From Pyrococcus horikoshii OT3 (GTDB lineage Archaea; Methanobacteriota_B; Thermococci; Thermococcales; Thermococcaceae), in contig NC_000961.1 in the NCBI RefSeq assembly GCF_000011105.1, positions 124,001 to 188,000 of the forward strand: a DNA stretch of 64,000 nt, given 5' to 3'. Positions 1-64,000 of this stretch are shown here, one piece after another (position 1 is the first letter of the stretch; each line of letters starts with the position of its first letter). The position numbers were made by a program, and so were the translations under genes. The notes under the pieces were generated by a model. That model made no database searches. It was not told the DNA's origin and worked only from the letters and a program-made list of their open reading frames with translations.

Positions 1-134
1 TTAGAATAGCTCCACCACTCAACATACCCCAGGAAGACTTGGATAAGGGGGTAGAGATAATTGAGGAGTCAATAAAAGATGCAGTTGAAGGGAAGATTCC
101 TGATGAGGTGTTGAAATTCTTACGGGCATGGTGA
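1..134 (+). CDS. C-terminus of a class III PLP aminotransferase / amino-acid racemase (partial)
   Basis: Only the last 43 residues are inside the window, read in the frame starting at base 3. They begin [20 protein letters not shown] and end LKFLRAW before a TGA at 132-134. The segment 'R-I-A-P-P-L' followed by an amphipathic helix of the 'ledgieileeai' kind is the usual C-terminus of class III (ornithine/4-aminobutyrate type) aminotransferases. In Thermococcales some members of this group act as amino-acid racemases, so the substrate cannot be decided from this piece. The gene ends right at the end of the convergent Lrp-family gene; such regulators often sit beside amino-acid enzymes they control, which is inference here. 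Confidence 0.6.
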
Positions 135-611
135 CTAAAACACTCTAGCATATCCCCATTTTTTCACACTCGTTAGTATTGAGGTTTCCGTGCTTTTTAT
201 TCCATCTATTTTTGCCATCTTCTCCAAGATAAAGCGCTCGAGCTCTTGAAGATCCTTAACGGTTACCTGCATGAATATGTCGTGGGCCCCTGTAACTATT
301 CCTAGGACGTCAACTTCTGGAAACTTTGCAAGCTCCTCTACTACCTGCTTAACCTTTGCGGGTTCCGCATCTACTGCTATAAACGCTACTATTTCATATC
401 CAGCTTTAAAGGGATTTATTAGGGCTGCAAACTTCCTTATAACCCCCTCTTTAACCAGTCTATTAACCCTGGCCCTTACCGTTGACTCTGGAACGTTTAT
501 CCTCCTGCTGATTTCCGAGTAACTCATTCGTCCATCTTCTTGAAGGAGCCTTAAAATAGCCCTGTCGATCTCGTCCAGCTCAACTTTTCTTGAGTGTGGC
601 ACGGTTATCAC
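135..611 (-). CDS. Lrp/AsnC-family (feast/famine) transcriptional regulator
   Basis: A protein of 158 aa with the standard two-part layout. An N-terminal winged helix-turn-helix spans about residues 10-60 (DEIDRAILRLLQEDGRMSYS, then the recognition helix around PESTVRARVNRL). A C-terminal RAM ligand-binding/oligomerisation domain spans about 75-150 and includes the typical 'VTGAHDIFMQV' glycine loop. Such proteins form dimers or octamers on DNA and respond to amino acids. The gene is convergent with the aminotransferase tail and divergent from the peptidase pseudogene. Its own upstream region carries a near-perfect 17-bp palindrome at 656-672 just beyond a TATA-like box at about 641-651, which suggests autoregulation. 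The effector amino acid is unknown. Confidence 0.93.
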   Translation of the reverse strand: MITVPHSRKVELDEIDRAILRLLQEDGRMSYSEISRRINVPESTVRARVNRLVKEGVIRKFAALINPFKAGYEIVAFIAVDAEPAKVKQVVEELAKFPEVDVLGIVTGAHDIFMQVTVKDLQELERFILEKMAKIDGIKSTETSILTSVKKWGYARVF

Positions 612-655
612 CTGTATATCTAGGTAAACATTTAGGGGATTTATATAATCTATCC

Positions 656-672
656 ATTGTCAATTTGGCAAT
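656..672. promoter_or_regulatory. Candidate Lrp-type operator (17-bp palindrome)
   Basis: ATTGTCAATTTGGCAAT is an 8-1-8 inverted repeat with one mismatch. It lies directly upstream (minus-strand sense) of the AT-rich TATA-like element at about 641-651 that would drive the Lrp gene, and about 55 bp before the start of the divergent peptidase pseudogene. Its size and symmetry fit the sites bound by archaeal Lrp-family regulators. That this Lrp binds it is inference. Confidence 0.4.
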
Positions 673-726
673 CACATCGAGAAAAATCTAAAGTTTAAAC
701 TTGTCAATTCTCTTATCGTGATAACC

Positions 727-2070
727 ATGGAATTCGTAGAACTTGAAAGCTTTATCGTTGAGAAAATGTCAGAAAAGAAAGTTCCAGGAATTAGTATAAG
801 CATAATTAAGGATGGAGAAGTCATATATGCAAAGGGCTTTGGGTATAGGAACGTCGAAGCTAAACTCCCATCAACGCCTGAAACGATATATGGGATAGGT
901 TCAATAACCAAGAGCTTCACGGCATTGGCAATAATGAAGCTTGCCGAGGAAGGAGCTCTAAGCTTGGAAGATCCAGTAGAAAAGTACGTTAACATAAAGC
1001 TGAGACCCTTCGGGAAACCTGTGACCATTCACCACCTTCTTACCCATTCTTCAGGAATACCTTCCCTTGGATATGCCGAGGCCTTCATAGAGGGCATGAT
1101 TGGGGAAGATAGATGGCTTCCAGTTGCTTCACCCGATCAAATAATAGCGTTTGCCAAGGATATGGAGAAGTGGGCCGTTGCAAAGCCTGGTGAGAGATTT
1201 TTCTACCTAAATACGGGTTACGTTCTCCTGGGAAAGATAATCTCTAAAGTCTCAGGAGTTCCCTATGAGGAATACGTAAGGAAGAAGATTTTGGAACCCC
1301 TCGGAATGAAGCGCTCTTACTTTAGCAAGGAGGAGGTTGAGAAAGATAAGGATGTTGCCATGGGGTATATAGTTGATAAAGAAGGAAAGCTAATTCCCCA
1401 GGGATTTCCCTACGGGATTACCTCCGATGGTGGATTGCTAAGTAATGTCCTGGATTTGGCTAAGTATCTAAAGATGTACATGGAAAGGGATGAGAAAGTT
1501 GTAAGTAAGGAATCCATAGAAGCAATGGAGAAACCATACATAAAGGTTCCATGGGAGCTCTTTGGAGGGGAATCTTACGGGTATTGATTGATAATATATC
1601 CAAACTTCCTGGGGGAGAAGCTTATAGGCCATAGTGGTTCAGTTGGGATGTACACGGGGTACATTGGTTACATACCTGAGAAGCAAATTGGCGTTGCAGT
1701 ACTTGAGAACTCCTCAGGGTATCCTCCTTCCTACATAGGAATGTACGCTTTAGCTTTACTACTGGACAAAAACCCAGAGGAAGAATTACCGTTTTTAAGC
1801 AGGGAGAAGAAGCTTAAAAGAATAGAAGGCCTTTACAAAGGGTATAAGGGAACTCTAAAATTCGAGGTAAAGGTTGAAGGAGATATAGTTTACCTGAAAT
1901 TCCTAGGAAAGATCTTCACGTACATGGTACCACTCTTCCCAGAAGTTCTTGAGGAAGACTTCATTAAATGCTATACCCTCTCAAATGGTAGGAAGATGTA
2001 TGCTGAGTTCTACATAAAGGATAATACCGTTGAATTACTGTTCGAAAGGTACAAGCTCGTTAAGGGTTAA
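727..2070 (+). pseudogene. CubicO/Pab87-like serine peptidase (beta-lactamase fold), interrupted by an in-frame TGA
   Basis: Two adjacent open stretches in the same frame (to 1584 and from 1588) together make one protein of about 447-450 residues, the length I recall for the P. abyssi Pab87 peptidase. The first part carries the serine-lysine pair S-I-T-K (class C beta-lactamase SxxK motif, about residue 60) and a Y-L-N motif near 'YLNTGYVLLG'. The second part carries the H-S-G motif ('GHSGSVGMYTGY') and a C-terminal lipocalin-like region. A TGA at 1585-1587 falls in 'SYGY*LIIYP', where GGA (Gly) would be expected. No other lesion is visible, so it looks like a single recent nonsense change. 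GTG at 718 is an alternative start; ATG at 727 follows a TATA-like 'tttaaac' at suitable distance. Confidence 0.85.
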
Positions 2071-2078
2071 TTTTCTTT

Positions 2079-3050
2079 TTAAAGCCATTTCTTTTTCTTG
2101 AAATATAGGAGCATGCCAATGGCCAATGCAAACATTACCACTAGAACGGCCGGATATCCATAACGCCACTGGAGTTCGGGCATATATCTAAAGTTCATCC
2201 CATAGATTCCTGTGATGAAGGTTAAGGGTATGAATATAGTTGAAACAACCGTTAGAATCCTAATTATTTCATTAATCTTCATTGAGATCGTGGAGTAATA
2301 AATATCTACAAGGCTATCCGTGAGCTCCTTTTGGGTTTCAATAACTTCAAGGATATCCCTTACGTGGGCATATAAATCTTCTAGGAGGTTTTCCGTCTCG
2401 GCATCGAGAAATTCTTTACCCTCTACCTTTATTCGTCTAAAGCAGGTTAGCAGGGGAAGTATTGTACGTCTCATGAAGAGAACGTCACGCCTCATTTTGT
2501 GGATTTTCCTTAGGATTCCTTGATCGGGGTTCGCTAGTATCTTTGACTCGATTTTCTCAATTTCTGCACTTATCTTCTCTAAAATCGGGACGTAATTTTC
2601 TATTATTGCATCTAGAATTTCAACAAATAAGTATCCTGGACCTTTTCTTCGAAGGGAACCTTCTCCCTCTCGTATGCTCTCCCTAATGATATTAAAAACA
2701 TCCCTTGGCCTTTCCTGAATCGTGAGGATGACGTTATTCATCAGGAGAATTGATGTTTTCTCCCTTTTCAAACTACCTGCGACCTCATAAACCTGGTGAA
2801 GGATTACGAAGATATAATCCGGGAAAATGAATACTCTAGCTGAACTATCTCGTTTTATAGCCTTTATTACTCTATTGCTCACTCCTAGTTTTTTAAGCTC
2901 GGCATCCAAAGCTGGGGAGTATATGACATTAATCCAGACGACGGTATAATCCCTAAAAGATAGGGCCTCTTCAAGTGAACTTACTTTCGTACTCATAAAT
3001 TTGTCCTTAGAATATGCTATCACAGATATCTCACTTGTACTTTTCTTCAT
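2079..3050 (-). CDS. corA: CorA-type Mg2+/divalent cation transporter
   Basis: A 323-aa protein with a long charged, mostly helical cytoplasmic N-terminal domain (residues 1-260) and two C-terminal transmembrane helices. The first helix ends in the CorA signature Y-G-M-N ('GIYGMNFRYMPEL', about residue 285), and the second is followed by a short basic tail (KKKKWL). This layout is diagnostic of the CorA channel, a pentamer in the cytoplasmic membrane carrying Mg2+, Co2+ or Ni2+. It stands alone, tail to tail with the peptidase pseudogene only 8 bp away. Metal preference cannot be read from the sequence. Confidence 0.95.
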   Translation of the reverse strand: MKKSTSEISVIAYSKDKFMSTKVSSLEEALSFRDYTVVWINVIYSPALDAELKKLGVSNRVIKAIKRDSSARVFIFPDYIFVILHQVYEVAGSLKREKTSILLMNNVILTIQERPRDVFNIIRESIREGEGSLRRKGPGYLFVEILDAIIENYVPILEKISAEIEKIESKILANPDQGILRKIHKMRRDVLFMRRTILPLLTCFRRIKVEGKEFLDAETENLLEDLYAHVRDILEVIETQKELTDSLVDIYYSTISMKINEIIRILTVVSTIFIPLTFITGIYGMNFRYMPELQWRYGYPAVLVVMFALAIGMLLYFKKKKWL

Positions 3051-3089
3051 TTCCTATCTTACTCCTTTAGTTTTAGAAAGAGAAAATTG

Positions 3090-3167
3090 TGGTGCGGTGG
3101 CCGGGATTTGAACCCGGGTCGCCGGCTCGGAAGGCCGGCGTCCTAGACCAGGCTAGACTACCACCGC
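3090..3167 (-). tRNA. tRNA-Gly (anticodon TCC)
   Basis: The reverse complement folds as a complete cloverleaf: acceptor GCGGTGG/CCACCGC, D arm GTCT/GGAC, anticodon stem CCGGC/GCCGG with loop CTTCCGA (anticodon TCC), and T arm CCGGG-TTCAAAT-CCCGG. Discriminator A and CCA are encoded. No intron. Seven bases separate it from the tRNA-Phe gene, so the two are probably co-transcribed. Confidence 0.97.
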
Positions 3168-3174
3168 ACAATTC

Positions 3175-3251
3175 TGGTGGGGCGGGGGGGATTTGAACCC
3201 CCGACACCCGGATCTTCAGTCCGGTGCTCTCCCAGGCTGAGCTACCGCCCC
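3175..3251 (-). tRNA. tRNA-Phe (anticodon GAA)
   Basis: The reverse complement gives acceptor GGGGCGG/CCGCCCC, a D arm starting TAGCTCAGCCTGGGAGAGC, anticodon stem CCGGA/TCCGG with loop CTGAAGA (anticodon GAA), and T arm GGGGG-TTCAAAT-CCCCC. Discriminator A and CCA are encoded. No intron. It is the upstream gene of a two-tRNA unit with tRNA-Gly. Confidence 0.97.
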
Positions 3252-3288
3252 ACCTAAGCAGCTACCAATAGAAACACATTACTTTGGA

Positions 3289-3296
3289 TTTATAAA
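3289..3296 (-). promoter_or_regulatory. TATA box of the tRNA-Phe/tRNA-Gly unit
   Basis: TTTATAAA on the minus strand lies 38-45 bp before the mature 5' end of tRNA-Phe. That is the expected spacing for an archaeal promoter with a short 5' leader removed by RNase P. Confidence 0.6.
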
Positions 3297-3302
3297 TTTT
3301 AT

Positions 3303-3545
3303 GAACCTTATGCACGACTTAAGTACCTTAGGGTTTATGTGAATGGAGCGAGGATTTATGAGGATTATGTGAATGCTTCAGTTGATTATAATCCAACGCA
3401 TCGTTATGAAGGGTGGTATCAGGTTTCAGTTGATTTAACAAAGTATGCTGGATAGTCAATAACTATAAAAGTTAAATTTGGGCTGAAATTAGACGAAAGT
3501 TCCTCGATGTTGGCAGTTGATAATGTAATGATTGTGGCGAAGTGA
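3303..3545 (+). pseudogene. C-terminal remnant of a beta-rich, probably surface, protein
   Basis: One frame reads EPYARLKYLRVYVNGARIY and onward to 'WYQVSVDLTKYAG', then an in-frame TAG at 3453-3455, then resumes 'SITIKVKFGLKL' to 'AVDNVMIVAK' and a TGA. Alternating hydrophobic strands and the closing 'LAVDNVMI' phrase resemble the last jelly-roll domain of a secreted or cell-surface protein. There is no start codon or upstream part, and there is an internal stop, so this is a decayed fragment. The parent family is not identified. Confidence 0.5.
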
Positions 3546-3557
3546 GGGGGTTAAATA

Positions 3558-3695
3558 ATGTCTTCAAGGGTTAAACGTGAGGAGGAAAAGCTAGCTCAAC
3601 GAGTAGCGAGGTATTTTAAGCGGAAGTATGGGATCGAGGAAGACCTTATTGACTATTATGCTCTCGTTGATACTAACTTGACATTCGAAAATTAA
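3558..3695 (+). CDS. Small protein of unknown function, possibly frameshifted near its C-terminus
   Basis: A 45-aa reading frame starting at an ATG eight bases after a G-rich ribosome-binding stretch (gtgaggggg). It begins MSSRVKREEEKLAQRVARYF and is highly charged and helical. After the TAA at 3693-3695, a different frame continues with a basic, proline/aspartate-containing tail (KQIDYPDRKGKRKRRKS, stop at 3745-3747). The natural protein may therefore have been about 62 aa, with one base gained or lost near 3690. No family recognised. It lies in the patch of fragments upstream of a toxin-antitoxin pair but shows no clear link to it. Confidence 0.4.
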   Translation: MSSRVKREEEKLAQRVARYFKRKYGIEEDLIDYYALVDTNLTFEN

Positions 3696-3784
3696 GCAAA
3701 TTGATTATCCTGATCGGAAGGGGAAAAGAAAGCGGAGGAAAAGTTAATAATCACCATCCCTAAAAATTCTTTAAGGTGTTGGAT

Positions 3785-4087
3785 ATGGCTGTGAGTGTGA
3801 AGAACTCGGAGGGTGTGAAACTCCTCATTGAAGAAGTTGCGAAGGCCGTTGGTGTTTCCCCAAAAGAGCTTATCGAATACTATGAATGGAAAGCTCACCG
3901 AGAGAAGCTCAAAAAGAGTCGGAAGAGGATGACAAAGGCCGAAGCGAGAAAAATAATAGCGGAGTGGAAGAATGAGAAACCTCGTATGAGCGAGGAAGAG
4001 GCCATTAAACTCTATTATGAGGCCGAGGAGGAGATCAAGAAATGGGAGAAAATCGAAAGAAGACTAAAGAAGCTCGGCTTAGAGTAG
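3785..4087 (+). CDS. Putative antitoxin partner of a PIN-domain toxin
   Basis: About 100 aa, almost entirely charged and helical, starting MAVSVKNSEGVKLLIEEVAK at the ATG; in-frame GTG/TTG codons occur up to 3776. Residues 1-45 look like a small helical dimerisation or DNA-binding domain. The rest is a long Lys/Glu-rich helix that could wrap the toxin. Its last 46 bases overlap the start of the PIN-domain gene in another frame, the tight coupling usual for antitoxin-toxin pairs. The role is inferred from size, order and overlap; no ribbon-helix-helix or AbrB motif is evident. Confidence 0.6.
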   Translation: MAVSVKNSEGVKLLIEEVAKAVGVSPKELIEYYEWKAHREKLKKSRKRMTKAEARKIIAEWKNEKPRMSEEEAIKLYYEAEEEIKKWEKIERRLKKLGLE

Positions 4088-4545
4088 TTATTGACACATC
4101 CGTTTTAATCCCAGCGCTGTTATCGTCTAAAGGTCACGCCTTTGAAGTCCTTGAACTTCTCTTTGAGGGGAAGATCATAAATTATTATTCCACTTCAACC
4201 AAAGCCGAGTATTATGAGGTTATCAGTTATCCTAAACTCATAAAGAAGATTCCGTTTGAAGTTTCTAAAAAGAGAGTTGATGTTGTACTATTTCACTCGA
4301 AGAGGGTTCAAATAAAGCGTTCATTTAAAGAGTCCAAAACTCTATTTGAGAAAGTCCGTGATCCAGAGGATATTTCTTTTTTGGACGTGGTGTATAATGC
4401 TAAGGCTGATGTCTTGATAACCTATGACCGTAGGCACTTGTTAAGAATCAGGGATAAGGAAAAGAAGTTTAAGCTCGAAGGACATGAGTTTTACATCCTC
4501 ACTCCAAAAGAGTTCATAGAATTCTACAAAAAGAAAAGGAGTTAA
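4042..4545 (+). CDS. PIN-domain ribonuclease toxin (COG1569-like)
   Basis: A 167-aa protein with a PIN nuclease fold. The first catalytic Asp is in 'VVIDTSVLIPALLSS' (D18), an acidic position follows the helix 'STSTKAEYYEV', and the C-terminal acidic cluster is in 'DPEDISFLDVVYNAKADVLI' and 'TYDRRHLL'. This matches the family annotated as putative toxin components of toxin-antitoxin systems, which in related VapC proteins cleave RNA. Translation is probably coupled to the overlapping upstream antitoxin. Its stop codon overlaps that of a decayed gene on the other strand. Whether it is active as a toxin is not shown by sequence. Confidence 0.8.
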   Translation: MGENRKKTKEARLRVVIDTSVLIPALLSSKGHAFEVLELLFEGKIINYYSTSTKAEYYEVISYPKLIKKIPFEVSKKRVDVVLFHSKRVQIKRSFKESKTLFEKVRDPEDISFLDVVYNAKADVLITYDRRHLLRIRDKEKKFKLEGHEFYILTPKEFIEFYKKKRS

Positions 4546-4755
4546 AGCACCGGGAACTTCCCGGCGACCTTCTTATACTCTTCTTTTGCTCTGTTCATCA
4601 TATCAAAATAGTGCGCTCTACCAACCGTCTTAGATTACCTGAACTTCTAGGTTTCTCGATCCAGTATGCCTTCAAGAACTTTCTGGGTTCAGGGAAATAG
4701 CGTACAAGCATAACTATCGGTTTAAGGTTCTCTCGAGTAAGAAGAGGATTTTAAA
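4542..4755 (-). pseudogene. Frameshifted C-terminal gene remnant, family unknown
   Basis: On the minus strand a frame reads 'ENLKPIVMLVRYFPEPRKFL' and 'KAYWIEKPRSSGNLR', then shifts into a second frame reading 'GRAHYFDMMNRAKEEYKKVA' and ending 'GKFPVL' with the stop at 4542-4544. The two pieces join sensibly across one frameshift near 4620-4630, and there is no start region. It is a decayed 3' end of a gene, overlapping the PIN gene's stop by a few bases. I do not recognise the parent family. Confidence 0.4.
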
Positions 4756-4776
4756 TCCTAGCTCTTACCTTTATAC

Positions 4777-5484
4777 ATGCTCGGTCTAAAGACCTCCATA
4801 ATAGGGAGGAGGGTGATTTACTTTCAGGAAATAACTTCGACTAACGAATTTGCGAAAACCTCATATCTTGAGGAAGGTACTGTAATAGTTGCCGATAAGC
4901 AAACTATGGGCCATGGAAGGCTAAACAGGAAATGGGAGTCTCCAGAGGGTGGTTTATGGCTAAGCATCGTTTTAAGCCCTAAGGTTCCTCAGAAGGATCT
5001 TCCCAAGATAGTATTCCTGGGAGCTGTAGGGGTTGTGGAAACCCTAAAGGAGTTCTCGATAGATGGAAGGATAAAGTGGCCCAACGACGTCTTAGTTAAT
5101 TACAAGAAGATAGCTGGAGTTTTGGTTGAGGGAAAGGGAGATAAGATTGTGCTTGGAATAGGATTAAATGTTAACAACAAAGTTCCAAACGGTGCTACTT
5201 CTATGAAGCTTGAGCTTGGCTCTGAAGTTCCACTATTGAGCGTTTTTAGATCCTTAATTACAAATTTAGATAGACTATATTTGAACTTCCTCAAAAATCC
5301 CATGGATATACTTAACCTTGTCAGGGATAACATGATCCTTGGGGTGAGGGTTAAAATATTAGGTGACGGAAGCTTTGAAGGGATAGCAGAAGATATCGAT
5401 GACTTTGGAAGGTTAATCATCAGACTCGATAGTGGAGAAGTAAAGAAAGTAATCTATGGGGATGTTTCGCTAAGGTTCCTCTAA
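4777..5484 (+). CDS. birA: Biotin--[acetyl-CoA carboxylase] ligase (BirA, no HTH domain)
   Basis: A 235-aa enzyme that activates biotin to biotinyl-AMP and transfers it to the lysine of a biotin carboxyl carrier protein. Seen: 'TSTNEFAK' near residue 21, the nucleotide/biotin loop '[15 protein letters not shown]' (about 46-60), K-W-P-N-D-V (about residue 100), 'KIAGVLVEG' and a small SH3-like C-terminal domain from about residue 185. There is no N-terminal DNA-binding domain, so it is a ligase rather than a repressor. A TATA-like 'ttttaaatc' about 25 bp before the ATG and no Shine-Dalgarno sequence suggest a leaderless mRNA. A BioY biotin transporter gene about 9 kb away fits biotin salvage. 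Confidence 0.97.
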
Positions 5485-6375
5485 AAGATCTAATCCCTTC
5501 CCCTTCATAATTTCGATAGTTTTTTGCATGATGTCTTCCATTATCTTACTTACAGTTTCTTCAAGTTCAACGTTCTCTATTACAGGAACGTTGAATTTCT
5601 TAGCCCTTCTTATCAGGTAATCCTGAATCTCAAGTATCTCATCGAGGTGGGAGATATAGTAATCAGCGGGCCTCTTACTGTACCTAGTTCTTTCATAAAA
5701 TCTTGCTTCCAGATCCTCTCTGCTTCTAGCAATGAGCATGTACATGAAGGTCATCTCCCCCTCTACCTTTACGAAACCAGGAACAACGTGGATCCCTTCT
5801 ATTATTGCATTGAGCCCTTCTCTAACTGCCCTCTCTATTATTGCATTTATCCCCACTGTAACAGCACTAACCTGACTTTCGAACCCCGCTACTATTGGAG
5901 AATCTGTCACGGTTCCTTTTAGCTCCTTCCACGCTAGGAAAGTTGATGTATGAATTGTAGGTAACAGCTCAGGTGTTATTATCTTTCTTAGAACTTCCCT
6001 AATTGAGTCAGTTCCTATTACACTTCTTATTCCAAGTCTAAATGCTAGTTCCGTGGCTATAGTTGACTTTCCAACTCCGGTAGGTCCACCGAGAAGGATT
6101 ATGAGGGGTACCTTCATCTTCCTAAATCTCCTCCAGAATATGTACCTCTTAGCTTCTTCCTTGAAACCCTTTTCGATTAGCTTTTGATAGGTGAGCTTCC
6201 TTATCTCATCCTTTGTGACTATTGTTTTCCCCTTCTTCACTAACTCTTCTTGGACTTCAATGGCTATGGAATACGCTAGATCAACGTCTATCCCAACTGA
6301 TGTTATGGATCTTGTGAGTATTCCTCGTGAAAATGGCAATGAAACCTTATCGCCCTTTTCTATGACCCTTATCAT
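5470..6375 (-). CDS. 2-phosphoglycerate kinase
   Basis: A 301-aa protein with an ATP-cone-like N-terminal domain (about residues 2-80) followed by a P-loop kinase domain with Walker A '[10 protein letters not shown]' (residues 96-105), '[11 protein letters not shown]', and the 'EGIHVVPGF' stretch. This domain order is that of archaeal 2-phosphoglycerate kinase, which makes 2,3-diphosphoglycerate. It overlaps by 29 bp the upstream gene for cyclic 2,3-diphosphoglycerate synthetase, so the two enzymes of that short pathway form one operon. Whether this organism accumulates the cyclic product is not known from the sequence. Its 3' end overlaps birA by 15 bp on the other strand. Confidence 0.9.
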
Positions 6376-7642
6376 TTACGATCCTCCTCGCGAGCTCTTT
6401 TACGGATTCCCTTAGATCTTTATCATCTATATTCTTTGGCTCGTAATCGAGAAAGACTATCCTCTTCCCACTTCTCAATGCACTCTTAATTGCAACGTCA
6501 ACTGCACCAGCTTTTAGCTCGACTATTAAGGTGTCATAGCTGACCTTCTTTAGCTCTTCCCTCAACTTTACCCTATTAGCTAAGTTCCCGCTGAATCCAA
6601 CCACATCAATTCCTCTATCTTCAAGTTCTTTGGTAACCCTCTTTGCAGAATTGGTGGATGTCGTGACGACAACGGCCTTTCCTTCTACATTCCCTATGAG
6701 CCTTGGGGAAAACCTCGTTAAGTGTATATCTGCATCAGGATTAATTTCTTTTATCAAGCTTGATATTTTCCCCGGATCTTTAACTTCATCGGCCATAGTA
6801 ACCACTATTAAATCCCCAAGGCTTATCCTGAGCGGATAAAGGTACATCTTGATCTCTTTCCCCTGGAGTGCGCTGACAACTGTAATGAATCCTTCAGATA
6901 GAACGTTTGCAAAGCTAGCTCCCGAGCCTTCAAATACTATTATCTCAGGATTTAGGGATTTTGCAACCTCTATTCCTTTCTGGAGAACGTCTAGGAAGGT
7001 AAAGCCTGCCAATCCTCCCCCGCACCTTCTACAACCTACCGTGGCTACTCCAGCTGTTAGAGCATCCTCAAAGTGATCTGAAGCTGCATGCCTCCCTTTT
7101 TCAGATACTTCAACTAGAAACTCCGGAGTTATCTCCATTAGATCGCCCCTTATAACTTCGGGACTCTCCGGCCCGCCCCTTCCCATTGTAACTATAACTA
7201 CTTTGTATTCCTCCTTTAGGGTTCTACCAACGAACCCTCCAATTGCAGTCTTCCCGATCCTTTTTCCGGTTCCAATTATGTTTATCGAGGGAACGTCAAT
7301 CTTTATCCACTCTTTCGGTTTAAATTCGAAATCGGCCCCTATGTAAGTTATTCCCCTCTTTAAAAGAAAGGAAGCTATCCTAAACCTAATTTCTGGTGTT
7401 AATACGGGTTCATCGCTTAAATCTATAACTTCCCTTATCTCGTTCTCCTCTATTGCCCTTTCAAGGGCTTTAAATATATCCTCATCATAATAAAGTTTAA
7501 TGCTCAGCGTTCTTTCAACATCCCTTATGCTACCTATCTTCTCCATTCCCCCAACGAAGACTGCACAATCCACCTTAAGCTTCTCTAGCGCCCACCTATT
7601 AACATCTGGATAATGCTCACCATCTATAAGGGCTAACCTCAT
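6347..7642 (-). CDS. cpgS: Cyclic 2,3-diphosphoglycerate synthetase
   Basis: About 431 aa. The N-terminus '[19 protein letters not shown]' and the P-loop-like '[13 protein letters not shown]' (near residue 125) are hallmarks of cDPG synthetase, which uses ATP to close the intramolecular phosphoanhydride of 2,3-diphosphoglycerate. Cysteines in 'GCRRCGGG' and the acidic stretch '[14 protein letters not shown]' lie in the middle. ATG at 7642 is preferred over an upstream GTG at 7654 because the conserved sequence starts at the ATG. It is first in the operon with 2-phosphoglycerate kinase. In other archaea the product is a thermoprotectant or phosphate store; its role here is inference. Confidence 0.9.
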
Positions 7643-7687
7643 AGCGTATCCCACATTCTTTTTCCCAAAAGTTAAAATTATTCTTAT

Positions 7688-9482
<1,795 letters not shown>

Positions 9483-9486
<4 letters not shown>

Positions 9487-10655
9487 GATTCCTCGTTCTC
9501 ATCCCTTCCTATATACCTTCCCATAATTATTAGTACTATGGAAAAGGGAAGGAAGCTCGCAAGCCCGAGGTTTATTGTGGTGAGAAAGTGAATTTCTCCA
9601 AATCCATATGCAAGTCCAAAGAAGAGCCCTCCTACGAAGGTTGACAGATTCTGTACTGCGTTTAAGCTCCCTATGGCTAGGGAGGATCTATGATATGAGA
9701 CGAGAACCTTTCTGGAGATCGGCCTGAAGCTTTGGGATGAAAATAGTGCAAGAAACACGCCTAAGAAAACAGTTACTGGAGCTTTTATAGAAGCTAGGAG
9801 AGGTGAAATCGCTGAGAGAATTGAGATCAGGGAAACCATTTCTTTAACCATTCCAACGTCGGCCTTCCAGGAAGTTAAATAACTTAGGGCCGTTGCGGTA
9901 AAGCTTATCCATCCTAAGAGCTTGGCCGTCATCCCTTTCTCAATTCCTAAAGCTTCAGAAACGTAAACGTAAGTTATCTCCCCAGAAGAAAATGCGGTTA
10001 TTATGGCTATTAGGGAGGTTATGGCCAGGATCTTCCCCGGATCTAGGGGTAGTTTCTCTCCCTTTCTTTCCTTCCTTTTTGGAGTGACGTATGCGTAGAG
10101 GAAATAATAGGCTAGGAACATTGATAAGGTCGTGAGGAGGTAAAAGAAGGAGACAATTAACATCTGGACTTTCAGCGTTAAATCGGCTAAGTACGCATAT
10201 GCATAATTTCCAAGGAGGGATGCAACGCTGGCTAGGAAGAAGTAAATAGTCGTGACTCTAGCTCTAATCTTGTCAGGGCTTGCGCTTGCTATTGCGAACT
10301 GGGCCGTGGGCCAGCTTATACCATTTAGAAATCCGTTGGCGATCTTTATACCAACTACTTGGATCCAGTTGGTTGTTAGTGGGTATAAGTGCACTATAAG
10401 TGCATTTCCGGCCATAGCAAAGGCCCCTAGGTAGAGGAATTTCTTCCCTTTCTCAAGTAATATTCCTGAAAAGAGGGCTGAAAAAGCTCTTGCTAGTATA
10501 AATGACACTGAAACTAGAGAAAGAGAAAGCATTGAGGCTTTTAGAATATCCCGCGTGTAAAAAGCTATTGCGGGAGTTGAAAGCCTAAACCCTATCGTCC
10601 CCAGGAAGGCCGAAAGGATTAGCATAGTTATCCCTAGAGCTCTCTTCGCTTCCAT
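9483..10655 (-). CDS. Major facilitator superfamily transporter
   Basis: About 390 aa with around 12 hydrophobic segments and short basic loops, including a longer charged central loop (about 'TPKRKERKGEKL'), the usual MFS layout. The substrate is not evident. ATG at 10655 is preferred to the upstream GTG (10694) because an AT-rich element (tttaaaaag, minus strand, about 10672-10680) lies at TATA distance from it, giving a leaderless start. It forms a two-gene operon with the DUF72 gene and is divergent from wtpB with a very short shared control region. Confidence 0.8.
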
Positions 10656-10710
10656 CTCGCGTGATGTTTTTTCTAAGCTTTTTAAAGGTATCACCGGATA
10701 AGTGAAGTTA

Positions 10711-10735
10711 CTTAACAGAATGTTTTTAAGTTAAC
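10711..10735. promoter_or_regulatory. CTTAAC/GTTAAC element upstream of wtpB
   Basis: CTTAAC at 10711-10716 and GTTAAC at 10730-10735 flank AGAATGTTTTTAA. The half-sites and the central TGTTTTTA resemble the element upstream of wtpA. It ends 17 bp before the wtpB ATG and sits between the divergent MFS and wtpB starts. Candidate operator only. Confidence 0.35.
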
Positions 10736-10752
10736 AATCTTGAGGATTAGTG

Positions 10753-11496
10753 ATGGGAAGGGATTATGCGCTCTACTTCTTCGCGGCCCTTGGTAGCTTT
10801 CTAGTTGTTTACATAGTTCTCCCCATAGTCACTATCTTTGCAAAGCAAGCCCTTGACTTTGAAATGCTGGTAAAGACTGTTCACGATCCCCTCGTCCTTG
10901 AAGCCCTTAGGAACTCTCTCCTCACTGCAACCGCAACGGCTTTGATATCCCTCTTCTTTGGGGTTCCATTAGGTTACATCCTGGCTAGGAAGGATTTTAG
11001 GGGGAAAAATTTCGTTCAAGCTATAATCGATGTTCCGGTAGTTATTCCTCACTCGGTAGTCGGTATAATGCTTCTGGTAACATTCTCCAATGCAATTTTG
11101 GACAGCTATAAAGGAATAATTGCAGCTATGTTATTCGTCTCAGCCCCTTTTGCAATAAACTCAGCTAGAGATGGCTTTTTAGCAGTTGATGAGAAGTTGG
11201 AGCACGTTGCGAGAACTCTGGGAGCTTCCAGAATAAGAACATTCTTTTCAATTTCACTTCCGATGGCCCTTCCTTCCATAGCCAGTGGTGGGATAATGGC
11301 CTGGGCGAGATCCATGAGCGAGGTTGGTGCTATACTCATAGTGGCCTATTATCCTAAGACGGCCCAGATTTTGGTTATGGAGTACTTTAACAACTACGGC
11401 TTAAGGGCTTCCAGGCCTATTTCCGTAATGCTAATGTTAATCAGCCTCTCGATATTTGTATTCTTAAGGTGGCTCATAGGGAGGGTTAGGGAATGA
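10753..11496 (+). CDS. wtpB: Tungstate/molybdate ABC transporter permease WtpB
   Basis: A 247-aa inner-membrane permease with about six transmembrane helices. The cytoplasmic EAA-type loop '[20 protein letters not shown]' is where it contacts the ATPase WtpC. ATG at 10753, preceded by gagg, is chosen over GTG at 10750. Its stop overlaps the next gene's ATG by four bases, so the operon continues into two genes that are not transporter components before reaching wtpC. Confidence 0.93.
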
Positions 11497-12446
11497 TAGA
11501 CTCGATAAGGGTTGAAGGCTTTAGAGGACTTAAGGAGCTTGAGCTTTCTAGCTTAAGGAGGATAAACGTAATCGTCGGGAGGAACAACTCTGGGAAGTCA
11601 ACGTTGCTCGAAGCTTTATCCCTCTTCTTAGGAAGCTCTGACCCAGGAACGTTTGGTAACGTGCTCCATGAGATCTTAATCTGGAGGGGATGGTATGGGA
11701 TCCAGACAGTTGATGATCTATTCTATAATGGTGGGGATTCATTCAGTATATCATCTACTGGTAAGACGCTGGAAGCCTTGAACTCAAAGCATTCCCTCGA
11801 GTTCAAGTTGAATGGAGAGCCTTTCTATAAAATTGATAGGGAATCGATAAGAAGGCTTGCTTCCCAAGCGGTACTATTGGCGAGGTTTTCCCCTAAAGAG
11901 AACTTCGAATTCTTAACCCCTTTAACTTTTAGGAGATTTGGATATGCTGAGAGCTTATACTCCTACGCCTACGAGAGGAAGGTTGTTAAGGATAGCATAA
12001 AGGTGCTTAACGAGGCTTACCCTGAAGTTGAAGGGTTTAGCCCCCTGCTGAAGGAGGATAACTGGGTGCTCTATGTTGAGACGAAGTACGGTGTTTACCC
12101 CTATTACCTCATGGGAGAGGGATTTAAGAGTGCAATGATAATCTCCTTCCTTTCCTCCCTCCTCAGGGATGGGGTGCTCTTAATAGATTCAGCTGAAGCT
12201 TTTCATCACCCTAAGTCACTTAAGGTCATGATCCAGACTCTAGTTAGGGGTTCTGAGAAGAACAATGTTCAGGTGTTTCTAACCACTCATAGCTTAGAAC
12301 TCTTAGACCTAATGCTCGAAATGGGTAGGGATGGGTTCGTGATATATATGAAGAACGTTGAAGGGAGGATTGAAGTTGAGTCCATAGAATTTCAGAGGGC
12401 GAGTGAGCTCAGGGAAAGCATAGGCGTTGACCTGAGGGGGTTCTGA
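11493..12446 (+). CDS. OLD-like AAA ATPase (ABC-type ATPase head) with altered Walker B
   Basis: A 317-aa P-loop ATPase of the AAA_15/AAA_21 kind found in OLD-family proteins. N-terminal '[20 protein letters not shown]' is the family's first strand pair. Walker A is 'GRNNSGKST' (G29-T37), and '[20 protein letters not shown]' is the signature-like helix. Walker B is '[16 protein letters not shown]', with D232 present but the usual following Glu replaced by S233 (E235 kept). The H-motif is '[14 protein letters not shown]'. The domain ends without the TOPRIM half, which instead appears as the next gene, starting at the overlapping TGATG. Together they resemble an OLD nuclease split in two. A defence or repair role is inference. 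Confidence 0.8.
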
Positions 12447-13171
12447 TGAGGATCAAGCTTATAATCGTTGAGGGAAAAACCGATGAATCCTTCTTTAAGG
12501 TTCTTCTTGAGAAGCTCTACGGCTTTAGGGAGGCTAAGAAGTTAACTCCTGAGTTTCCCATTGGAAAGTGGGGATTTAGGATTGGAGAGCATCCTTTAGT
12601 CCTTGAGAAAGATAACATAGCCCTCGTTATTATACATGCTGAGGGAAAGCAGAGAATTCCCAAGGTACTTAAGAGCGTGCTCGATTCAGTTAAGCTCGGC
12701 CTCTTAAACGTAGAGGAAGTATACGTCGTTAGGGATGTAGACGAAGGAAATGACGTGTTTGAATGGGTTCTCAGCTTTCTTAGGGAGCGTGAAGTTAGGG
12801 TAGATAATGGAGCTATAGTAACAGAGGGTGTAAAGATTTATCCCTATGGTATGGGTAACTTAACGCTTAACGAGCCCTTCGTAAAAGAAAAGAAGGAGCT
12901 AGAGCTTTCTCTAGCTTACCTCGCTAAGCTAGATGGAATTCTGGAAAAGTATAGGGGTTCTATGAGGGCCTTAAGCCAGGATAAAGGGGATAAGCTGACA
13001 CCGAAGGATGTCATGCATATTCTCTCCATAGCTAATGATTACACTGGTGACTGCCTCTCGGGGCTCTACGAGAAATACATAGGGATAATGATCCATAGAA
13101 ATAGGGAGCTTCTCATAAGGTTTCTCTCCGAGGTTAATCTCCTTCCTCTCCTTGAAAGGATGGTGGGGTAA
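12446..13171 (+). CDS. TOPRIM-like DUF3226 protein, partner of the OLD-like ATPase
   Basis: A 241-aa protein with a TOPRIM-like arrangement: the first acidic motif '[13 protein letters not shown]' (E9) and the D-x-D motif '[12 protein letters not shown]' (D97, D99), with a helical C-terminal half. This is the pattern of DUF3226. TOPRIM domains bind Mg2+ for nicking or cleavage in OLD nucleases, topoisomerases and primases. Its start overlaps the ATPase stop, and its stop lies one base before wtpC, so it is translationally coupled on both sides. No activity can be assigned from sequence alone; the pairing with the ATPase is the strongest clue. Confidence 0.75.
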
Positions 13172-13172
13172 A

Positions 13173-14210
13173 ATGCTCAAAGTTGAGTCAATATCAAAGG
13201 ATTACAGGGAGTTTAAGCTTAGGGAGATAAGCTTCGACGTTAGGGAGGGGGAACACTTCATAATCTTAGGCCCCAGCGGATCCGGAAAGACAGTGTTGCT
13301 AGAAATAATAGCTGGAATCATAAGCCCGGATCGCGGGAGGATTTTGCTTAGGGGAGAGGATATAACTGGATTACCTCCCGAGAAGAGGAACTTCTCATAT
13401 ATACCGCAAAATTACGCCCTCTTCCCTCACATGACAGTTTTCGATAACATAGCCTTTGGGCTAAAGCTTAGGAAAATTCCAAGGAAGGAAGTAGCGAGAA
13501 AGGTAAGGGAGGTTGCGGAATCCCTAGGAATAGATCACCTCCTCCATAGGAAGCCCAGGACCTTAAGCGGGGGAGAACAGCAAAGGGTTGCGATAGCCAG
13601 GGCTTTAGTCGTCAAACCCGAGCTTTTACTTATGGATGAGCCATTTGCTAACCTAGATGTGCAAACAAAGTCTAAGCTTATCCGGGAAATGAAGAGGTGG
13701 AGGAAGGAGTTCGGGTTTACGGCTATACACGTTACTCATTCATTTGAGGAAGCACTAAGCTTGGGGGATAGGGTTGGGATAATGCTGAGGGGGAGGTTAG
13801 TTCAAGTTGGTGATGTAAGGGATGTCTTTTCTAAGCCTAAGAGTGAAGAAGTTGCAAGGTTCCTGGGTTTTGAGAACATAATAGAAGGGGTCGCAAATGG
13901 AAGAATTTTAAAGGTTGGAGACCTTAGAATAGAACTTCCCAGGGAAGTATGGGGTAAGGTTAGAGTAGGGATAAGGCCTGAGGATATAACCATCTTCATG
14001 GAAGGCGTTAAAACTTCAGCTAGGAACGTTTTCAAGGCTAGGGTTGAAGGTATTGAGGATTTAGGGGCTTTAGTTAAGCTTACCCTTAACCTTGGTGGAA
14101 TTATCTTAAGGGCTTTCATCACGAGATCCTCCCTGATAGAGCTTGGGATAAGGGAAGGAGAAGAAGTGTACGCTAGCTTTAAGGCTTCGGCAATTCACGT
14201 ATTTCCTTGA
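13173..14210 (+). CDS. wtpC: Tungstate/molybdate ABC transporter ATP-binding protein WtpC
   Basis: A 345-aa ATPase. Walker A 'GPSGSGKT', Q-loop in '[20 protein letters not shown]', signature '[15 protein letters not shown]', Walker B '[12 protein letters not shown]' and H-loop '[10 protein letters not shown]'. A C-terminal regulatory domain from about residue 235 ('[18 protein letters not shown]') resembles the oxyanion-sensing MOP/TOBE regions of ModC/WtpC. ATG at 13173 follows a strong ggtgggg site. It powers WtpB and uses WtpA from the separated upstream locus. Confidence 0.93.
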
Positions 14211-14683
14211 AGCCTTTCGGCTATAATAACTGCGGTGGCCGCCTTAACTATATCTGGAACTATAAAGGGTAAAACGCCGAGAATAAAGGCCTTATTAAAT
14301 CCTACGAACCTTGCTAGCCACATCCAACCGATTAAGTATATCACGAGGAGCCCCATGAGGGATGTTAGGTACCTCACCTTTCCTCTTCCTAACCCGGCTA
14401 TGAAAGTTGCAATTGGGAAGGCTATTATGTACCCTCCGGTTGGCCCTAGTATATGAGCTATACCTCCGCTGAACCCTGCGAAGACTGGAATTCCCAGGGC
14501 CCCTAGAATATCGTAGATTAAAATACTTAGAAATCCGAGCTTTGGCCCTAGCACTAATCCTGCTAATATAACGAAGAAGACCTGCAAGGTTAGGGGTACT
14601 GGGCCTATGCTAACGCTTATCTGGGCTCCAACTGATGTTAGGGCCACGAAGAGTGCCACTAGGGAAACCTCTTTGGCCTTCAT
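14195..14683 (-). CDS. bioY: Biotin transporter S-component BioY
   Basis: A 162-aa hydrophobic protein with about six membrane helices. The N-terminus '[20 protein letters not shown]' and the motif '[20 protein letters not shown]' are characteristic of BioY, the substrate-binding subunit of the ECF-type biotin transporter. The glycine-rich segment '[14 protein letters not shown]' is also conserved. It probably supplies biotin to the BirA encoded at 4777-5484. No ECF ATPase or T-component is in the window. It overlaps wtpC's 3' end by 16 bp tail to tail. Confidence 0.93.
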
Positions 14684-14697
14684 GATAATCCCCTAAG

Positions 14698-15231
14698 TTA
14701 AAGTATTCCGGAAATGCAGTCAACTGGAACATGTTTGACTATTCTGACTTTCTTACCGGCCTTTAAAATCTTGTATCCCTTATTCCTGAGGCATTCAGCA
14801 TCTATTATCAAAACGACAACGTCTTCTCCATGTCTCCTTCCAGTATTGTAGGCATCTTCATAGTTGATGCTTAGGTGGACGTACTGTCTCTTCATAGGCT
14901 TTATCCCTTCTCTCATTATTCCCTTCAGATTTCTCCTCACAGTTCCATGGTAGAGGACTTTACTCTCCTTATCCTCCTCGTGCCTTAGGATGACTGGATA
15001 GCTATGCCCATATCTAGCCCTGATCTTATTTCCCCTTATCTCGTACCTTCCCTTCTCATCCCTCTCTACGATCTCCCTAATGTACTCCTCGGTAACCCAG
15101 GGATAGACCTTCCTTACAGCGTTGACTAACTCTTCAATGCTTACAAATCCCTCTTCGTCTGGCTCTAGTCCAAATTCCCATGGGGAGTGCCTTAGTATAT
15201 AGGCCATCAGCTTGCTGACTTTGAACCTCAC
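14698..15231 (-). CDS. kptA: RNA 2'-phosphotransferase KptA/Tpt1
   Basis: A 177-aa enzyme that transfers an RNA 2'-phosphate to NAD+, giving ADP-ribose 1'',2''-cyclic phosphate. Seen: N-terminal winged-helix part with '[20 protein letters not shown]' and '[12 protein letters not shown]', and the C-terminal ADP-ribosyltransferase-like part with '[18 protein letters not shown]' and '[15 protein letters not shown]', including the conserved R-H, H-G-T and H-L-S residues. The start is a GTG at 15231; no in-frame ATG lies upstream. In archaea the natural substrate is uncertain because tRNA ligation leaves no 2'-phosphate there. Confidence 0.93.
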
Positions 15232-15334
15232 ATCTGTTGCTTTCCCTTTTTCAATAAAAAGCCTTTCTTACTTTAGATTTTAGTAAAAATGGAGGATGTA
15301 GAATTGAGTATTTACAAAACGTGGTAAATAGTGA

Positions 15335-15344
15335 AATTTATATG
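15335..15344 (+). promoter_or_regulatory. TATA box of the cas6-csm operon
   Basis: AATTTATATG lies about 40-50 bp before the chosen cas6 ATG (15384) and about 25 bp before a possible transcript start near 15365. It is the only clear promoter-like element before ten closely packed cas genes. Confidence 0.5.
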
Positions 15345-15383
15345 TCTCCTTGGGTATAATTTTATTGCTTTTGGGTGATTTAC

Positions 15384-16103
15384 ATGAGGCTCAAATTGAG
15401 CTTCATTTATGATGGGGACAAGTTCCAGCCCAATAAGCACGCTGTCCAGGGTTTCATTTATAATATGCTAAGGGGCACAGAGTACGAGGATAGGCACAAT
15501 AGAAGGGGCTTTAAATTCTTTACATTCTCGGATGTTTTTAGGGATTCCAAGGGGTATTATAGCCTCTTAATAGCCTCCCCGGATAGCGGTTTTATAAACG
15601 CCCTCTATCTCTCCCTAAAGGATAGGGATCACGTTTACATTGGCAAGGATGAGATTAAGCTTGTAGAGGTCAAGAAGTTCAAGCTCAAGCTTAAGAGGGC
15701 CTTTCAAACTGGTTCTCCGGTAGTGATCTACAAGGATTCCAGGAAGAATGAGTACTTTAAGTTGCACGAGCATAGGGATCTTCTCTTCTTCCTGCAGAGG
15801 TTGAAGGAGAATGCTGAGAAAAAGTTCAACTCCTTTTACGGGGATGAGTTCCATCTTGAGGGCTTGATATTCGATAGGGTAATTCCCAAGGTCAGAAAGA
15901 ACGGGAAGGTAGATGTGTACGTTAAGGTTGTGAAAAATGGAGTTCCGTTCCCAGTAATAGGAACCAACTGGGAATTGCTTGAAAAGGAAAGAATAAAGCC
16001 TGAGGAAAGGAGATTCTACAGGTTCATCATGGACTGCGGGTTGGGAGAAAAGAACAGTCTCGGTTTTGGTTTCTTGAATCCTATTAAGGGGGTGAAAAAT
16101 TGA
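15384..16103 (+). CDS. cas6: Cas6 pre-crRNA endoribonuclease
   Basis: A 239-aa RAMP protein that cuts the CRISPR transcript within each repeat. N-terminal ferredoxin-like domain 'MRLKLSFIYDGDKFQPN' and the C-terminal glycine-rich loop 'GLGEKNSLGFGFLNPIKG' are the Cas6 signature. By my alignment from memory to P. furiosus Cas6, the Tyr/His/Lys set maps to Y26 ('GFIYNML'), H38 ('EDRHNRRG') and K44 ('GFKFFTFS'), so it should be active. ATG at 15384 with a gggtga site is preferred to GTG at 15375. It heads the Csm operon and presumably serves both the type I and type III complexes. Confidence 0.95.
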   Translation: MRLKLSFIYDGDKFQPNKHAVQGFIYNMLRGTEYEDRHNRRGFKFFTFSDVFRDSKGYYSLLIASPDSGFINALYLSLKDRDHVYIGKDEIKLVEVKKFKLKLKRAFQTGSPVVIYKDSRKNEYFKLHEHRDLLFFLQRLKENAEKKFNSFYGDEFHLEGLIFDRVIPKVRKNGKVDVYVKVVKNGVPFPVIGTNWELLEKERIKPEERRFYRFIMDCGLGEKNSLGFGFLNPIKGVKN

Positions 16104-18385
16104 ACGCTAAAGATTTGATATCCCTCGGTGGTTTGTTCCACGATATTGGAAAGCCGGTTCAGAGGGCTAGTCTGTATAAAGGGGATCATAGTGAGCAAGG
16201 CTTTAATTTTCTCCTTGAACTTGCTGAAGAGTTTAAAAAGAAGGGAAGAGAAGATACTGCTAGGATTTATGAGAAGCTAGCCCTATTTTCTAAGTACCAT
16301 CACAAGGATAGGATGAGAGAGATAGATGACCTTGGCCTCGATGAGGAGCTAAAGGTAGCCTTATACTTGGTCTACGTGGCCGACAACATATCCTCCAAGG
16401 AAAGAGAGGAGCCAGGAAAAACCGGATATGATGTAACTAGGCCTCTAAAATCCGTTTTTAACAGGGAGCTTGCATATCCCCTAGTTGAGCTTAGTGAAAG
16501 TAGGCTACCTTTTCCTGGACACATTGAAAAAGTTACGAAAGATGACTACAGATACATCGTGAATATCATAAGGAAAAAGCTCTTAGAGACACCCCTCAAA
16601 ATTGATAGAATTTTACCCCTCTTTGAGAAGTACCTAACTTTTGTGAGCTCAGCGACAACCGAGAACAACGTAATTTCTCTTTACGATCACTTAAAGATGA
16701 CATCGGCAATAGCCTTGGCCCTCTATAATGCTGGTTGTAGGCCTAAGAAGTTAAGAGAAGCAGATAACTGCATGAAAGAGGAGAATCTTCTTTTAATAGA
16801 GGGGGATTTCTCTGGAATTCAAGCTTACATCTACAACGTTAGCGGTAAGGGAACTCTGAAGTACCTGAGGGCTAGAAGCTCCTACCTGGAGCTGATATCC
16901 TGGGATGTTGTGCTTAGGATAATAGAGGAGCTCGATCTAACATTAGCTAATGTTGTTTTCAATGCAGGAGGACATTTCATGATAATTGCCCAAAACACTG
17001 GGGAAGCAAGGAATAAATTGGAAAACATTAGAAAAGAGCTCTCTGAATGGCTTTGGAATAACCTGGATGGTGAAGTGTACTTGGGATTGGAGTGGATGAA
17101 GGTAAAAGGAGAGGATATGGTTAAGGATTTCAGGGAGGTAAGGGAGAAGCTAGGTAAATTGGTTGCGAGGAGGAAGCTCAGAAGGTTCGAGTTCGTTGAC
17201 AATATCTTCAGCTTTGAGAGGTATTCTGAAAGGCTAATAGAGTGCTCAGTTTGTGGGAGGGAGATAAGGGAGGAGGAGGGTATCGAGCTAGAAGGGATCG
17301 GTAAGGTTTGCAAAACATGTGAAGCCCTCTTCCACCTGGGAGGGAACCTGCTAAAGGTCAAGGGATTCGCCCTCTTTGAGAAGGGATACGAGGGAGAGCT
17401 CTCCGGTCCCTTCTCTAAGTTCGTTCCCATAACTGGGATAATTCCTAAGGGAGCTAAGTATTATCTGCTTAAGAATACCTTTGAACCTTCAGCTGAGGTA
17501 GAGGGTACTTTTGTTCCTTACTTCGTCTCCGATTACTATCAGGAAGGTGAAGGAAATCAGGTGGTAACATTTGAGGAGTTGGCGGAGGCTAGCAAGGGAG
17601 CAAAACTCGTGGGGGTTATAAAGGGAGACGTTGACCATCTCGGTCTCTTCTTCTCCAATAGAGAGACTATATCTGAGTATGCAACGGCCTCACGCTTCAT
17701 GGATTACTTCTTCAAGTTCTACCTTAAGCAGATAATCAGGGGGTACTATGAAGATGTCATTGGCTATGTCCCATCCCTAGGAGAGTGGAGGGAGAGGCCA
17801 AACGTGGTCGTCGTTTACGCTGGCGGCGATGACTTCTTTATTGTTGGAGCATGGAACGAGATCTTTGAACTCGCATTTAGGGTGAGAAATGCCTTCTCCT
17901 CTTATACTGGAAATAACTTAACAATTTCGATGGCCCTCGGCTACTTCCATCCAAAGACTCCCATATACAGGGTAGCCGAGGTTATGAAGGAGAGACTTGA
18001 CATAGCTAAGGATGAGGGTAGGAACGCTGTTTACATAGTTGATAGACTTGGAACTTTCAGGAAATCTTACCCCTGGGATCTTTACATAAAATACTGGAAG
18101 GATATCGGTGAAAAAATTTACAGTAACGGGCTTAGGGAGGAGTTCAGGGATAAGAAGGGACTTCTCTATAAGATGCTAGAAATACGGGATCTGTACGCTA
18201 AGGATCCAGAGGATGTTAAATGGGCCTATCTCCTGGCGTATCATCTTAGTAGGCATGAGCTTGAGGAGAAGTTTAGGACTCTCTTCGGTATAGACGTTGA
18301 GGCCCTTGAAAGAGGGGAACCTCAGCCGATTTATTGGATTGATGGCGTTTTGAAGGTTATTCTAACCGCTGTTAGGGGTGGTTAG
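16100..18385 (+). CDS. csm1: Cas10/Csm1, type III-A signature subunit with HD nuclease and GGDD cyclase
   Basis: A 761-aa protein starting at a TTG codon (16100) seven bases after gggggtg and overlapping the cas6 stop. N-terminal HD domain: 'GLFHDIGKP' (H14, D15) and 'SKYHHKDRM'. A four-cysteine zinc site lies at C382/C385 and C404/C407 ('CSVCGRE', 'VCKTCEA'). The second palm domain carries G575-G576-D577-D578 in 'VYAGGDDFFIVG', the motif that makes cyclic oligoadenylates when the complex binds target RNA. The C-terminal part is helical. Both catalytic centres are intact, so ssDNA cleavage and cOA signalling are both expected. Confidence 0.97.
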   Translation: MNAKDLISLGGLFHDIGKPVQRASLYKGDHSEQGFNFLLELAEEFKKKGREDTARIYEKLALFSKYHHKDRMREIDDLGLDEELKVALYLVYVADNISSKEREEPGKTGYDVTRPLKSVFNRELAYPLVELSESRLPFPGHIEKVTKDDYRYIVNIIRKKLLETPLKIDRILPLFEKYLTFVSSATTENNVISLYDHLKMTSAIALALYNAGCRPKKLREADNCMKEENLLLIEGDFSGIQAYIYNVSGKGTLKYLRARSSYLELISWDVVLRIIEELDLTLANVVFNAGGHFMIIAQNTGEARNKLENIRKELSEWLWNNLDGEVYLGLEWMKVKGEDMVKDFREVREKLGKLVARRKLRRFEFVDNIFSFERYSERLIECSVCGREIREEEGIELEGIGKVCKTCEALFHLGGNLLKVKGFALFEKGYEGELSGPFSKFVPITGIIPKGAKYYLLKNTFEPSAEVEGTFVPYFVSDYYQEGEGNQVVTFEELAEASKGAKLVGVIKGDVDHLGLFFSNRETISEYATASRFMDYFFKFYLKQIIRGYYEDVIGYVPSLGEWRERPNVVVVYAGGDDFFIVGAWNEIFELAFRVRNAFSSYTGNNLTISMALGYFHPKTPIYRVAEVMKERLDIAKDEGRNAVYIVDRLGTFRKSYPWDLYIKYWKDIGEKIYSNGLREEFRDKKGLLYKMLEIRDLYAKDPEDVKWAYLLAYHLSRHELEEKFRTLFGIDVEALERGEPQPIYWIDGVLKVILTAVRGG

Positions 18386-18387
18386 TT

Positions 18388-18870
18388 ATGAGTTTAGACC
18401 CGTTCGTTATTCGAGATGAAGTAAATAGCAAACATATAGACGTGAATAAGTACAGAAGGGAAACTGAGGAAATTGCAAGATCAGCGGAAAAATTCCACGA
18501 GTGGGAACCATACAGGTTGTTAGAAAACGCAATGAAGGTTGCGGCATTTTTGAAAGTAACAGGCCTAAAGACGAATCAAGTAAGAAGAGTTCTTGAGATG
18601 GCTAGAGATATAGAGCTTAAGATAAGGGTAGGAAGGGCCGAGAACATAACCCTAGATGTTACGAGGATGAGGTTTCTTTTGGCATACACGGTTGGTAGGG
18701 CCGGAAGAAGGGAAAGGAGTAGCATAGAGGCATTCTATAGGGTCTTAGACCCGATGCTCAAACAGATGTCCGAGGATGAGGACTTTGCTAGGAGGTACTT
18801 TGGAAAGTTTTTCGATTTTCTTCAGGCCGTTGTTGCTTATCACAGGTTCTTTGGAGGTGAAGAAAAATGA
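18388..18870 (+). CDS. csm2: Csm2, small subunit of the type III-A complex
   Basis: A 160-aa all-helical, strongly charged protein directly after csm1 (2-bp gap), with the Csm2-like segment 'TGLKTNQVRRVLEMARDIEL' and the 'LAYTVGRAGRRERSSIEAFY' helix. Small subunits stack along the backbone between Cas10 and the Csm5 end and contact target RNA. Identified mainly by position between csm1 and csm3, by size and by the 'LKTNQVR' motif. It overlaps the csm3 start by four bases. Confidence 0.88.
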   Translation: MSLDPFVIRDEVNSKHIDVNKYRRETEEIARSAEKFHEWEPYRLLENAMKVAAFLKVTGLKTNQVRRVLEMARDIELKIRVGRAENITLDVTRMRFLLAYTVGRAGRRERSSIEAFYRVLDPMLKQMSEDEDFARRYFGKFFDFLQAVVAYHRFFGGEEK

Positions 18871-19742
18871 ATAGGGAATTTTACGGAAAAATAATCATAT
18901 CTGGAGAAATAGAAGCAGTTACCGGACTTCATATAGGTAGCCAAAGGGAAGTATCTGAGATAGGTGGCATAGACAATCCAGTCATAAAGGATCCCCATAC
19001 GGGCCTTCCCTACATACCTGGGTCTTCGCTGAAAGGTAGGCTTAGGTCCCTCTTCGAGATATACGTGAACACAAGGTTAGATGAATTAAAGAGTAAGTAC
19101 AGCTCCCTCTCCAATTACTCAAAGGGTAGCTGTAGGGATGTGGGAAAAGAGAACTGCGGTAAGTTCTTCAATAAAAAGTTGAACAACGTCTGGATACACG
19201 TTTGTAGTACTTATGAAATGGCCAGGAACTGCCCCGTATGCAGGCTTTATGGATCGAGTGGAAAAGAGAGCAACTTCCCTTCAAGATTAATAGTAAGAGA
19301 TGCTTTTCTAACTGAAGAATGGAAGAAGAAATGGGAGAATGGGGAAGCGATAACAGAGGCGAAGATAGAAGTTGGGATAGATAGGGTTACTTCTCAAGCA
19401 AATCCAAGAACTACCGAGAGGGTCGTGGCCGGAACCAGGTTTGATTTCGAAATAATATACACCATAGAGGATTTGAAGGAGTGGAAGGATGATCTAAGGA
19501 ATTTGCTTACCTCAATGTTATTGCTCGAGGATAGCTACTTGGGAGGATCCGGATCCAGGGGCTACGGGAAAGTAAGGTTCCATGTGAAGGGGTTGGAGCT
19601 TAGGCCTCTGGAGTACTATAGGACTGGAGACGAGGGTAAGATCGTCAAGAAGACTGAGTACGAAAGGGTTGAGGATCTTCTCAAGAACTTTGAAACGATA
19701 ACTAGTGAGTTCGATAGGAGGGTAGGGGGTATTGAAGGCTAA
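18867..19742 (+). CDS. csm3: Csm3 (Cas7-type backbone), target-RNA-cleaving subunit
   Basis: A 291-aa RAMP. 'GEIEAVTGLHIGS' opens the RRM-like fold, and 'EIGGIDNPVIKDP' holds D36, at the position of the catalytic Asp that cuts target RNA every six bases. 'PYIPGSSLKGRLRSLFE' is the classic RAMP loop. Cysteines and His in 'HVCSTYEMARNCPVCRLYG' resemble the zinc-binding insertion, and 'LGGSGSRGYGKV' is the closing glycine-rich loop. Several copies form the filament of the Csm complex. Confidence 0.95.
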   Translation: MNREFYGKIIISGEIEAVTGLHIGSQREVSEIGGIDNPVIKDPHTGLPYIPGSSLKGRLRSLFEIYVNTRLDELKSKYSSLSNYSKGSCRDVGKENCGKFFNKKLNNVWIHVCSTYEMARNCPVCRLYGSSGKESNFPSRLIVRDAFLTEEWKKKWENGEAITEAKIEVGIDRVTSQANPRTTERVVAGTRFDFEIIYTIEDLKEWKDDLRNLLTSMLLLEDSYLGGSGSRGYGKVRFHVKGLELRPLEYYRTGDEGKIVKKTEYERVEDLLKNFETITSEFDRRVGGIEG

Positions 19743-20598
19743 GGTGGTCAAGCTTAAACCTAAAGGTCCCTTCACCAGAATTCCAAGGGCGACGACGATA
19801 TTTGGGGCAATTTCAAATGCAATCAGATTGCTCTATGGAAGGAAGGAGGTTGAGAAGTTTATAGCAGGGTTCATTAACGATGATGCCAAGATAACCTCGG
19901 CCTTCCCTTACGATGGTGAAACTTACTTCCTTCCAAAACCTCTCTCCGTGGACTTGGTAGTAAAAACCCTCTTTGAAACAAAGAAGGAAGATGTGAAGAA
20001 GGTAAAGAAAAAAGACTACATCCCATTGGAAAGTTTTGAGAAGGCCCTAAGGCTTGAAGAGTTTGAAGTCAAGGAGCTACCTTACAAGGTAATTGAGCTA
20101 CCAAAGGTTAGCCTCGACAGGGTATCCAACGACTCTTCGTTATACTTCTGGGATCTGGTGACATTCAAGGAGAACTCGGGCCTGTACTTCCTCTACGATG
20201 GCTCCAACAAGCTGTTCGAAAAGTACATAGTACCGGCCATGAGACTCCTGGAAGATCAGGGGATTGGCGGTAAGGGGACTTGGGGATACGGATTGTTCGA
20301 GGTTGAGATAGAGGAGCTTGAAATAGAGGAACCTAGGGAAAACTCTTACGTAACGCTTTCTCCCTTTGTTCCAGAGAATGAGACCTCACTTATACTTTGG
20401 AAGATCGTTAAGCTTGGTGGATGGAGCCAGGGAAAGAGGAGGCCGAAGATCCCCATGGTCGTCGAGGGCTCTTTGAGTAGAGAGGATCGCGGGAAGATGA
20501 TAACCCTTGATCTTTCCTTATCCTATCCCGTCTACGTTTATGCTAGATCCTTCCTTGTTAGGGCATCGCTTCCGGAGGAGGCCGTGGGCCATGTTTGA
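19732..20598 (+). CDS. csm4: Csm4 (Cas5-type subunit)
   Basis: A 288-aa RAMP beginning at a TTG (19732) that overlaps csm3 by 11 bp and follows a ggggg site. 'LKPKGPFTRIPRATTIFGAI' near the start and the glycine-rich 'GIGGKGTWGYGLFEVEIEEL' near residue 190 are typical of Csm4, which caps the crRNA 5' tag and docks on Cas10. The lysine-rich stretch 'KKEDVKKVKKKDYIPLE' may contact RNA. It overlaps csm5 by eight bases. Confidence 0.92.
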   Translation: MKAKVVKLKPKGPFTRIPRATTIFGAISNAIRLLYGRKEVEKFIAGFINDDAKITSAFPYDGETYFLPKPLSVDLVVKTLFETKKEDVKKVKKKDYIPLESFEKALRLEEFEVKELPYKVIELPKVSLDRVSNDSSLYFWDLVTFKENSGLYFLYDGSNKLFEKYIVPAMRLLEDQGIGGKGTWGYGLFEVEIEELEIEEPRENSYVTLSPFVPENETSLILWKIVKLGGWSQGKRRPKIPMVVEGSLSREDRGKMITLDLSLSYPVYVYARSFLVRASLPEEAVGHV

Positions 20599-21697
20599 AG
20601 TTTTGACGCCACTTCACATAGGGAATGGGAACGAGCTAACGCCTGTTGACTTTTACCCCTTGGGGGATAGGATAATCGTCTTAGATACGGAGAAATTGAT
20701 TAATGATCTTTTAAGGCTCGGCGTTGAGGTTGAAGAGCTCCTCGACTTCCTAAGGAATCCTCCGGGTTCCCTGTACCTATGGAGGGGATACCTTGAGAAG
20801 TTGCACCTTGACCCCAGGAATTACGCTAGGTATTCGCTCAGGATAAGGGGAGAATTGGGAAGGGAAAGCTCGAGGATCAAGGAGTTCATAAAGATTAAGG
20901 GGAAACCCTACATACCGGGAACATCCCTCAAAGGGGCCATAAGGACTGCTGTACTATACAAAGTCCTGAAGGATTGTGGTGACGTGCCTACGGTTGTTGA
21001 GGCTTTGGGAAAATACGGAAAGACGACTGGGAACATAATAAGGGCCATTACCCACCCGGGAAATCAGGATCTGCTTGACTATTATCTCTTTTACTTGGGT
21101 AGGGGAAACGTTAGGGGTAAACAGGCCGACGATATCCTTGAGGCCATAGTCTTCGGATTTGAGGCCGAGAGAAGGTTCAGGTATGAACCGAAGAGAGATC
21201 CAATGAAAGCTTTGATAGTCAGGGATTCAAGATTGATTCCGCTCGACAACTTATCCGTTTACGAGGTAAGGGTTGTGGGTTGGGGATCCAGCATTCCAAT
21301 TTGGGTTGAAGCCCTGGACCCAGGGACGAGGTTTGAAGCCGAGGTAAAGGTTGATAGGGAACTACTTAGGATAGGCTCTGACTACTTCAACGGATTATTG
21401 TGGCACTGCTTAGCGGGAGAAGACTTTGAGGAATTCGTGTGGAAAGCTGTGGAGGAATTTTACGGGGAGCTTGCTAAGCTAGATAACGTAAAAGAAAGAG
21501 ATGTAATTAGGCTCGGATGGGGGAGTGGCTGGATATCAATGACGGTTGGGATCCTACTAATGAGAAAGAGGGGATGGGAAAGGGTTAGAAGAAAGCTCGG
21601 TCTTGGAAAAAATCCCCATACAAATAAGATCGTCGAGAGGTTCCCAAAAACGAAGAGGCTGGCGAACGGACAACCAATGGGGTGGATTAAGATATGA
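20591..21697 (+). CDS. csm5: Csm5 (Cas7-like, crRNA 3' end subunit)
   Basis: About 368 aa. The ATG at 20591 gives 'MFEVLTPLHIGNGNELTPVD', the expected Csm5 N-terminus; the longer upstream frame lies inside csm4 and is rejected. The RAMP loop 'KPYIPGTSLKGAIRTAVLYK' and the C-terminal 'WGSGWISMTVGILL' fit the family. Csm5 caps the 3' end of the crRNA filament. Its TGA overlaps the next gene's ATG. Confidence 0.92.
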   Translation: MFEVLTPLHIGNGNELTPVDFYPLGDRIIVLDTEKLINDLLRLGVEVEELLDFLRNPPGSLYLWRGYLEKLHLDPRNYARYSLRIRGELGRESSRIKEFIKIKGKPYIPGTSLKGAIRTAVLYKVLKDCGDVPTVVEALGKYGKTTGNIIRAITHPGNQDLLDYYLFYLGRGNVRGKQADDILEAIVFGFEAERRFRYEPKRDPMKALIVRDSRLIPLDNLSVYEVRVVGWGSSIPIWVEALDPGTRFEAEVKVDRELLRIGSDYFNGLLWHCLAGEDFEEFVWKAVEEFYGELAKLDNVKERDVIRLGWGSGWISMTVGILLMRKRGWERVRRKLGLGKNPHTNKIVERFPKTKRLANGQPMGWIKI

Positions 21698-22947
21698 GGG
21701 TTTTGATATCTCCCTGGGGAGATTTTAGGAAGTGGAAGGTTGCCAAGTACACCTTCTCTGGAAAATCTCTTGAATCAAGATCCACGCTACCCATAATGGT
21801 TGACGTTATAAGGCCACAGGAAACAATTATAATAGTTCCGGATACTTTATCATCAGATTTCTCATCCCAGGAATCAATGTGGAATTCTGTTAAGGACGAG
21901 GTAAAAGAGTTCACAAACCAGCTAGGTGTTGAAGACGTTAAAATCATAGTCGTTCCTGGGAGTGGAAGCTTTTCAAACGGGTCCTTCTTCGGGAATCCAA
22001 TGGATGCTTATATGTTCCTCCTTTACGAGCTGGCCAAGGAGCTACCACTTGAGATCAAGGAAGTTCATCTAGACGTAACCCATGGGCTCAACTACTTAAC
22101 CTTCTTCACAGTAAGGGTAGTTCAAGAGCTCCTTGGAATCCTATCCATAAGGAAGGGTGTAGTTCTGAAGACATACAGCTCTGATCCCTTTGTTGATGGT
22201 AGCGTTAGGCACCTGAGGGTGAACTTGATTGAGGAGGCAACGATCGATCCAAAACCCCTCTCCGAATTCCTGGAGGGTAAGTTCCTGGTTAACTATTCCA
22301 TGGATCGGGTGGAGTTCGGCGAAATTGCTAGGAGGCTAAAGGCCAAAGAACTCGATCTTGGGAGGATTAACTCTTGGATAGCCTCCCTGAAGCATGGTCT
22401 TCCACTAGTATTTACGACGATGTACCCCCAGGAAGGAGAGGTTGAGGGAGTTCTGGAAGATGTTGTGGCGAAGTTTCTTGAGGGTTTCAATGTTGGTGAG
22501 GGTAAGGTTGTTAGGAGCATATCCCTGGGGAAGGACTTCGGAAGCTTGGCAAAACTTTACTTCCAGCTTAGGGTTCTCAAAGACTTAAAGGAGATGTATA
22601 ACCTTCCGAAGGATGAAGCCTCGGTTGAGGAGCTTCTCAAGATAAGCGAGGAAATTTTCACCGGTAGAATAAAGCACTCAACTAAGGTTGAGCTCGACAA
22701 CGTGGCCAATAGGGTCGAGAAAACTGAAGGTTGGGTTAAACTCTCGGAATTCTTCAAGAACGCCAATCCACAGGTGGATCCCAGAAACTTCTTTGCCCAC
22801 GCTGGGCTCGAGGCGAACTTAGTTGAAGTTAAGAGGAATGGAGAACTCTACCTCCGTTACACGAAGGGAAAAGTCAGGTGGGGAGGGAAGGAAGAAAAGG
22901 CTGAGAAAGTGATTCGCGAGATCCTCACGAGCAGGAGGTGGTTCTGA
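21694..22947 (+). CDS. csx1: Csx1-type CARF-HEPN ribonuclease
   Basis: A 417-aa protein. The N-terminal Rossmann-like CARF domain includes 'DVTHGLNYLTFFTVRVVQEL' (about residue 128 on), the loop that reads cyclic oligoadenylate. The C-terminal HEPN domain has the R-x4-H motif 'RNFFAHAG' with R364 and H369. In known type III systems such proteins are switched on by Cas10-made cOA and degrade RNA without sequence specificity. It sits at the end of the csm genes and its 3' end overlaps the start of the type I effector genes. Confidence 0.93.
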   Translation: MRVLISPWGDFRKWKVAKYTFSGKSLESRSTLPIMVDVIRPQETIIIVPDTLSSDFSSQESMWNSVKDEVKEFTNQLGVEDVKIIVVPGSGSFSNGSFFGNPMDAYMFLLYELAKELPLEIKEVHLDVTHGLNYLTFFTVRVVQELLGILSIRKGVVLKTYSSDPFVDGSVRHLRVNLIEEATIDPKPLSEFLEGKFLVNYSMDRVEFGEIARRLKAKELDLGRINSWIASLKHGLPLVFTTMYPQEGEVEGVLEDVVAKFLEGFNVGEGKVVRSISLGKDFGSLAKLYFQLRVLKDLKEMYNLPKDEASVEELLKISEEIFTGRIKHSTKVELDNVANRVEKTEGWVKLSEFFKNANPQVDPRNFFAHAGLEANLVEVKRNGELYLRYTKGKVRWGGKEEKAEKVIREILTSRRWF

Positions 22948-24233
22948 CGTTAGTTCCTTACCTTAAGAACGGCGAACTCTTTCTTAAAGACCTCGGAATA
23001 TCGGAAATTAATGAGGAAATCATAGAGGAGTACTGGGCCAGGCCAATAGAGGAGCTGACTTTAAATTTCATTCCGATAAACGATGAAGGTGAGGGACTTA
23101 GGGTTCTAAAATCTATGGGCTTTGAAGTATCTGTAACTAGTAGGGAGATAAAGTCGGCCTTCCTTAAGAGAACCAGAGGGGTATGCTCCATATGCGGTAG
23201 GGAGGGTGAGGTGGTAGCTAACAGGGCTTTCATATACCCATTCGAGAGGAAGATAGACTCGATAGTTAACGAGAAAAACAGGCTATCCTTTTGCTTGGAA
23301 CATGCCTTTAAGCTTTATTCGGCCATGGCCAACCTCTTCATAGTCCCCCTGGGAAGGGAGAGGCTCAAGTTCTTCTTCGATGCTGAGGAGGAGACGTTGA
23401 GGAGAATGCTCTTTATGTTCAAGCAGTTCTGGAGGGATAGAGTCGAGTTCGAAAAGGGAAAGGTAAGGGTGGGAATGACCCTAAGGACTTACAATCCAAA
23501 CGAAACCTTCTTCTCTATTCTTCACGAGTTTGTGAAGTTCCTTAAGAGGAGGAGACTACTTCAAGAGGCCATAGACTTGGGAAAGCTCGTTAGAGTTTTC
23601 CTTGTCTATGGAACTGGACAATTCTACGGGAGTGAGGTTATAGAGGGGATTAAGTTGGTTGAGCTAATAAACTTCCTGAGCGAGATCCAGGAAAAAGGAA
23701 GGGAAACGAAGAAGTACAAAAGACAGGATTCCGCTGTGGCCTTATTCTTTGAGAACCTCTCGGTACCTAGAGGTAAGGATAAAAAGAAGAACACGCTTGA
23801 GAGGGAGGAGTTCATAAGGAAGCTTCTCGATGGAAAGTTCGACTTCATCCTGCTCAATAGGATCTTCATGGAGAGGTATAAAAGGGATCTTCCCCTACCC
23901 TTCTACTATTTAACCTGGGTTAGGGCTTATTTTAAAGCATTTGGAGGTGATATAGTGGATTTAAGGACGTTCGAAAGGGTAAACGGATTGGGGTATTCCC
24001 TAGGGAAAATGGTTAGGGGAACAAACTTGGAGAAGTACGTTTGGGAGCTTTTCAGGGCTAGGGGATTTGAGGAGTTCGTAAACAAGTTGGTTGAGCTTCA
24101 AGCCAAGCTGGAAATAGCGATGGATGTGAGGCCAATATACGAGAACGAAAAGGAGTGGAAGACCATCAAGGCTATCCTCCTAAATGGTATGCTGAACGCA
24201 ATTCATGGAGGTGAGGAGGATGAAGGCCATTGA
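22938..24233 (+). CDS. cas8: Cas8-like (Cst1/CXXC-CXXC type) large subunit of the type I effector
   Basis: A 431-aa protein placed exactly where a type I large subunit belongs, before cas7 and cas5. A zinc-binding-like set 'CSICGREGEV' and 'CLEHAFKLY' (C-x2-C then C-x2-H, about residues 80-125) is followed by a helical C-terminal region that may serve as the small-subunit part. This resembles the Cst1 family. In interference complexes this subunit recognises the PAM and recruits Cas3. The start is uncertain: GTG at 22938 is the only plausible upstream start and overlaps csx1 by 10 bp. The subtype (I-A/I-B-like) is not settled by sequence alone. Confidence 0.75.
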   Translation: MVLTLVPYLKNGELFLKDLGISEINEEIIEEYWARPIEELTLNFIPINDEGEGLRVLKSMGFEVSVTSREIKSAFLKRTRGVCSICGREGEVVANRAFIYPFERKIDSIVNEKNRLSFCLEHAFKLYSAMANLFIVPLGRERLKFFFDAEEETLRRMLFMFKQFWRDRVEFEKGKVRVGMTLRTYNPNETFFSILHEFVKFLKRRRLLQEAIDLGKLVRVFLVYGTGQFYGSEVIEGIKLVELINFLSEIQEKGRETKKYKRQDSAVALFFENLSVPRGKDKKKNTLEREEFIRKLLDGKFDFILLNRIFMERYKRDLPLPFYYLTWVRAYFKAFGGDIVDLRTFERVNGLGYSLGKMVRGTNLEKYVWELFRARGFEEFVNKLVELQAKLEIAMDVRPIYENEKEWKTIKAILLNGMLNAIHGGEEDEGH

Positions 24234-25215
24234 AGTTGTGACACTAACGAAGGTTGAAGGTGCTAACTTAAATTCCAACGGAACGGAAGGTGTGATCTCA
24301 GTATTAAAGAAGGTTAGAGATCCGGTGGACGGAAGGGAATATGTTAGGGTAAGCGGCCAGAGCGTTAAGTACCACCTCAGGCAGATTTTAAAAGAGCTTG
24401 GCTGGGAGCTCAGCCAGATTTATCCGAGATCCGAGGGTGGGCAGAAGGTGATAGTCTCGGCCGGGGAACCTTACAAGTACATAGACGATGATCTCTTTGG
24501 TTACATGATAGCGAAGAAGATCGAGGGTAAGAACGCAACTCTAAGGAGGACATCAGTCGTAAGGACGAACGGAATGATATCGATCTTCCCCTACCAGGAA
24601 GATAGGGATTTTGGAGTTAGGTATGATCCCACTGGGGATCAGCACAACATCTATGAAACTGAGATAACGACGAACGTGATGAGGGGGAACTACTTCATAG
24701 AGCTTGATAGGCTAGGAGTTTTCGTTGAGGGGTTGGAGGTTCCAAAGCTTAACCCTGGGGAATATTCCCTTGAAGTCATATCCGTAAAGGATGTAACGGG
24801 AAGGGAGGTAACACTCTACGTGCTTCCCAGGGAAGAGAGGGAGAAAAGGCTTAAGGCCCTGCTCACGGCCATAATGGAGTACCATGGAGGGGCCAAGCTC
24901 AGCAACTTCTTCACAAAGGTATACCCCGAGGTTATGATGCTCGTTAAGCTGAAGAGGAAGATACCGGTGGTAGGAGACTCCCTGAGAGTTAAAGAGGGTT
25001 ACATCGACGGGAAGATGATCATAGACGTTGAAAGGATCAGGGAAGCTATAGAGACGTTCAGCGATAACGTTGAAGAAGCTTACATAGGTCTGTTCAAGAG
25101 CAAGTTCGCTAACGTCGATGAGCTTGAAGGGACCTTTGAGAATTTAGAAAAAGTTAGAATCGTTAGCATGAAGGAACTCAGGAAGGTGATAGAGGAAATA
25201 AGCCTGGGTGAGTGA
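24220..25215 (+). CDS. cas7: Cas7 (DevR/Cst2 family), type I backbone subunit
   Basis: About 331 aa. 'VVTLTKVEGANLNSNGTEGV' at the N-terminus and 'REYVRVSGQSVKYHLRQILK' are the Cas7/DevR signatures, with 'VRTNGMISIFPYQEDRDFG' in the middle and 'EYHGGAKLSNFFTKVYPEV' later. It coats the crRNA in Cascade. ATG at 24220 is preceded by an excellent ggaggtgaggagg and is chosen over the ATG at 24205. The gene overlaps the Cas8-like gene by 14 bp. Confidence 0.93.
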   Translation: MKAIEVVTLTKVEGANLNSNGTEGVISVLKKVRDPVDGREYVRVSGQSVKYHLRQILKELGWELSQIYPRSEGGQKVIVSAGEPYKYIDDDLFGYMIAKKIEGKNATLRRTSVVRTNGMISIFPYQEDRDFGVRYDPTGDQHNIYETEITTNVMRGNYFIELDRLGVFVEGLEVPKLNPGEYSLEVISVKDVTGREVTLYVLPREEREKRLKALLTAIMEYHGGAKLSNFFTKVYPEVMMLVKLKRKIPVVGDSLRVKEGYIDGKMIIDVERIREAIETFSDNVEEAYIGLFKSKFANVDELEGTFENLEKVRIVSMKELRKVIEEISLGE

Positions 25216-25891
25216 GTTGCTTGGCCTCATAGTGGATGCCAGGCCGCTTCAGGCCCACTTTAGGATTCCTCACACATCATTGTTACTTGACACCTATCCA
25301 TTCCCTCCTAAAACTACAGCTGTTGGGATGTTAGCCGGATGCATGGGGCTTGGAGAGGAGGGCTTTAAGAAACTGCTGGAGAAGATTAAGTATGGGGTGA
25401 TAATTGAGGATCCTGGGGAGAAGATAGAGGAGGTAAGTGTCATATACAAGAATCCCTATTCACCCAGCTATCCTATAACTAGGGTTAGCCTCTACAAGCC
25501 AAGGTTTAGGATGTTCTTTGCTGGGGAGGAAAGGGTTATTGAAGAGGCCTATGAGGGGTTGCTAGATCCAAAGTTCGTTCCCTACATGGGGGATAGCGAG
25601 AGCCTATTCTACCCTGGAAAGAAAAGGTACGTTGAAGTTGTGGATGTCCAGGAGGGGAAGGAGGATATATTAAGGAGCGTAATTCCTGAGGTTAAGTTCA
25701 AGGAGTTCGTGCCGTTAAGGAGAAAGGTTCTGGTTCCAAAGGTGTACGAAGCTCCAGTAAAGTTCACCTATAAAGGAAAAAGCAGAAGAGCGGTGTACGG
25801 AAGGTTTATAGCATTTTCGGGGGGATATGTAAAGCTTGAGAAGAAAATTGATGTCCTGCTATTTGACGGAGAACCCATAGCAACATTTTAA
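25208..25891 (+). CDS. cas5: Cas5, type I crRNA 5'-end subunit
   Basis: A 227-aa RAMP: 'LGLIVDARPLQAHFRIPHTS' and 'PFPPKTTAVGMLAGCMGLG' are the N-terminal Cas5 signature, in which the second phrase contacts the 5' handle. It overlaps cas7 by eight bases. A TTG at 25217, six bases after gggtgag, could be the true start instead of GTG at 25208. It is the last gene before the leader, and T-rich terminator-like DNA follows immediately. Confidence 0.92.
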   Translation: MSELLGLIVDARPLQAHFRIPHTSLLLDTYPFPPKTTAVGMLAGCMGLGEEGFKKLLEKIKYGVIIEDPGEKIEEVSVIYKNPYSPSYPITRVSLYKPRFRMFFAGEERVIEEAYEGLLDPKFVPYMGDSESLFYPGKKRYVEVVDVQEGKEDILRSVIPEVKFKEFVPLRRKVLVPKVYEAPVKFTYKGKSRRAVYGRFIAFSGGYVKLEKKIDVLLFDGEPIATF

Positions 25892-25965
25892 TTCTTTTTC
25901 ATTTGTTTTTGTTTTCGTGTTACGGGTTTTTGTTTTCTCTTTTTGTTTTCTCTTGTTTTTGGTTT
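25892..25965 (+). terminator. T-tract terminator after the csm-csx1-cas8-cas7-cas5 operon
   Basis: Right after the cas5 TAA come at least six runs of four to five T (ctttttc, gtttttg, ggtttttg, ctttttg and more) on the + strand. Clusters of T tracts are the known intrinsic termination signal of Thermococcales. They would end the long cas transcript before the leader. Confidence 0.55.
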
Positions 25966-26417
25966 AATACCCTGCTCGGGTCTAGATTCCATAACAGGGT
26001 GTTTTTACTCCCTTGTTTTTAGTTTAATCCTCTCGTTAGTCTTTTTGTTTTTTGTTTACCACTATAGTGGTAATTTCTTGTCAATTGTATTCATTTGGAA
26101 TTCGAGTTATCTTAACGCTTTATTTTAACTTTGAAGGATTTTGACCCCTTAATTGGATGGTCTAGGAGTCTTGTTAGGAGTTTGTTTTTAAAGGCTTTTA
26201 GTGTTAGCGTGTTAAATTGGCTTAATTTAATTTCGATCTCTCCTTTCCAGTTAAATTGAGAGGATTTTTGCTTAATAACTTGTTTGGGCTTTCTCGTGAC
26301 TTCTAGATTTTTGTGTTAGGTTTATAAATGAAGTCCAGTATTACCGGTTCCCACAGTGAGTAAATTATATAAACTTTGAGAGGCTTTTATTAAACGAATA
26401 AAGCAAAAAACCCAAAA
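25953..26417 (+). promoter_or_regulatory. CRISPR leader with direct repeats and pre-crRNA promoter
   Basis: About 460 bp of AT-rich, non-coding DNA before the first repeat. It holds two near-identical copies of TTGTTTTTGGTTTAAT (25953-25968) and TTGTTTTTAGTTTAAT (26013-26028), a possible hairpin ACCCTG (25969-25974) with CAGGGT (25995-26000), and an archaeal TATA box ATTATATAAA at 26364-26373. The latter would start transcription near 26395, about 20 bp before the first repeat. The degenerate repeat lies at the other end of the array, which confirms that the leader is on this side. No credible gene is present. Confidence 0.75.
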
Positions 26418-28173
26418 GTTTCCGTAGAACTTAGTAGTGTGGAAAGTAGAGCTCGAAGTAGACTTTAACCCCAGCGGTTCCACTGTTTCCGTAGAACTTA
26501 GTAGTGTGGAAAGAGGTCTGGCTCCTCATCCTCAGGAGGCTTCTTAAATGGGTTTCCGTAGAACTTAGTAGTGTGGAAAGGACTTGAAGAAGGATGTAAT
26601 AACATATGATGACTTCATAGAAGGTTTCCGTAGAACTTAGTAGTGTGGAAAGACTAAGTTGCTAACTAGAGTATTGCTCATCCAAGAATCATACTTCAAG
26701 TTTCCGTAGAACTTAGTAGTGTGGAAAGTATCTGAAGCACTATTGCCAACAAATTCTGGAACAATCCGTTTCCGTAGAACTTAGTAGTGTGGAAAGTTGA
26801 TGACCTTGCCCATTTAGAGTATGACCCAGAAACTGTTTCCGTAGAACTTAGTAGTGTGGAAAGCTGATTTATACGGGTTCTCTGGTTTTTCTACCTCAAG
26901 TTTCCGTAGAACTTAGTAGTGTGGAAAGACTTTCACGAAGACATCAGGGTTTCTCCGATTCCCTCTGTTTCCGTAGAACTTAGTAGTGTGGAAAGACGTC
27001 AATTCCATAGCCCAAATTCTCAGCTACGTCGAATTCAGTTTCCGTAGAACTTAGTAGTGTGGAAAGGGCGTGGAAACATCCCAGCGAACGGTTACGACGA
27101 CATAACGTTTCCGTAGAACTTAGTAGTGTGGAAAGAGCGTCCAGCCACTTGCTGGAACATTTATTGTTTCTAGCTCGGTTTCCGTAGAACTTAGTAGTGT
27201 GGAAAGACAGTCGTATACAATCCTTGCAGACATGTGCCCGCAGATGAACTTTCCAGTTTCCGTAGAACTTAGTAGTGTGGAAAGCATAAAATCTAATAAG
27301 GATATCTGTAGACATCAAGCGAGTTTCCGTAGAACTTAGTAGTGTGGAAAGTCAACCTTGTCATCAGCAACCGTGTAGGTTATTGTGTACTTTGGGGTTT
27401 CCGTTTCCGTAGAACTTAGTAGTGTGGAAAGAAACTGTCGAGGCCTGCGTTTTGCAGGAACAACCCAAGTTTCCGTAGAACTTAGTAGTGTGGAAAGATA
27501 GTAGCATTACTACGACATACTCTGGGCTCTCTGAATGTTTCCGTAGAACTTAGTAGTGTGGAAAGCTCAGCTCTTCTGGGGTTATGACGCCTCCCTCTAT
27601 AGGTTTCCGTAGAACTTAGTAGTGTGGAAAGAAGAAGGGTAGGAGGAAGAGGAGAGAGGAGTTCTTTGGCTGGGTTTCCGTAGAACTTAGTAGTGTGGAA
27701 AGATTAATCCCGTGTTGTCAAGTACTGCGATGCGGAAGTCTGTTTCCGTAGAACTTAGTAGTGTGGAAAGTGTAATGGTTATTTTTCCTCCAAACTCCGT
27801 ACCAAACTTGTTTCCGTAGAACTAAATAGTGTGGAAAGTTCTTTAGGCTCTGATAATCTCTTTCTCTCTTAAATGGTTTCCGTAGAACTAAATAGTGTGG
27901 AAAGACTTCGCCAATTGCCGACGCCCTTTCCGACACTTGCCTGTTTCCGTAGAACTCAGTAGTGTGGAAAGACCTCTGGGGTATGACTTGCCACAACAAC
28001 ACCACCTCCGTTTCCGTAGAACTTAGTAGTGTGGAAAGAGAACCAGTAGCCTGTTAATGAGCGGTGCTGGCAGCTGGGTTTCCGTAGAACTTAGTAGTGT
28101 GGAAAGCCAAACTCTTCCTTGTTTTCAAGCTCCTTCTCAATGGTGTTTCCGTAGAACTAAATAGTGCCTAAAT
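26418..28173 (+). CRISPR. CRISPR array: 26 repeats of 29 bp, 25 spacers
   Basis: The repeat starts GTTTCCGTAGAACTTAGTAG and ends TGTGGAAAG. Repeat starts: 26418, 26485, 26552, 26624, 26700, 26768, 26835, 26900, 26967, 27038, 27107, 27178, 27256, 27323, 27403, 27469, 27537, 27603, 27674, 27742, 27810, 27876, 27943, 28010, 28078 and 28145. Spacers are 36-51 bp, mostly 37-43. Repeats 21, 22 and 26 carry AACTAAATAG instead of AACTTAGTAG, and repeat 23 has AACTCAGTAG. The last repeat matches for 22 bases and then diverges, marking the trailer end. Cas6 from the same locus should process the transcript, leaving a repeat-derived 5' tag. Confidence 0.99.
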
Positions 28174-28184
28174 CATAATTTAGG
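28167..28184. promoter_or_regulatory. Perfect palindrome between the array end and cas1
   Basis: CCTAAATCATAATTTAGG is a 7-4-7 perfect inverted repeat. It begins inside the diverged last repeat and its right arm overlaps the ggtga presumed ribosome-binding site of cas1 (ATG 28194). It could be a regulator-binding site or an RNA hairpin that hides the cas1 ribosome-binding site. Confidence 0.45.
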
Positions 28185-28193
28185 TGACCAGGG

Positions 28194-29147
28194 ATGAAGT
28201 CTCCGATATATATTACCCAACCTGGTATCCTTGAAAGGAAGGCAAATACCCTGTTCTTTGTTAACGAAGAGATGAAAAGAGCCCTGCCAATAAACACGAT
28301 AAGTGAAATTCATTGCTTTGCGCCTGTAACCCTCACGAGTGGAGCAATAAAGTTGTTAAGTGATAACGATGTTCCTGTCCACTTTTATAACAAGTACGGT
28401 TATTATAGAGGCTCTTACTTGCCGGCCGAATCCCAGATAAGTGGTTCTATAGTTGTCGCCCAGGCTTCTCATTATATTGACAATGAAAAGAGGCTTTACA
28501 TAGCAAGGGAAATACTTGAGGGGACTAGGGCTTCTATGATCTCCCTTTTAAAATCTCAAAGGGCTGAATATAAGGATCTAGCAGACATAGATCTTAAAGG
28601 AGAGTCGATAGAGGAATTAATGGGCATCGAGAGCCAGCTGTGGAAAACATTTTATGCCCACTTCTCTCACCTGTTGAAGTTTTTCAATTTCGACGAGAGG
28701 AACAGGAGGCCTCCCAGGGATGAGATTAATGCCATGATAAGCTATGGGAACTCCGTTCTTTACACCGTCACGCTAAGCGAGATTAGGAAGACCTACCTTC
28801 ACCCAGGGATAAGTTACCTTCATGAGCCCAGGGAGAGGAGGTATTCCCTAGCCCTGGATTTAGCCGAGATATTCAAGCCAATTGTTGTTTTCAGGGTTAT
28901 CTTGAGGCTCGTTAACAAGAGGATAATAAGGGAGGAGCACTTCGTTAGGGATGTTGGGGTTCTCCTGAACTCTGAAGGGGTTAAGATTTTCCTTGGAGGA
29001 ATAAACGATGAGCTTTCAAGGAAGGTTCTCCATCCCACCCTGAGGAGAAAAGTTTCGGTTAGGTACCTTATAAGGCTTGAAGCGTACTCCCTCCTCAAGC
29101 ATCTCATCGGGGATAAGGAGTATAAGTCCCTTAGGGCGTGGTGGTAA
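28194..29147 (+). CDS. cas1: Cas1 integrase of CRISPR adaptation
   Basis: A 317-aa protein. Metal ligands fit the family's E-H-D pattern: E146 ('MGIESQLWK'), H210 ('SYLHEPRER') and D222 ('ALDLAEIFKP'). With Cas2 it inserts new spacers at the leader end of the array. It starts 10 bp after an 18-bp palindrome that closes the array and overlaps cas2 by one base. It may be transcribed by read-through from the pre-crRNA promoter or from its own start. Confidence 0.97.
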   Translation: MKSPIYITQPGILERKANTLFFVNEEMKRALPINTISEIHCFAPVTLTSGAIKLLSDNDVPVHFYNKYGYYRGSYLPAESQISGSIVVAQASHYIDNEKRLYIAREILEGTRASMISLLKSQRAEYKDLADIDLKGESIEELMGIESQLWKTFYAHFSHLLKFFNFDERNRRPPRDEINAMISYGNSVLYTVTLSEIRKTYLHPGISYLHEPRERRYSLALDLAEIFKPIVVFRVILRLVNKRIIREEHFVRDVGVLLNSEGVKIFLGGINDELSRKVLHPTLRRKVSVRYLIRLEAYSLLKHLIGDKEYKSLRAWW

Positions 29148-29404
29148 TGTACGTGATCGTAGTTTACGATGTCAACGTTGAGAGGGTTAATAGGGTTCAT
29201 AAGCTACTTAAAACTTACCTTTTTTGGAGACAGAACAGCGTGTTTGAGGGAGAGCTAAGCAAGGCCCAACTCTATGAGCTTGAAATGAGGCTTAAGAGAA
29301 TTGTAAAGGAAGATGATTCAGTTCTAATTTACATCTTCCCAGGAAAGAACTTTGACCTTCACGTCGTTGGGAGGGATAAGAGCCCCGTGGAGATGATAAT
29401 ATGA
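29147..29404 (+). CDS. cas2: Cas2, adaptation complex subunit
   Basis: An 85-aa ferredoxin-fold protein beginning 'MYVIVVYDVNVERVNRVHKL', with the conserved Asp after the first strand (D8) and 'LFWRQNSVFEGELSKAQL' typical of Cas2. The ATG overlaps the cas1 stop (TAATG), so the nine extra upstream bases with GTG codons are not needed. It forms the central dimer of the Cas1-Cas2 complex. Confidence 0.95.
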   Translation: MYVIVVYDVNVERVNRVHKLLKTYLFWRQNSVFEGELSKAQLYELEMRLKRIVKEDDSVLIYIFPGKNFDLHVVGRDKSPVEMII

Positions 29405-29889
29405 GGGTCACGGGCCTTATGGTTCAGTACTACTTTACATGTAAGAGGGAACTATGGTTCTTTTCCAGGGGAATAAACTTTGACTTTGAAAACGAGGATA
29501 TGATAATAGGTAGGCTGATCCACGAGGAAGCATACGAAGATTCCTGGAAGGAAGTTCTCCTGGAGGATATCAAGATAGATGCCTTGAAGACCAAGGGTGG
29601 GCTCAAGGTGATAGAGATTAAAAAGAGCTCAAAGCTAGAGGAACCTGCAAAATGGCAACTCAAGTACTACCTTTACTACCTGAAGAAGGCCGGAATTGAT
29701 GCAATTGGGGTAATCTCCTATCCCAAGGAGGGTAAGAGGGAGATTATTGAGCTGAAAGAGGAGAACATTAAGGTGATTGAGGAAGCTATTAAGGGTATTG
29801 AGGAAGTTGTTTCCTCCCCAAAGCCTCCAAAGCCTGTTAAAAAACCTTACTGTAGGAAGTGCTCTTACAGGGATCTATGCTGGGTGTGA
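29401..29889 (+). CDS. cas4: Cas4, Fe-S exonuclease of adaptation
   Basis: A 162-aa RecB-type nuclease. One cysteine near the N-terminus (C14, 'YYFTCKREL') and three at the end (C151, C154, C160 in 'YCRKCSYRDLC') would hold an Fe-S cluster. The nuclease core shows 'KVIEIKKSSKL' (E-x-K) and 'WQLKYYLYYL' (Q-x3-Y type motif). Cas4 trims prespacers and checks the PAM before integration. The ATG overlaps the cas2 stop, and cas3 follows three bases after the stop. Confidence 0.95.
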   Translation: MRVTGLMVQYYFTCKRELWFFSRGINFDFENEDMIIGRLIHEEAYEDSWKEVLLEDIKIDALKTKGGLKVIEIKKSSKLEEPAKWQLKYYLYYLKKAGIDAIGVISYPKEGKREIIELKEENIKVIEEAIKGIEEVVSSPKPPKPVKKPYCRKCSYRDLCWV

Positions 29890-29892
29890 GGG

Positions 29893-31965
29893 ATGGAGTT
29901 CGGGGAATTGATTGAACTCATGAAGAGGAAGCTTGGGAAGCCGGATAAGACGCTGTACGAGCATTCTTTAAATGCAAAGAGGATAGCTGAGAGAATCCTC
30001 GAGAGGATTAACTATCCTAGTGAAGCTAGGGATTGCATTTTAATGCATGTTTTCCTTCACGACGTGGGGAAGCTGGATGACAGGTTCCAGGAGAAGCTAA
30101 GGAAAGGGGGTAGGGCCCCTCCCCATGCCTTCCTGGGGGTTGAGCTGGCTTCTAGGTTCCTGAACTGTGAAAGTCCTTTCAGGGAGATAGCCCTCCTCTC
30201 GATATTAACACACCACTCCGATTTTCACGAGGCCCTTTATCAGGATGAGATAGATAGAGATGAGGCTTTGATAATCGATGGAAAAGTTGTTTCTAGTCCA
30301 GCTGACTTGGTTTACGAGCTTAGGGATGAAATCTTTTACAAACTCAGTCAATCCAAGAATGCCGTTATGCTGAGAAATCTTTATTCCCTGTTTAACGGAG
30401 TTTTAAGACTCTCCGATTGGCTGGAGAGTGCTTCCCTTGATGTTGGAAGTTACTACACGAGTGGAAGCTTCGTAAGGGATAGGGTGATCGGTTACCTATC
30501 CTCTAAGGGTTGGAAACCCAGGGATTATCAAGGGTTCATTATGGGAAAGGGAAGTGGCTACTTTTTGCTCCCAACGGGGGATGGAAAGACTGAGACTAGT
30601 TTGCTTGCGATCGCTGATTCCCCTAAGGTTATCTATACCCTCCCGACGATAACAACCGTTGAGGCAATGAGGAAGAGGTTTGAGGAGATGTTCGGAAAGG
30701 ATAACGTTTCCTTCGGTCACGGAATGCTGTTCTATTCCCTTTATAAGGAGGGTAAGTTAAGTGAAAGGTTGATTAATAGGTACGCTATGAAGGGTATCCA
30801 CGTTTCCACCATAGATCAGGTTTTGCTAGCATTCATAAATTACTTTAAATTCCCTCTGAGGGAGCTATCCCTCCGGGGATCCCACTTAATCGTTGACGAG
30901 ATCCACTCCTACACACCATACACCCTCTCCCTAATTTTGGAGGGCTTGAGGTATGCAGTGAACTACCTTGGGAGTAAGGTGGTCGTTACATCAGCTACTA
31001 TGCCCTCCCTCCTTAGAGAGAAGTTGGAGGAAGTGGGGCTTAAAGAGCTTATACCCTTCGAAAAGGTTAAGCGGAGGTACGAGTCCAAGAGAAGGGTGAG
31101 GGTTTGGTTCAGGGATCTTCCAATGTTCGAGGATATAGACTCCATAATCAGGGAAAAGGGGAAAGTTCTCGTTATAACGAATACTGTAACAAGGGCCAGG
31201 GAAATCTATGAGGAGCTAAAGAAGAGGAGGGACGATGTGTATCTTTTCCACTCGAGGTTCACGGTTAGGGATAAGGAGGAAAAGATGAGGCTGGTAAATG
31301 AGATAAGCTCGGGAATTCTGGTTGCCACTCAAGTAGTAGAGGTTTCCCTGGATATAGATTATGATACGCTATATACCGAGGTGGCCCCCATCGATTCTCT
31401 CATCCAGAGGTTTGGGAGGGTGAACAGGAGGGGGATGAAGGAGGGTAGAGCTTACGTGTATGCAGTGGAGGGTAAGAGGTTTTATCTTCCTTATTCCAAG
31501 AGGAGTGTTGAAGCTTCTCTTTCCATGGTAAAAGAGCTTGAAGAGGCCAAGAATGAGCTTGACTTCCTAAGGTTAAACGATTCATTTTACGAGGAAATTT
31601 GGGATGAATATGAGAGTGAACTGAAGAAAAAATATCTCGAGAGGCAGGCCCTAAGGACGATACATAGGTTTAGAAAGGAGAGCTGGCTTTCAACTAGAGA
31701 TACCTTCATGTCCCTTCCTGCAATTCCCCTTAAGTTTTGGAATAATGTTGTAGAATTGGCCGAGAGATGGGATGATCTAGGGGAAAAGGAGAAAGCTGAG
31801 GGCATGTTTAAGGTTATAGGGAGCGTTATTAACGTTCCAATTTGGATTCTCAAGGATAATCTACTCTACGATGAAAAAGTTTACAAGTTATTTGGAGTCT
31901 ATGGTATTGATCTTGAGTACGATTCCGAAGTTGGCTTGATTGAGAGGAAGGGGTTAATATTCTGA
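29893..31965 (+). CDS. cas3: Cas3, HD nuclease fused to superfamily 2 helicase
   Basis: A 690-aa full-length Cas3. N-terminal HD nuclease: 'HVFLHDVGKLDD' (H56, D57) and 'LTHHSDFHEAL'. Helicase: Walker A 'PTGDGKTET' (K232), DExH box 'VDEIHSY' (D335-H338), 'VTSATMPSLL', 'VATQVVEVSLDID' and motif VI 'LIQRFGRVNRRG'. It is recruited by the Cas8/Cas7/Cas5 complex and degrades the target DNA. It lies downstream of the adaptation genes rather than beside the type I effector genes, with the array between. Confidence 0.97.
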   Translation: MEFGELIELMKRKLGKPDKTLYEHSLNAKRIAERILERINYPSEARDCILMHVFLHDVGKLDDRFQEKLRKGGRAPPHAFLGVELASRFLNCESPFREIALLSILTHHSDFHEALYQDEIDRDEALIIDGKVVSSPADLVYELRDEIFYKLSQSKNAVMLRNLYSLFNGVLRLSDWLESASLDVGSYYTSGSFVRDRVIGYLSSKGWKPRDYQGFIMGKGSGYFLLPTGDGKTETSLLAIADSPKVIYTLPTITTVEAMRKRFEEMFGKDNVSFGHGMLFYSLYKEGKLSERLINRYAMKGIHVSTIDQVLLAFINYFKFPLRELSLRGSHLIVDEIHSYTPYTLSLILEGLRYAVNYLGSKVVVTSATMPSLLREKLEEVGLKELIPFEKVKRRYESKRRVRVWFRDLPMFEDIDSIIREKGKVLVITNTVTRAREIYEELKKRRDDVYLFHSRFTVRDKEEKMRLVNEISSGILVATQVVEVSLDIDYDTLYTEVAPIDSLIQRFGRVNRRGMKEGRAYVYAVEGKRFYLPYSKRSVEASLSMVKELEEAKNELDFLRLNDSFYEEIWDEYESELKKKYLERQALRTIHRFRKESWLSTRDTFMSLPAIPLKFWNNVVELAERWDDLGEKEKAEGMFKVIGSVINVPIWILKDNLLYDEKVYKLFGVYGIDLEYDSEVGLIERKGLIF

Positions 31966-31975
31966 GGTGGTTTGG

Positions 31976-33424
31976 ATGAGGGTGTATGTAACGACTGTTG
32001 GAACTTCGCCGGAAGCCGTCTTTAATCCGATATGGTATTTAGCTGAGGTTTATTCCTGGGTTCCTGATAGAGTTTATCTGTTCTGGAACGAGAAGATACT
32101 TGAGAAGGTCGAGAAACTGGTTAACCTTATAGCGAGCTTGGGCAACGCTTACGGAAAGGAAATAGAGGTCATACGTGATGAAAGCGTCAAGTTTAATGAG
32201 GAAAATCCCATAGAGTTCCGAGAAAAGGTTTCTAACCTGTTAAAATCTCTCGTTCCTGAGCACGAGGTCGTGGTTGATATAACCCCAGGAAGGAAGTTCA
32301 TGAGCGCTCTGATGCTGGGGGCTGGGATAGCCAGCAATGCCCATGAGATAGTTTACCTGCATTTGAACAACTTTCCTAAATACATAGGTAAGTTGCTCTT
32401 CGACATTCCAATGTCCGAGCAGGCCCTTTTCCAGAAGAAGCACCTCACTGGCATTGAGGGAAGGATAAACTTTGCTGGAAGGAGGAGAGAAGAGCCTGTC
32501 GAAGTTAGGATAACTAGAGAGGAGGTAATGAGAGTCCTTAATTCCCTGTACGTGGATGAGGAAAGAAACTTCCCCATAAAGATTAAAAATTCCGTTCTTG
32601 GAACTGTGAAGCTCGATAGGGAAGTTGAGTTTAGGGTTTCAACGTTCATAGATATCGATGAGGAGTTGCATGGAGGTTACAACATGGTCAAGGAAGCCCT
32701 GATCTCGGGAGGTCTCGCGAAGTTCAGGAATTGGGATGAGTTGATAAGGGTAATAAGGGCCCATAAGGGGAGTAGGAGGCCGGTTTACGTTGGGTTCGAT
32801 ACTAATGCTCTTTACTTTAGGGTTCCATCTAGGCTTCTCTCAGATGAGCGTCTTAAGGAGAAGGGTAATCTCATAGTTGACTTTGTATACTCGGAGGAGG
32901 TTCAGAGGGAAGTTGGAGCTAAGCTTAACTCAAAGCTTCCCTACGATTCTAAATATGGAGATTACGCTAACCAACCAACCCCGCAGGCTAGGCTTGGTTG
33001 GCTTGGAAGTGTTGAGCTTGAAAACCTAAGGAAGGTGGGAGCGGAACCTGCCAAGTCAAGGGAGACGGTTAGGGGAGATACAAAGATAGCCCTCGACTAC
33101 AAGGTCTTTGCCGAGGAGAAAGATGCCGATGTAATAGTAATTACGTTAGACGACGGAGCGTTTGGCGAAATGCAGGCCTTGGCGGGCAGTGGATTGATTC
33201 CCTTTAAGCTTGACTGGGAATTTAGCTTTGGCTCGACCTTAAAGGGTTCCTGGGAGGAGCTTAGGGATAGCGTATACACCTTAGCGGTGCTGTTGGGAGA
33301 ACTTTCGTTGGGAAAATATAAGCTCAAGGGGATCTGGAGGGGCAAGAGCTCTAGAGATTGGATAGAAGAGAGGCTAATAGTTAAGAACTTCGACTATCCA
33401 AGGATATTAAAGATTAAAGGCTAG
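31976..33424 (+). CDS. CARF-domain protein with a C-terminal PIN-like nuclease domain
   Basis: A 482-aa protein. Residues 1-160 form a CARF-type Rossmann domain: 'MRVYVTTVGTSPEAVFNPIW' and the ligand-loop motif 'VVDITPGRKFMSALMLGAGI'. A middle segment (about 165-265) may be a linker or winged-helix region. The C-terminal part looks like a PIN nuclease: 'YVGFDTNALYFR' (D275), acidic E307/E308 in 'YSEEVQREV', D368/D374 in 'GDTKIALDYKVF', and D392/D393 in 'IVITLDDGAF'. It should therefore be a cyclic-oligoadenylate-controlled nuclease, a second effector beside Csx1. The PIN call is from motif spacing only. ATG at 31976 follows gaggtgg; it is the last cas gene. Confidence 0.75.
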   Translation: MRVYVTTVGTSPEAVFNPIWYLAEVYSWVPDRVYLFWNEKILEKVEKLVNLIASLGNAYGKEIEVIRDESVKFNEENPIEFREKVSNLLKSLVPEHEVVVDITPGRKFMSALMLGAGIASNAHEIVYLHLNNFPKYIGKLLFDIPMSEQALFQKKHLTGIEGRINFAGRRREEPVEVRITREEVMRVLNSLYVDEERNFPIKIKNSVLGTVKLDREVEFRVSTFIDIDEELHGGYNMVKEALISGGLAKFRNWDELIRVIRAHKGSRRPVYVGFDTNALYFRVPSRLLSDERLKEKGNLIVDFVYSEEVQREVGAKLNSKLPYDSKYGDYANQPTPQARLGWLGSVELENLRKVGAEPAKSRETVRGDTKIALDYKVFAEEKDADVIVITLDDGAFGEMQALAGSGLIPFKLDWEFSFGSTLKGSWEELRDSVYTLAVLLGELSLGKYKLKGIWRGKSSRDWIEERLIVKNFDYPRILKIKG

Positions 33425-34101
33425 CTTAGGGCTGAAAGTAGCTTTTCCAGGAACATTTTCTCTGGGTAAGCCCCCTCGAATTGGACTTTATCCTCTCCAT
33501 TTACCTGTATTACTATCTTTGGAACGGCCATGACGTTGTACTGATCGGCCCATTCTGGATACTCTATAGCTTCCACCATGTCTCCAAGGATCTTTCCTTT
33601 TCCAGCTTTTGTGTTCTCGATTGCGAACTTGTGGGCCATTCTAACGGCTAATGGACAGTATGGGCAGGTTGGCGTTACGAAGATCAATATCCTGACGTCT
33701 TTGTCTATCTTTGAAACCTCCTCCTTGCTATCCTGCATTAAATCGGTGTCTCCCTTGCTTACATCAACTATATCCTCAAGAAATGCTGCAAACTCGTGTC
33801 CAGCTGGAATTCCGAAGTATCTAACGCCGAAGTCCTTTCCATCCTGGGTTATTGTAGTTGCTGGGGCCCTGTCGATCCTGTACTTCTCAGCTAGCTCCTT
33901 TCCCTCGGGAGTGTCGAAGTCAACTATCTCATAGCTCAGCTTATCTGTCAGCTCTGAGAGCTCCTGAACTAATTGCTTAAGCTGATCACAGTATTGGCAG
34001 TGTTCTTTTCCTATGAAGACGATGAGCTTGACTGGGTTCACCATCTTTGAGAAGAACTCTTCCTTAATTATCCTCTTGTCCTCCTCACTTATTAGTCCCA
34101 T
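33421..34101 (-). CDS. pdo: Protein disulfide oxidoreductase (Pdo, glutaredoxin-like)
   Basis: A 226-aa protein made of two thioredoxin-fold halves, each with a C-x2-C active site: 'EHCQYCDQL' in the first and 'TPTCPYCPLA' in the second, with the cis-Pro loops 'DRAPATTI' and 'MAVPKIVI'. In Thermococcales such proteins exchange disulfides with partner proteins and take part in the sulfur/redox response. It diverges from the SurR gene, and the region between them holds a consensus SurR site and a palindrome over its own TATA box. Its 3' end overlaps the CARF-PIN gene by four bases tail to tail. Confidence 0.96.
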   Translation of the reverse strand: MGLISEEDKRIIKEEFFSKMVNPVKLIVFIGKEHCQYCDQLKQLVQELSELTDKLSYEIVDFDTPEGKELAEKYRIDRAPATTITQDGKDFGVRYFGIPAGHEFAAFLEDIVDVSKGDTDLMQDSKEEVSKIDKDVRILIFVTPTCPYCPLAVRMAHKFAIENTKAGKGKILGDMVEAIEYPEWADQYNVMAVPKIVIQVNGEDKVQFEGAYPEKMFLEKLLSALS

Positions 34102-34124
34102 TTCTATCCCCCCACTAAACGTTT

Positions 34125-34138
34125 ATAATGTTCATTAT
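34125..34138. promoter_or_regulatory. Palindrome overlapping the pdo TATA box
   Basis: ATAATGTTCATTAT is a perfect 6-2-6 inverted repeat. The minus-strand TATA-like sequence ATTATAAAC (34121-34129) that would drive pdo overlaps it, so a protein bound here would block TBP. It does not match the SurR consensus. Confidence 0.35.
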
Positions 34139-34164
34139 CAAACTTAAAGTTGAATTAAACTCAG

Positions 34165-34181
34165 GTTTCCAACCGAAAGTT
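34165..34181 (+). promoter_or_regulatory. SurR binding site between pdo and surR
   Basis: GTTTCCAACCGAAAGTT matches the known SurR consensus GTT-n3-AAC-n5-GTT exactly. It lies just upstream of the surR TATA box (atatataag, about 34191-34199) and about 40 bp upstream of the pdo TATA. A partial second site in the opposite sense (AACTTAAAGTT) starts at 34141. Confidence 0.85.
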
Positions 34182-34231
34182 GAATGCACAATATATAAGC
34201 TTTGCGCCACACATCTGGGTAGGTGGTAAAG

Positions 34232-34948
34232 ATGGAACCCGACATCTTTTACATCCTGGGAAACAAAGTTAGGAGGGATCTACTTTCCCACTTAACATGT
34301 ACCGAATGTTATTTCAGCTTGTTGAGTAGCAGGGTTACCGTTTCATCGACGGCCGTAGCTAAGCATCTGAAAATAATGGAGAGGGAGGGGATTTTAGAGT
34401 CCTATGAGAAGGAGGAGAGGTTCATAGGGCCTACCAAGAAGTACTATAAGATTTCCGTAGCAAAGTCTTACGTTGTAACTTTAACCCCTGACATGTTCTG
34501 GTTTAAGGGGTTTGAGCTCGGGGAACCGAAGCTTGAAGATGTTAGGGTTGAACTTTCAAAGCTTGATAAAAGTCCTGAGGGGTTAAACAATCTTTTGTCT
34601 GAATTCTTGAAGGCCAACAGAGAACTTGAGAAGATATTAAAGGCTTTTATCTCCCTGGAAGCCTACAGAAATGAGCTTATCAAGAAGATAAAGGATGAAT
34701 ACCTTAAGAAAATTGGTGATATGACTCAACTGGCTATCCTTCATTACATCCTATTAAATGGTGAGGCGAGCGTGGAGGAGCTGAGTGATAGACTTAACCT
34801 AAAGGAGAGAGAGGTGAGGGAGAAGATAATCGAAATGGGTAGATTCGTACCGATAAAGTTAATAAACAACGAAAAGGTTCTCATCGACGAGGATAAAATT
34901 TTGAAGGGTGATTGGAATGCCGAAGAAAATCAGGGTTCTGGTGAATGA
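34232..34948 (+). CDS. surR: SurR, sulfur/redox-responsive transcriptional regulator
   Basis: A 238-aa ArsR-type winged-helix protein that I recognise as SurR of Thermococcales. The redox switch C-x2-C is present ('LTCTECYF', C23 and C26), followed by the recognition helix in 'VSSTAVAKHLKIMEREGILE' and a second helix-turn-helix-like C-terminal part ('EELSDRLNLKEREVREKI'). In P. furiosus reduced SurR binds DNA, and oxidation by sulfur releases it, switching from hydrogen to sulfide production. ATG at 34232 gives the family N-terminus; GTG at 34223 is the alternative. A perfect SurR site lies upstream, indicating autoregulation. Confidence 0.95.
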   Translation: MEPDIFYILGNKVRRDLLSHLTCTECYFSLLSSRVTVSSTAVAKHLKIMEREGILESYEKEERFIGPTKKYYKISVAKSYVVTLTPDMFWFKGFELGEPKLEDVRVELSKLDKSPEGLNNLLSEFLKANRELEKILKAFISLEAYRNELIKKIKDEYLKKIGDMTQLAILHYILLNGEASVEELSDRLNLKEREVREKIIEMGRFVPIKLINNEKVLIDEDKILKGDWNAEENQGSGE

Positions 34949-35111
34949 AGATAAGTGCTACCTCTGTGGTGGTTGTGTTGGTGTTTGTCCAACGTTGGCG
35001 ATTCACGTTTCCTCGTCTTGGGAGTTCATAGAGGATAAGTGCATATCGTGCATGATCTGCATAAAGGCATGTCCCGTTGGGGCCTTAAGCTATGAGGAGG
35101 TGTCTCAATGA
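34917..35111 (+). CDS. 2x[4Fe-4S] ferredoxin-like protein
   Basis: A 64-aa protein with two complete four-cysteine motifs: '[12 protein letters not shown]' and '[12 protein letters not shown]'. ATG at 34917 lies inside the end of surR (32-bp overlap) after a gggtga site. It overlaps the next gene, a geranylgeranyl-reductase-like flavoprotein, by four bases, so it is very probably its electron donor. Co-transcription with surR suggests the pair is under redox control. Confidence 0.92.
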
Positions 35112-36289
35112 GGTACGACGTCGTCGTTGTTGGTTCTGGAGTTGCTGGGCCCATAGTTGCGAGGAACGTAGCTAAGGCCGGATTCTCAGTTTTGCTAGTT
35201 GATAAAAAGCCCGCTATAGGGGCCCCTAAGCAGTGTGCTGAGGGGTTAACTATTAACGCCTTTAAGCAATTCGATATACCCTATGATAAGAGGTTCATAA
35301 ACAGGGAGATTTATGGGGCCAAGATATACTCGCCTAGTGGTTATACAGCTGAGCTCAGGTATAAGGAGGTCAGCGGGGTTATCCTGGAGAGGAAGGTTTT
35401 TGATAAAATGCTAGCTTACTATGCAGCTAAAGCGGGTGCTGAAGTTTTAGCTAGAACCGAGGTCGTTGATGTAATAAGGAGGGAAGGAAAGATAGTTGGC
35501 GTGAAGGCTAAGCATGAGGGCGAGCCTATGGAGATAGAAGCAAAGGTTATAGTTGCTGCTGATGGTGTGGAAAGTACTATAGCTAGGAAGGCCGGCATAG
35601 ATACCTACGCCCCTCCCCACGAGTTTGACTCTGGCTACGAGTACGAGATGATAATAGAGGGCTTTGATCCGGACTTGATCCACCTATTCTTCGGAAATGA
35701 GGTAGCACCTAGGGGTTACGTTTGGGTCTTCCCAAAGGATGAAGACAGGGCTAACGTTGGTATCGGGATAAATTCCGACAATGAGAAGACGGCCAAGTAT
35801 TACTTAGACAAGTGGCTTAAGGAGAATAATATACCGAGGAACAAGATCCTCGAGGTTAACGTTGGTTTAATCCCAGTTGGGGGCTTCGTAAAAGAGCTCG
35901 TGAAGGAGAACGTCCTTGTGGTTGGAGATGCTGCAAGGCAAGTAAATCCTATACACGGCGGTGGAATGGCCGAAGCTATGAAAGCTTCAACGATAGCCTC
36001 TAAGTGGATAATCAAGGCCCTTGAAGAGGAGAACCTTGAGCTACTCAAGAACTACAAGGAGGAGTGGTGGAAGACTGAGGGTCCTAGGATGGAAAAGCTA
36101 CTGAGGCTAAGGAGGGCCATGGAGAAGCTTACGGATGAGGATCTTGACGTTTTCGTTCAGCTGGTAAGTGGAACAGACCTTGAGAAGATCGCTGGCGGTA
36201 ACTACATCGAGGTAGTCAAAGCTTTGATGAAGCATCCAAAAGTTTTGATGAGCAGGAGAAGGCTCGAGATACTTAAGGCCCTACTATGA
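35108..36289 (+). CDS. Geranylgeranyl reductase family flavoprotein (archaeal lipid saturation)
   Basis: A 393-aa FAD enzyme. Dinucleotide-binding N-terminus '[20 protein letters not shown]', '[10 protein letters not shown]' (the conserved Cys near the flavin in this family), '[18 protein letters not shown]' and '[20 protein letters not shown]' (second FAD motif). Related enzymes reduce the double bonds of digeranylgeranylglycerophospholipids to give saturated phytanyl membrane lipids. The adjacent ferredoxin fits this electron-demanding step. Other GGR-family paralogues have unknown substrates, so lipid reduction is the likely but unproven role. It converges with nadE, overlapping by 17 bp. 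Confidence 0.88.
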
Positions 36290-37046
36290 GATCCTCGAAG
36301 CTCGGCCCTATCGGTAACCTTCTCTTGTGCTCGCTTTTCTTTATCAATTCTTCAACACGTTCTACCAAGCTCAGCGGTATACCTAGGTCTTTGGCTATCT
36401 CCTCCTTCCCGATCTTAAGATCTATCATCCTCCAAAGTATCTCATCGAGAAGGTTATAGCTAATTCCAAGTTCGTCTTCATCCGTCTGGCCCTCCCAGAG
36501 TCCAGCGCTTGGTTTTTTCTTGACTATTCTCTCGGGGACTCCTATCCTCTTCGCTATCTCCCACACTTCGGTTTTGTAGAGATTTATTATTGGGGCATAG
36601 TCACTCGCTCCATCTCCCCATTTCGTGAAGTATCCAGTTAGAAACTCACTCCTGTTGCTAGTTCCTAGAACTATTCTCCCCAAAGAATTTGCGTGAGCGT
36701 AGAGCATTATCATCCTAGTTCTGGACATTATGTTCCCGAGTCCTTTCCTATCCAAGTTTAGCTCAAGGTTCTCCACAAATGAATCGACTATCGGCTTTAT
36801 GTTTATCACTTTATACCCTATTCCCAATTTTTCAGCGACGAGCTTGGCATCTTCAACGTCTTTATTCTCAAAGTAGGGCATTATTAAACCGAGGACTTTC
36901 TCTTTCCCTAGGGCTTTAGTTGCTAGGTAAGCAACAGTTGCACTATCTACTCCTCCGCTTATTCCAATGACGACACCATTATTCCCCTTCTCCCTTATGA
37001 ACTCTAGTATCCTTTCGATAACTTTGTCATAGTCTAATATCCTCAT
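36273..37046 (-). CDS. nadE: NH3-dependent NAD+ synthetase
   Basis: A 257-aa N-type ATP pyrophosphatase: PP-loop '[20 protein letters not shown]' near residue 28, '[20 protein letters not shown]' and '[20 protein letters not shown]', both characteristic of NadE. There is no glutaminase domain, so ammonia is the nitrogen donor for turning deamido-NAD+ into NAD+. It overlaps the upstream TPR gene by four bases and is presumably co-transcribed with it. Confidence 0.96.
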
Positions 37047-37999
37047 ACCTCTGCTTCCCCCAGGAATTCTAAGATTGATACAAGCCTTTCATCCTTTACC
37101 TTCATTAAGATCTCGCTAACCTCTTCCCTTCCAATCTTCCCCTCTCTGTACATTGCTATCCTTCTTACCCCTTCGAAGAAGTCTTTAAGGCTGGGTATCG
37201 CAACCTTGAACATTGGCATGCTCTTATAAATTTCCTCGAACTTATCCTCGAGTATTAGCTCCCATATTAAATCTATTAAGCCGTCGAATGCAAGGTCAAA
37301 AACTTCCGTATCAATACCCTCAATTAAGGAATAGAGGGATTCCTGGATTGCGGCCTCATAGTTTTCCTCATCTTCAAAAATCTCTTTAAAAACGAGGTGT
37401 ATCTGGGCTTTTATCTCTCTATTGGTCACGTGTGGAAGTAAACCGGCTAGGATCTCTTTAGCTTTATCCCTATCCCCATTTTCAAACGTTATATACGCCC
37501 TATAAACTTCAGCTTGATGAAGCTTCTCAACGTTATTACTCTCTTTAAACGCTTTGACGGCCTCGTTTATAGCTTCCAGGGCCTTATCGTATTCCTGTAG
37601 TTCGTCATGAATTGTTGCTATCCCATAATAAATTTCCCCTATATGCTCTTTCTCTTTTATTAAATCCGTCTTTAGGAGTTCCCTGTAAATATCCAATGCC
37701 TTTTCGGGATAGCCTAGGAGGGAATACAGATCTGCGAGGTGCATTAGCCCTTCATACCCTTTCTCTTTTGCTATACCTTCGAACTCTTCGAGCTTATCGA
37801 TTCCGAAGAATTCTGCATAATAGTAGACGACGAGCTTTAGTAACTCTATATCCTCCTTTTCCTTTGCCACTGATTCGGCAACCTCTAAGATTTCTTTTAG
37901 TTCCTCATCACTTAGGTTGTCTATCTCTTTGCTGAGAGCATCCTTTGCCTTTTCAAGGTCACCTTTCTTTAAGAGCCCTATTATCTCTTCAGCTTCCAT
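37043..37999 (-). CDS. TPR-repeat protein of unknown function
   Basis: A 318-aa acidic, wholly helical protein with tetratricopeptide-like repeats, clearest in '[20 protein letters not shown]', '[20 protein letters not shown]' and '[20 protein letters not shown]'. No signal peptide or enzyme motif. It is probably a scaffold. It is first in an operon with nadE and divergent from moaE. Its partner is unknown. Confidence 0.8.
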
Positions 38000-38053
38000 T
38001 CTCCTTCCCGCTAATCTTAAATTTCAAGGAACTTAAATATGTTGGGATGAGGG

Positions 38054-38503
38054 ATGGAAGATTCAAAGATTGCCCTTATCAAGAAACCAGCGGATTTTGA
38101 TATTGCTAGGGCCATTTCGTTGATTTCATCTAGTTCAACTGGAGGGATCGTGATATTCCTGGGAAAAGTTAGGGATGAAAACTTTGGTAGAAGGGTAAAG
38201 AGGCTTATATATGAAGCCTACGAGGAGATGGCCCTCAAGGAAATGGAGAAAATTAGGAAGGAAGCGTTAAGTAAGTTCCCAATTATAGACGCTTTGATAT
38301 GGCATAGGGTCGGAGAATTGGAAATAGGCGAGAATACTATTCTTGTCATTGCATCTTCTAAGCATAGAAGGGAAGCTTTTGAAGCCTGTATTTGGATGGT
38401 TGATGAGGTTAAGAAGCGTGTTCCTATCTGGAAGAGGGAAATAACGGAGGAAGGAGAATATTGGATCGAGGGAGATAAAGCAGTTCCTGCCGGAAAAATA
38501 TAG
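38054..38503 (+). CDS. moaE: Molybdopterin synthase catalytic subunit MoaE
   Basis: A 149-aa protein. 'GGIVIFLGKVRDENFGRRVK' with the conserved Arg, 'LIYEAYEEMALKEMEKI', 'IWHRVGELEIGENTILVIAS' and 'WMVDEVKKRVPIWKRE' with the conserved Lys make up the MoaE pattern. It converts precursor Z to molybdopterin with MoaD. In Pyrococcus the cofactor mostly carries tungsten, which links it functionally to the Wtp transporter earlier in the window. moaD is not next to it. Confidence 0.95.
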   Translation: MEDSKIALIKKPADFDIARAISLISSSSTGGIVIFLGKVRDENFGRRVKRLIYEAYEEMALKEMEKIRKEALSKFPIIDALIWHRVGELEIGENTILVIASSKHRREAFEACIWMVDEVKKRVPIWKREITEEGEYWIEGDKAVPAGKI

Positions 38504-38594
38504 GTTCTCGTTAATTTTTTAATTACTACTTTTAATTGTAAGCAAAATCCGTATAGAAAAAGTTAATATAATTCCTGAGTAATTTCCTATTTTG

Positions 38595-39527
38595 GTGAAC
38601 TCCGTGGAGAAGACGAGGGTTATTGTTGCAGATGAGGTATCATTTGGGAGGGCTAAGATCGTTACCGTCTCCAAGCCTCCATGGACGTCAAAGTTTCACA
38701 AGGGGAAGCTTGAGAGGATAATCCTTCTAATAGGAAGGGGAAAAGGAAAATTTTCTGAGGTGGAGGGTATACCAAGGAGCATAGGGTGTCTTGGAAATAA
38801 TAGGTTAACGCTCTATCGTGAGAAATTGCCTATTTCAAAGTTTAAAGAGGTCATAGACGAATTTAGCATGCTCAATCCCAATGGCGAAGTTTACATAACA
38901 AATTATGATGACATCAAAGATGCCGTAGAACTAGCTGAGTATTCGGCCAAGAAAGGGCTTGATACGTACTTAATAGCCCTCTCCGTTGACGTTCCTAACG
39001 TTCCAAAAGATAGGAAGTTTAAACTTGTTGGGGAATACTTTTACCAGGAGCTTGATGATTCTATTGATGACGTTGATATTCTCCTGATAGTCGCCAATTA
39101 TACCCAGTACAGGAAATTACTGGATGATGGCCTAAGATTCTCGGGTGAAGTTTGGGTTGATCTACTTTACCCTGGTTCACTTAAGTTCCTCGACTTTAAC
39201 CCCATAGAGGTCAGAAAAATATTGAATCCGAGTTCTATAACTTATAGCCCCTGTATGTCCGGTTTGGTAGCAATAAGTCCAGAGGGCTTTGCGACTCCAT
39301 GTCCATTACTTAGGAAGTTTATAGTCGGCGATGTCACTAAGGAGAGTCTAAAGACGATAGTTAAAAAACAGAGACTGAGGAAGTTCTGGAAGCTTACCAA
39401 GGACAAAATAGAAACTTGCAAAAGATGTTCCTTCAGGTATATGTGCCATGATTGTAGGGCCTTAGAATATCAAGCAACGGGAGAATTATTTGGTGTAGAA
39501 TTTTGTCCACTTCTAGATGCCCTTTGA
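38595..39527 (+). CDS. SPASM-domain protein lacking the radical SAM cluster motif
   Basis: About 310 aa. The last ~95 residues look like a SPASM auxiliary-cluster domain: 'YSPCMSGLVAISPEGFATPC' then 'ETCKRCSFRYMCHDCRALEY' and 'VEFCPLLDAL', seven cysteines in the usual order. The N-terminal two thirds have barrel-like segments ('GEVYITNYDDIKDAVELAEY') but no C-x3-C-x2-C; the only cysteine there is in 'SIGCLGNN'. It is thus a radical SAM/SPASM relative that has lost the SAM-binding cluster. TATA-like 'ttaatataat' (about 38562-38571) supports a leaderless GTG start at 38595; TTG 38592 and GTG 38604 are alternatives. Function unknown. Confidence 0.7.
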   Translation: MNSVEKTRVIVADEVSFGRAKIVTVSKPPWTSKFHKGKLERIILLIGRGKGKFSEVEGIPRSIGCLGNNRLTLYREKLPISKFKEVIDEFSMLNPNGEVYITNYDDIKDAVELAEYSAKKGLDTYLIALSVDVPNVPKDRKFKLVGEYFYQELDDSIDDVDILLIVANYTQYRKLLDDGLRFSGEVWVDLLYPGSLKFLDFNPIEVRKILNPSSITYSPCMSGLVAISPEGFATPCPLLRKFIVGDVTKESLKTIVKKQRLRKFWKLTKDKIETCKRCSFRYMCHDCRALEYQATGELFGVEFCPLLDAL

Positions 39528-39618
39528 TATTTCCTGTTCTCTTTTGTTGCTCAAGCAAAATCTTTATATTTCTCTTGTCCAAACTTCAACTTGATTAAGC
39601 TTACTTGAGGTGAGGATT

Positions 39619-40365
39619 ATGGCTTACCAACCAGTTAGGAGAGTTAAAAGTGGTATTCCAGGGTTTGATGAATTGATTGAGGGAGGTTTTCCAGAAGGAA
39701 CTACCGTCCTACTCACCGGTGGAACTGGGACAGGTAAAACGACCTTTGCCGCTCAATTCATTTACAAGGGTGCCGAGGAATATGGGGAGCCAGGAGTCTT
39801 TGTAACTCTAGAAGAAAGGGCTAGAGATTTAAGAAGGGAAATGGCATCATTCGGGTGGGATTTTGAGAAGTACGAAAAGGAAGGAAAAATAGCGATTGTT
39901 GATGGTGTTAGCTCCGTAGTGGGATTACCCAGTGAGGAAAAGTTTGTCCTTGAGGATAGATTTAATGTGGATAACTTTTTGAGGTACATATACAGGGTTG
40001 TGAAGGCGATAAATGCAAAGAGATTAGTTATAGATTCGATACCTTCGATAGCTCTAAGGTTAGAAGAGGAGAGGAAAATAAGGGAAGTACTGCTTAAATT
40101 AAATACGATTCTCCTTGAAATGGGTGTTACAACGATCTTAACTACTGAAGCTCCCGATCCTCAGCATGGTAAGCTAAGTAGGTATGGAATTGAGGAGTTC
40201 ATAGCAAGGGGAGTAATTGTACTGGATCTCCAGGAAAAGAACATTGAGTTGAAGAGATACGTTTTAATAAGGAAGATGCGTGAGACGAGGCATTCTATGA
40301 AGAAGTATCCATTTGAGATAGGGCCGAATGGTATCGTCGTGTATCCGAGCGGAGAGATATACTAA
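39619..40365 (+). CDS. KaiC-like RecA-family ATPase, catalytic residues intact
   Basis: A 248-aa single KaiC domain. 'VKSGIPGFDELIEGGFPEGT' at the N-terminus, Walker A 'GGTGTGKTT' (K40, T41), catalytic Glu pair in 'FVTLEERARDLRREM' (E65, E66), Walker B Asp in 'LVIDSIPSIAL' (D139) and 'HSMKKYPFEIGPNGIVV' at the end. Archaeal KaiC homologues are signalling ATPases of mostly unknown role. ATG at 39619 follows gaggtgagg. The next gene, 12 bp on, is a second KaiC-like protein lacking several of these residues, so the two may work as a pair. Confidence 0.9.
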   Translation: MAYQPVRRVKSGIPGFDELIEGGFPEGTTVLLTGGTGTGKTTFAAQFIYKGAEEYGEPGVFVTLEERARDLRREMASFGWDFEKYEKEGKIAIVDGVSSVVGLPSEEKFVLEDRFNVDNFLRYIYRVVKAINAKRLVIDSIPSIALRLEEERKIREVLLKLNTILLEMGVTTILTTEAPDPQHGKLSRYGIEEFIARGVIVLDLQEKNIELKRYVLIRKMRETRHSMKKYPFEIGPNGIVVYPSGEIY

Positions 40366-40377
40366 GGGTGAGAGGTT

Positions 40378-41133
40378 ATGGAAGAACCCATTGAGGAAAA
40401 GATCGAAAGGACAGTTGAGAGAGTCCCGACGGGAATAATAGATGAACTAATAAATGGAGGTATTCCTAGGGGAAGCGTCGTCTTAGTTATCGGTGACCCT
40501 AAAGCTGGTAAAAGCACCTTCTTAACTCAGTTCGTTTATAATCAGATAAAACTTGGTGTACCTGTCATAGGAGTTTTGGTTGACATATCTAAATACGAGT
40601 TCATAAGCAATGCCCTAGAGTTTGGATGGGAATTCACTCCATACTTAGATGATAAAATAATCCTTTTGGATGCTTACACTCAAAGGCTTAGGAAAGCTCC
40701 AAAGTTTTCATTCGAGGAAACTATAGTTGGGGATTTGAGCAATACCGTGAACCTGCTCGATGCGATTAAGGATACTACATTAAAGATATTATCAAGCGTT
40801 AAGACTGATGGAGTTGTCGGGTTCATATCTTCAATGACGCCGATATTTTTCGAGACTTCAAAGAAAGAAATTTATAAGTTCCTGGAAGATTTAAGGGAGT
40901 TTGCCCATAGGAATAGGCAGGTTTGGGTTTTAGAGATGAATTCTGGGATTGAGGAACCATACGTTGAGACAATGGTTAAGGCCATAGTGGATGGAATAAT
41001 AGAGTTAAGGCTTGTTGAGGAAGGAAAGACCCTGAAGAGATATCTCAGAATATATGGAATGAGGAGAACAGCTCACAGATTGGATTGGATAGAGTATTCA
41101 ATAACATCTCAAGGCATTAAGCTAATCCTGTAA
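40378..41133 (+). CDS. KaiC-like protein, degenerate ATPase
   Basis: A 251-aa relative of the preceding protein: 'VPTGIIDELINGGIPRGSVV', Walker A 'GDPKAGKST' (K45, S46), and the same C-terminal order ('RTAHRLDWIEYSITSQGI'). By my alignment the catalytic Glu pair is replaced by D69-I70 ('VLVDISKYEF'), and the Walker B Asp by Ser (S151 in 'VGFISSMTP'). It can probably bind but hardly hydrolyse ATP. Tandem order and similar length suggest a regulatory partner for the active KaiC protein. Confidence 0.8.
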   Translation: MEEPIEEKIERTVERVPTGIIDELINGGIPRGSVVLVIGDPKAGKSTFLTQFVYNQIKLGVPVIGVLVDISKYEFISNALEFGWEFTPYLDDKIILLDAYTQRLRKAPKFSFEETIVGDLSNTVNLLDAIKDTTLKILSSVKTDGVVGFISSMTPIFFETSKKEIYKFLEDLREFAHRNRQVWVLEMNSGIEEPYVETMVKAIVDGIIELRLVEEGKTLKRYLRIYGMRRTAHRLDWIEYSITSQGIKLIL

Positions 41134-41200
41134 AATAAAGTCAAACTATTTCTAATGCTTATAGTAAAATATTTAAGGAGTGCATGGCATATTCTAAATC

Positions 41201-41902
41201 ATGAGGCGAGATGTTATTTACTTGCTCGCATCCTTGCTCTTCTTAATCCTCTCAAATTTTGCTTCAAACGTTGAACCAAAAAGTATCTTGGAAGCCTCAG
41301 AGGGAGATCTTGTGGAATTTTCTGGAGTTTGCGGGTACTCATCGGGAGACTTCAGCATATTAACCGATGGAAAAATTTCGATACCAGTTTATGAGGGCTT
41401 GGAGGTTGGTAAAGTTTACAAAATTGTTGGAGTCTATAGAAATGGTGGAATAAAGCCTAGAAAAATCGAGAATGGGAGTTTAGAACTTGAGATAATTCGA
41501 GGGGCATATTGGGTTGATTACTCTCCTTCGATACTTACCCCTAAAAGGGTTTACCTTAAATATGAGCTGGAGAACGTTTCTCCGGGAGATATAGTTGAGG
41601 TCAGGGGCGTGTTCTTCGGAAGTAAATTAGTTCCAGTTGAGTACAGAAAGTTAGGAAGAATTAGGGAAGCGAGAGATGGTTACCCTCTTGAAATCGAGGG
41701 TTTAGTGGTTAAAGGAGGAAATCCAGCTTATGTAATCTGGAATGACAAGAAAATAAAGGTTTACCTTAGGAACAATCAAACCTTAGTTAAGGGGGACTTC
41801 GTTAAACTAATTGGGATAGTTAGAGTTTATGGGAGCAAAATAACGATGTACGCTTACAACACTACGGTGATTAAAGATGAGGGAACTTCTAAATCTAATT
41901 GA
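41201..41902 (+). CDS. Secreted or membrane-anchored protein with OB-like beta domains
   Basis: A 233-aa protein with an N-terminal hydrophobic segment ('VIYLLASLLFLILSNFA') that is a signal anchor or signal peptide without lipobox. The rest is beta-rich with repeated OB-like phrases: 'EGDLVEFSGVCGYSSGDFSI', 'VSPGDIVEVRGVFFGSK' and 'VKGDFVKLIGIVRVYGSK'. It probably sits outside the cytoplasm. Its 3' end overlaps the next gene, a TctA-like membrane protein, by 26 bp, so they are co-expressed. No known family recognised with confidence. Confidence 0.6.
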   Translation: MRRDVIYLLASLLFLILSNFASNVEPKSILEASEGDLVEFSGVCGYSSGDFSILTDGKISIPVYEGLEVGKVYKIVGVYRNGGIKPRKIENGSLELEIIRGAYWVDYSPSILTPKRVYLKYELENVSPGDIVEVRGVFFGSKLVPVEYRKLGRIREARDGYPLEIEGLVVKGGNPAYVIWNDKKIKVYLRNNQTLVKGDFVKLIGIVRVYGSKITMYAYNTTVIKDEGTSKSN

Positions 41903-42998
41903 AGGGGTGGCCTTTGGAACCTTAACGGGATTAACTCCCGGTCTCCACGTTAATTCTCTAAGCAGATTATCCTTGCCAATTCCCGTGTTATTCGTTATGG
42001 GCCTAGTTCATACTTTCCTGGACTCAATCCCCTCCGCTTTGTTTGGTGTTCCTGAGGCCGATGATACCGTCCCTTCTCTTTTACCTTCCCATAGGATGGT
42101 TATCCAGGGGAGATTTGGAGAATTAGTTAGGCTTTCGATCTCGGCTAGTATGCTCGCTTTAATACTATCAATATTGGCTTTACCTTTGTACACTCTAGTA
42201 GCTCCCCTTTATACGTATAAGTTTGGCATCCTCTTTGTTGCCGTGCTATCCCTACTTATAATAATGTTCCAGAGGAATAAGGTGGCCGCTTTGGCGATCT
42301 TCCTACTTTCAGGATTCTTGGGATTTATAACGTTTAGGTTACCTGTGCATGATCCCTTTTACCCTCTCTTTACCGGTTTATTTGCACTTCCCCTCCTTAT
42401 TGAAGCTTACTTGAATCCTCCTAGTGAAGTTAAAATTGAAGATTCCGAGTTGAGAATTTCAAAGCTTAGGATAATAAAATTCTCGGCCTTGGGGACTTTC
42501 TTTGGAGCTTTGGCATCTTTATTACCAACCCTCACGGCTGGACAGTCTTCTCTCCTGGGCTCCAAGTTCACGGAGAATGATGAAGACTTCTTGACGATCG
42601 TATATTCAACGAATACAGCAGCTTACTCTTTTTCTCTTGTAAATTTGGCCCTAACTGGGAGAGCTAGAAATGGTGTCATGGTTGCCATAGGGGATGTATC
42701 CCTTAATGAGCTCCCCTATTTATACCTCCTGGCCCTCTCAGCGGGGATGATAGTTTTAAGCCTAGCACCCAAATTAGCCCTACTCATGGGTAAATTAGCC
42801 TTTAAAAGGTATAGACTTTCGATAATTTTAATTCTATCCTTCCTTTTCATACTTGGATACGTGTACAACGGGATAATTGGGGTAACGCTCATGCTCTCGG
42901 CGATGTTCCTTGGCTTCTTAGCTCCTATGTGGGGAGTTGCTAGGGTAACGTACATGGGTGTTCTCATGGTTCCCATTCTCGTGGAAACGATTATCTAG
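41877..42998 (+). CDS. TctA-like polytopic membrane protein (COG1784 type)
   Basis: A 373-aa protein with about ten transmembrane helices. The N-terminal 'GVAFGTLTGLTPGLHVNSLS' is the recognisable TctA-like motif of the archaeal family related to the tripartite tricarboxylate transporter's large subunit, and 'ALASLLPTLTAGQSSLLGSK' in the second half looks like its internal repeat. No TctB or TctC partners are nearby, so it may act alone or with the upstream OB-like protein. Substrate unknown. Confidence 0.75.
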   Translation: MRELLNLIEGVAFGTLTGLTPGLHVNSLSRLSLPIPVLFVMGLVHTFLDSIPSALFGVPEADDTVPSLLPSHRMVIQGRFGELVRLSISASMLALILSILALPLYTLVAPLYTYKFGILFVAVLSLLIIMFQRNKVAALAIFLLSGFLGFITFRLPVHDPFYPLFTGLFALPLLIEAYLNPPSEVKIEDSELRISKLRIIKFSALGTFFGALASLLPTLTAGQSSLLGSKFTENDEDFLTIVYSTNTAAYSFSLVNLALTGRARNGVMVAIGDVSLNELPYLYLLALSAGMIVLSLAPKLALLMGKLAFKRYRLSIILILSFLFILGYVYNGIIGVTLMLSAMFLGFLAPMWGVARVTYMGVLMVPILVETII

Positions 42999-43031
42999 TC
43001 CAAGTCTTTAGAATTCTATGGGTGGTGAAGG

Positions 43032-43613
43032 ATGGACGTTAATGAGCCGATAATGGCGGCCTTTCCAATTGCAAAGCGACTTTGGAATGCAATAGTTAAT
43101 AAAAAAGGATTACCAGATCCCGAAGAGGTATCCAGGATAATCGAAGAGATAGGACTGAGAAATCTTTACAAGGATGAAGGAATAGCCCTGTTTAGGAATA
43201 GATACGTGGTAGCCCTCTTAATTCCCAGGAAGAACATGATTGTGATAGACTTCATTTCAGCAAGCGGAGAGCTCAGCGATGCTCTGGAACTCGTTGCATA
43301 CTACGATAAGGAGATAGAGTGCTATGTGATAGAAATCATTCCGGCAAATGAGCTTGAATACGAGGAGAACCTTGGAATTGAACCTGTAATTATAGATGCT
43401 AAAACCTTTGAACTTAAGAGCTATCCCGTTTTAGGTGAATTTGAAGTTGGAAGGAAAGTGAAATTGAAGATCGATAGTTATACATTTAAACTTTGGAGAG
43501 AGAGCGGAAAGCTGAACGTGTGTCCAGTTTGTGGAGGAGAGCTTAGATGGAAAAAAGAGAAAGCAGTTTGCTTGGACTGTGGAATAGAGGTGATCATAAG
43601 TGAGGAACGTTAA
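43032..43613 (+). CDS. Conserved hypothetical protein with C-terminal zinc ribbon
   Basis: A 193-aa protein. The last 35 residues hold a four-cysteine zinc ribbon ('NVCPVCGGELRWKKEKAVCL' with the second pair at 'CLDCG'). The N-terminal 150 residues form a mixed alpha/beta domain with no motif I can place ('NRYVVALLIPRKNMIVIDFI'). It overlaps the following aldolase gene by 14 bp. The function is unknown; the zinc ribbon suggests a nucleic-acid or protein contact. Confidence 0.7.
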   Translation: MDVNEPIMAAFPIAKRLWNAIVNKKGLPDPEEVSRIIEEIGLRNLYKDEGIALFRNRYVVALLIPRKNMIVIDFISASGELSDALELVAYYDKEIECYVIEIIPANELEYEENLGIEPVIIDAKTFELKSYPVLGEFEVGRKVKLKIDSYTFKLWRESGKLNVCPVCGGELRWKKEKAVCLDCGIEVIISEER

Positions 43614-44169
43614 ATATAAGCTTATTTACTATTCAAAGTTAGCCCATCTTAAGGGTCTCACTGGCTCATTTGGGGGTAATATAAGCGTCAGGGTTGGTGA
43701 ATATGTATTTATAAAAGGTACAGGCTCGGTAATGGGGGAGCTTACTCCTTCTCAAGTTTCGACCTTAACTTTGAATGGTGAAATACTCTCCTCCGTGAAA
43801 CCTTCTTCAGAGTTCAGGCTTCATCTAGGTGTCTATAGAAATAGGGCGGATGTAAGGGCCGTAGTTCACCTTCATCCACCTTACTCCATAACCCTCTCAA
43901 TTTTTGAGAAAGAGCTCCCTATGATAACTCCTGAAGCTGAGCTTTATCTCAAGAAGGTTCCAGTACTCCCATTTAAGCCCGCAGGGAGTGTGGAGCTAGC
44001 TCAACAAGTTTCCGAAGCAATGAAAGATTATGATGCCGTTATATTAGAGAGGCACGGTATTGTAACCGTTGGGAGAAGTCTTAGGGAAGCTTTCTACAGA
44101 GCGGAGCTTGTTGAGGAAGTTGCTAGACTCTGGTACCAAAAGTTTATAGCCCCAGAAAAGAAAGACTAA
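43600..44169 (+). CDS. Class II aldolase (FucA/L-fuculose-phosphate aldolase-like)
   Basis: A 189-aa protein with GTG start. 'SFGGNISVRVGEYVFIKGTG' is the N-terminal phosphate-binding region, 'SEFRLHLGVYRNRADVRAVV' with the following 'HLHPPYS' gives two of the zinc-binding His residues and E-x-R-x-H, and 'ILERHGIVTVGRSLREAFYR' gives the third His. These are the class II aldolase/adducin family's conserved residues. The sugar phosphate it cleaves is not evident. RNase P RNA begins a few bases after its stop. Confidence 0.9.
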   Translation: MRNVKYKLIYYSKLAHLKGLTGSFGGNISVRVGEYVFIKGTGSVMGELTPSQVSTLTLNGEILSSVKPSSEFRLHLGVYRNRADVRAVVHLHPPYSITLSIFEKELPMITPEAELYLKKVPVLPFKPAGSVELAQQVSEAMKDYDAVILERHGIVTVGRSLREAFYRAELVEEVARLWYQKFIAPEKKD

Positions 44170-44172
44170 AGT

Positions 44173-44499
44173 AGGCGAGGGGGCTGGGGGCCCTCGGGGT
44201 GCTCCCGAGGAAGTTCCGCCCACCGCACCGGGGCCGCGGTGCCGCAAGGCACCTCCCGAGAGGGAGGGCAACGGCACAGAAACGACACGCCCCTCGGGGG
44301 ATGTGGATGAAAGCGGTGAAGGCTCCTGGTGACGGGGGCCGAGTTAACCCGCAGACGATCCCGAGGGGATCGGTGAAACGGCCGTCCCGCGGGGTGCAAG
44401 GCCGAGTTAGGGCCGATGAGTTCCCGGTGTGAGGCCCGTGGTAGGCCGCTTAGTCGAATGCCCCCGTAGTACAGAAGGCGGGCTATAGCCCCCTCGCCT
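44173..44499 (+). ncRNA. rnpB: RNase P RNA (archaeal type A)
   Basis: A strikingly GC-rich block in an AT-rich genome. The ends pair as the P1 helix (GGCGAGGGGGCT with AGCCCCCTCGCC). Conserved core sequences are present in order: GAGGAAGTTCCGCC (CR-I), ACAGAAACGACAC (CR-II region), GCGGTGAAGG, GGTGAAACGG and, near the 3' end, GATGAGTTCCCGG with AGTACAGAAGGCGGGCTATA. This is the catalytic RNA that matures tRNA 5' ends. The exact ends are estimated to within a few bases. Frames read through it are artefacts. Confidence 0.97.
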
Positions 44500-44535
44500 A
44501 TAATCTTTATTAGGAAGTAACATCCTCCTATAAGT

Positions 44536-46437
44536 ATGCCAAGGATAAATTTCATCTTTGGAGTTCACAATCATCAACCCTTGGGGAATTTTGAATGGAT
44601 TATTAAGAGAGCGTATGAAAAAGCTTACAGACCCTTCCTGGAAACCCTTGAAGAGTATCCAAATATGAAGGTTGCGGTTCACATAAGCGGTGTTTTAGTT
44701 GAGTGGCTAGAGAGGAATAGGCCTGAATATATAGATCTGCTGAAATCCCTAATTAAGAAGGGTCAAGTTGAACTTGTGGTTGCAGGATTTTATGAGCCAA
44801 TATTGGTTGCTATACCTGAGGAGGATAGGGTTGAGCAGATTAAGCTGTCAAAGGGATGGGCAAGAAAAATGGGTTATGAAGCCAGGGGACTTTGGTTAAC
44901 TGAAAGGGTATGGGAGCCTGAACTTGTTAAGACACTGAGGGAAGCGGGTATTGAGTATGTAATCCTCGATGACTATCACTTTATGAGCGCTGGCCTCTCT
45001 AAGGAAGAGCTTTTTTGGCCCTATTACACTGAAAATGGAGGCGAAGCAATTGTTGTTTTCCCCATAGATGAGAAGCTAAGGTATTTAATCCCATTTAGAC
45101 CCGTAAACGAAACTTTAGAGTACCTCCATTCATTAGCAGATGAAGATGAGAGCAAAGTTGCTGTATTCCATGATGACGGTGAGAAATTTGGAGCGTGGCC
45201 TGGTACCCACGAATTAGTCTATGAAAGGGGATGGTTGAAGGAGTTCTTTGATAGGATATCCAGCGATGACAAGATAAACTTGATGCTCTATTCTGAGTAT
45301 CTAAGTAAATTTAGGCCAAAGGGTTTAGTTTATTTACCGATAGCTTCCTACTTTGAAATGAGTGAATGGTCGTTACCAGCAAGACAGGCAAAACTCTTCT
45401 TTGAGTTTATTAAGAAACTTAAGGAACTTAACCTCTTTGAAAAGTACAGGATATTCGTTAGGGGAGGAATCTGGAAGAATTTTCTCTACAAATATCCCGA
45501 AGGGAACTACATGCATAAGCGAATGCTAATGCTCAGTAAGCTTTTAAGGAATAATCCAACGGCCAGGATCTTTGTCCTTAGGGCCCAGTGTAACGATGCA
45601 TACTGGCATGGTGTTTTTGGTGGAATCTACCTCCCCCATATAAGGCGAGCAGTGTGGAGGAATTTAATTAAGGCCCATAGCTATTTGGAACCGGAGAATA
45701 GGGTCTTTGATTTAGATTTTGATGGTGGAGAAGAGATCATGCTAGAAAACGAGAACTTTATTTTAGTTGTAAAGCCGCATTATGGAGGAGCTATCTTCGA
45801 AATGAGCTCTAAGAAAAAGTATGTAAACTACCTCGACGTGGTGGCTAGGAGGTGGGAGCATTATCATAGTTTGAAAGATATTCCTGAAGGGATGAAGAGA
45901 GAATTAAGCTATGACAAGTGGCCAAGGGGAATGCTTCAAGATCACTTTCTCTTACCCACCGAGGTCCTCGATAATTACATGCTCTCTAAGTATAGGGAGC
46001 TTGGAGATTTCTTGATGAGTTCCTATCACTATCAGATTGAGGATAAGCTGAGATTGTGGAGATCTGGTAAAGTTAAAGGGATAAGCGTTGAGGTAGAGAA
46101 AGTACTAAGGCTTAACAAAGATGGGTTTACCACGGAGTATAGGATAGTTTCTAAGGAAGAGCTGGGCCTAATGTTTGGAGTTGAAATTAACTTGGCTGTT
46201 CAGGGCACCGTGGAGTATCCAGCTGAGTTCATGTCTAAGGAGATAGAGGTCAAAGACATCTTTGGTAAAGTGAAAATCGAGAGTGAAAAAGAGGCAAAAA
46301 TTTGGAAATTTCCAATAAAAACATTGAGCCAGAGCGAGTCAGGTTGGGATTTTGTTCAACAGGGAGTTAGCTATACCTTCCTGTATCCCATAGAGAAAAT
46401 GCTCAATATTAAATTGAAGTTCAAAGAGAGTATGTGA
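44536..46437 (+). CDS. GH57 4-alpha-glucanotransferase (amylase A type)
   Basis: A 633-aa glycoside hydrolase family 57 enzyme. The start 'INFIFGVHNHQPLGNF' is GH57 motif 1. The catalytic nucleophile E123 lies in 'GLWLTERVWEPEL' and the acid/base D214 in 'AVFHDDGEKFGAWP', the same numbering as the Thermococcus litoralis enzyme as I recall it. The C-terminal half is a beta-sandwich typical of the family. No signal peptide, so it acts inside the cell on maltodextrins or glycogen. A sugar-transport ATPase gene follows 69 bp later. Confidence 0.95.
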   Translation: MPRINFIFGVHNHQPLGNFEWIIKRAYEKAYRPFLETLEEYPNMKVAVHISGVLVEWLERNRPEYIDLLKSLIKKGQVELVVAGFYEPILVAIPEEDRVEQIKLSKGWARKMGYEARGLWLTERVWEPELVKTLREAGIEYVILDDYHFMSAGLSKEELFWPYYTENGGEAIVVFPIDEKLRYLIPFRPVNETLEYLHSLADEDESKVAVFHDDGEKFGAWPGTHELVYERGWLKEFFDRISSDDKINLMLYSEYLSKFRPKGLVYLPIASYFEMSEWSLPARQAKLFFEFIKKLKELNLFEKYRIFVRGGIWKNFLYKYPEGNYMHKRMLMLSKLLRNNPTARIFVLRAQCNDAYWHGVFGGIYLPHIRRAVWRNLIKAHSYLEPENRVFDLDFDGGEEIMLENENFILVVKPHYGGAIFEMSSKKKYVNYLDVVARRWEHYHSLKDIPEGMKRELSYDKWPRGMLQDHFLLPTEVLDNYMLSKYRELGDFLMSSYHYQIEDKLRLWRSGKVKGISVEVEKVLRLNKDGFTTEYRIVSKEELGLMFGVEINLAVQGTVEYPAEFMSKEIEVKDIFGKVKIESEKEAKIWKFPIKTLSQSESGWDFVQQGVSYTFLYPIEKMLNIKLKFKESM

Positions 46438-46506
46438 AGCAATGTTTTTCCAGGAAATGTTTTTAGTCTTCTCATGCAATTTTATTTTTAAGAAGAGGTG
46501 ATTGGG

Positions 46507-47625
46507 ATGGCCGAAGTTAAGCTCATAAACATATGGAAGAGATTTGGGGATGTTACCGCGGTTAAGGATCTAAGCCTAGAAATAAAAGATGGGGAATTTT
46601 TGGTTCTCCTAGGCCCTAGTGGTTGCGGTAAAACAACGACGCTTAGAATGATAGCGGGACTGGAGGAGCCTACTAGGGGCCAAATATATATAGAGGATAA
46701 CCTCGTGGCCGATCCCGAAAAGGGGGTTTTCGTACCTCCTAAGGAGAGAGATGTTGCAATGGTATTCCAGAGTTATGCCCTTTATCCTCACATGACAGTT
46801 TACGACAACATTGCATTTCCATTAAAGTTGAGGAAAGTGCCGAAGCAGGAGATAGATAAGAGGGTTAGGGAAGTTGCGGAGATGCTGGGCTTAACTGAAT
46901 TACTCAATAGGAAGCCCAGAGAACTCTCCGGAGGTCAGAGGCAGAGGGTTGCGTTGGGAAGGGCAATAATAAGGAGGCCAAAGGTTTTCCTTATGGATGA
47001 ACCTTTGAGTAATTTGGATGCCAAGCTAAGGGTTAAGATGCGTGCTGAATTGAAGAAGCTGCAGAGACAGCTCGGCGTTACCACCATCTACGTTACCCAT
47101 GATCAGGTTGAGGCCATGACGATGGGTGATAGAATAGCCGTCATGAATAAGGGAGAGCTTCAACAAGTTGGGACCCCAGATGAAGTTTACTATAAGCCAG
47201 TTAATACCTTTGTTGCGGGCTTCATAGGAAGCCCACCAATGAACTTCCTTGATGCGACAATTACCGACGATGGATTTTTAGACTTCGGAGAATTCAAGCT
47301 AAAGCTCCTTCAGGATCAGTTTGAAGTTCTTGAAGAGGAAAATATGGTGGGTAAGGAAGTGATATTTGGCATAAGGCCCGAGGATGTACACGATGCATCC
47401 TTTACACATATTGACGTTCCTGAGGAGAACACGGTAAAAGCTACCGTGGACATAATAGAGAACCTTGGAGGGGAGAAGATAGTTCACCTAAGGAGAGGAA
47501 ATATATCCTTTACAGCGAAATTTCCCAAGGAGTCAAAAGTTAGGGAGGGAGATGAAGTTAGTGTCGTGTTTGACATGAAGAAGATACACATCTTTAGGAA
47601 AGACACTGAAAAGGCCATCTTTTAA
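46507..47625 (+). CDS. Sugar ABC transporter ATP-binding protein (MalK/MsmX type)
   Basis: A 372-aa ATPase: Walker A 'GPSGCGKTT', Q-loop '[20 protein letters not shown]', signature '[15 protein letters not shown]', Walker B '[16 protein letters not shown]', H-loop '[10 protein letters not shown]'. The C-terminal TOBE-type domain ('[15 protein letters not shown]') marks the carbohydrate CUT1 group. ATG at 46507 after gaggtg is chosen over GTG 46498. It stands apart from any permease; it might energise one or more sugar transporters elsewhere. It converges with the primase genes. Confidence 0.93.
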
Positions 47626-48662
47626 GTTCCGAGACTTTCCAGGAATTTTTTGTATTCCACCTTTACCTCCTCTTTTCTGAACTTTGGTACCGCATGTTTG
47701 AAGGGGTTAAATCTCATAACATCCCTCTCGTTAGTTCCTACGTACTTTGCTATTAGTCCTACCTTAGAGTGCAACGTTGAAGGGAGTCTTAGAATCCTCT
47801 TTAGATCAACGGTTACCCTCCCATCGAAGTATGACTTTGAGAACCTGGTGGAGAGTGCGAACAACTTCGCTAGGCTTTCGATTCCAACTCCCTGGGGAAA
47901 AGCTGCAAGAATAGCTTTCCTTACGAATTCTTCGTAAATTTCCTCTTTTGATTTAAGGATGCTCTTGGCAATGCTCTTCCTTATTCCAGCATTTATGAGG
48001 TGGGGAAGCTTAATCCTCAGTATAAAATAGCCAAATCTGAGCCTAAAAGCCCTTGGATATCCATGATTTAGAACGAACCATCCCCTCTTATTCAGGAGAA
48101 GTTTTCTGAACTCTTCAACATCCTCGATTTCACTAGCAGAAACAAATGACAAAATTCTTTCCCTGGACTTCGAATCTAGCTTGAGGGCCCATTCATCCAA
48201 AACTCTAATATGGTAACCCCTTCCAGAATATATGATATGTATGTCATTGAATCCTAACTCCTCCCTTAGTATTATTACGGTATCCCTCACTATCTCCTTA
48301 GCGTCGTTTAAGCAAATTGGACATACTGTTCCTGGCTCATGCTCGCACCTTCTTAACGGTAAGTCCTTAGCATCTATGTCAAAGACGAGTTCAGTCCCTA
48401 ACCATCCCTCCATTTCCTGGGGCTTCTCATAAAGTGCAACGCTGGAATAAACGGCATAGGGGGCCGTGGCCCTTATGTAATCTTCGAGATCCCTAATGTC
48501 AGTATATTGGTTTTTCCTGTCACTAGGCCCCTCTCCCGAATGATCGAATCCAAATTCCCTTAACTCTAATGTCTTCACAATGAAATCTGGTATGTCCTTA
48601 ACCTTCCATTCATTGGTGTAAAAGTTCTTTCTTTCCTCTCTTGTTACCTCTCTTAGGAGCAT
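47622..48662 (-). CDS. priS: DNA primase small (catalytic) subunit PriS
   Basis: A 346-aa archaeal primase catalytic subunit, closely like Pyrococcus p41. The N-terminus '[20 protein letters not shown]' is family-typical. The metal-binding '[12 protein letters not shown]' gives the first two catalytic Asp. The zinc knuckle follows as '[14 protein letters not shown]' and then '[16 protein letters not shown]'. The third Asp lies in '[20 protein letters not shown]'. It makes RNA/DNA primers with PriL. Its start lies 53 bp inside the priL gene, a strong overlap but supported by the conserved N-terminus. Confidence 0.97.
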
Positions 48663-49794
48663 TCCTTCTTCCCTCCAGGTATAACCTCCTTAAATAATAC
48701 GTCAATGGATTTCTGATGTATTTACAGTGCTTATCGGGAGTGCACAATTGTGGGGCGTTAGCCCTTATCTTTTCACAGTTTGGGGGAAAGTACCAGGTGG
48801 AATTTCCGCTGTCTTCGAGGCTAGGATTTGCTGTATATCCAAATCCGAGGTGGTACCAGATATTCTTGATCTCATTGGGTTGATCCTCAAATAATGGAGG
48901 TGAGCATCTATTTGCGGCTTCAATTATTATCGGTAAAATTTCCTCAGTTATTACTCTAATGTCCTTTATACAGTCTTTAACCCTAACGTTCCTCCTTGGT
49001 GGGTTTGGACAGATTCTTGCATAGCTCAAAAAGCTCGTCAATAATACGGTAATTGCATAGTTCCTAATTCCCTGAGGAACACCCTTTAGGGCGTTCTTAA
49101 TACAAGGGGGAAAGAACTCCGGCCTTAGTTTTCCTCCTTGAATCTCTCCGAATTTTCTTCCAAACTCTTCCTCCGCAAAGGCTTGGATTTCACCCAGAAC
49201 TTTCCTGTAGAATTCTGGGAGTTCATCTCTAATTTCGTAAAGCATGTTTACGCCCCTTTCCACATTCCTCTCAAAGGCTTTGCTCCATATCCTTATTAGA
49301 TCTTCCCTCTTGAGGTACACACGCCCTTCGTATATGTAATAGTTCGCTAACTTTTCATCGGGAACTAGATCTAGGAAGTCAGAGATCTTCATTGTGTACT
49401 CTGGAATTTTACCGTAAACTCTTTCAATTTTCCTTACATCCTCTGTTGGAAATTCTATGGCGGTGCTCACATCAATGCTTATCTCCTCCGGCTTGATCTC
49501 CTTTTTTCTTTTTAGTCTCTCTGAATAAATAATTAAGTTCGCCTTTTTCACAAGTTCGAGTTCTATACCATAGGGTGAGTAGGATAGGGCCCCCAATAGG
49601 GCATAGAATTGAGCTAGATCCATTACGTTATCTTGATCTAAAAACTTGTCTATCAGTTTCTCATTTTTTACTACCCTAATCCTTTCTATCACATCGTCAA
49701 CGCTAACTATTTTTGGAATTGCGTCCATAAAATCATTAATTGACCCGAATCCTTTTAGTAGTTCTTTAGCTTTTTCACTAAATGGGTCGAGCAT
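48610..49794 (-). CDS. priL: DNA primase large subunit PriL
   Basis: About 394 aa. The C-terminal Fe-S domain has the expected four cysteines spread over '[11 protein letters not shown]', '[10 protein letters not shown]', '[16 protein letters not shown]' and '[15 protein letters not shown]'; the N-terminal domain is helical and binds PriS. ATG at 49794 ('[16 protein letters not shown]') is preferred; further in-frame starts lie up to 49815. It is divergent from the Clp1-like kinase gene with almost no intergenic space. Confidence 0.94.
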
Positions 49795-49842
49795 GATCAT
49801 CACTAAAGCTATCAAGATAAAATGTTAACGGAGGTGTGCAAA

Positions 49843-50907
49843 ATGGGCACAAATAAAGCTTTTTTTACCAATGAAGTTCCAGAAGATAGATATATTGCCG
49901 CAGAGAAGATATCCTCACTAAAGAAGCCTGCAACTGTCATGATAATAGGTGATGTTGACACTGGAAAGACGACGTTGACGATATACCTTGCTAACGAGCT
50001 GATTTCAAGAGGGTTTAGGGTCTCGATAATTGATAGTGACGTTGGTCAAAAGAGTATCTTGCCCCCTGCAACGATAAGTCTAGCTTTCGTCGATACTCAT
50101 TTTTCTTCCCTTGAAGACCTAACACCTTTTGCTCATTACTTTGTAGGAACTATAACTCCTAGCCAATTTTTTGGCGAAATGGTAATTGGTGTAATGAAAT
50201 TAGCTGAGTTGGCTAAGAAGTTTTCAGACGTCGTGCTCATAGATACTACCGGCATGATATATGGCCCTGGGGTAGAACTGAAAAGGATGAAAATAGAGGC
50301 AATAAAGCCGGATCTAATACTCGCCCTGGAGAGGGAGAATGAGCTAACCCCGATAATTAAGGGATTTGAAGATATAACATTAAAGCTTAGGGTAAGTGAT
50401 AAGGTTAAAGAATTCTCTAGGAGTGAAAGGAAAGAACTTAGAAGGGAGAAATGGAAGAGATATTTTGAAAATTCAAGGATTGTTACTTTCAATGTAAATG
50501 ATATCTTGGTAACTGGAACCTCAATGTTCCAGGGAAAGCCCATTGAAGAAGGAGAAAAAAATTTGCTTGAGAGGCTTTTTAAGTGGCTCATCTTGCATGG
50601 TAGGAAGCTTGGTGAAAGGTACTTCGTGGTAAAGGTTGACACAAGTGAGGGACCGAGGGTTGTTGATAAAAACGTTGTCCGGTACTTTGATTTTTCTAAG
50701 CTTAGCAATTTACTTCTAGGTTTGCTAGATAAGGAAGGTTTTTGTCAAGGAGTTGGAATACTCAAGGCTATAAATTTTAGTGAGGGGAGGCTTGAAGTCT
50801 TAACTCCAGTTAAGGATATTTCAATAATCACAGAGATAAGATTTGGTAGGATCAGAGTTAGGGAAGATGGTGAGGAACTTGGGTTGCTAGATAGGGAGGT
50901 ACTTTAA
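49843..50907 (+). CDS. Clp1-like polynucleotide 5'-kinase (RNA/DNA 5'-OH kinase)
   Basis: A P-loop kinase of the Clp1/Grc3 group. Walker A 'GDVDTGKTTL' (K and T at residues 49-50 if counted from the upstream ATG at 49822), 'VSIIDSDVGQKSILPPATIS' (the Clp1 D-x-D-x-G-Q motif), 'VVLIDTTGMIYGPG' and a beta-rich C-terminal domain. Archaeal homologues phosphorylate RNA and DNA 5'-OH ends and may aid RNA repair or ligation. A strong ggaggtg site 7-13 bp before ATG 49843 favours that start (354 aa) over the longer 361-aa form. Confidence 0.92.
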   Translation: MGTNKAFFTNEVPEDRYIAAEKISSLKKPATVMIIGDVDTGKTTLTIYLANELISRGFRVSIIDSDVGQKSILPPATISLAFVDTHFSSLEDLTPFAHYFVGTITPSQFFGEMVIGVMKLAELAKKFSDVVLIDTTGMIYGPGVELKRMKIEAIKPDLILALERENELTPIIKGFEDITLKLRVSDKVKEFSRSERKELRREKWKRYFENSRIVTFNVNDILVTGTSMFQGKPIEEGEKNLLERLFKWLILHGRKLGERYFVVKVDTSEGPRVVDKNVVRYFDFSKLSNLLLGLLDKEGFCQGVGILKAINFSEGRLEVLTPVKDISIITEIRFGRIRVREDGEELGLLDREVL

Positions 50908-50978
50908 TACTTAAGCAAAAGGTTTATTAAATATATGAAACCATTAAAGTTTGTAAATTTCAAGAAAGGTGTAGCACT

Positions 50979-51446
50979 ATGACAAGAGAAAGAGTGGAAT
51001 TGACTAACAGACAAATAGAATTGTTGAGGAAACTGTACAGGGAAGGGAAAACTATTGAAGTTCATACCGTGGAGAAAACACAGGATGAGCTTGCCCAGGA
51101 GCTTGGAATAACAAGGCAAGCCCTAAGTAATCATTTGAAGATTCTCAAAGAGCTTGGATACATAAGAACTGGAAGGGGATTCATAGACTTAACTGATAAG
51201 GCCCTTGAGCTTCTAGGTGAAAAGAGGGGTGATGTATTCATATTTGTAAAAATCGAGCCAACAAAAAGAAAGCAAGTCTACGATACTATAAGGAAGTTGA
51301 GGGTCAAAAAGATATATCGCGTGACCGGGGATATAGATCTAATAATAGAAGCGGATAAAAGCAAACTCGATGAGATTCTTGAGGAGATAGCCGCTTTGGA
51401 TGGTGTTAAGGAGACGATTACACACGTCGTCCTTGGCGTTCTCTAA
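50979..51446 (+). CDS. HTH transcriptional regulator with Lrp-type RAM domain
   Basis: A 155-aa protein: winged helix-turn-helix in 'TQDELAQELGITRQALSNHL' and 'KILKELGYIRTGRGFIDLTD', then from about residue 78 a RAM-like domain ('GDVFIFVKIEPTKRKQVYDT' and onward to 'GVKETITHVVLGVL'). It differs from classical Lrp proteins in its MarR/CRP-like HTH spacing and a longer N-terminus. It overlaps engB by 29 bp tail to tail. Targets unknown. Confidence 0.85.
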   Translation: MTRERVELTNRQIELLRKLYREGKTIEVHTVEKTQDELAQELGITRQALSNHLKILKELGYIRTGRGFIDLTDKALELLGEKRGDVFIFVKIEPTKRKQVYDTIRKLRVKKIYRVTGDIDLIIEADKSKLDEILEEIAALDGVKETITHVVLGVL

Positions 51447-51990
51447 TAACCTCAAAAATTCTATTTTTTAACCTCTCAATGTTATCTCCGAACTTTGCTG
51501 AGATTGGAATGAATACTTTATCAATTTCACTTAAGGGTACTTCAAATTTTTCTGCTAGAAAGTTAATTACTTCCTGAACATTCTTTATCTTATCCAGCTT
51601 ATTCACGGCAACTATCGTTGGTATGTCTAACTCCCTTAGGAATTGATAAAATTCTACATCTATTGGTATCTCGCCTCTTTTTTCCCATCGCTTAATGATT
51701 TCTGGGGCCGCTTTTCCGTCGACAACTAATACTGCGACGTCAATATTTTTTGCATTATCCTCTATGAAGTGAACTATCTCATCTTTTATCCTTTCCTGGA
51801 CTTCCTTCGGTAATCCCATCATGAACCCGAAGCCAGGCATGTCAATGATCTTGTGATTCTTCCACTCTATTTCAATTATTTTCCTAGTTACTCCTGGCCT
51901 TTTCCCCCTTCTAACTTTTTTCCCTGTTAATCTATAAATAAGGGTGCTCTTTCCAACGTTTGATCTACCTGCGAATATTATAGTTGCCAT
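51418..51990 (-). CDS. engB: EngB/YihA-type GTPase (ribosome-assembly GTP-binding protein)
   Basis: A 190-aa small GTPase. G1 'GRSNVGKSTLIYRLTGKKV', G2 Thr in 'GVTRKIIEI', G3 'DMPGFGFMMG', G4 'NKLDKIKN', G5 'ISAKFGDNIERL'. This is the TrmE-Era-EngA-YihA superfamily, EngB branch, which in bacteria aids large-subunit assembly; the archaeal role is assumed to be similar. Confidence 0.93.
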   Translation of the reverse strand: MATIIFAGRSNVGKSTLIYRLTGKKVRRGKRPGVTRKIIEIEWKNHKIIDMPGFGFMMGLPKEVQERIKDEIVHFIEDNAKNIDVAVLVVDGKAAPEIIKRWEKRGEIPIDVEFYQFLRELDIPTIVAVNKLDKIKNVQEVINFLAEKFEVPLSEIDKVFIPISAKFGDNIERLKNRIFEVIRERQGRRV

Positions 51991-52048
51991 CGGAATCTAA
52001 CAAAATTATGGGATTTATAAATTCATAGGGTAAAAAGAAAAAGATTGA

Positions 52049-53239
52049 TCAGCCGTAGATAACTTCATGGGACGTTATCTGTTGTAATAGCTTTCTTTCA
52101 TTTCCTAGAACCTTATCTACTGCTTTAAGGAAATCCTCCTGAGTTACGTATGTCCTTCTCTCCCTAATTGCAAACATTCCAGCTTCAGTAGCTATGGCTT
52201 TTAAATCTGCTCCGCTTGCTCCCTCTGTCATTTCTGCTATGGCTCTTAAGTCAACGCCTTTGAGTTTCATTCTTCTCGTGTGAACTTTTAAGATTTCAAG
52301 CCTTCCCTCGAAGTCTGGAAGTGGAACCTCAATTAGTCTATCGAATCTTCCCGGCCTTAGTAGGGCTGGATCTAGTATATCTGGCCTATTAGTTGCGGCT
52401 ATAACCTTTACGTTTCCTCTTGGATCGAATCCATCCATTTCAGCGAGTAGTTGCATGAGTGTCCTGTTAACCTCCCTTTCTCCTCCTGTGGTTTCATCCA
52501 TTCTCTTTGCTCCTATTGCATCAATCTCATCTATGAATATTATTGTTGGGGCCTTCTCCTTTGCAAGTTCGAATAACTCATGAACGAGCCTTGCACCCTC
52601 TCCAATGTACTTTCTAACGAGCTCGCTTCCCACAACTCTAATGAACGTTGCGTTAACCTCATGGGCGAGGGCCTTTGCCATTAACGTTTTTCCGCAACCT
52701 GGGGGGCCGTATAAAAGAACACCCTTTGGAGGATCAATACCAACTTCTTCAAAGAGCTCTGGATGTTTGAGGGGCAGCTCTATGGCTTCCCTTAACTCCT
52801 GTAGTTGCTTTTTCAAGCCTCCAATATCGTTGTACGTTACATTTGGTCTTTCTATGACCTCAAATCCCAGTACTGTGGGATCTTTAGATGTGGGGAGTAT
52901 CTCCACCACGGCCATTGTCCTTTGATCAAGTGCAACCCTAGTTCCTGGTCTCAGCTTTTTCCTGTCTATCCAGGGGGCTATTCTAACTACGAACCTTGGG
53001 CCATTGTAGTTTTGGACTATGGCCCTATCCTCATCTAGGACCTCTATGACCGTTCCTGCAAAAGCTGGAGGTTGTCTTAGTCTTGACATCTCACTTCTTA
53101 GCCTAGATAACTCCCTCTCTAGTCTCTCTTTGTCAGCTTCAAGCATCCTCACCTGAAGTTCAAGTTGTCTTATCCTTCTCTTGAGGTACGTTATATAATC
53201 ATCGTAATCCCCTTGAAATTGAACTTCGTCACCACTCAT
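52049..53239 (-). CDS. pan: Proteasome-activating nucleotidase PAN
   Basis: A 396-aa AAA+ ATPase. N-terminal coiled coil ('[20 protein letters not shown]' onward), OB domain, Walker A '[15 protein letters not shown]', Walker B '[19 protein letters not shown]', SRH '[20 protein letters not shown]', and a C-terminal hydrophobic-Tyr-x tail ('VIYG') that opens the 20S gate. The hexamer unfolds proteins for degradation. ATG at 53239 is preferred over GTG 53248 because gaggtga lies just upstream of it. The proteasome genes themselves are not in the window. Confidence 0.97.
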
Positions 53240-53318
53240 TACACTCACCTCTTACCTAAATGATGTAGGTTTTTTAAAGCTTATAAAGGTTTGTTTGAAA
53301 GTGAGAAATCATAAAATC

Positions 53319-54407
53319 TTAAAGCTTTGAGAATTCAAGGGCTTTCTCGGTTTTCTTATCAAAAAGAACGAGTAGTTCTTCTTTAACTTTGATCGTTACC
53401 TTCTCTCCAAAGCTGAAGTGTTCCCCCTCTGGTGCAAATACCTTAACGATCGAATCATTTACTGACACTGTAACGATCTGCTCCCTTCCTAGGGGCTCAA
53501 AGGAATAAACCTCTCCGACGATCCCTTCTCCCTCACCCTTCACTATCTCAGCATCGTGGGGTCTGAACCCTATTATGACTTCGGTGATTCCAGTTTCCTT
53601 GACTATCTCAACGTATTGCTTGGGTATTGGTAATTTGCTCTTTTCCGTTATTACCAATTTTCCATCTTCTACTTTGGCCTCCACAAAATTCATTGGTGGA
53701 TTTCCAAGGAAGCCCCCAACGAATTTATACTTTGGCTTATAGTAGACTTCATCGGGAGTTCCAACTTGGAGTATCTCACCTTCCCTTATCACGGCTATCC
53801 TATCGGCCATAGCTAAAGCTTCTGCTTGATCGTGGGTTACGTACACGGTAGTTATGCCGAGTTCTTTTTGAAGCCTCTTCAATTCTGCTCTAACTTCCAA
53901 TCTTAACAGGGCATCTAAGTTGCTGAGAGGCTCATCCAGCAGAAGAACCTCCGGTTCTTTAACTAATGCTCTTGCTATTGCAACTCTCTGCTGCTGACCT
54001 CCGCTGAGTTGCCATGGATATCTGTTGAGTAATTTATCTATGTGGAGCATCTTCGCAACTTCCCTAACTTTTTTGTCTATTTCCTCTCTTGGAGCTTTTC
54101 TAAGCTCTAGTGGAAAGGCTATGTTCTTGTAAACAGTCATGTGAGGATAAAGAGCCCAGTTCTGGAAAACAAGTCCAACGTTTCTATCCTTAGGTGGTAG
54201 TTCCGTTACATCCTTCTCGTCAAAGTATATCTTACCCGACGTTGGCTTGTAAATTCCAGCTATCGTGTATAATAGTGTTGATTTTCCGCTTCCAGATGGT
54301 CCCAATAAGGCCATGAACTCCCCATCTTTTATCTTTAGATTTATATTGTTCAGCGCTGTGAAATTTCCAAACTTCTTAACTATATTTTCGAGCTTGATCT
54401 CTACCAT
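53319..54407 (-). CDS. Carbohydrate ABC transporter ATP-binding protein (MalK type)
   Basis: A 362-aa ATPase: Walker A 'GPSGSGKST', Q-loop '[20 protein letters not shown]', signature '[15 protein letters not shown]', Walker B '[20 protein letters not shown]', and a C-terminal TOBE-type regulatory region ('VIIGFRPHDAEIVKGEG'). It is last in a four-gene operon with two permeases and a binding protein, an intact CUT1 sugar importer. Paralogous to the ATPase at 46.5 kb. Confidence 0.95.
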   Translation of the reverse strand: MVEIKLENIVKKFGNFTALNNINLKIKDGEFMALLGPSGSGKSTLLYTIAGIYKPTSGKIYFDEKDVTELPPKDRNVGLVFQNWALYPHMTVYKNIAFPLELRKAPREEIDKKVREVAKMLHIDKLLNRYPWQLSGGQQQRVAIARALVKEPEVLLLDEPLSNLDALLRLEVRAELKRLQKELGITTVYVTHDQAEALAMADRIAVIREGEILQVGTPDEVYYKPKYKFVGGFLGNPPMNFVEAKVEDGKLVITEKSKLPIPKQYVEIVKETGITEVIIGFRPHDAEIVKGEGEGIVGEVYSFEPLGREQIVTVSVNDSIVKVFAPEGEHFSFGEKVTIKVKEELLVLFDKKTEKALEFSKL

Positions 54408-54420
54408 CTTAATCCCCCTC

Positions 54421-55290
54421 TCACCCTTTTATACCTCCTGAGTACCCTCTAAGTAACAGTTGTTGGGCCGTTAAGAAGAATATTATAGTGGGTAGCAAGT
54501 ATAGAGTTCCAGCGGCCGCTATCATGGGCATATGGGTGTACTCTGCCTCTATGTTTGCCTCTATAAAGGTGGCCAAGGTTTGGTCAATGAGGAATGTCCT
54601 CACGTAGATTATATCCTGCCATCCAGCTAAAAAGGAAAATAGTGCTACTGCTAGGATCCCTGGCTTTATAAGGGGAAGCATTATTTTTCTCCACACTGTT
54701 ATTCTTGAGGCTCCATCTATAATTCCGGACCATTCAAACTCCCAGGGGATATTGTCAAAGAATCCCTTCATGAGCCAGACCGACATCGGAACCTCTAAGG
54801 CCGCCCTTGCAAATATAACATAGATAAAAGAGTATAATCTAACAAGAGACTGCTCTCCTGGGAACGAGATCCTGTAAAGTAGATAAACTCCCACTATTAG
54901 GGCAACTCCAGGAAATGCGTGGAGAAGCATTAATGATGTTATCATGAGCTTCCTTCCCTTGAAATCCATTCTTGAAAGGGCGTATCCGGACATCACACTT
55001 ATTATTGTAACAAGGCCTGAAACTCCAAGAGCAACTATTAGCGTGTTTAAGAATATTTTCCCCATGTTTACCCTAACTCCTCCCGTGATAGCTAACTTAC
55101 CTCGAAAAACATTGATCCAGTTTTCAAGGGTTACATGAAAGTCCTTAAAGTCAAAATTTGTGATCATAGTTGTGCTGAAGCTTGAAAGCATTAAGAGCGT
55201 GAATCCAATTAATAGGGGTAATGATGCAAGAAAGATCGCTAGGATTAAGACGACTTCTCCCTTCTTGGATCTCGTTTCAACATCCTTCAT
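54421..55290 (-). CDS. Carbohydrate ABC transporter permease (MalG type)
   Basis: A 289-aa protein with six predicted membrane helices. The EAA loop 'FEWSGIIDGASRITVWRKIM' followed by 'LPLIKPGILAVALFSFLAGW' is the CUT1 MalG-type ATPase contact. Its start overlaps the MalF-type gene's stop by one base, so translation is coupled. It ends with 'LRGYSGGIKG', typical of MalG-type permeases. Confidence 0.95.
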   Translation of the reverse strand: MKDVETRSKKGEVVLILAIFLASLPLLIGFTLLMLSSFSTTMITNFDFKDFHVTLENWINVFRGKLAITGGVRVNMGKIFLNTLIVALGVSGLVTIISVMSGYALSRMDFKGRKLMITSLMLLHAFPGVALIVGVYLLYRISFPGEQSLVRLYSFIYVIFARAALEVPMSVWLMKGFFDNIPWEFEWSGIIDGASRITVWRKIMLPLIKPGILAVALFSFLAGWQDIIYVRTFLIDQTLATFIEANIEAEYTHMPMIAAAGTLYLLPTIIFFLTAQQLLLRGYSGGIKG

Positions 55291-56228
55291 TAAAGATCAC
55301 CCCTTGGCTTCTTGATCATCTCCTCAAATTTCAGAACTTTCAGAGTTATCATTCCACCGACTATTCCAAGTATTGAGAGTATTACCGCAGCTGCAGCTGC
55401 TAACCCTTGATCTTGTTCCCCTCTTCCAAATGCAGTATTAAAGACGTAAAGCGCTAGTGTCGTTCCATAATCTCTGTTTACTAAATCCCACTCCACAAGG
55501 AGGAAGAGGTGCGGATAGGTTGTTAACAAGCTTAGGAATTGCCATGTCAAAACATATAGGAAGTGCCACTTCATCAGAGGTAATAGGATCCTCTTTGATA
55601 TCTGCCAAGCAGATGCTCCATCGACTCTTGCCGCTATGACTAACTCTTTTGGTATTTGATTTAGGGCGGAAGTAAACACTATCATGCCAAAGCTTACACC
55701 TACTAGACCGTTAACGAAGATTATAATGGACCATGCTCCCCATGGTACAATTTGACCCCAGGGAATAGGTTCATTTATAAAGCCGAGCTTCATAAGTATA
55801 GCGTTCAACGTGCCTATTTCGCTTCCGTGGAAGAAGTAGTACCAGACGAGGCTATAAACCGCTATCGGAGACATTCTAGGGAGAAGCCATAACAGTCTAA
55901 ATATAGTACTTGGTTTCTCGCTCATAAAGAAGGAACCTAAAGCGAGGCCTAACCCTCCCAATACGTTGATTATTAAGGTGATCATAACGAAAACTATTGT
56001 AGTAAGAACAACTGCTTTAAAGCTTGGATCGTATTTAAACATGTGGAATAACCTTTCATAATTGTAAGCCCCAACAAAATCTCCTAGATATCTCTCAACG
56101 TTCCAATTTCTCATTCCAGTAAAGCTAATGTATACCGTTAATACAAGGGGGATTAAGTAAAATAGGGCAACCATTAATAACATGGGAGAAAGGAAAAAGG
56201 AAAGGGCCCTGACCTTGTCGTTACTCAT
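55290..56228 (-). CDS. Carbohydrate ABC transporter permease (MalF type)
   Basis: A 312-aa permease with six to seven membrane helices. The EAA loop is 'IAARVDGASAWQISKRILLP'. It sits between the binding protein and the MalG-type permease with 4- and 1-base junctions, so the whole operon is tightly packed. Confidence 0.95.
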   Translation of the reverse strand: MSNDKVRALSFFLSPMLLMVALFYLIPLVLTVYISFTGMRNWNVERYLGDFVGAYNYERLFHMFKYDPSFKAVVLTTIVFVMITLIINVLGGLGLALGSFFMSEKPSTIFRLLWLLPRMSPIAVYSLVWYYFFHGSEIGTLNAILMKLGFINEPIPWGQIVPWGAWSIIIFVNGLVGVSFGMIVFTSALNQIPKELVIAARVDGASAWQISKRILLPLMKWHFLYVLTWQFLSLLTTYPHLFLLVEWDLVNRDYGTTLALYVFNTAFGRGEQDQGLAAAAAVILSILGIVGGMITLKVLKFEEMIKKPRGDL

Positions 56229-56232
56229 TTAA

Positions 56233-57867
56233 TCACCCCTGGGGGAACTTCCAGTCCTTTGGAATTTCTCCCACTATTTCTACGTTCTTTGAGAGCTCTA
56301 CGTCAGCATTTATCTTGTCCTCTATGAACTTTACTGCTTCTTCTGGTGTCATCTCCCCTCTTAGAACTTTATCTACCGCTTCCTTGAATATGTCTGCTAG
56401 AGCTGGATACTTCGGATGGGCCGGGGCTAGGTGGGTGTACTCTAGCATGTAGCTAACGTCGGCTAAGAACTTGGCATTTATTGGGTTCACGGTCTTCTCC
56501 ACTATCCCCTTGATGTTCTCTTTAACCTCTGGGGCTAAGTCCAGATCTAAGTTCTTGAGCTTGTTAAGCCATGCATCGTCCTTTATTAACTTAGCAGCTT
56601 CCTTTCTAACTGGTAAGTGAGCTGAGATAACACTGTGGATTGCATTTATCTCTGGGTCACTAGCCTTAACTATCATGAGGAATGCTAATGCATGATAAAC
56701 ATCCTTGAGCTCCTCGTACTTTGGATTAAGTTGTCCCGCTTTTGAGTTTATCATCCAGATGAAGGGTTGGCTTAGCGTTACCGGCTTGTCTCCCTTTTCA
56801 CCTGCTGGGAATAGAGTGTATGCGAACCACTCTTTAACTTCCTCGGGTTTTAAGGGCCTTGGTGTTCCCTCCTTAGAGTAGTAGTCTTTCGTTTGCCACT
56901 CTGTCCAGTACCATGTTCCTCCGATGTCAAAGAGCGTTCTTCCTTCAACGATCGTTGGATGGATCTGCTTTGCCCAATCCCAGCTCATGATATCCTTTGG
57001 TAGCAATCCATCCTGAGCAAACTTCCATTCTACGTAGAGCCATTTGTATACTGCGGGAACGTCTAGAACTAACTTGCCATTCTTTTCATCGTAAAGCTTC
57101 CCTCCGAACGCGAATATGAACTGGATCAAGTCTGGATGGGCTGAACCCTTTCTGTGTATCAATCCCCATTCGGCACAGCCCTTTTCCTTAGCCTTCTTTG
57201 CCCAGTAGTAAACATCACTCCAAGTAAATTCTCCATTCTTAACTTTCTCTGGTAGACTTGAAACATCTAAGCCAGCGCACTTGGCGACATCCCTTCTTAT
57301 ATACAAGGGTCTTGCCTCGGTGTCTTGTGGTAGTCCATAAAGCTTTCCATTATACTTAGCGGCCTCAAGTAGTGAAGGATAGAAGTCATTTATCAGAGAT
57401 TGATACGCTTTTGCATAATCCGTTATGTCAAGAATGTATCCTTCATCCGCTAAGTTTGGAAGGAACGCATAACTGTTGACGAAGAAATCACCAGCTTGGC
57501 CGAGGGGTTGCTTGCTTAGGAACTCTTGATATTGATCCTTGAAGCTCTGGTCGTATTTTACTGTGACGGTTATCTTGACGTTAATTCCATTCTCCTTCCA
57601 TATCCTATTTATTTTATAGGCCGCGTCTACAATTCCGTAAACTCTCATTACACTGTTTGGATCCCCGGATCCCCATGCTGCGAACTTCACTTCACTTATT
57701 CCATTCTTTTCAAGTATCTTTCCGATCTCTATGACATCTTTATTGAAATCTCCTGTTAATTTAACTTCTGATGGTGCCTGGGTTTTCGTTGAGGTTCCAC
57801 CAATGCAACCGCTGGCGAACACTGCGAAAAGCATTAAAGCCACTAGTATTACTCCTTTGCCCCTCAT
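56233..57867 (-). CDS. Sugar-binding lipoprotein of the CUT1 ABC transporter
   Basis: A 544-aa extracellular solute-binding protein. The signal peptide with lipobox 'FAVFASGCIGG' (C21) anchors it to the membrane, followed by a Thr/Ser-containing linker. The mature part has typical family 1 phrases: 'VKFAAWGSGDPNSVMRVYGI', 'YGLPQDTEARPLYIRRDVAK' and 'PFIWMINSKAG'. It is larger than maltose-binding proteins (about 400-450 aa), hinting at a bigger oligosaccharide ligand, but the sugar is not identified. First gene of the operon, with 'tttaaaaag' about 70 bp upstream as a likely TATA box. Confidence 0.93.
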   Translation of the reverse strand: MRGKGVILVALMLFAVFASGCIGGTSTKTQAPSEVKLTGDFNKDVIEIGKILEKNGISEVKFAAWGSGDPNSVMRVYGIVDAAYKINRIWKENGINVKITVTVKYDQSFKDQYQEFLSKQPLGQAGDFFVNSYAFLPNLADEGYILDITDYAKAYQSLINDFYPSLLEAAKYNGKLYGLPQDTEARPLYIRRDVAKCAGLDVSSLPEKVKNGEFTWSDVYYWAKKAKEKGCAEWGLIHRKGSAHPDLIQFIFAFGGKLYDEKNGKLVLDVPAVYKWLYVEWKFAQDGLLPKDIMSWDWAKQIHPTIVEGRTLFDIGGTWYWTEWQTKDYYSKEGTPRPLKPEEVKEWFAYTLFPAGEKGDKPVTLSQPFIWMINSKAGQLNPKYEELKDVYHALAFLMIVKASDPEINAIHSVISAHLPVRKEAAKLIKDDAWLNKLKNLDLDLAPEVKENIKGIVEKTVNPINAKFLADVSYMLEYTHLAPAHPKYPALADIFKEAVDKVLRGEMTPEEAVKFIEDKINADVELSKNVEIVGEIPKDWKFPQG

Positions 57868-57999
57868 CTTTCACCCCCCTTAGAGGACGAATTAAGAAAG
57901 TACACTAAAATTGAAAAGTCCAATGTAAGTTATTCGGGGTATTTAAAAAGTGTTTCGGTTAGATATTAATTTCTCTCAGAATAGGTAAAATAATGAAAA

Positions 58000-59286
58000 C
58001 TAAGCCTTGAGCTCCTCTTTTATAGTTTCTGCAAGTCTCTTTATTCCCTCCATTATTTTGTCTTCATCCACGTACGTAAAGTTGAGTCTCATTGTGTTCT
58101 TAACATCCCTATGCGCATAAAATGCTTCCCCAGGGACGTAGGCTACTCCCTTCTTTATAGCCCTTTCAAGCATTTTCTTTGAGTCTATTCCATCTGGAAG
58201 CGTTACCCAGATGAACATTCCTCCTTCAGGCTTTGTCCACTTAACGCCTTCAGGCATGAACTCCTCTAAGGCCTCGAGCATTGCATCCCTTCTTGGCTTG
58301 TAGAATTTCCTTATCTCTGGGATATGCTTTTCGAGGTATCCACCATCAACATACCTCCAGGCAACTACTTGACCGAAGACATTTGTGCATAAATCGGTGC
58401 TTTGCTTTGCAATTTCCATCTTCCTTATAATTCCAGGATCTCCAACCATCCATCCAATTCTAAACCCTGGAGCTAATATTTTTGAGAACGTTCCTAGATA
58501 AATTACTCTACCCTCGTTATCCAAGGCCTTTATCTTCTTTTCTGGATTTCCTGAGTATCTTAGCTCTCCGTAAGGATCATCTTCAACGACTATGAAATCA
58601 TACTCACTCGCGAGCTCCAGGAGATATTTCCTCCTATCTTCGTTCATTGTAACTCCGGCTGGATTCTGAAACGTTGGAACTGTGTATACTACTTTCACTT
58701 TCTTTCCTTGGGATTTAAGTTCCTTGAGCTTTTCTTCAAGTATCTCAACCTTCATACCCTCATCATCTAGGGGAATTTGGATGTATTGGGGCTCATAGAA
58801 GTTAAAAGCTTGGAGTGCCGCTAAATACGTTGGGGCTTCTACAACAACTATGTCCCCTGGGTTCAAAAACACCCTACCAATCAAGTCTAACGCTTGCTGA
58901 GAACCACTTGTTATCATTATATCATTATCCTGGGATATTCCATACCTCTTTCCTAGCCATTTCATTAGAGTTTCCCTTAGAGGCGTGAATCCTTTTGTAG
59001 TTCCATATTGTAAAGCTTTGTCAGCGTATTTCTCCATGATCTCCACTAGGATATCTCTAATAATCTCCTTTGGGAATGTTTTGGGGTTAGGCAGCCCTCC
59101 TGCTAGGCTTATTATATCACTAGTTTCTACAAGTTTTAATAGCTCTCTAACCTCTGAAGCCCTCATTTCTAGAGCTTTTTTCGAGAAGAACCTTTCAACA
59201 TCCCCAAGCATGCTTTTAATGTTCTCTTCCATCCCAATTCCCTCCTGAGAGTGAACATATATGTTCAGCTGAACATCTTCATGCAC
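58000..59286 (-). CDS. PLP aminotransferase of the MocR/KAT-II/LysN type
   Basis: A 428-aa class I/II aminotransferase. 'DIISLAGGLPNPKTFP' is the N-terminal active-site lid; 'TSGSQQALDLIGRVFLNPGD', 'PTFQNPAGVTM' (Asn and Pro near PLP), 'VVEDDPYGELRY' (Asp/Tyr) and the PLP-lysine motif 'TFSKILAPGFRIGW' are all present. This clade includes 2-aminoadipate, aromatic and kynurenine aminotransferases. From memory a P. horikoshii member was crystallised as a kynurenine-aminotransferase-II homologue. The first ~18 residues may be extra, as an in-frame ATG occurs there. Direct repeats flank its TATA box. Confidence 0.92.
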   Translation of the reverse strand: MHEDVQLNIYVHSQEGIGMEENIKSMLGDVERFFSKKALEMRASEVRELLKLVETSDIISLAGGLPNPKTFPKEIIRDILVEIMEKYADKALQYGTTKGFTPLRETLMKWLGKRYGISQDNDIMITSGSQQALDLIGRVFLNPGDIVVVEAPTYLAALQAFNFYEPQYIQIPLDDEGMKVEILEEKLKELKSQGKKVKVVYTVPTFQNPAGVTMNEDRRKYLLELASEYDFIVVEDDPYGELRYSGNPEKKIKALDNEGRVIYLGTFSKILAPGFRIGWMVGDPGIIRKMEIAKQSTDLCTNVFGQVVAWRYVDGGYLEKHIPEIRKFYKPRRDAMLEALEEFMPEGVKWTKPEGGMFIWVTLPDGIDSKKMLERAIKKGVAYVPGEAFYAHRDVKNTMRLNFTYVDEDKIMEGIKRLAETIKEELKA

Positions 59287-59290
59287 TGGT

Positions 59291-59320
59291 ATGTTTCGTC
59301 AATTAAATATAAATGTTTCG
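59291..59320. promoter_or_regulatory. ATGTTTCG direct repeats flanking the aminotransferase TATA box
   Basis: ATGTTTCG occurs at 59291-59298 and again at 59313-59320, 22 bp apart (two helical turns), with the minus-strand TATA-like element between them and the aminotransferase start 5 bp beyond. This geometry fits a regulator gripping the promoter on one face. A related GTTTCG occurs upstream of the sugar-binding protein gene near 57952. Confidence 0.35.
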
Positions 59321-59397
59321 GCATTTCCTGATTTTCATGTTTACTTTTGTAAAGTTGTAGGTTACAAATGATGCCTCAAATGTAAAATATCTAGAAA

Positions 59398-59462
59398 AGA
59401 TGCGGGGGTAATAACCCGCCCAAGTTCATTGACTCCGCCTTCGGCGGTGCTCCCCGGGCTTC
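59398..59462 (-). ncRNA. Putative GC-rich structured ncRNA
   Basis: A GC-rich island of about 65 bp in AT-rich intergenic DNA. On the minus strand the RNA would begin GAAGCCCGGGGAGCACCGCC. It can form an outer stem (GCCC with GGGC), an inner 5-bp hairpin (CCGCC-GAA-GGCGG) and a 3' hairpin (GCGGG...CCCGC) followed by a T-rich stretch. A TATA box (TTTATATTT on the minus strand, 59484-59492) lies about 25 bp before the proposed start and directly after the upstream gene's stop. GC-rich islands of this kind in Pyrococcus have proved to be ncRNAs, including H/ACA guides. Strand and class are not certain. Confidence 0.5.
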
Positions 59463-59492
59463 ATAAATTATTTCAAGAAAGGAAATATAAAT

Positions 59493-60846
<1,354 letters not shown>

Positions 60847-60850
<4 letters not shown>

Positions 60851-61059
60851 TTCCTCTCTGGGGCTTGGACTAAAATTATATCTCCAACTGCTGTAACTTT
60901 TTCGTAAGGAACTCCAACCCTTTCTCCTGGTAGTGCAAGTATTAGAACCTTTCCTTCGCCCTCCTTGATGTCAATTACAATTTCATCAACTTTTCCAATG
61001 TACTTGCCCCTGGTGTTATATATCAGCTTCCCGTACATCTTTGATAATTCCATAACCAT
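60847..61059 (-). CDS. Small PRC-barrel domain protein
   Basis: A 70-aa beta-rich protein: 'YGKLIYNTRGKYIGKVDEIV' and 'IPYEKVTAVGDIILV'-like ending ('VPYEKVTAVGDIILV') match the PRC-barrel fold seen in RNA-processing and photosynthetic proteins. In archaea, lone PRC-barrel proteins are common and mostly uncharacterised. It is the first gene of the operon with UPF0146 and R15P isomerase; a second ATG lies at 61053. Confidence 0.8.
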
Positions 61060-61162
61060 TTAGTTCACCATTCCCTAACTATGAACTAGTAAATTTAAAA
61101 GTATTAGTAGCAAATTTTTATAAGCAAGGCTCCTTAAATAGCCCCTTTGTAGTGGTGAGATT

Positions 61163-62497
61163 ATGGTAGTGTTTAGGATCCCAAGGGGTAGCGCGAAGGT
61201 CAAGGTTGAGAGGGCCGATCCTAAGGTGTATTTTCAAATATATAATTTATTATCATTTAGGAGGGATTTTGGAAGGTGGGATAAGGCCGAGAGCCTCTAC
61301 GATCCATATACGAACACCTTTCCTATTGGATTGTTACCCAGGGTAAAAAAGTACCTTAATTCAAAAGGGTACAAGGTTAGGGTTAAAGATGAGAGGGTAA
61401 TTGAGGGGGAACCTCTAAATTCTCAGTGGAATGAGGAGTATAAGCTGAGGAAGTACCAGAAAAAAGCCGTTAAATTGGCAATAAAAGAGAAAATGGGTGT
61501 TCTTGCCCTACCAGTAGGTAGCGGGAAAACTGTGGTAGGGCTTAGAATTATTCATGAGATCAATAAGAGTGCCCTTGTAATTGTACACACGAAGGAATTG
61601 CTGTATCAGTGGGCTAATAAGGTTCGAGAAATCTTAGGAGTAGAACCTGGGATTATAGGGGATAACAAGTGGAGCGAAGGTCCCATAACCGTTGCAATGA
61701 TTCAAACTTTACTTTCCCGAGGAACAGATAAGCTCCAGAACAAGTATGCAATCGTGATGTTTGACGAGTGTCATAGAACTTCAGCGGCTGAAAAGTTTTA
61801 CAAGGTTGGTATTAGTTTACCTCAAGTTTACAGGTTCGGACTATCGGCTACTCCCTGGAGGAGATTAAGGGGAGAGGAGATGAAAATCGAGGGTGTCGTT
61901 GGCCCAATAATTTATGAAGTCAAAGCAGAGGATTTAATTAAGGAAGGTTTCTTAGCTAAACCAAAATTTGAAGTTATAGAATACGATTCTAAGATGCCGG
62001 CACTTGCCGATAAGTATAAGGAGCTTTATGAAGAAGCAGTTATGGAAAATGAAGAAAGGAATAGGGCTATAGTTGAAAAGGCTATAGAATTAGCTAAGCA
62101 GGGTCATAGGGTACTAATCGACGTTAAGAGGATAGATCATGGGGAGATACTCGTGAAGATGCTTAGAGATAGGGGAATTAATGCTGAATTTTTGAGCTCT
62201 CAGAGTCCTAATAGATGGGAAATACTTGAAAAGTACAAGAAGGGGGAGATACCAGTTTTAGTTTCAACGCTTTTGAAGGAAGGTGTAGACATTCCAGAGA
62301 TATCTGCAATAATTTTAGCGGGAGGAGGAAAAAGTGATGTAATGACAATTCAGACAATAGGTAGGGCCTTAAGGCCAAAGCCTGGAGGAGAGGCCGTAAT
62401 AGTCGATGTTAGGGATACAGATCCTTTACTCTTTACGCATTTCATAGAAAGACAGAAAGCGCTCAAGCAATATTACGGGAAATACTATAACATTTGA
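61163..62497 (+). CDS. XPB/Rad25-like superfamily 2 DNA helicase
   Basis: A 444-aa helicase. An N-terminal damage-recognition-like domain (about residues 1-80) is followed by '[14 protein letters not shown]' (Q-motif region), Walker A '[12 protein letters not shown]', DEAD-type box '[16 protein letters not shown]', '[14 protein letters not shown]' with an R-E-D-like 'RGEE', '[16 protein letters not shown]' and motif VI '[13 protein letters not shown]'. This is the archaeal XPB layout; partners such as Bax1 are not adjacent. A role in repair or transcription opening is assumed from the family. Confidence 0.92.
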
Positions 62498-63318
62498 ACT
62501 ATATACCTTGGCATTTGAAATAGGGTTTCATGCTTGTCTGGATCGTAGTATTCGAGTCCTAACTTCTTACCCTTCTCTGCATCAACTTTCATAAAGTCAA
62601 TACTTCCCTTGACCCCTACCAAAAATGCCCAGGGTGAAGCATAGCCTATTACTGGGAATGAGTAGTAGTAGACTTTATCAAATACCTTCCTCATTTTTCT
62701 GTACGCCGTTAAAAATTCATCTGTGAATAAGTATACACTCCCCGCTTGGGTTACGTAAATTCCTGGATCGTTAAGGGCCCTGTATGCGTTTTTGTAGAAC
62801 TCTTCGCTGAAGAGCATTTCTGCAGGCCCAACTGGATCTGTGGAATCAACTATTATCACGTCGAATCCAGAGTTTTCCTCTATGAACTTAACACCATCCC
62901 CAATTATTAATTTACCTTTCTCATGCTTATCTGAGAGCATCTTTTCTAGGATCCCTCCATCGATCCCTATGTACTTTGCGGAGATCTCAATGACTTTCTT
63001 GTCAATTTCTACCATTATGACTTCTTCTACCTCTTCATGCTTCAGAACCTCTCGTATTGCCCCTCCATCTCCCCCACCAATAATTAAAACTCTCCTTGGG
63101 TTTGGATGAGCTAACATTGCGGGATGCACTAAAGGTTCATGATAGCTTTTTTCTCCCTCAGTAACTAACTGAACGGTTCCATCGATGGCGAGTAGCTTTC
63201 CAAAGCCTTCGGTCTCGTAAACTTCAATTTTTTGATATTCAGATTGCTCTTCCAAGATCTTTCTTTTAACCTTAAACGCAACACCATATCCCCTAGGATA
63301 CCACTCGATAAACTCCAT
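62485..63318 (-). CDS. speE: Spermidine synthase family aminopropyltransferase
   Basis: A 277-aa enzyme. N-terminal beta-hairpin domain with '[20 protein letters not shown]' and '[20 protein letters not shown]', then the SAM-type fold with '[20 protein letters not shown]', '[13 protein letters not shown]' and '[20 protein letters not shown]'. All key phrases of spermidine synthase are present. In Thermococcales the enzyme prefers agmatine or longer amines as acceptor, giving branched and long polyamines. ATG 63318 after ggtgagag is chosen over GTG 63327. Confidence 0.95.
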
Positions 63319-63391
63319 ATCTCTCACCTAATTCAATACCATAATTAAAAGTTTTATAAGAATGCCGTAATATAAAAGTGGAGGGGCACCG

Positions 63392-64000
63392 ATGGAAAGT
63401 ACTCGGAGAATCTACGCTTCTCCTTCATATGAAGTTTATGGCCTATCCAGGAACCCATTCATAGAACTTGCGAGTGAGGGAATTGAAGATATAGAGTCGA
63501 TTCATGTTTATCAAGAGGTTGATATGAGGATTTCATCCCTAATATCTGATGTCATAGGAAATAGAAGTTCAATAACGCTTTCAATAGTAGGCCCTCTTGG
63601 AATGGGTAAGACTCAAAGGCTCAAGAGCATTGCGAGGGTGATAGAGGATAGAGGTGGAAAGGTTATCTACATAAAAGTTGATACCACCGATGTATTGAAA
63701 ATTACGAGGGATATATTCGCCTCTTTAAGACCACCTAAGAATAGAACGAACGTGTTCTTGGAAAACCTTTCGAGGAAGTTAGGATTTATAACAAGGTTAG
63801 AAAAGATGCTATCTTCAACGGATGAATATAAGAGCAGAGATATAGCGGAAATGCTGACTAGGGAACTTTCAAAATATCAGTATTCGGCGTTGCTTTTAGA
63901 TGAACTCGAGAACATGAGAGGTGCAACTGAAAAGGAGAAGATACTATTCTTTGAAATGCTGAGACACTTCATAAGTAATATGCCCCCTGGCTGTGTCTTC
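63392..64000 (+). CDS. P-loop ATPase of the AAA/Orc-like group, N-terminal part (runs off the window)
   Basis: An open frame from ATG 63392 (after gtggagggg) to the end of the window: 203 codons, no stop. It begins MESTRRIYASPSYEVYGLSR, followed by 'NPFIELASEGIEDI'. Walker A is 'VGPLGMGKTQRLKS' and Walker B is 'ALLLDELENMRGA'. The 'Y-G-L-x-x-N-P-F' opening and the arrangement are like the AAA ATPases of archaeal Orc/Cdc6 or ExeA-type families, but the C-terminal domain that would decide is outside. TATA-like 'taatataaaag' lies just before it. Confidence 0.75.
   Translation, partial: MESTRRIYASPSYEVYGLSRNPFIELASEGIEDIESIHVYQEVDMRISSLISDVIGNRSSITLSIVGPLGMGKTQRLKSIARVIEDRGGKVIYIKVDTTDVLKITRDIFASLRPPKNRTNVFLENLSRKLGFITRLEKMLSSTDEYKSRDIAEMLTRELSKYQYSALLLDELENMRGATEKEKILFFEMLRHFISNMPPGCVF

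What the first reader, a model, noticed from the sequence alone, without database searches (positions are those of the whole stretch)
39619..41133. Tandem KaiC-like pair: one intact ATPase, one apparent pseudo-ATPase
Seen: the first protein has Walker A, the Glu pair E65-E66 and Walker B D139. In the second, Walker A is kept but the Glu pair aligns with D69-I70 and the Walker B Asp with S151. The genes are 12 bp apart and the same length. Inference: the second is a nucleotide-binding but non-hydrolysing subunit or regulator that may form a mixed ring with the first.
Basis: partly seen in the sequence, partly recalled or inferred. Interest (0 to 1): 0.5.

Follow-up and report, generated by a model that had tools for sequence, protein, structure and literature searches.

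The report
KaiC-like ATPase with pseudo-ATPase partner
Next to a normal KaiC-like ring ATPase, this heat-loving archaeon carries a second KaiC-like protein whose ATP-cutting residues were replaced long ago by a fixed alternative set, so it probably binds ATP as a regulator instead of burning it; such proteins are already known, but this family has a firm signature and can be tested.

Summary
The window lies in a Pyrococcus horikoshii-type genome; gene 1 (39619-40365) is PH0186 (PDB 2zts) and gene 2 (40378-41133) is PH0187. Independent alignments place D69-I70 on the Glu pair and S151 on the Walker-B Asp. This is no chance defect: in 42 aligned PH0187-family proteins the Walker-A Lys is kept 42/42, the first Glu is Asp 42/42, the Walker-B Asp is Ser or Thr 42/42, the trans Lys is Gly 42/42; the trans Arg is R 37, K 4, N 1. 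dN/dS is 0.011-0.076 where computable. The family was found in 41 of 94 Thermococcales genomes and 0 of 21 others of the phylum; in 38 of 38 checked loci it directly follows an intact PH0186 gene. PH0186 is in 91 of 94, so it works without PH0187. Tandem duplication is unproven. A published two-hybrid screen reports PH0187 self-interaction and does not list PH0186-PH0187 among adjacent-gene pairs. I favour an ATP-binding, non-hydrolysing homo-oligomer that regulates the PH0186 system, as ArlH/FlaH does for the archaellum motor, over a mixed ring. Known kind (inactivated KaiC); interest moderate.

The parts
39563..39571 (+). TATA-like box (TTTATATTT) upstream of gene 1; putative promoter of the pair
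   Evidence: Sequence read and exact match; about 1.65 matches expected by chance in the window, so weak on its own
39619..40365 (+). PH0186, intact KaiC-like ATPase, 248 aa: Walker A K40-T41, E65-E66, Walker-B D139, trans K219/R221/H225
   Evidence: PF06745, 285.6 bits; PDB 2zts; in 86 PH0186 orthologues K40, E65, E66, D139, K219 and H225 are 86/86 and R221 is 85/86
40378..41133 (+). PH0187, KaiC-family pseudo-ATPase, 251 aa: Walker A G39-S46 with extra K42, D69-I70 for the Glu pair, S151 for the Walker-B Asp, G227 for the trans Lys, R229/H233 kept, W183, E186 and N188 invariant
   Evidence: (PF06745, 117.2 bits); AlphaFold2 model pLDDT 87.8, pTM 0.86
41201..41902 (+). Membrane-anchored (one TM helix) multi-OB-fold protein, short form; conserved downstream neighbour of the KaiC gene or pair
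41877..42998 (+). TctA-like multi-span membrane protein; conserved neighbour
   Evidence: PF01970, 109 bits

Best explanation
PH0187 is a Thermococcales-specific, long-maintained pseudo-ATPase of the KaiC family. Shown by sequence: it keeps the P-loop and adds a second invariant Lys (K42), but has permanently replaced the catalytic Glu pair, the Walker-B Asp and the trans Lys, while keeping the trans Arg (mostly) and His at the subunit interface. Inferred: it binds ATP at subunit interfaces and the bound nucleotide sets its oligomeric state, but it does not hydrolyse ATP by the KaiC mechanism. Inferred: it forms its own homo-oligomer (probably a hexamer) that docks on, or competes for partners of, the ring of the intact ATPase PH0186 encoded 12 bp upstream, tuning its activity by ATP occupancy, as ArlH/FlaH does for ArlI. 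The likely output, inferred only from gene order, is the membrane OB-fold/TctA-like pair encoded downstream.
For: Residue pattern fixed in 42/42 family members. Strong purifying selection: dN/dS 0.011-0.076 in the 9 of 13 compared pairs where dS could be computed. KaiC fold. Gene pair on the same strand with 1-75 bp between genes in 38/38 loci checked. PH0187 self-interacts in a two-hybrid screen (PMC1414084). A reference-list title says PH0187 was expressed and crystallised under its own name, so it probably folds alone. ArlH, a KaiC-like protein that binds but does not hydrolyse ATP, forms a hexamer and stimulates ArlI (PMC6011876, PMC8978795). OB and TctA-like genes follow the KaiC gene or pair in 27 of 31 loci with PH0187 and the OB gene in 43 of 45 without.
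Against: No biochemical data on ATP binding or hydrolysis was seen. D69 is an acid at the catalytic-base position in 42/42, so slow hydrolysis is possible. No physical PH0186-PH0187 interaction is reported in the text read (Figure 5 of PMC1414084 is not held, and whether PH0186 was among the 960 proteins assayed is unknown). PH0187 is missing from most of one genus, and a solitary family member exists, so partnership with PH0186 is not obligatory. The two-hybrid self-interaction does not say hexamer.
Confidence: 0.5

Rival explanations
1. Mixed ring: PH0187 alternates with PH0186 in one hexamer, binds ATP without hydrolysing it, and donates its trans Arg/His to the active sites of neighbouring PH0186 subunits.
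For: Gene adjacency in 38/38 loci; cis catalytic residues lost while trans Arg (37 R, 4 K, 1 N of 42) and His (42/42) are kept. In the 43-genome clade without PH0187, 5 of 10 clade-specific changes in PH0186 cluster in residues 108-119 (p about 0.003, post hoc), the segment equivalent to KaiC's KaiB-binding B-loop (recalled).
Against: Trans Lys is Gly in 42/42, so the donated site would be incomplete. Self-interaction reported, not hetero. PH0186 stands alone in 50 of 91 genomes. PH0186 in the two other PH0187-less genomes examined (G045, G046) does not share the clustered changes. Solitary copies exist.
Confidence: 0.2
2. Rebuilt active site: invariant K42, D69, S/T151, E186 and N188 form an altered but working site (slow ATPase, another nucleotide, or phosphotransfer), with K42 standing in for the missing trans Lys.
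For: K42, D69, E186 and N188 are each 42/42 while residue 70 varies; by the model's secondary structure D69 follows strand 63-67, S151 follows strand 147-150, and E186/N188 lie at the end of strand 182-188, the sensor position (position name recalled).
Against: Losing both the second Glu and the Walker-B Asp removes residues the known family needs for catalysis. Invariant residues may serve structure or interfaces.
Confidence: 0.12
3. PH0187 is an independent ATP sensor or adaptor, merely co-transcribed with PH0186.
For: Closest paralogue in its own genome by profile is PH0284 (116 bits), not PH0186 (63 bits); PH0186/PH0187 do not group in the tree; solitary copies beside HD-domain and TldD or GTP-cyclohydrolase genes in three genomes.
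Against: Adjacency kept across six genera; the AU test does not reject a PH0186+PH0187 clade (p 0.206).
Confidence: 0.13
4. Decaying pseudogene or sequencing artefact.
For: Active-site loss seen in the window alone.
Against: Intact frame, 42/42 fixed substitutions, dN/dS 0.011-0.076 where computable.
Confidence: 0.01

Closest known systems
ArlH/FlaH (archaellum KaiC-like protein)
   Same: KaiC/RecA fold, intact Walker A, Glu pair lost, binds but does not hydrolyse ATP (literature), encoded beside a ring ATPase it regulates
   Different: ArlH keeps the Walker-B Asp (own-genome FlaH, L007) and pairs with a different kind of ATPase (FlaI/ArlI); PH0187 scores 53.8 against the ArlH cut-off of 215 and has no archaellum context
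iKaiC, inactivated KaiC-like domains of archaea (PMC5847659, citing Makarova et al. 2017, which is not held)
   Same: KaiC-superfamily domain judged inactivated by sequence
   Different: In the passages read, iKaiC appears as a domain of response regulators and HalOD1 proteins; PH0187 is stand-alone, next to an intact KaiC gene, with its own invariant signature
PH0284 (PDB 2dr3) and SSO2452 (PDB 2w0m)
   Same: Best structural matches (Z 30.1 and 28.8) and, for PH0284, the best paralogue in the same genome
   Different: PH0284 keeps E-E and Walker-B Asp; residues of SSO2452 were not checked
KaiC CI/CII (circadian clock)
   Same: Fold (Z about 27) and Walker A; trans Arg and His (KaiC side recalled)
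   Different: Single domain; no Glu pair, Walker-B Asp or trans Lys; 47.9 bits against the clock-KaiC cut-off of 546.25

Membership tests
KaiC superfamily (PF06745) | Profile score above the curated cut-off | tested here: met
   117.2 bits against 26.6
KaiC superfamily (PF06745) | KaiC/RecA fold | tested here: met
   Model against 2dr3 Z 30.1, KaiC CI Z about 27, 2zts Z 26.6
Active KaiC-type ATPase | Walker A GxxxxGK[ST] | tested here: met
   K45 42/42, S or T46 42/42
Active KaiC-type ATPase | Catalytic Glu pair | tested here: not met
   First Glu is Asp in 42/42; second is I/V/M/L in 39 and E/Q/D in the 3 solitary copies
Active KaiC-type ATPase | Walker-B Asp | tested here: not met
   Ser 32, Thr 10 of 42
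Active KaiC-type ATPase | Trans Lys and Arg finger (role recalled) | tested here: not met
   Lys is Gly in 42/42; Arg is R 37, K 4, N 1; so the pair is only half kept
ArlH/FlaH | NCBIfam NF052589 curated score | tested here: not met
   53.8 against 215
ArlH/FlaH | Binds ATP, does not hydrolyse it, regulates a partner ATPase | not testable with these tools
   Needs biochemistry
Circadian KaiC | Two KaiC domains and clock-KaiC score | tested here: not met
   One domain; 47.9 against 546.25 for TIGR02655
thermo_KaiC_1 (TIGR03877) | Curated score | tested here: not met
   88.5 against 307.25
iKaiC (inactivated KaiC) | Divergent, possibly inactivated KaiC-superfamily domain | tested here: met
   Residue losses above; the defining paper was not held, so its own list was not checked
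Tandem duplicate of PH0186 | Groups with PH0186 in a tree | tested here: inconclusive
   Not sisters in the tree; AU p 0.206 does not reject it; long branches

The most novel reading that the evidence does not exclude
PH0187 founds a KaiC subfamily with a re-plumbed nucleotide site: a second P-loop Lys (K42) replaces the lost trans Lys, D69 and a new invariant Glu (E186) at the sensor strand replace the Glu pair and Walker-B Asp, and the protein performs a different nucleotide-driven step (slow timer ATPase or phosphotransfer) that sets the state of the PH0186 ring and its membrane OB/TctA-like partners.
Probability: 0.1. Interest if true: 0.6.

Novelty: new member of a known kind. Interest (0 to 1): 0.36.

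Why it matters
Archaea carry many KaiC-like proteins of unknown role. An intact and a dead KaiC-like protein kept side by side, with clean natural absence of the dead one in part of the order, give a direct test of what a non-hydrolysing KaiC subunit contributes. PH0186 is structurally solved and PH0187 has reportedly been crystallised.

Tried and rejected
Pseudogene or sequencing error: rejected. Recent tandem duplication: not supported, not excluded. Coupled change in PH0186 after loss of PH0187: a cluster in one clade, not shared by the other two PH0187-less genomes; weak. Viral copies: 10 stretches matched a pattern, none encoded a relative. Relatives elsewhere: the genome-contig scan (84,980 species, limited to two peptide patterns) gave 15 loci, 12 titled Thermococcus, Thermococci or Thermococcales and 3 distant ones with an intact Walker-B Asp. 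Function of the OB protein from its fold: only weak multi-OB matches. Not tried: complex prediction (the tool takes one chain).

Rows dropped before counts: fragments in G083 and G088 were left out of the 42-row alignment; 5 genomes with PH0186 (G061, G063, G064, G066, G068) were not used, so the tree and residue counts of PH0186 use 86 of 91. G040's second, 57% identical PH0186-like copy (L088) is in the 47-row set but not in the 86. In one search, 4 of 13 pairs gave no dN/dS for PH0187 and 3 of 13 none for PH0186 because dS was saturated.

Full report
IDENTITY. The window is G000:C1:124001-188000 of a 1,738,505-base genome. Gene 1 (39619-40365) matches PDB 2zts, 'PH0186', over its whole length. 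Gene 2 follows 12 bp later (40378-41133) and I take it to be PH0187. That name rests on the adjacent locus number plus literature naming a KaiC-like protein PH0187 of P. horikoshii OT3 (reference title seen in PMC4640596). The PDB sequence search gave no own structure of PH0187: the best hits are KaiC and PH0284.

OBSERVATION. PH0186 has Walker A with K40, E65-E66 and D139. PH0187 has Walker A with K45, D69-I70 opposite the Glu pair, and S151 opposite the Walker-B Asp. MAFFT, hhalign of both family profiles and phmmer against PH0284 agree. The lengths are 248 and 251 aa.

THE DEFECT IS A FIXED SIGNATURE. From the loci I extracted 42 PH0187-family proteins (39 tandem, 3 solitary; 40 distinct sequences) and 47 PH0186-family proteins. 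In the 42: Walker-A Lys 42; first Glu is Asp 42; second Glu is I 15, V 13, M 7, L 4, with E, Q and D once each in the three solitary copies; Walker-B Asp is Ser 32, Thr 10; trans Lys is Gly 42; trans Arg is R 37, K 4, N 1; His 42. New invariants not shared with PH0186 or PH0284 are K42 in the P-loop, W183, E186 and N188. In 86 PH0186 orthologues K40, E65, E66, D139, K219 and H225 are 86/86 and R221 is 85/86. One second, 57% identical PH0186-like copy (L088) has Asp at E65 and Cys at R221. The roles of the trans Lys and Arg as finger residues are recalled from KaiC literature.

SELECTION. dN/dS by a counting method (13 pairs) is 0.011-0.076 for PH0187 in the 9 pairs where dS was computable and 0.005-0.040 for PH0186 in its 10 computable pairs. 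PH0187 mostly evolves faster, but both are strongly constrained.

PHYLETIC PATTERN. PH0187 family: 41 of 115 phylum genomes at E<=1e-38, all 41 among the 94 Thermococcales and 0 of 21 others; within genus g3, 10 of 61. PH0186: 91 of 94; the three misses (G009, G052, G085) are 77, 73 and 61% complete. So 50 of 91 PH0186-bearing genomes show no PH0187. On a PH0186 tree of 86 genomes the presence label needs 3 changes; with PH0187 present in all six genera, I infer ancestral presence with one loss in a clade of 43 genomes and separate absences in G046 and G045 (G045 sits on a long branch). In most PH0187-less loci PH0186 is followed directly by the OB gene.

LINKAGE. In 38 of 38 loci compared, PH0187 follows PH0186 on the same strand with 1-75 bp between genes, starts chosen by my script. 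A membrane-anchored OB-fold protein and a TctA-like membrane protein follow in 27 of 31 PH0187-bearing loci (exceptions L079, a contig end, and L099, L100, L107), and the OB gene follows in 43 of 45 PH0187-less loci (exceptions L141 and L167, the latter a contig end). The OB gene also occurs away from PH0186, for example in G001, G034 and G078, so the link is strong but not absolute. One genus (g2: G001, G002, G003) has, besides the tandem copy, a solitary PH0187-like gene (44-47% identity), next to HD-domain and TldD genes (L080, L082) or a GTP-cyclohydrolase gene (L081).

ORIGIN. PH0187's nearest paralogue in its own genome by profile is PH0284 (116 bits), then PH0186 (63 bits). In a 28-sequence tree PH0186 and PH0187 families are not sisters, but forcing them together is not rejected (AU p 0.206) and long branches are present. 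'Tandem duplicate' is therefore unproven.

FOLD. AlphaFold2 on the family alignment gives pLDDT 87.8, pTM 0.86. Best matches are 2dr3 (PH0284) Z 30.1, 2w0m (SSO2452) Z 28.8, KaiC CI about 27, 2zts (PH0186) 26.6. By secondary structure D69 follows strand 63-67, S151 follows strand 147-150, and E186/N188 sit at the end of strand 182-188, the sensor position of RecA-like folds (recalled).

LITERATURE. PMC1414084 (passages and the tables section read): a mammalian two-hybrid screen of 960 P. horikoshii proteins lists PH0187 among 51 self-interactions; PH0186 does not occur in the text and the pair is not in the table of adjacent-gene interactions; Figure 5 is not held. PMC6011876 and PMC8978795 (passages): FlaH/ArlH binds but does not hydrolyse ATP and stimulates FlaI/ArlI; ArlH is called KaiC-like and adopts a hexameric form. 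PMC5847659 (passages): 'iKaiC', inactivated KaiC-like domains, credited to Makarova et al. 2017, which is not held. PMC5520375 (passages): another KaiC of this species, PH0833, shows kinase activity at 75 C. My searches returned no paper describing PH0187's active-site loss or its conservation; the crystallisation paper and Makarova 2017 could not be read and may do so. Of the five papers holding 'PH0187' I opened two; the other three have unrelated titles.

MECHANISM. Shown: intact P-loop, loss of hydrolytic residues, conserved linkage, purifying selection. From the literature: self-interaction. Inferred: ATP binding, homo-oligomer, regulation of PH0186. The retained interface Arg and His fit nucleotide sensing between PH0187 subunits as well as finger donation to PH0186; because the trans Lys is gone and PH0186 works alone in many genomes, I rank the homo-oligomer with ArlH-like regulation first (0.5), the mixed ring second (0.2), an independent sensor third (0.13) and a rebuilt active site fourth (0.12). 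A cluster of 5 of 10 clade-specific PH0186 changes in residues 108-119 in the PH0187-less clade (p about 0.003, window chosen after seeing the data) is a lead for a contact surface, but G045 and G046 do not show it.

VERDICT. Correct, careful observation; a real, conserved pseudo-ATPase family; the mixed-ring idea is unproven and less likely than a regulatory homo-oligomer. New member of a known kind, interest 0.36.

Noticed in passing
window 38592-39527 +: Protein with only the SPASM iron-sulfur domain and no radical-SAM domain hit in Pfam, so possibly a degenerate radical-SAM protein; found upstream of PH0186 in the five Pyrococcus loci L089-L093 and in no other locus.
   Followed up: partly
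window 41201-41902 +: The OB-fold protein is about 233 aa here and in two close relatives (G004, G007) but about 390 aa in most others; the C-terminal half is missing. The full form is predicted as one TM helix plus tandem small beta barrels.
   Followed up: partly
window 44175-44497 +: Archaeal RNase P RNA (211 bits); the small ORFs listed over 44044-44682 are likely spurious.
   Followed up: yes
window 26418-28106 -: CRISPR array of 29-base repeats, 25 copies matched at Rfam's gathering score.
   Followed up: no
L080 4064-4798, L081 809-1519, L082 4050-4769: A solitary, more diverged PH0187-like gene in genus g2, overlapping the end of an HD-domain or GTP-cyclohydrolase gene on the other strand.
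   Followed up: partly
PH0186 residues 108-119 (window 39940-39975): Clustered clade-specific changes in the genomes that lack PH0187; possible contact surface, not reproduced in two other PH0187-less genomes.
   Followed up: partly
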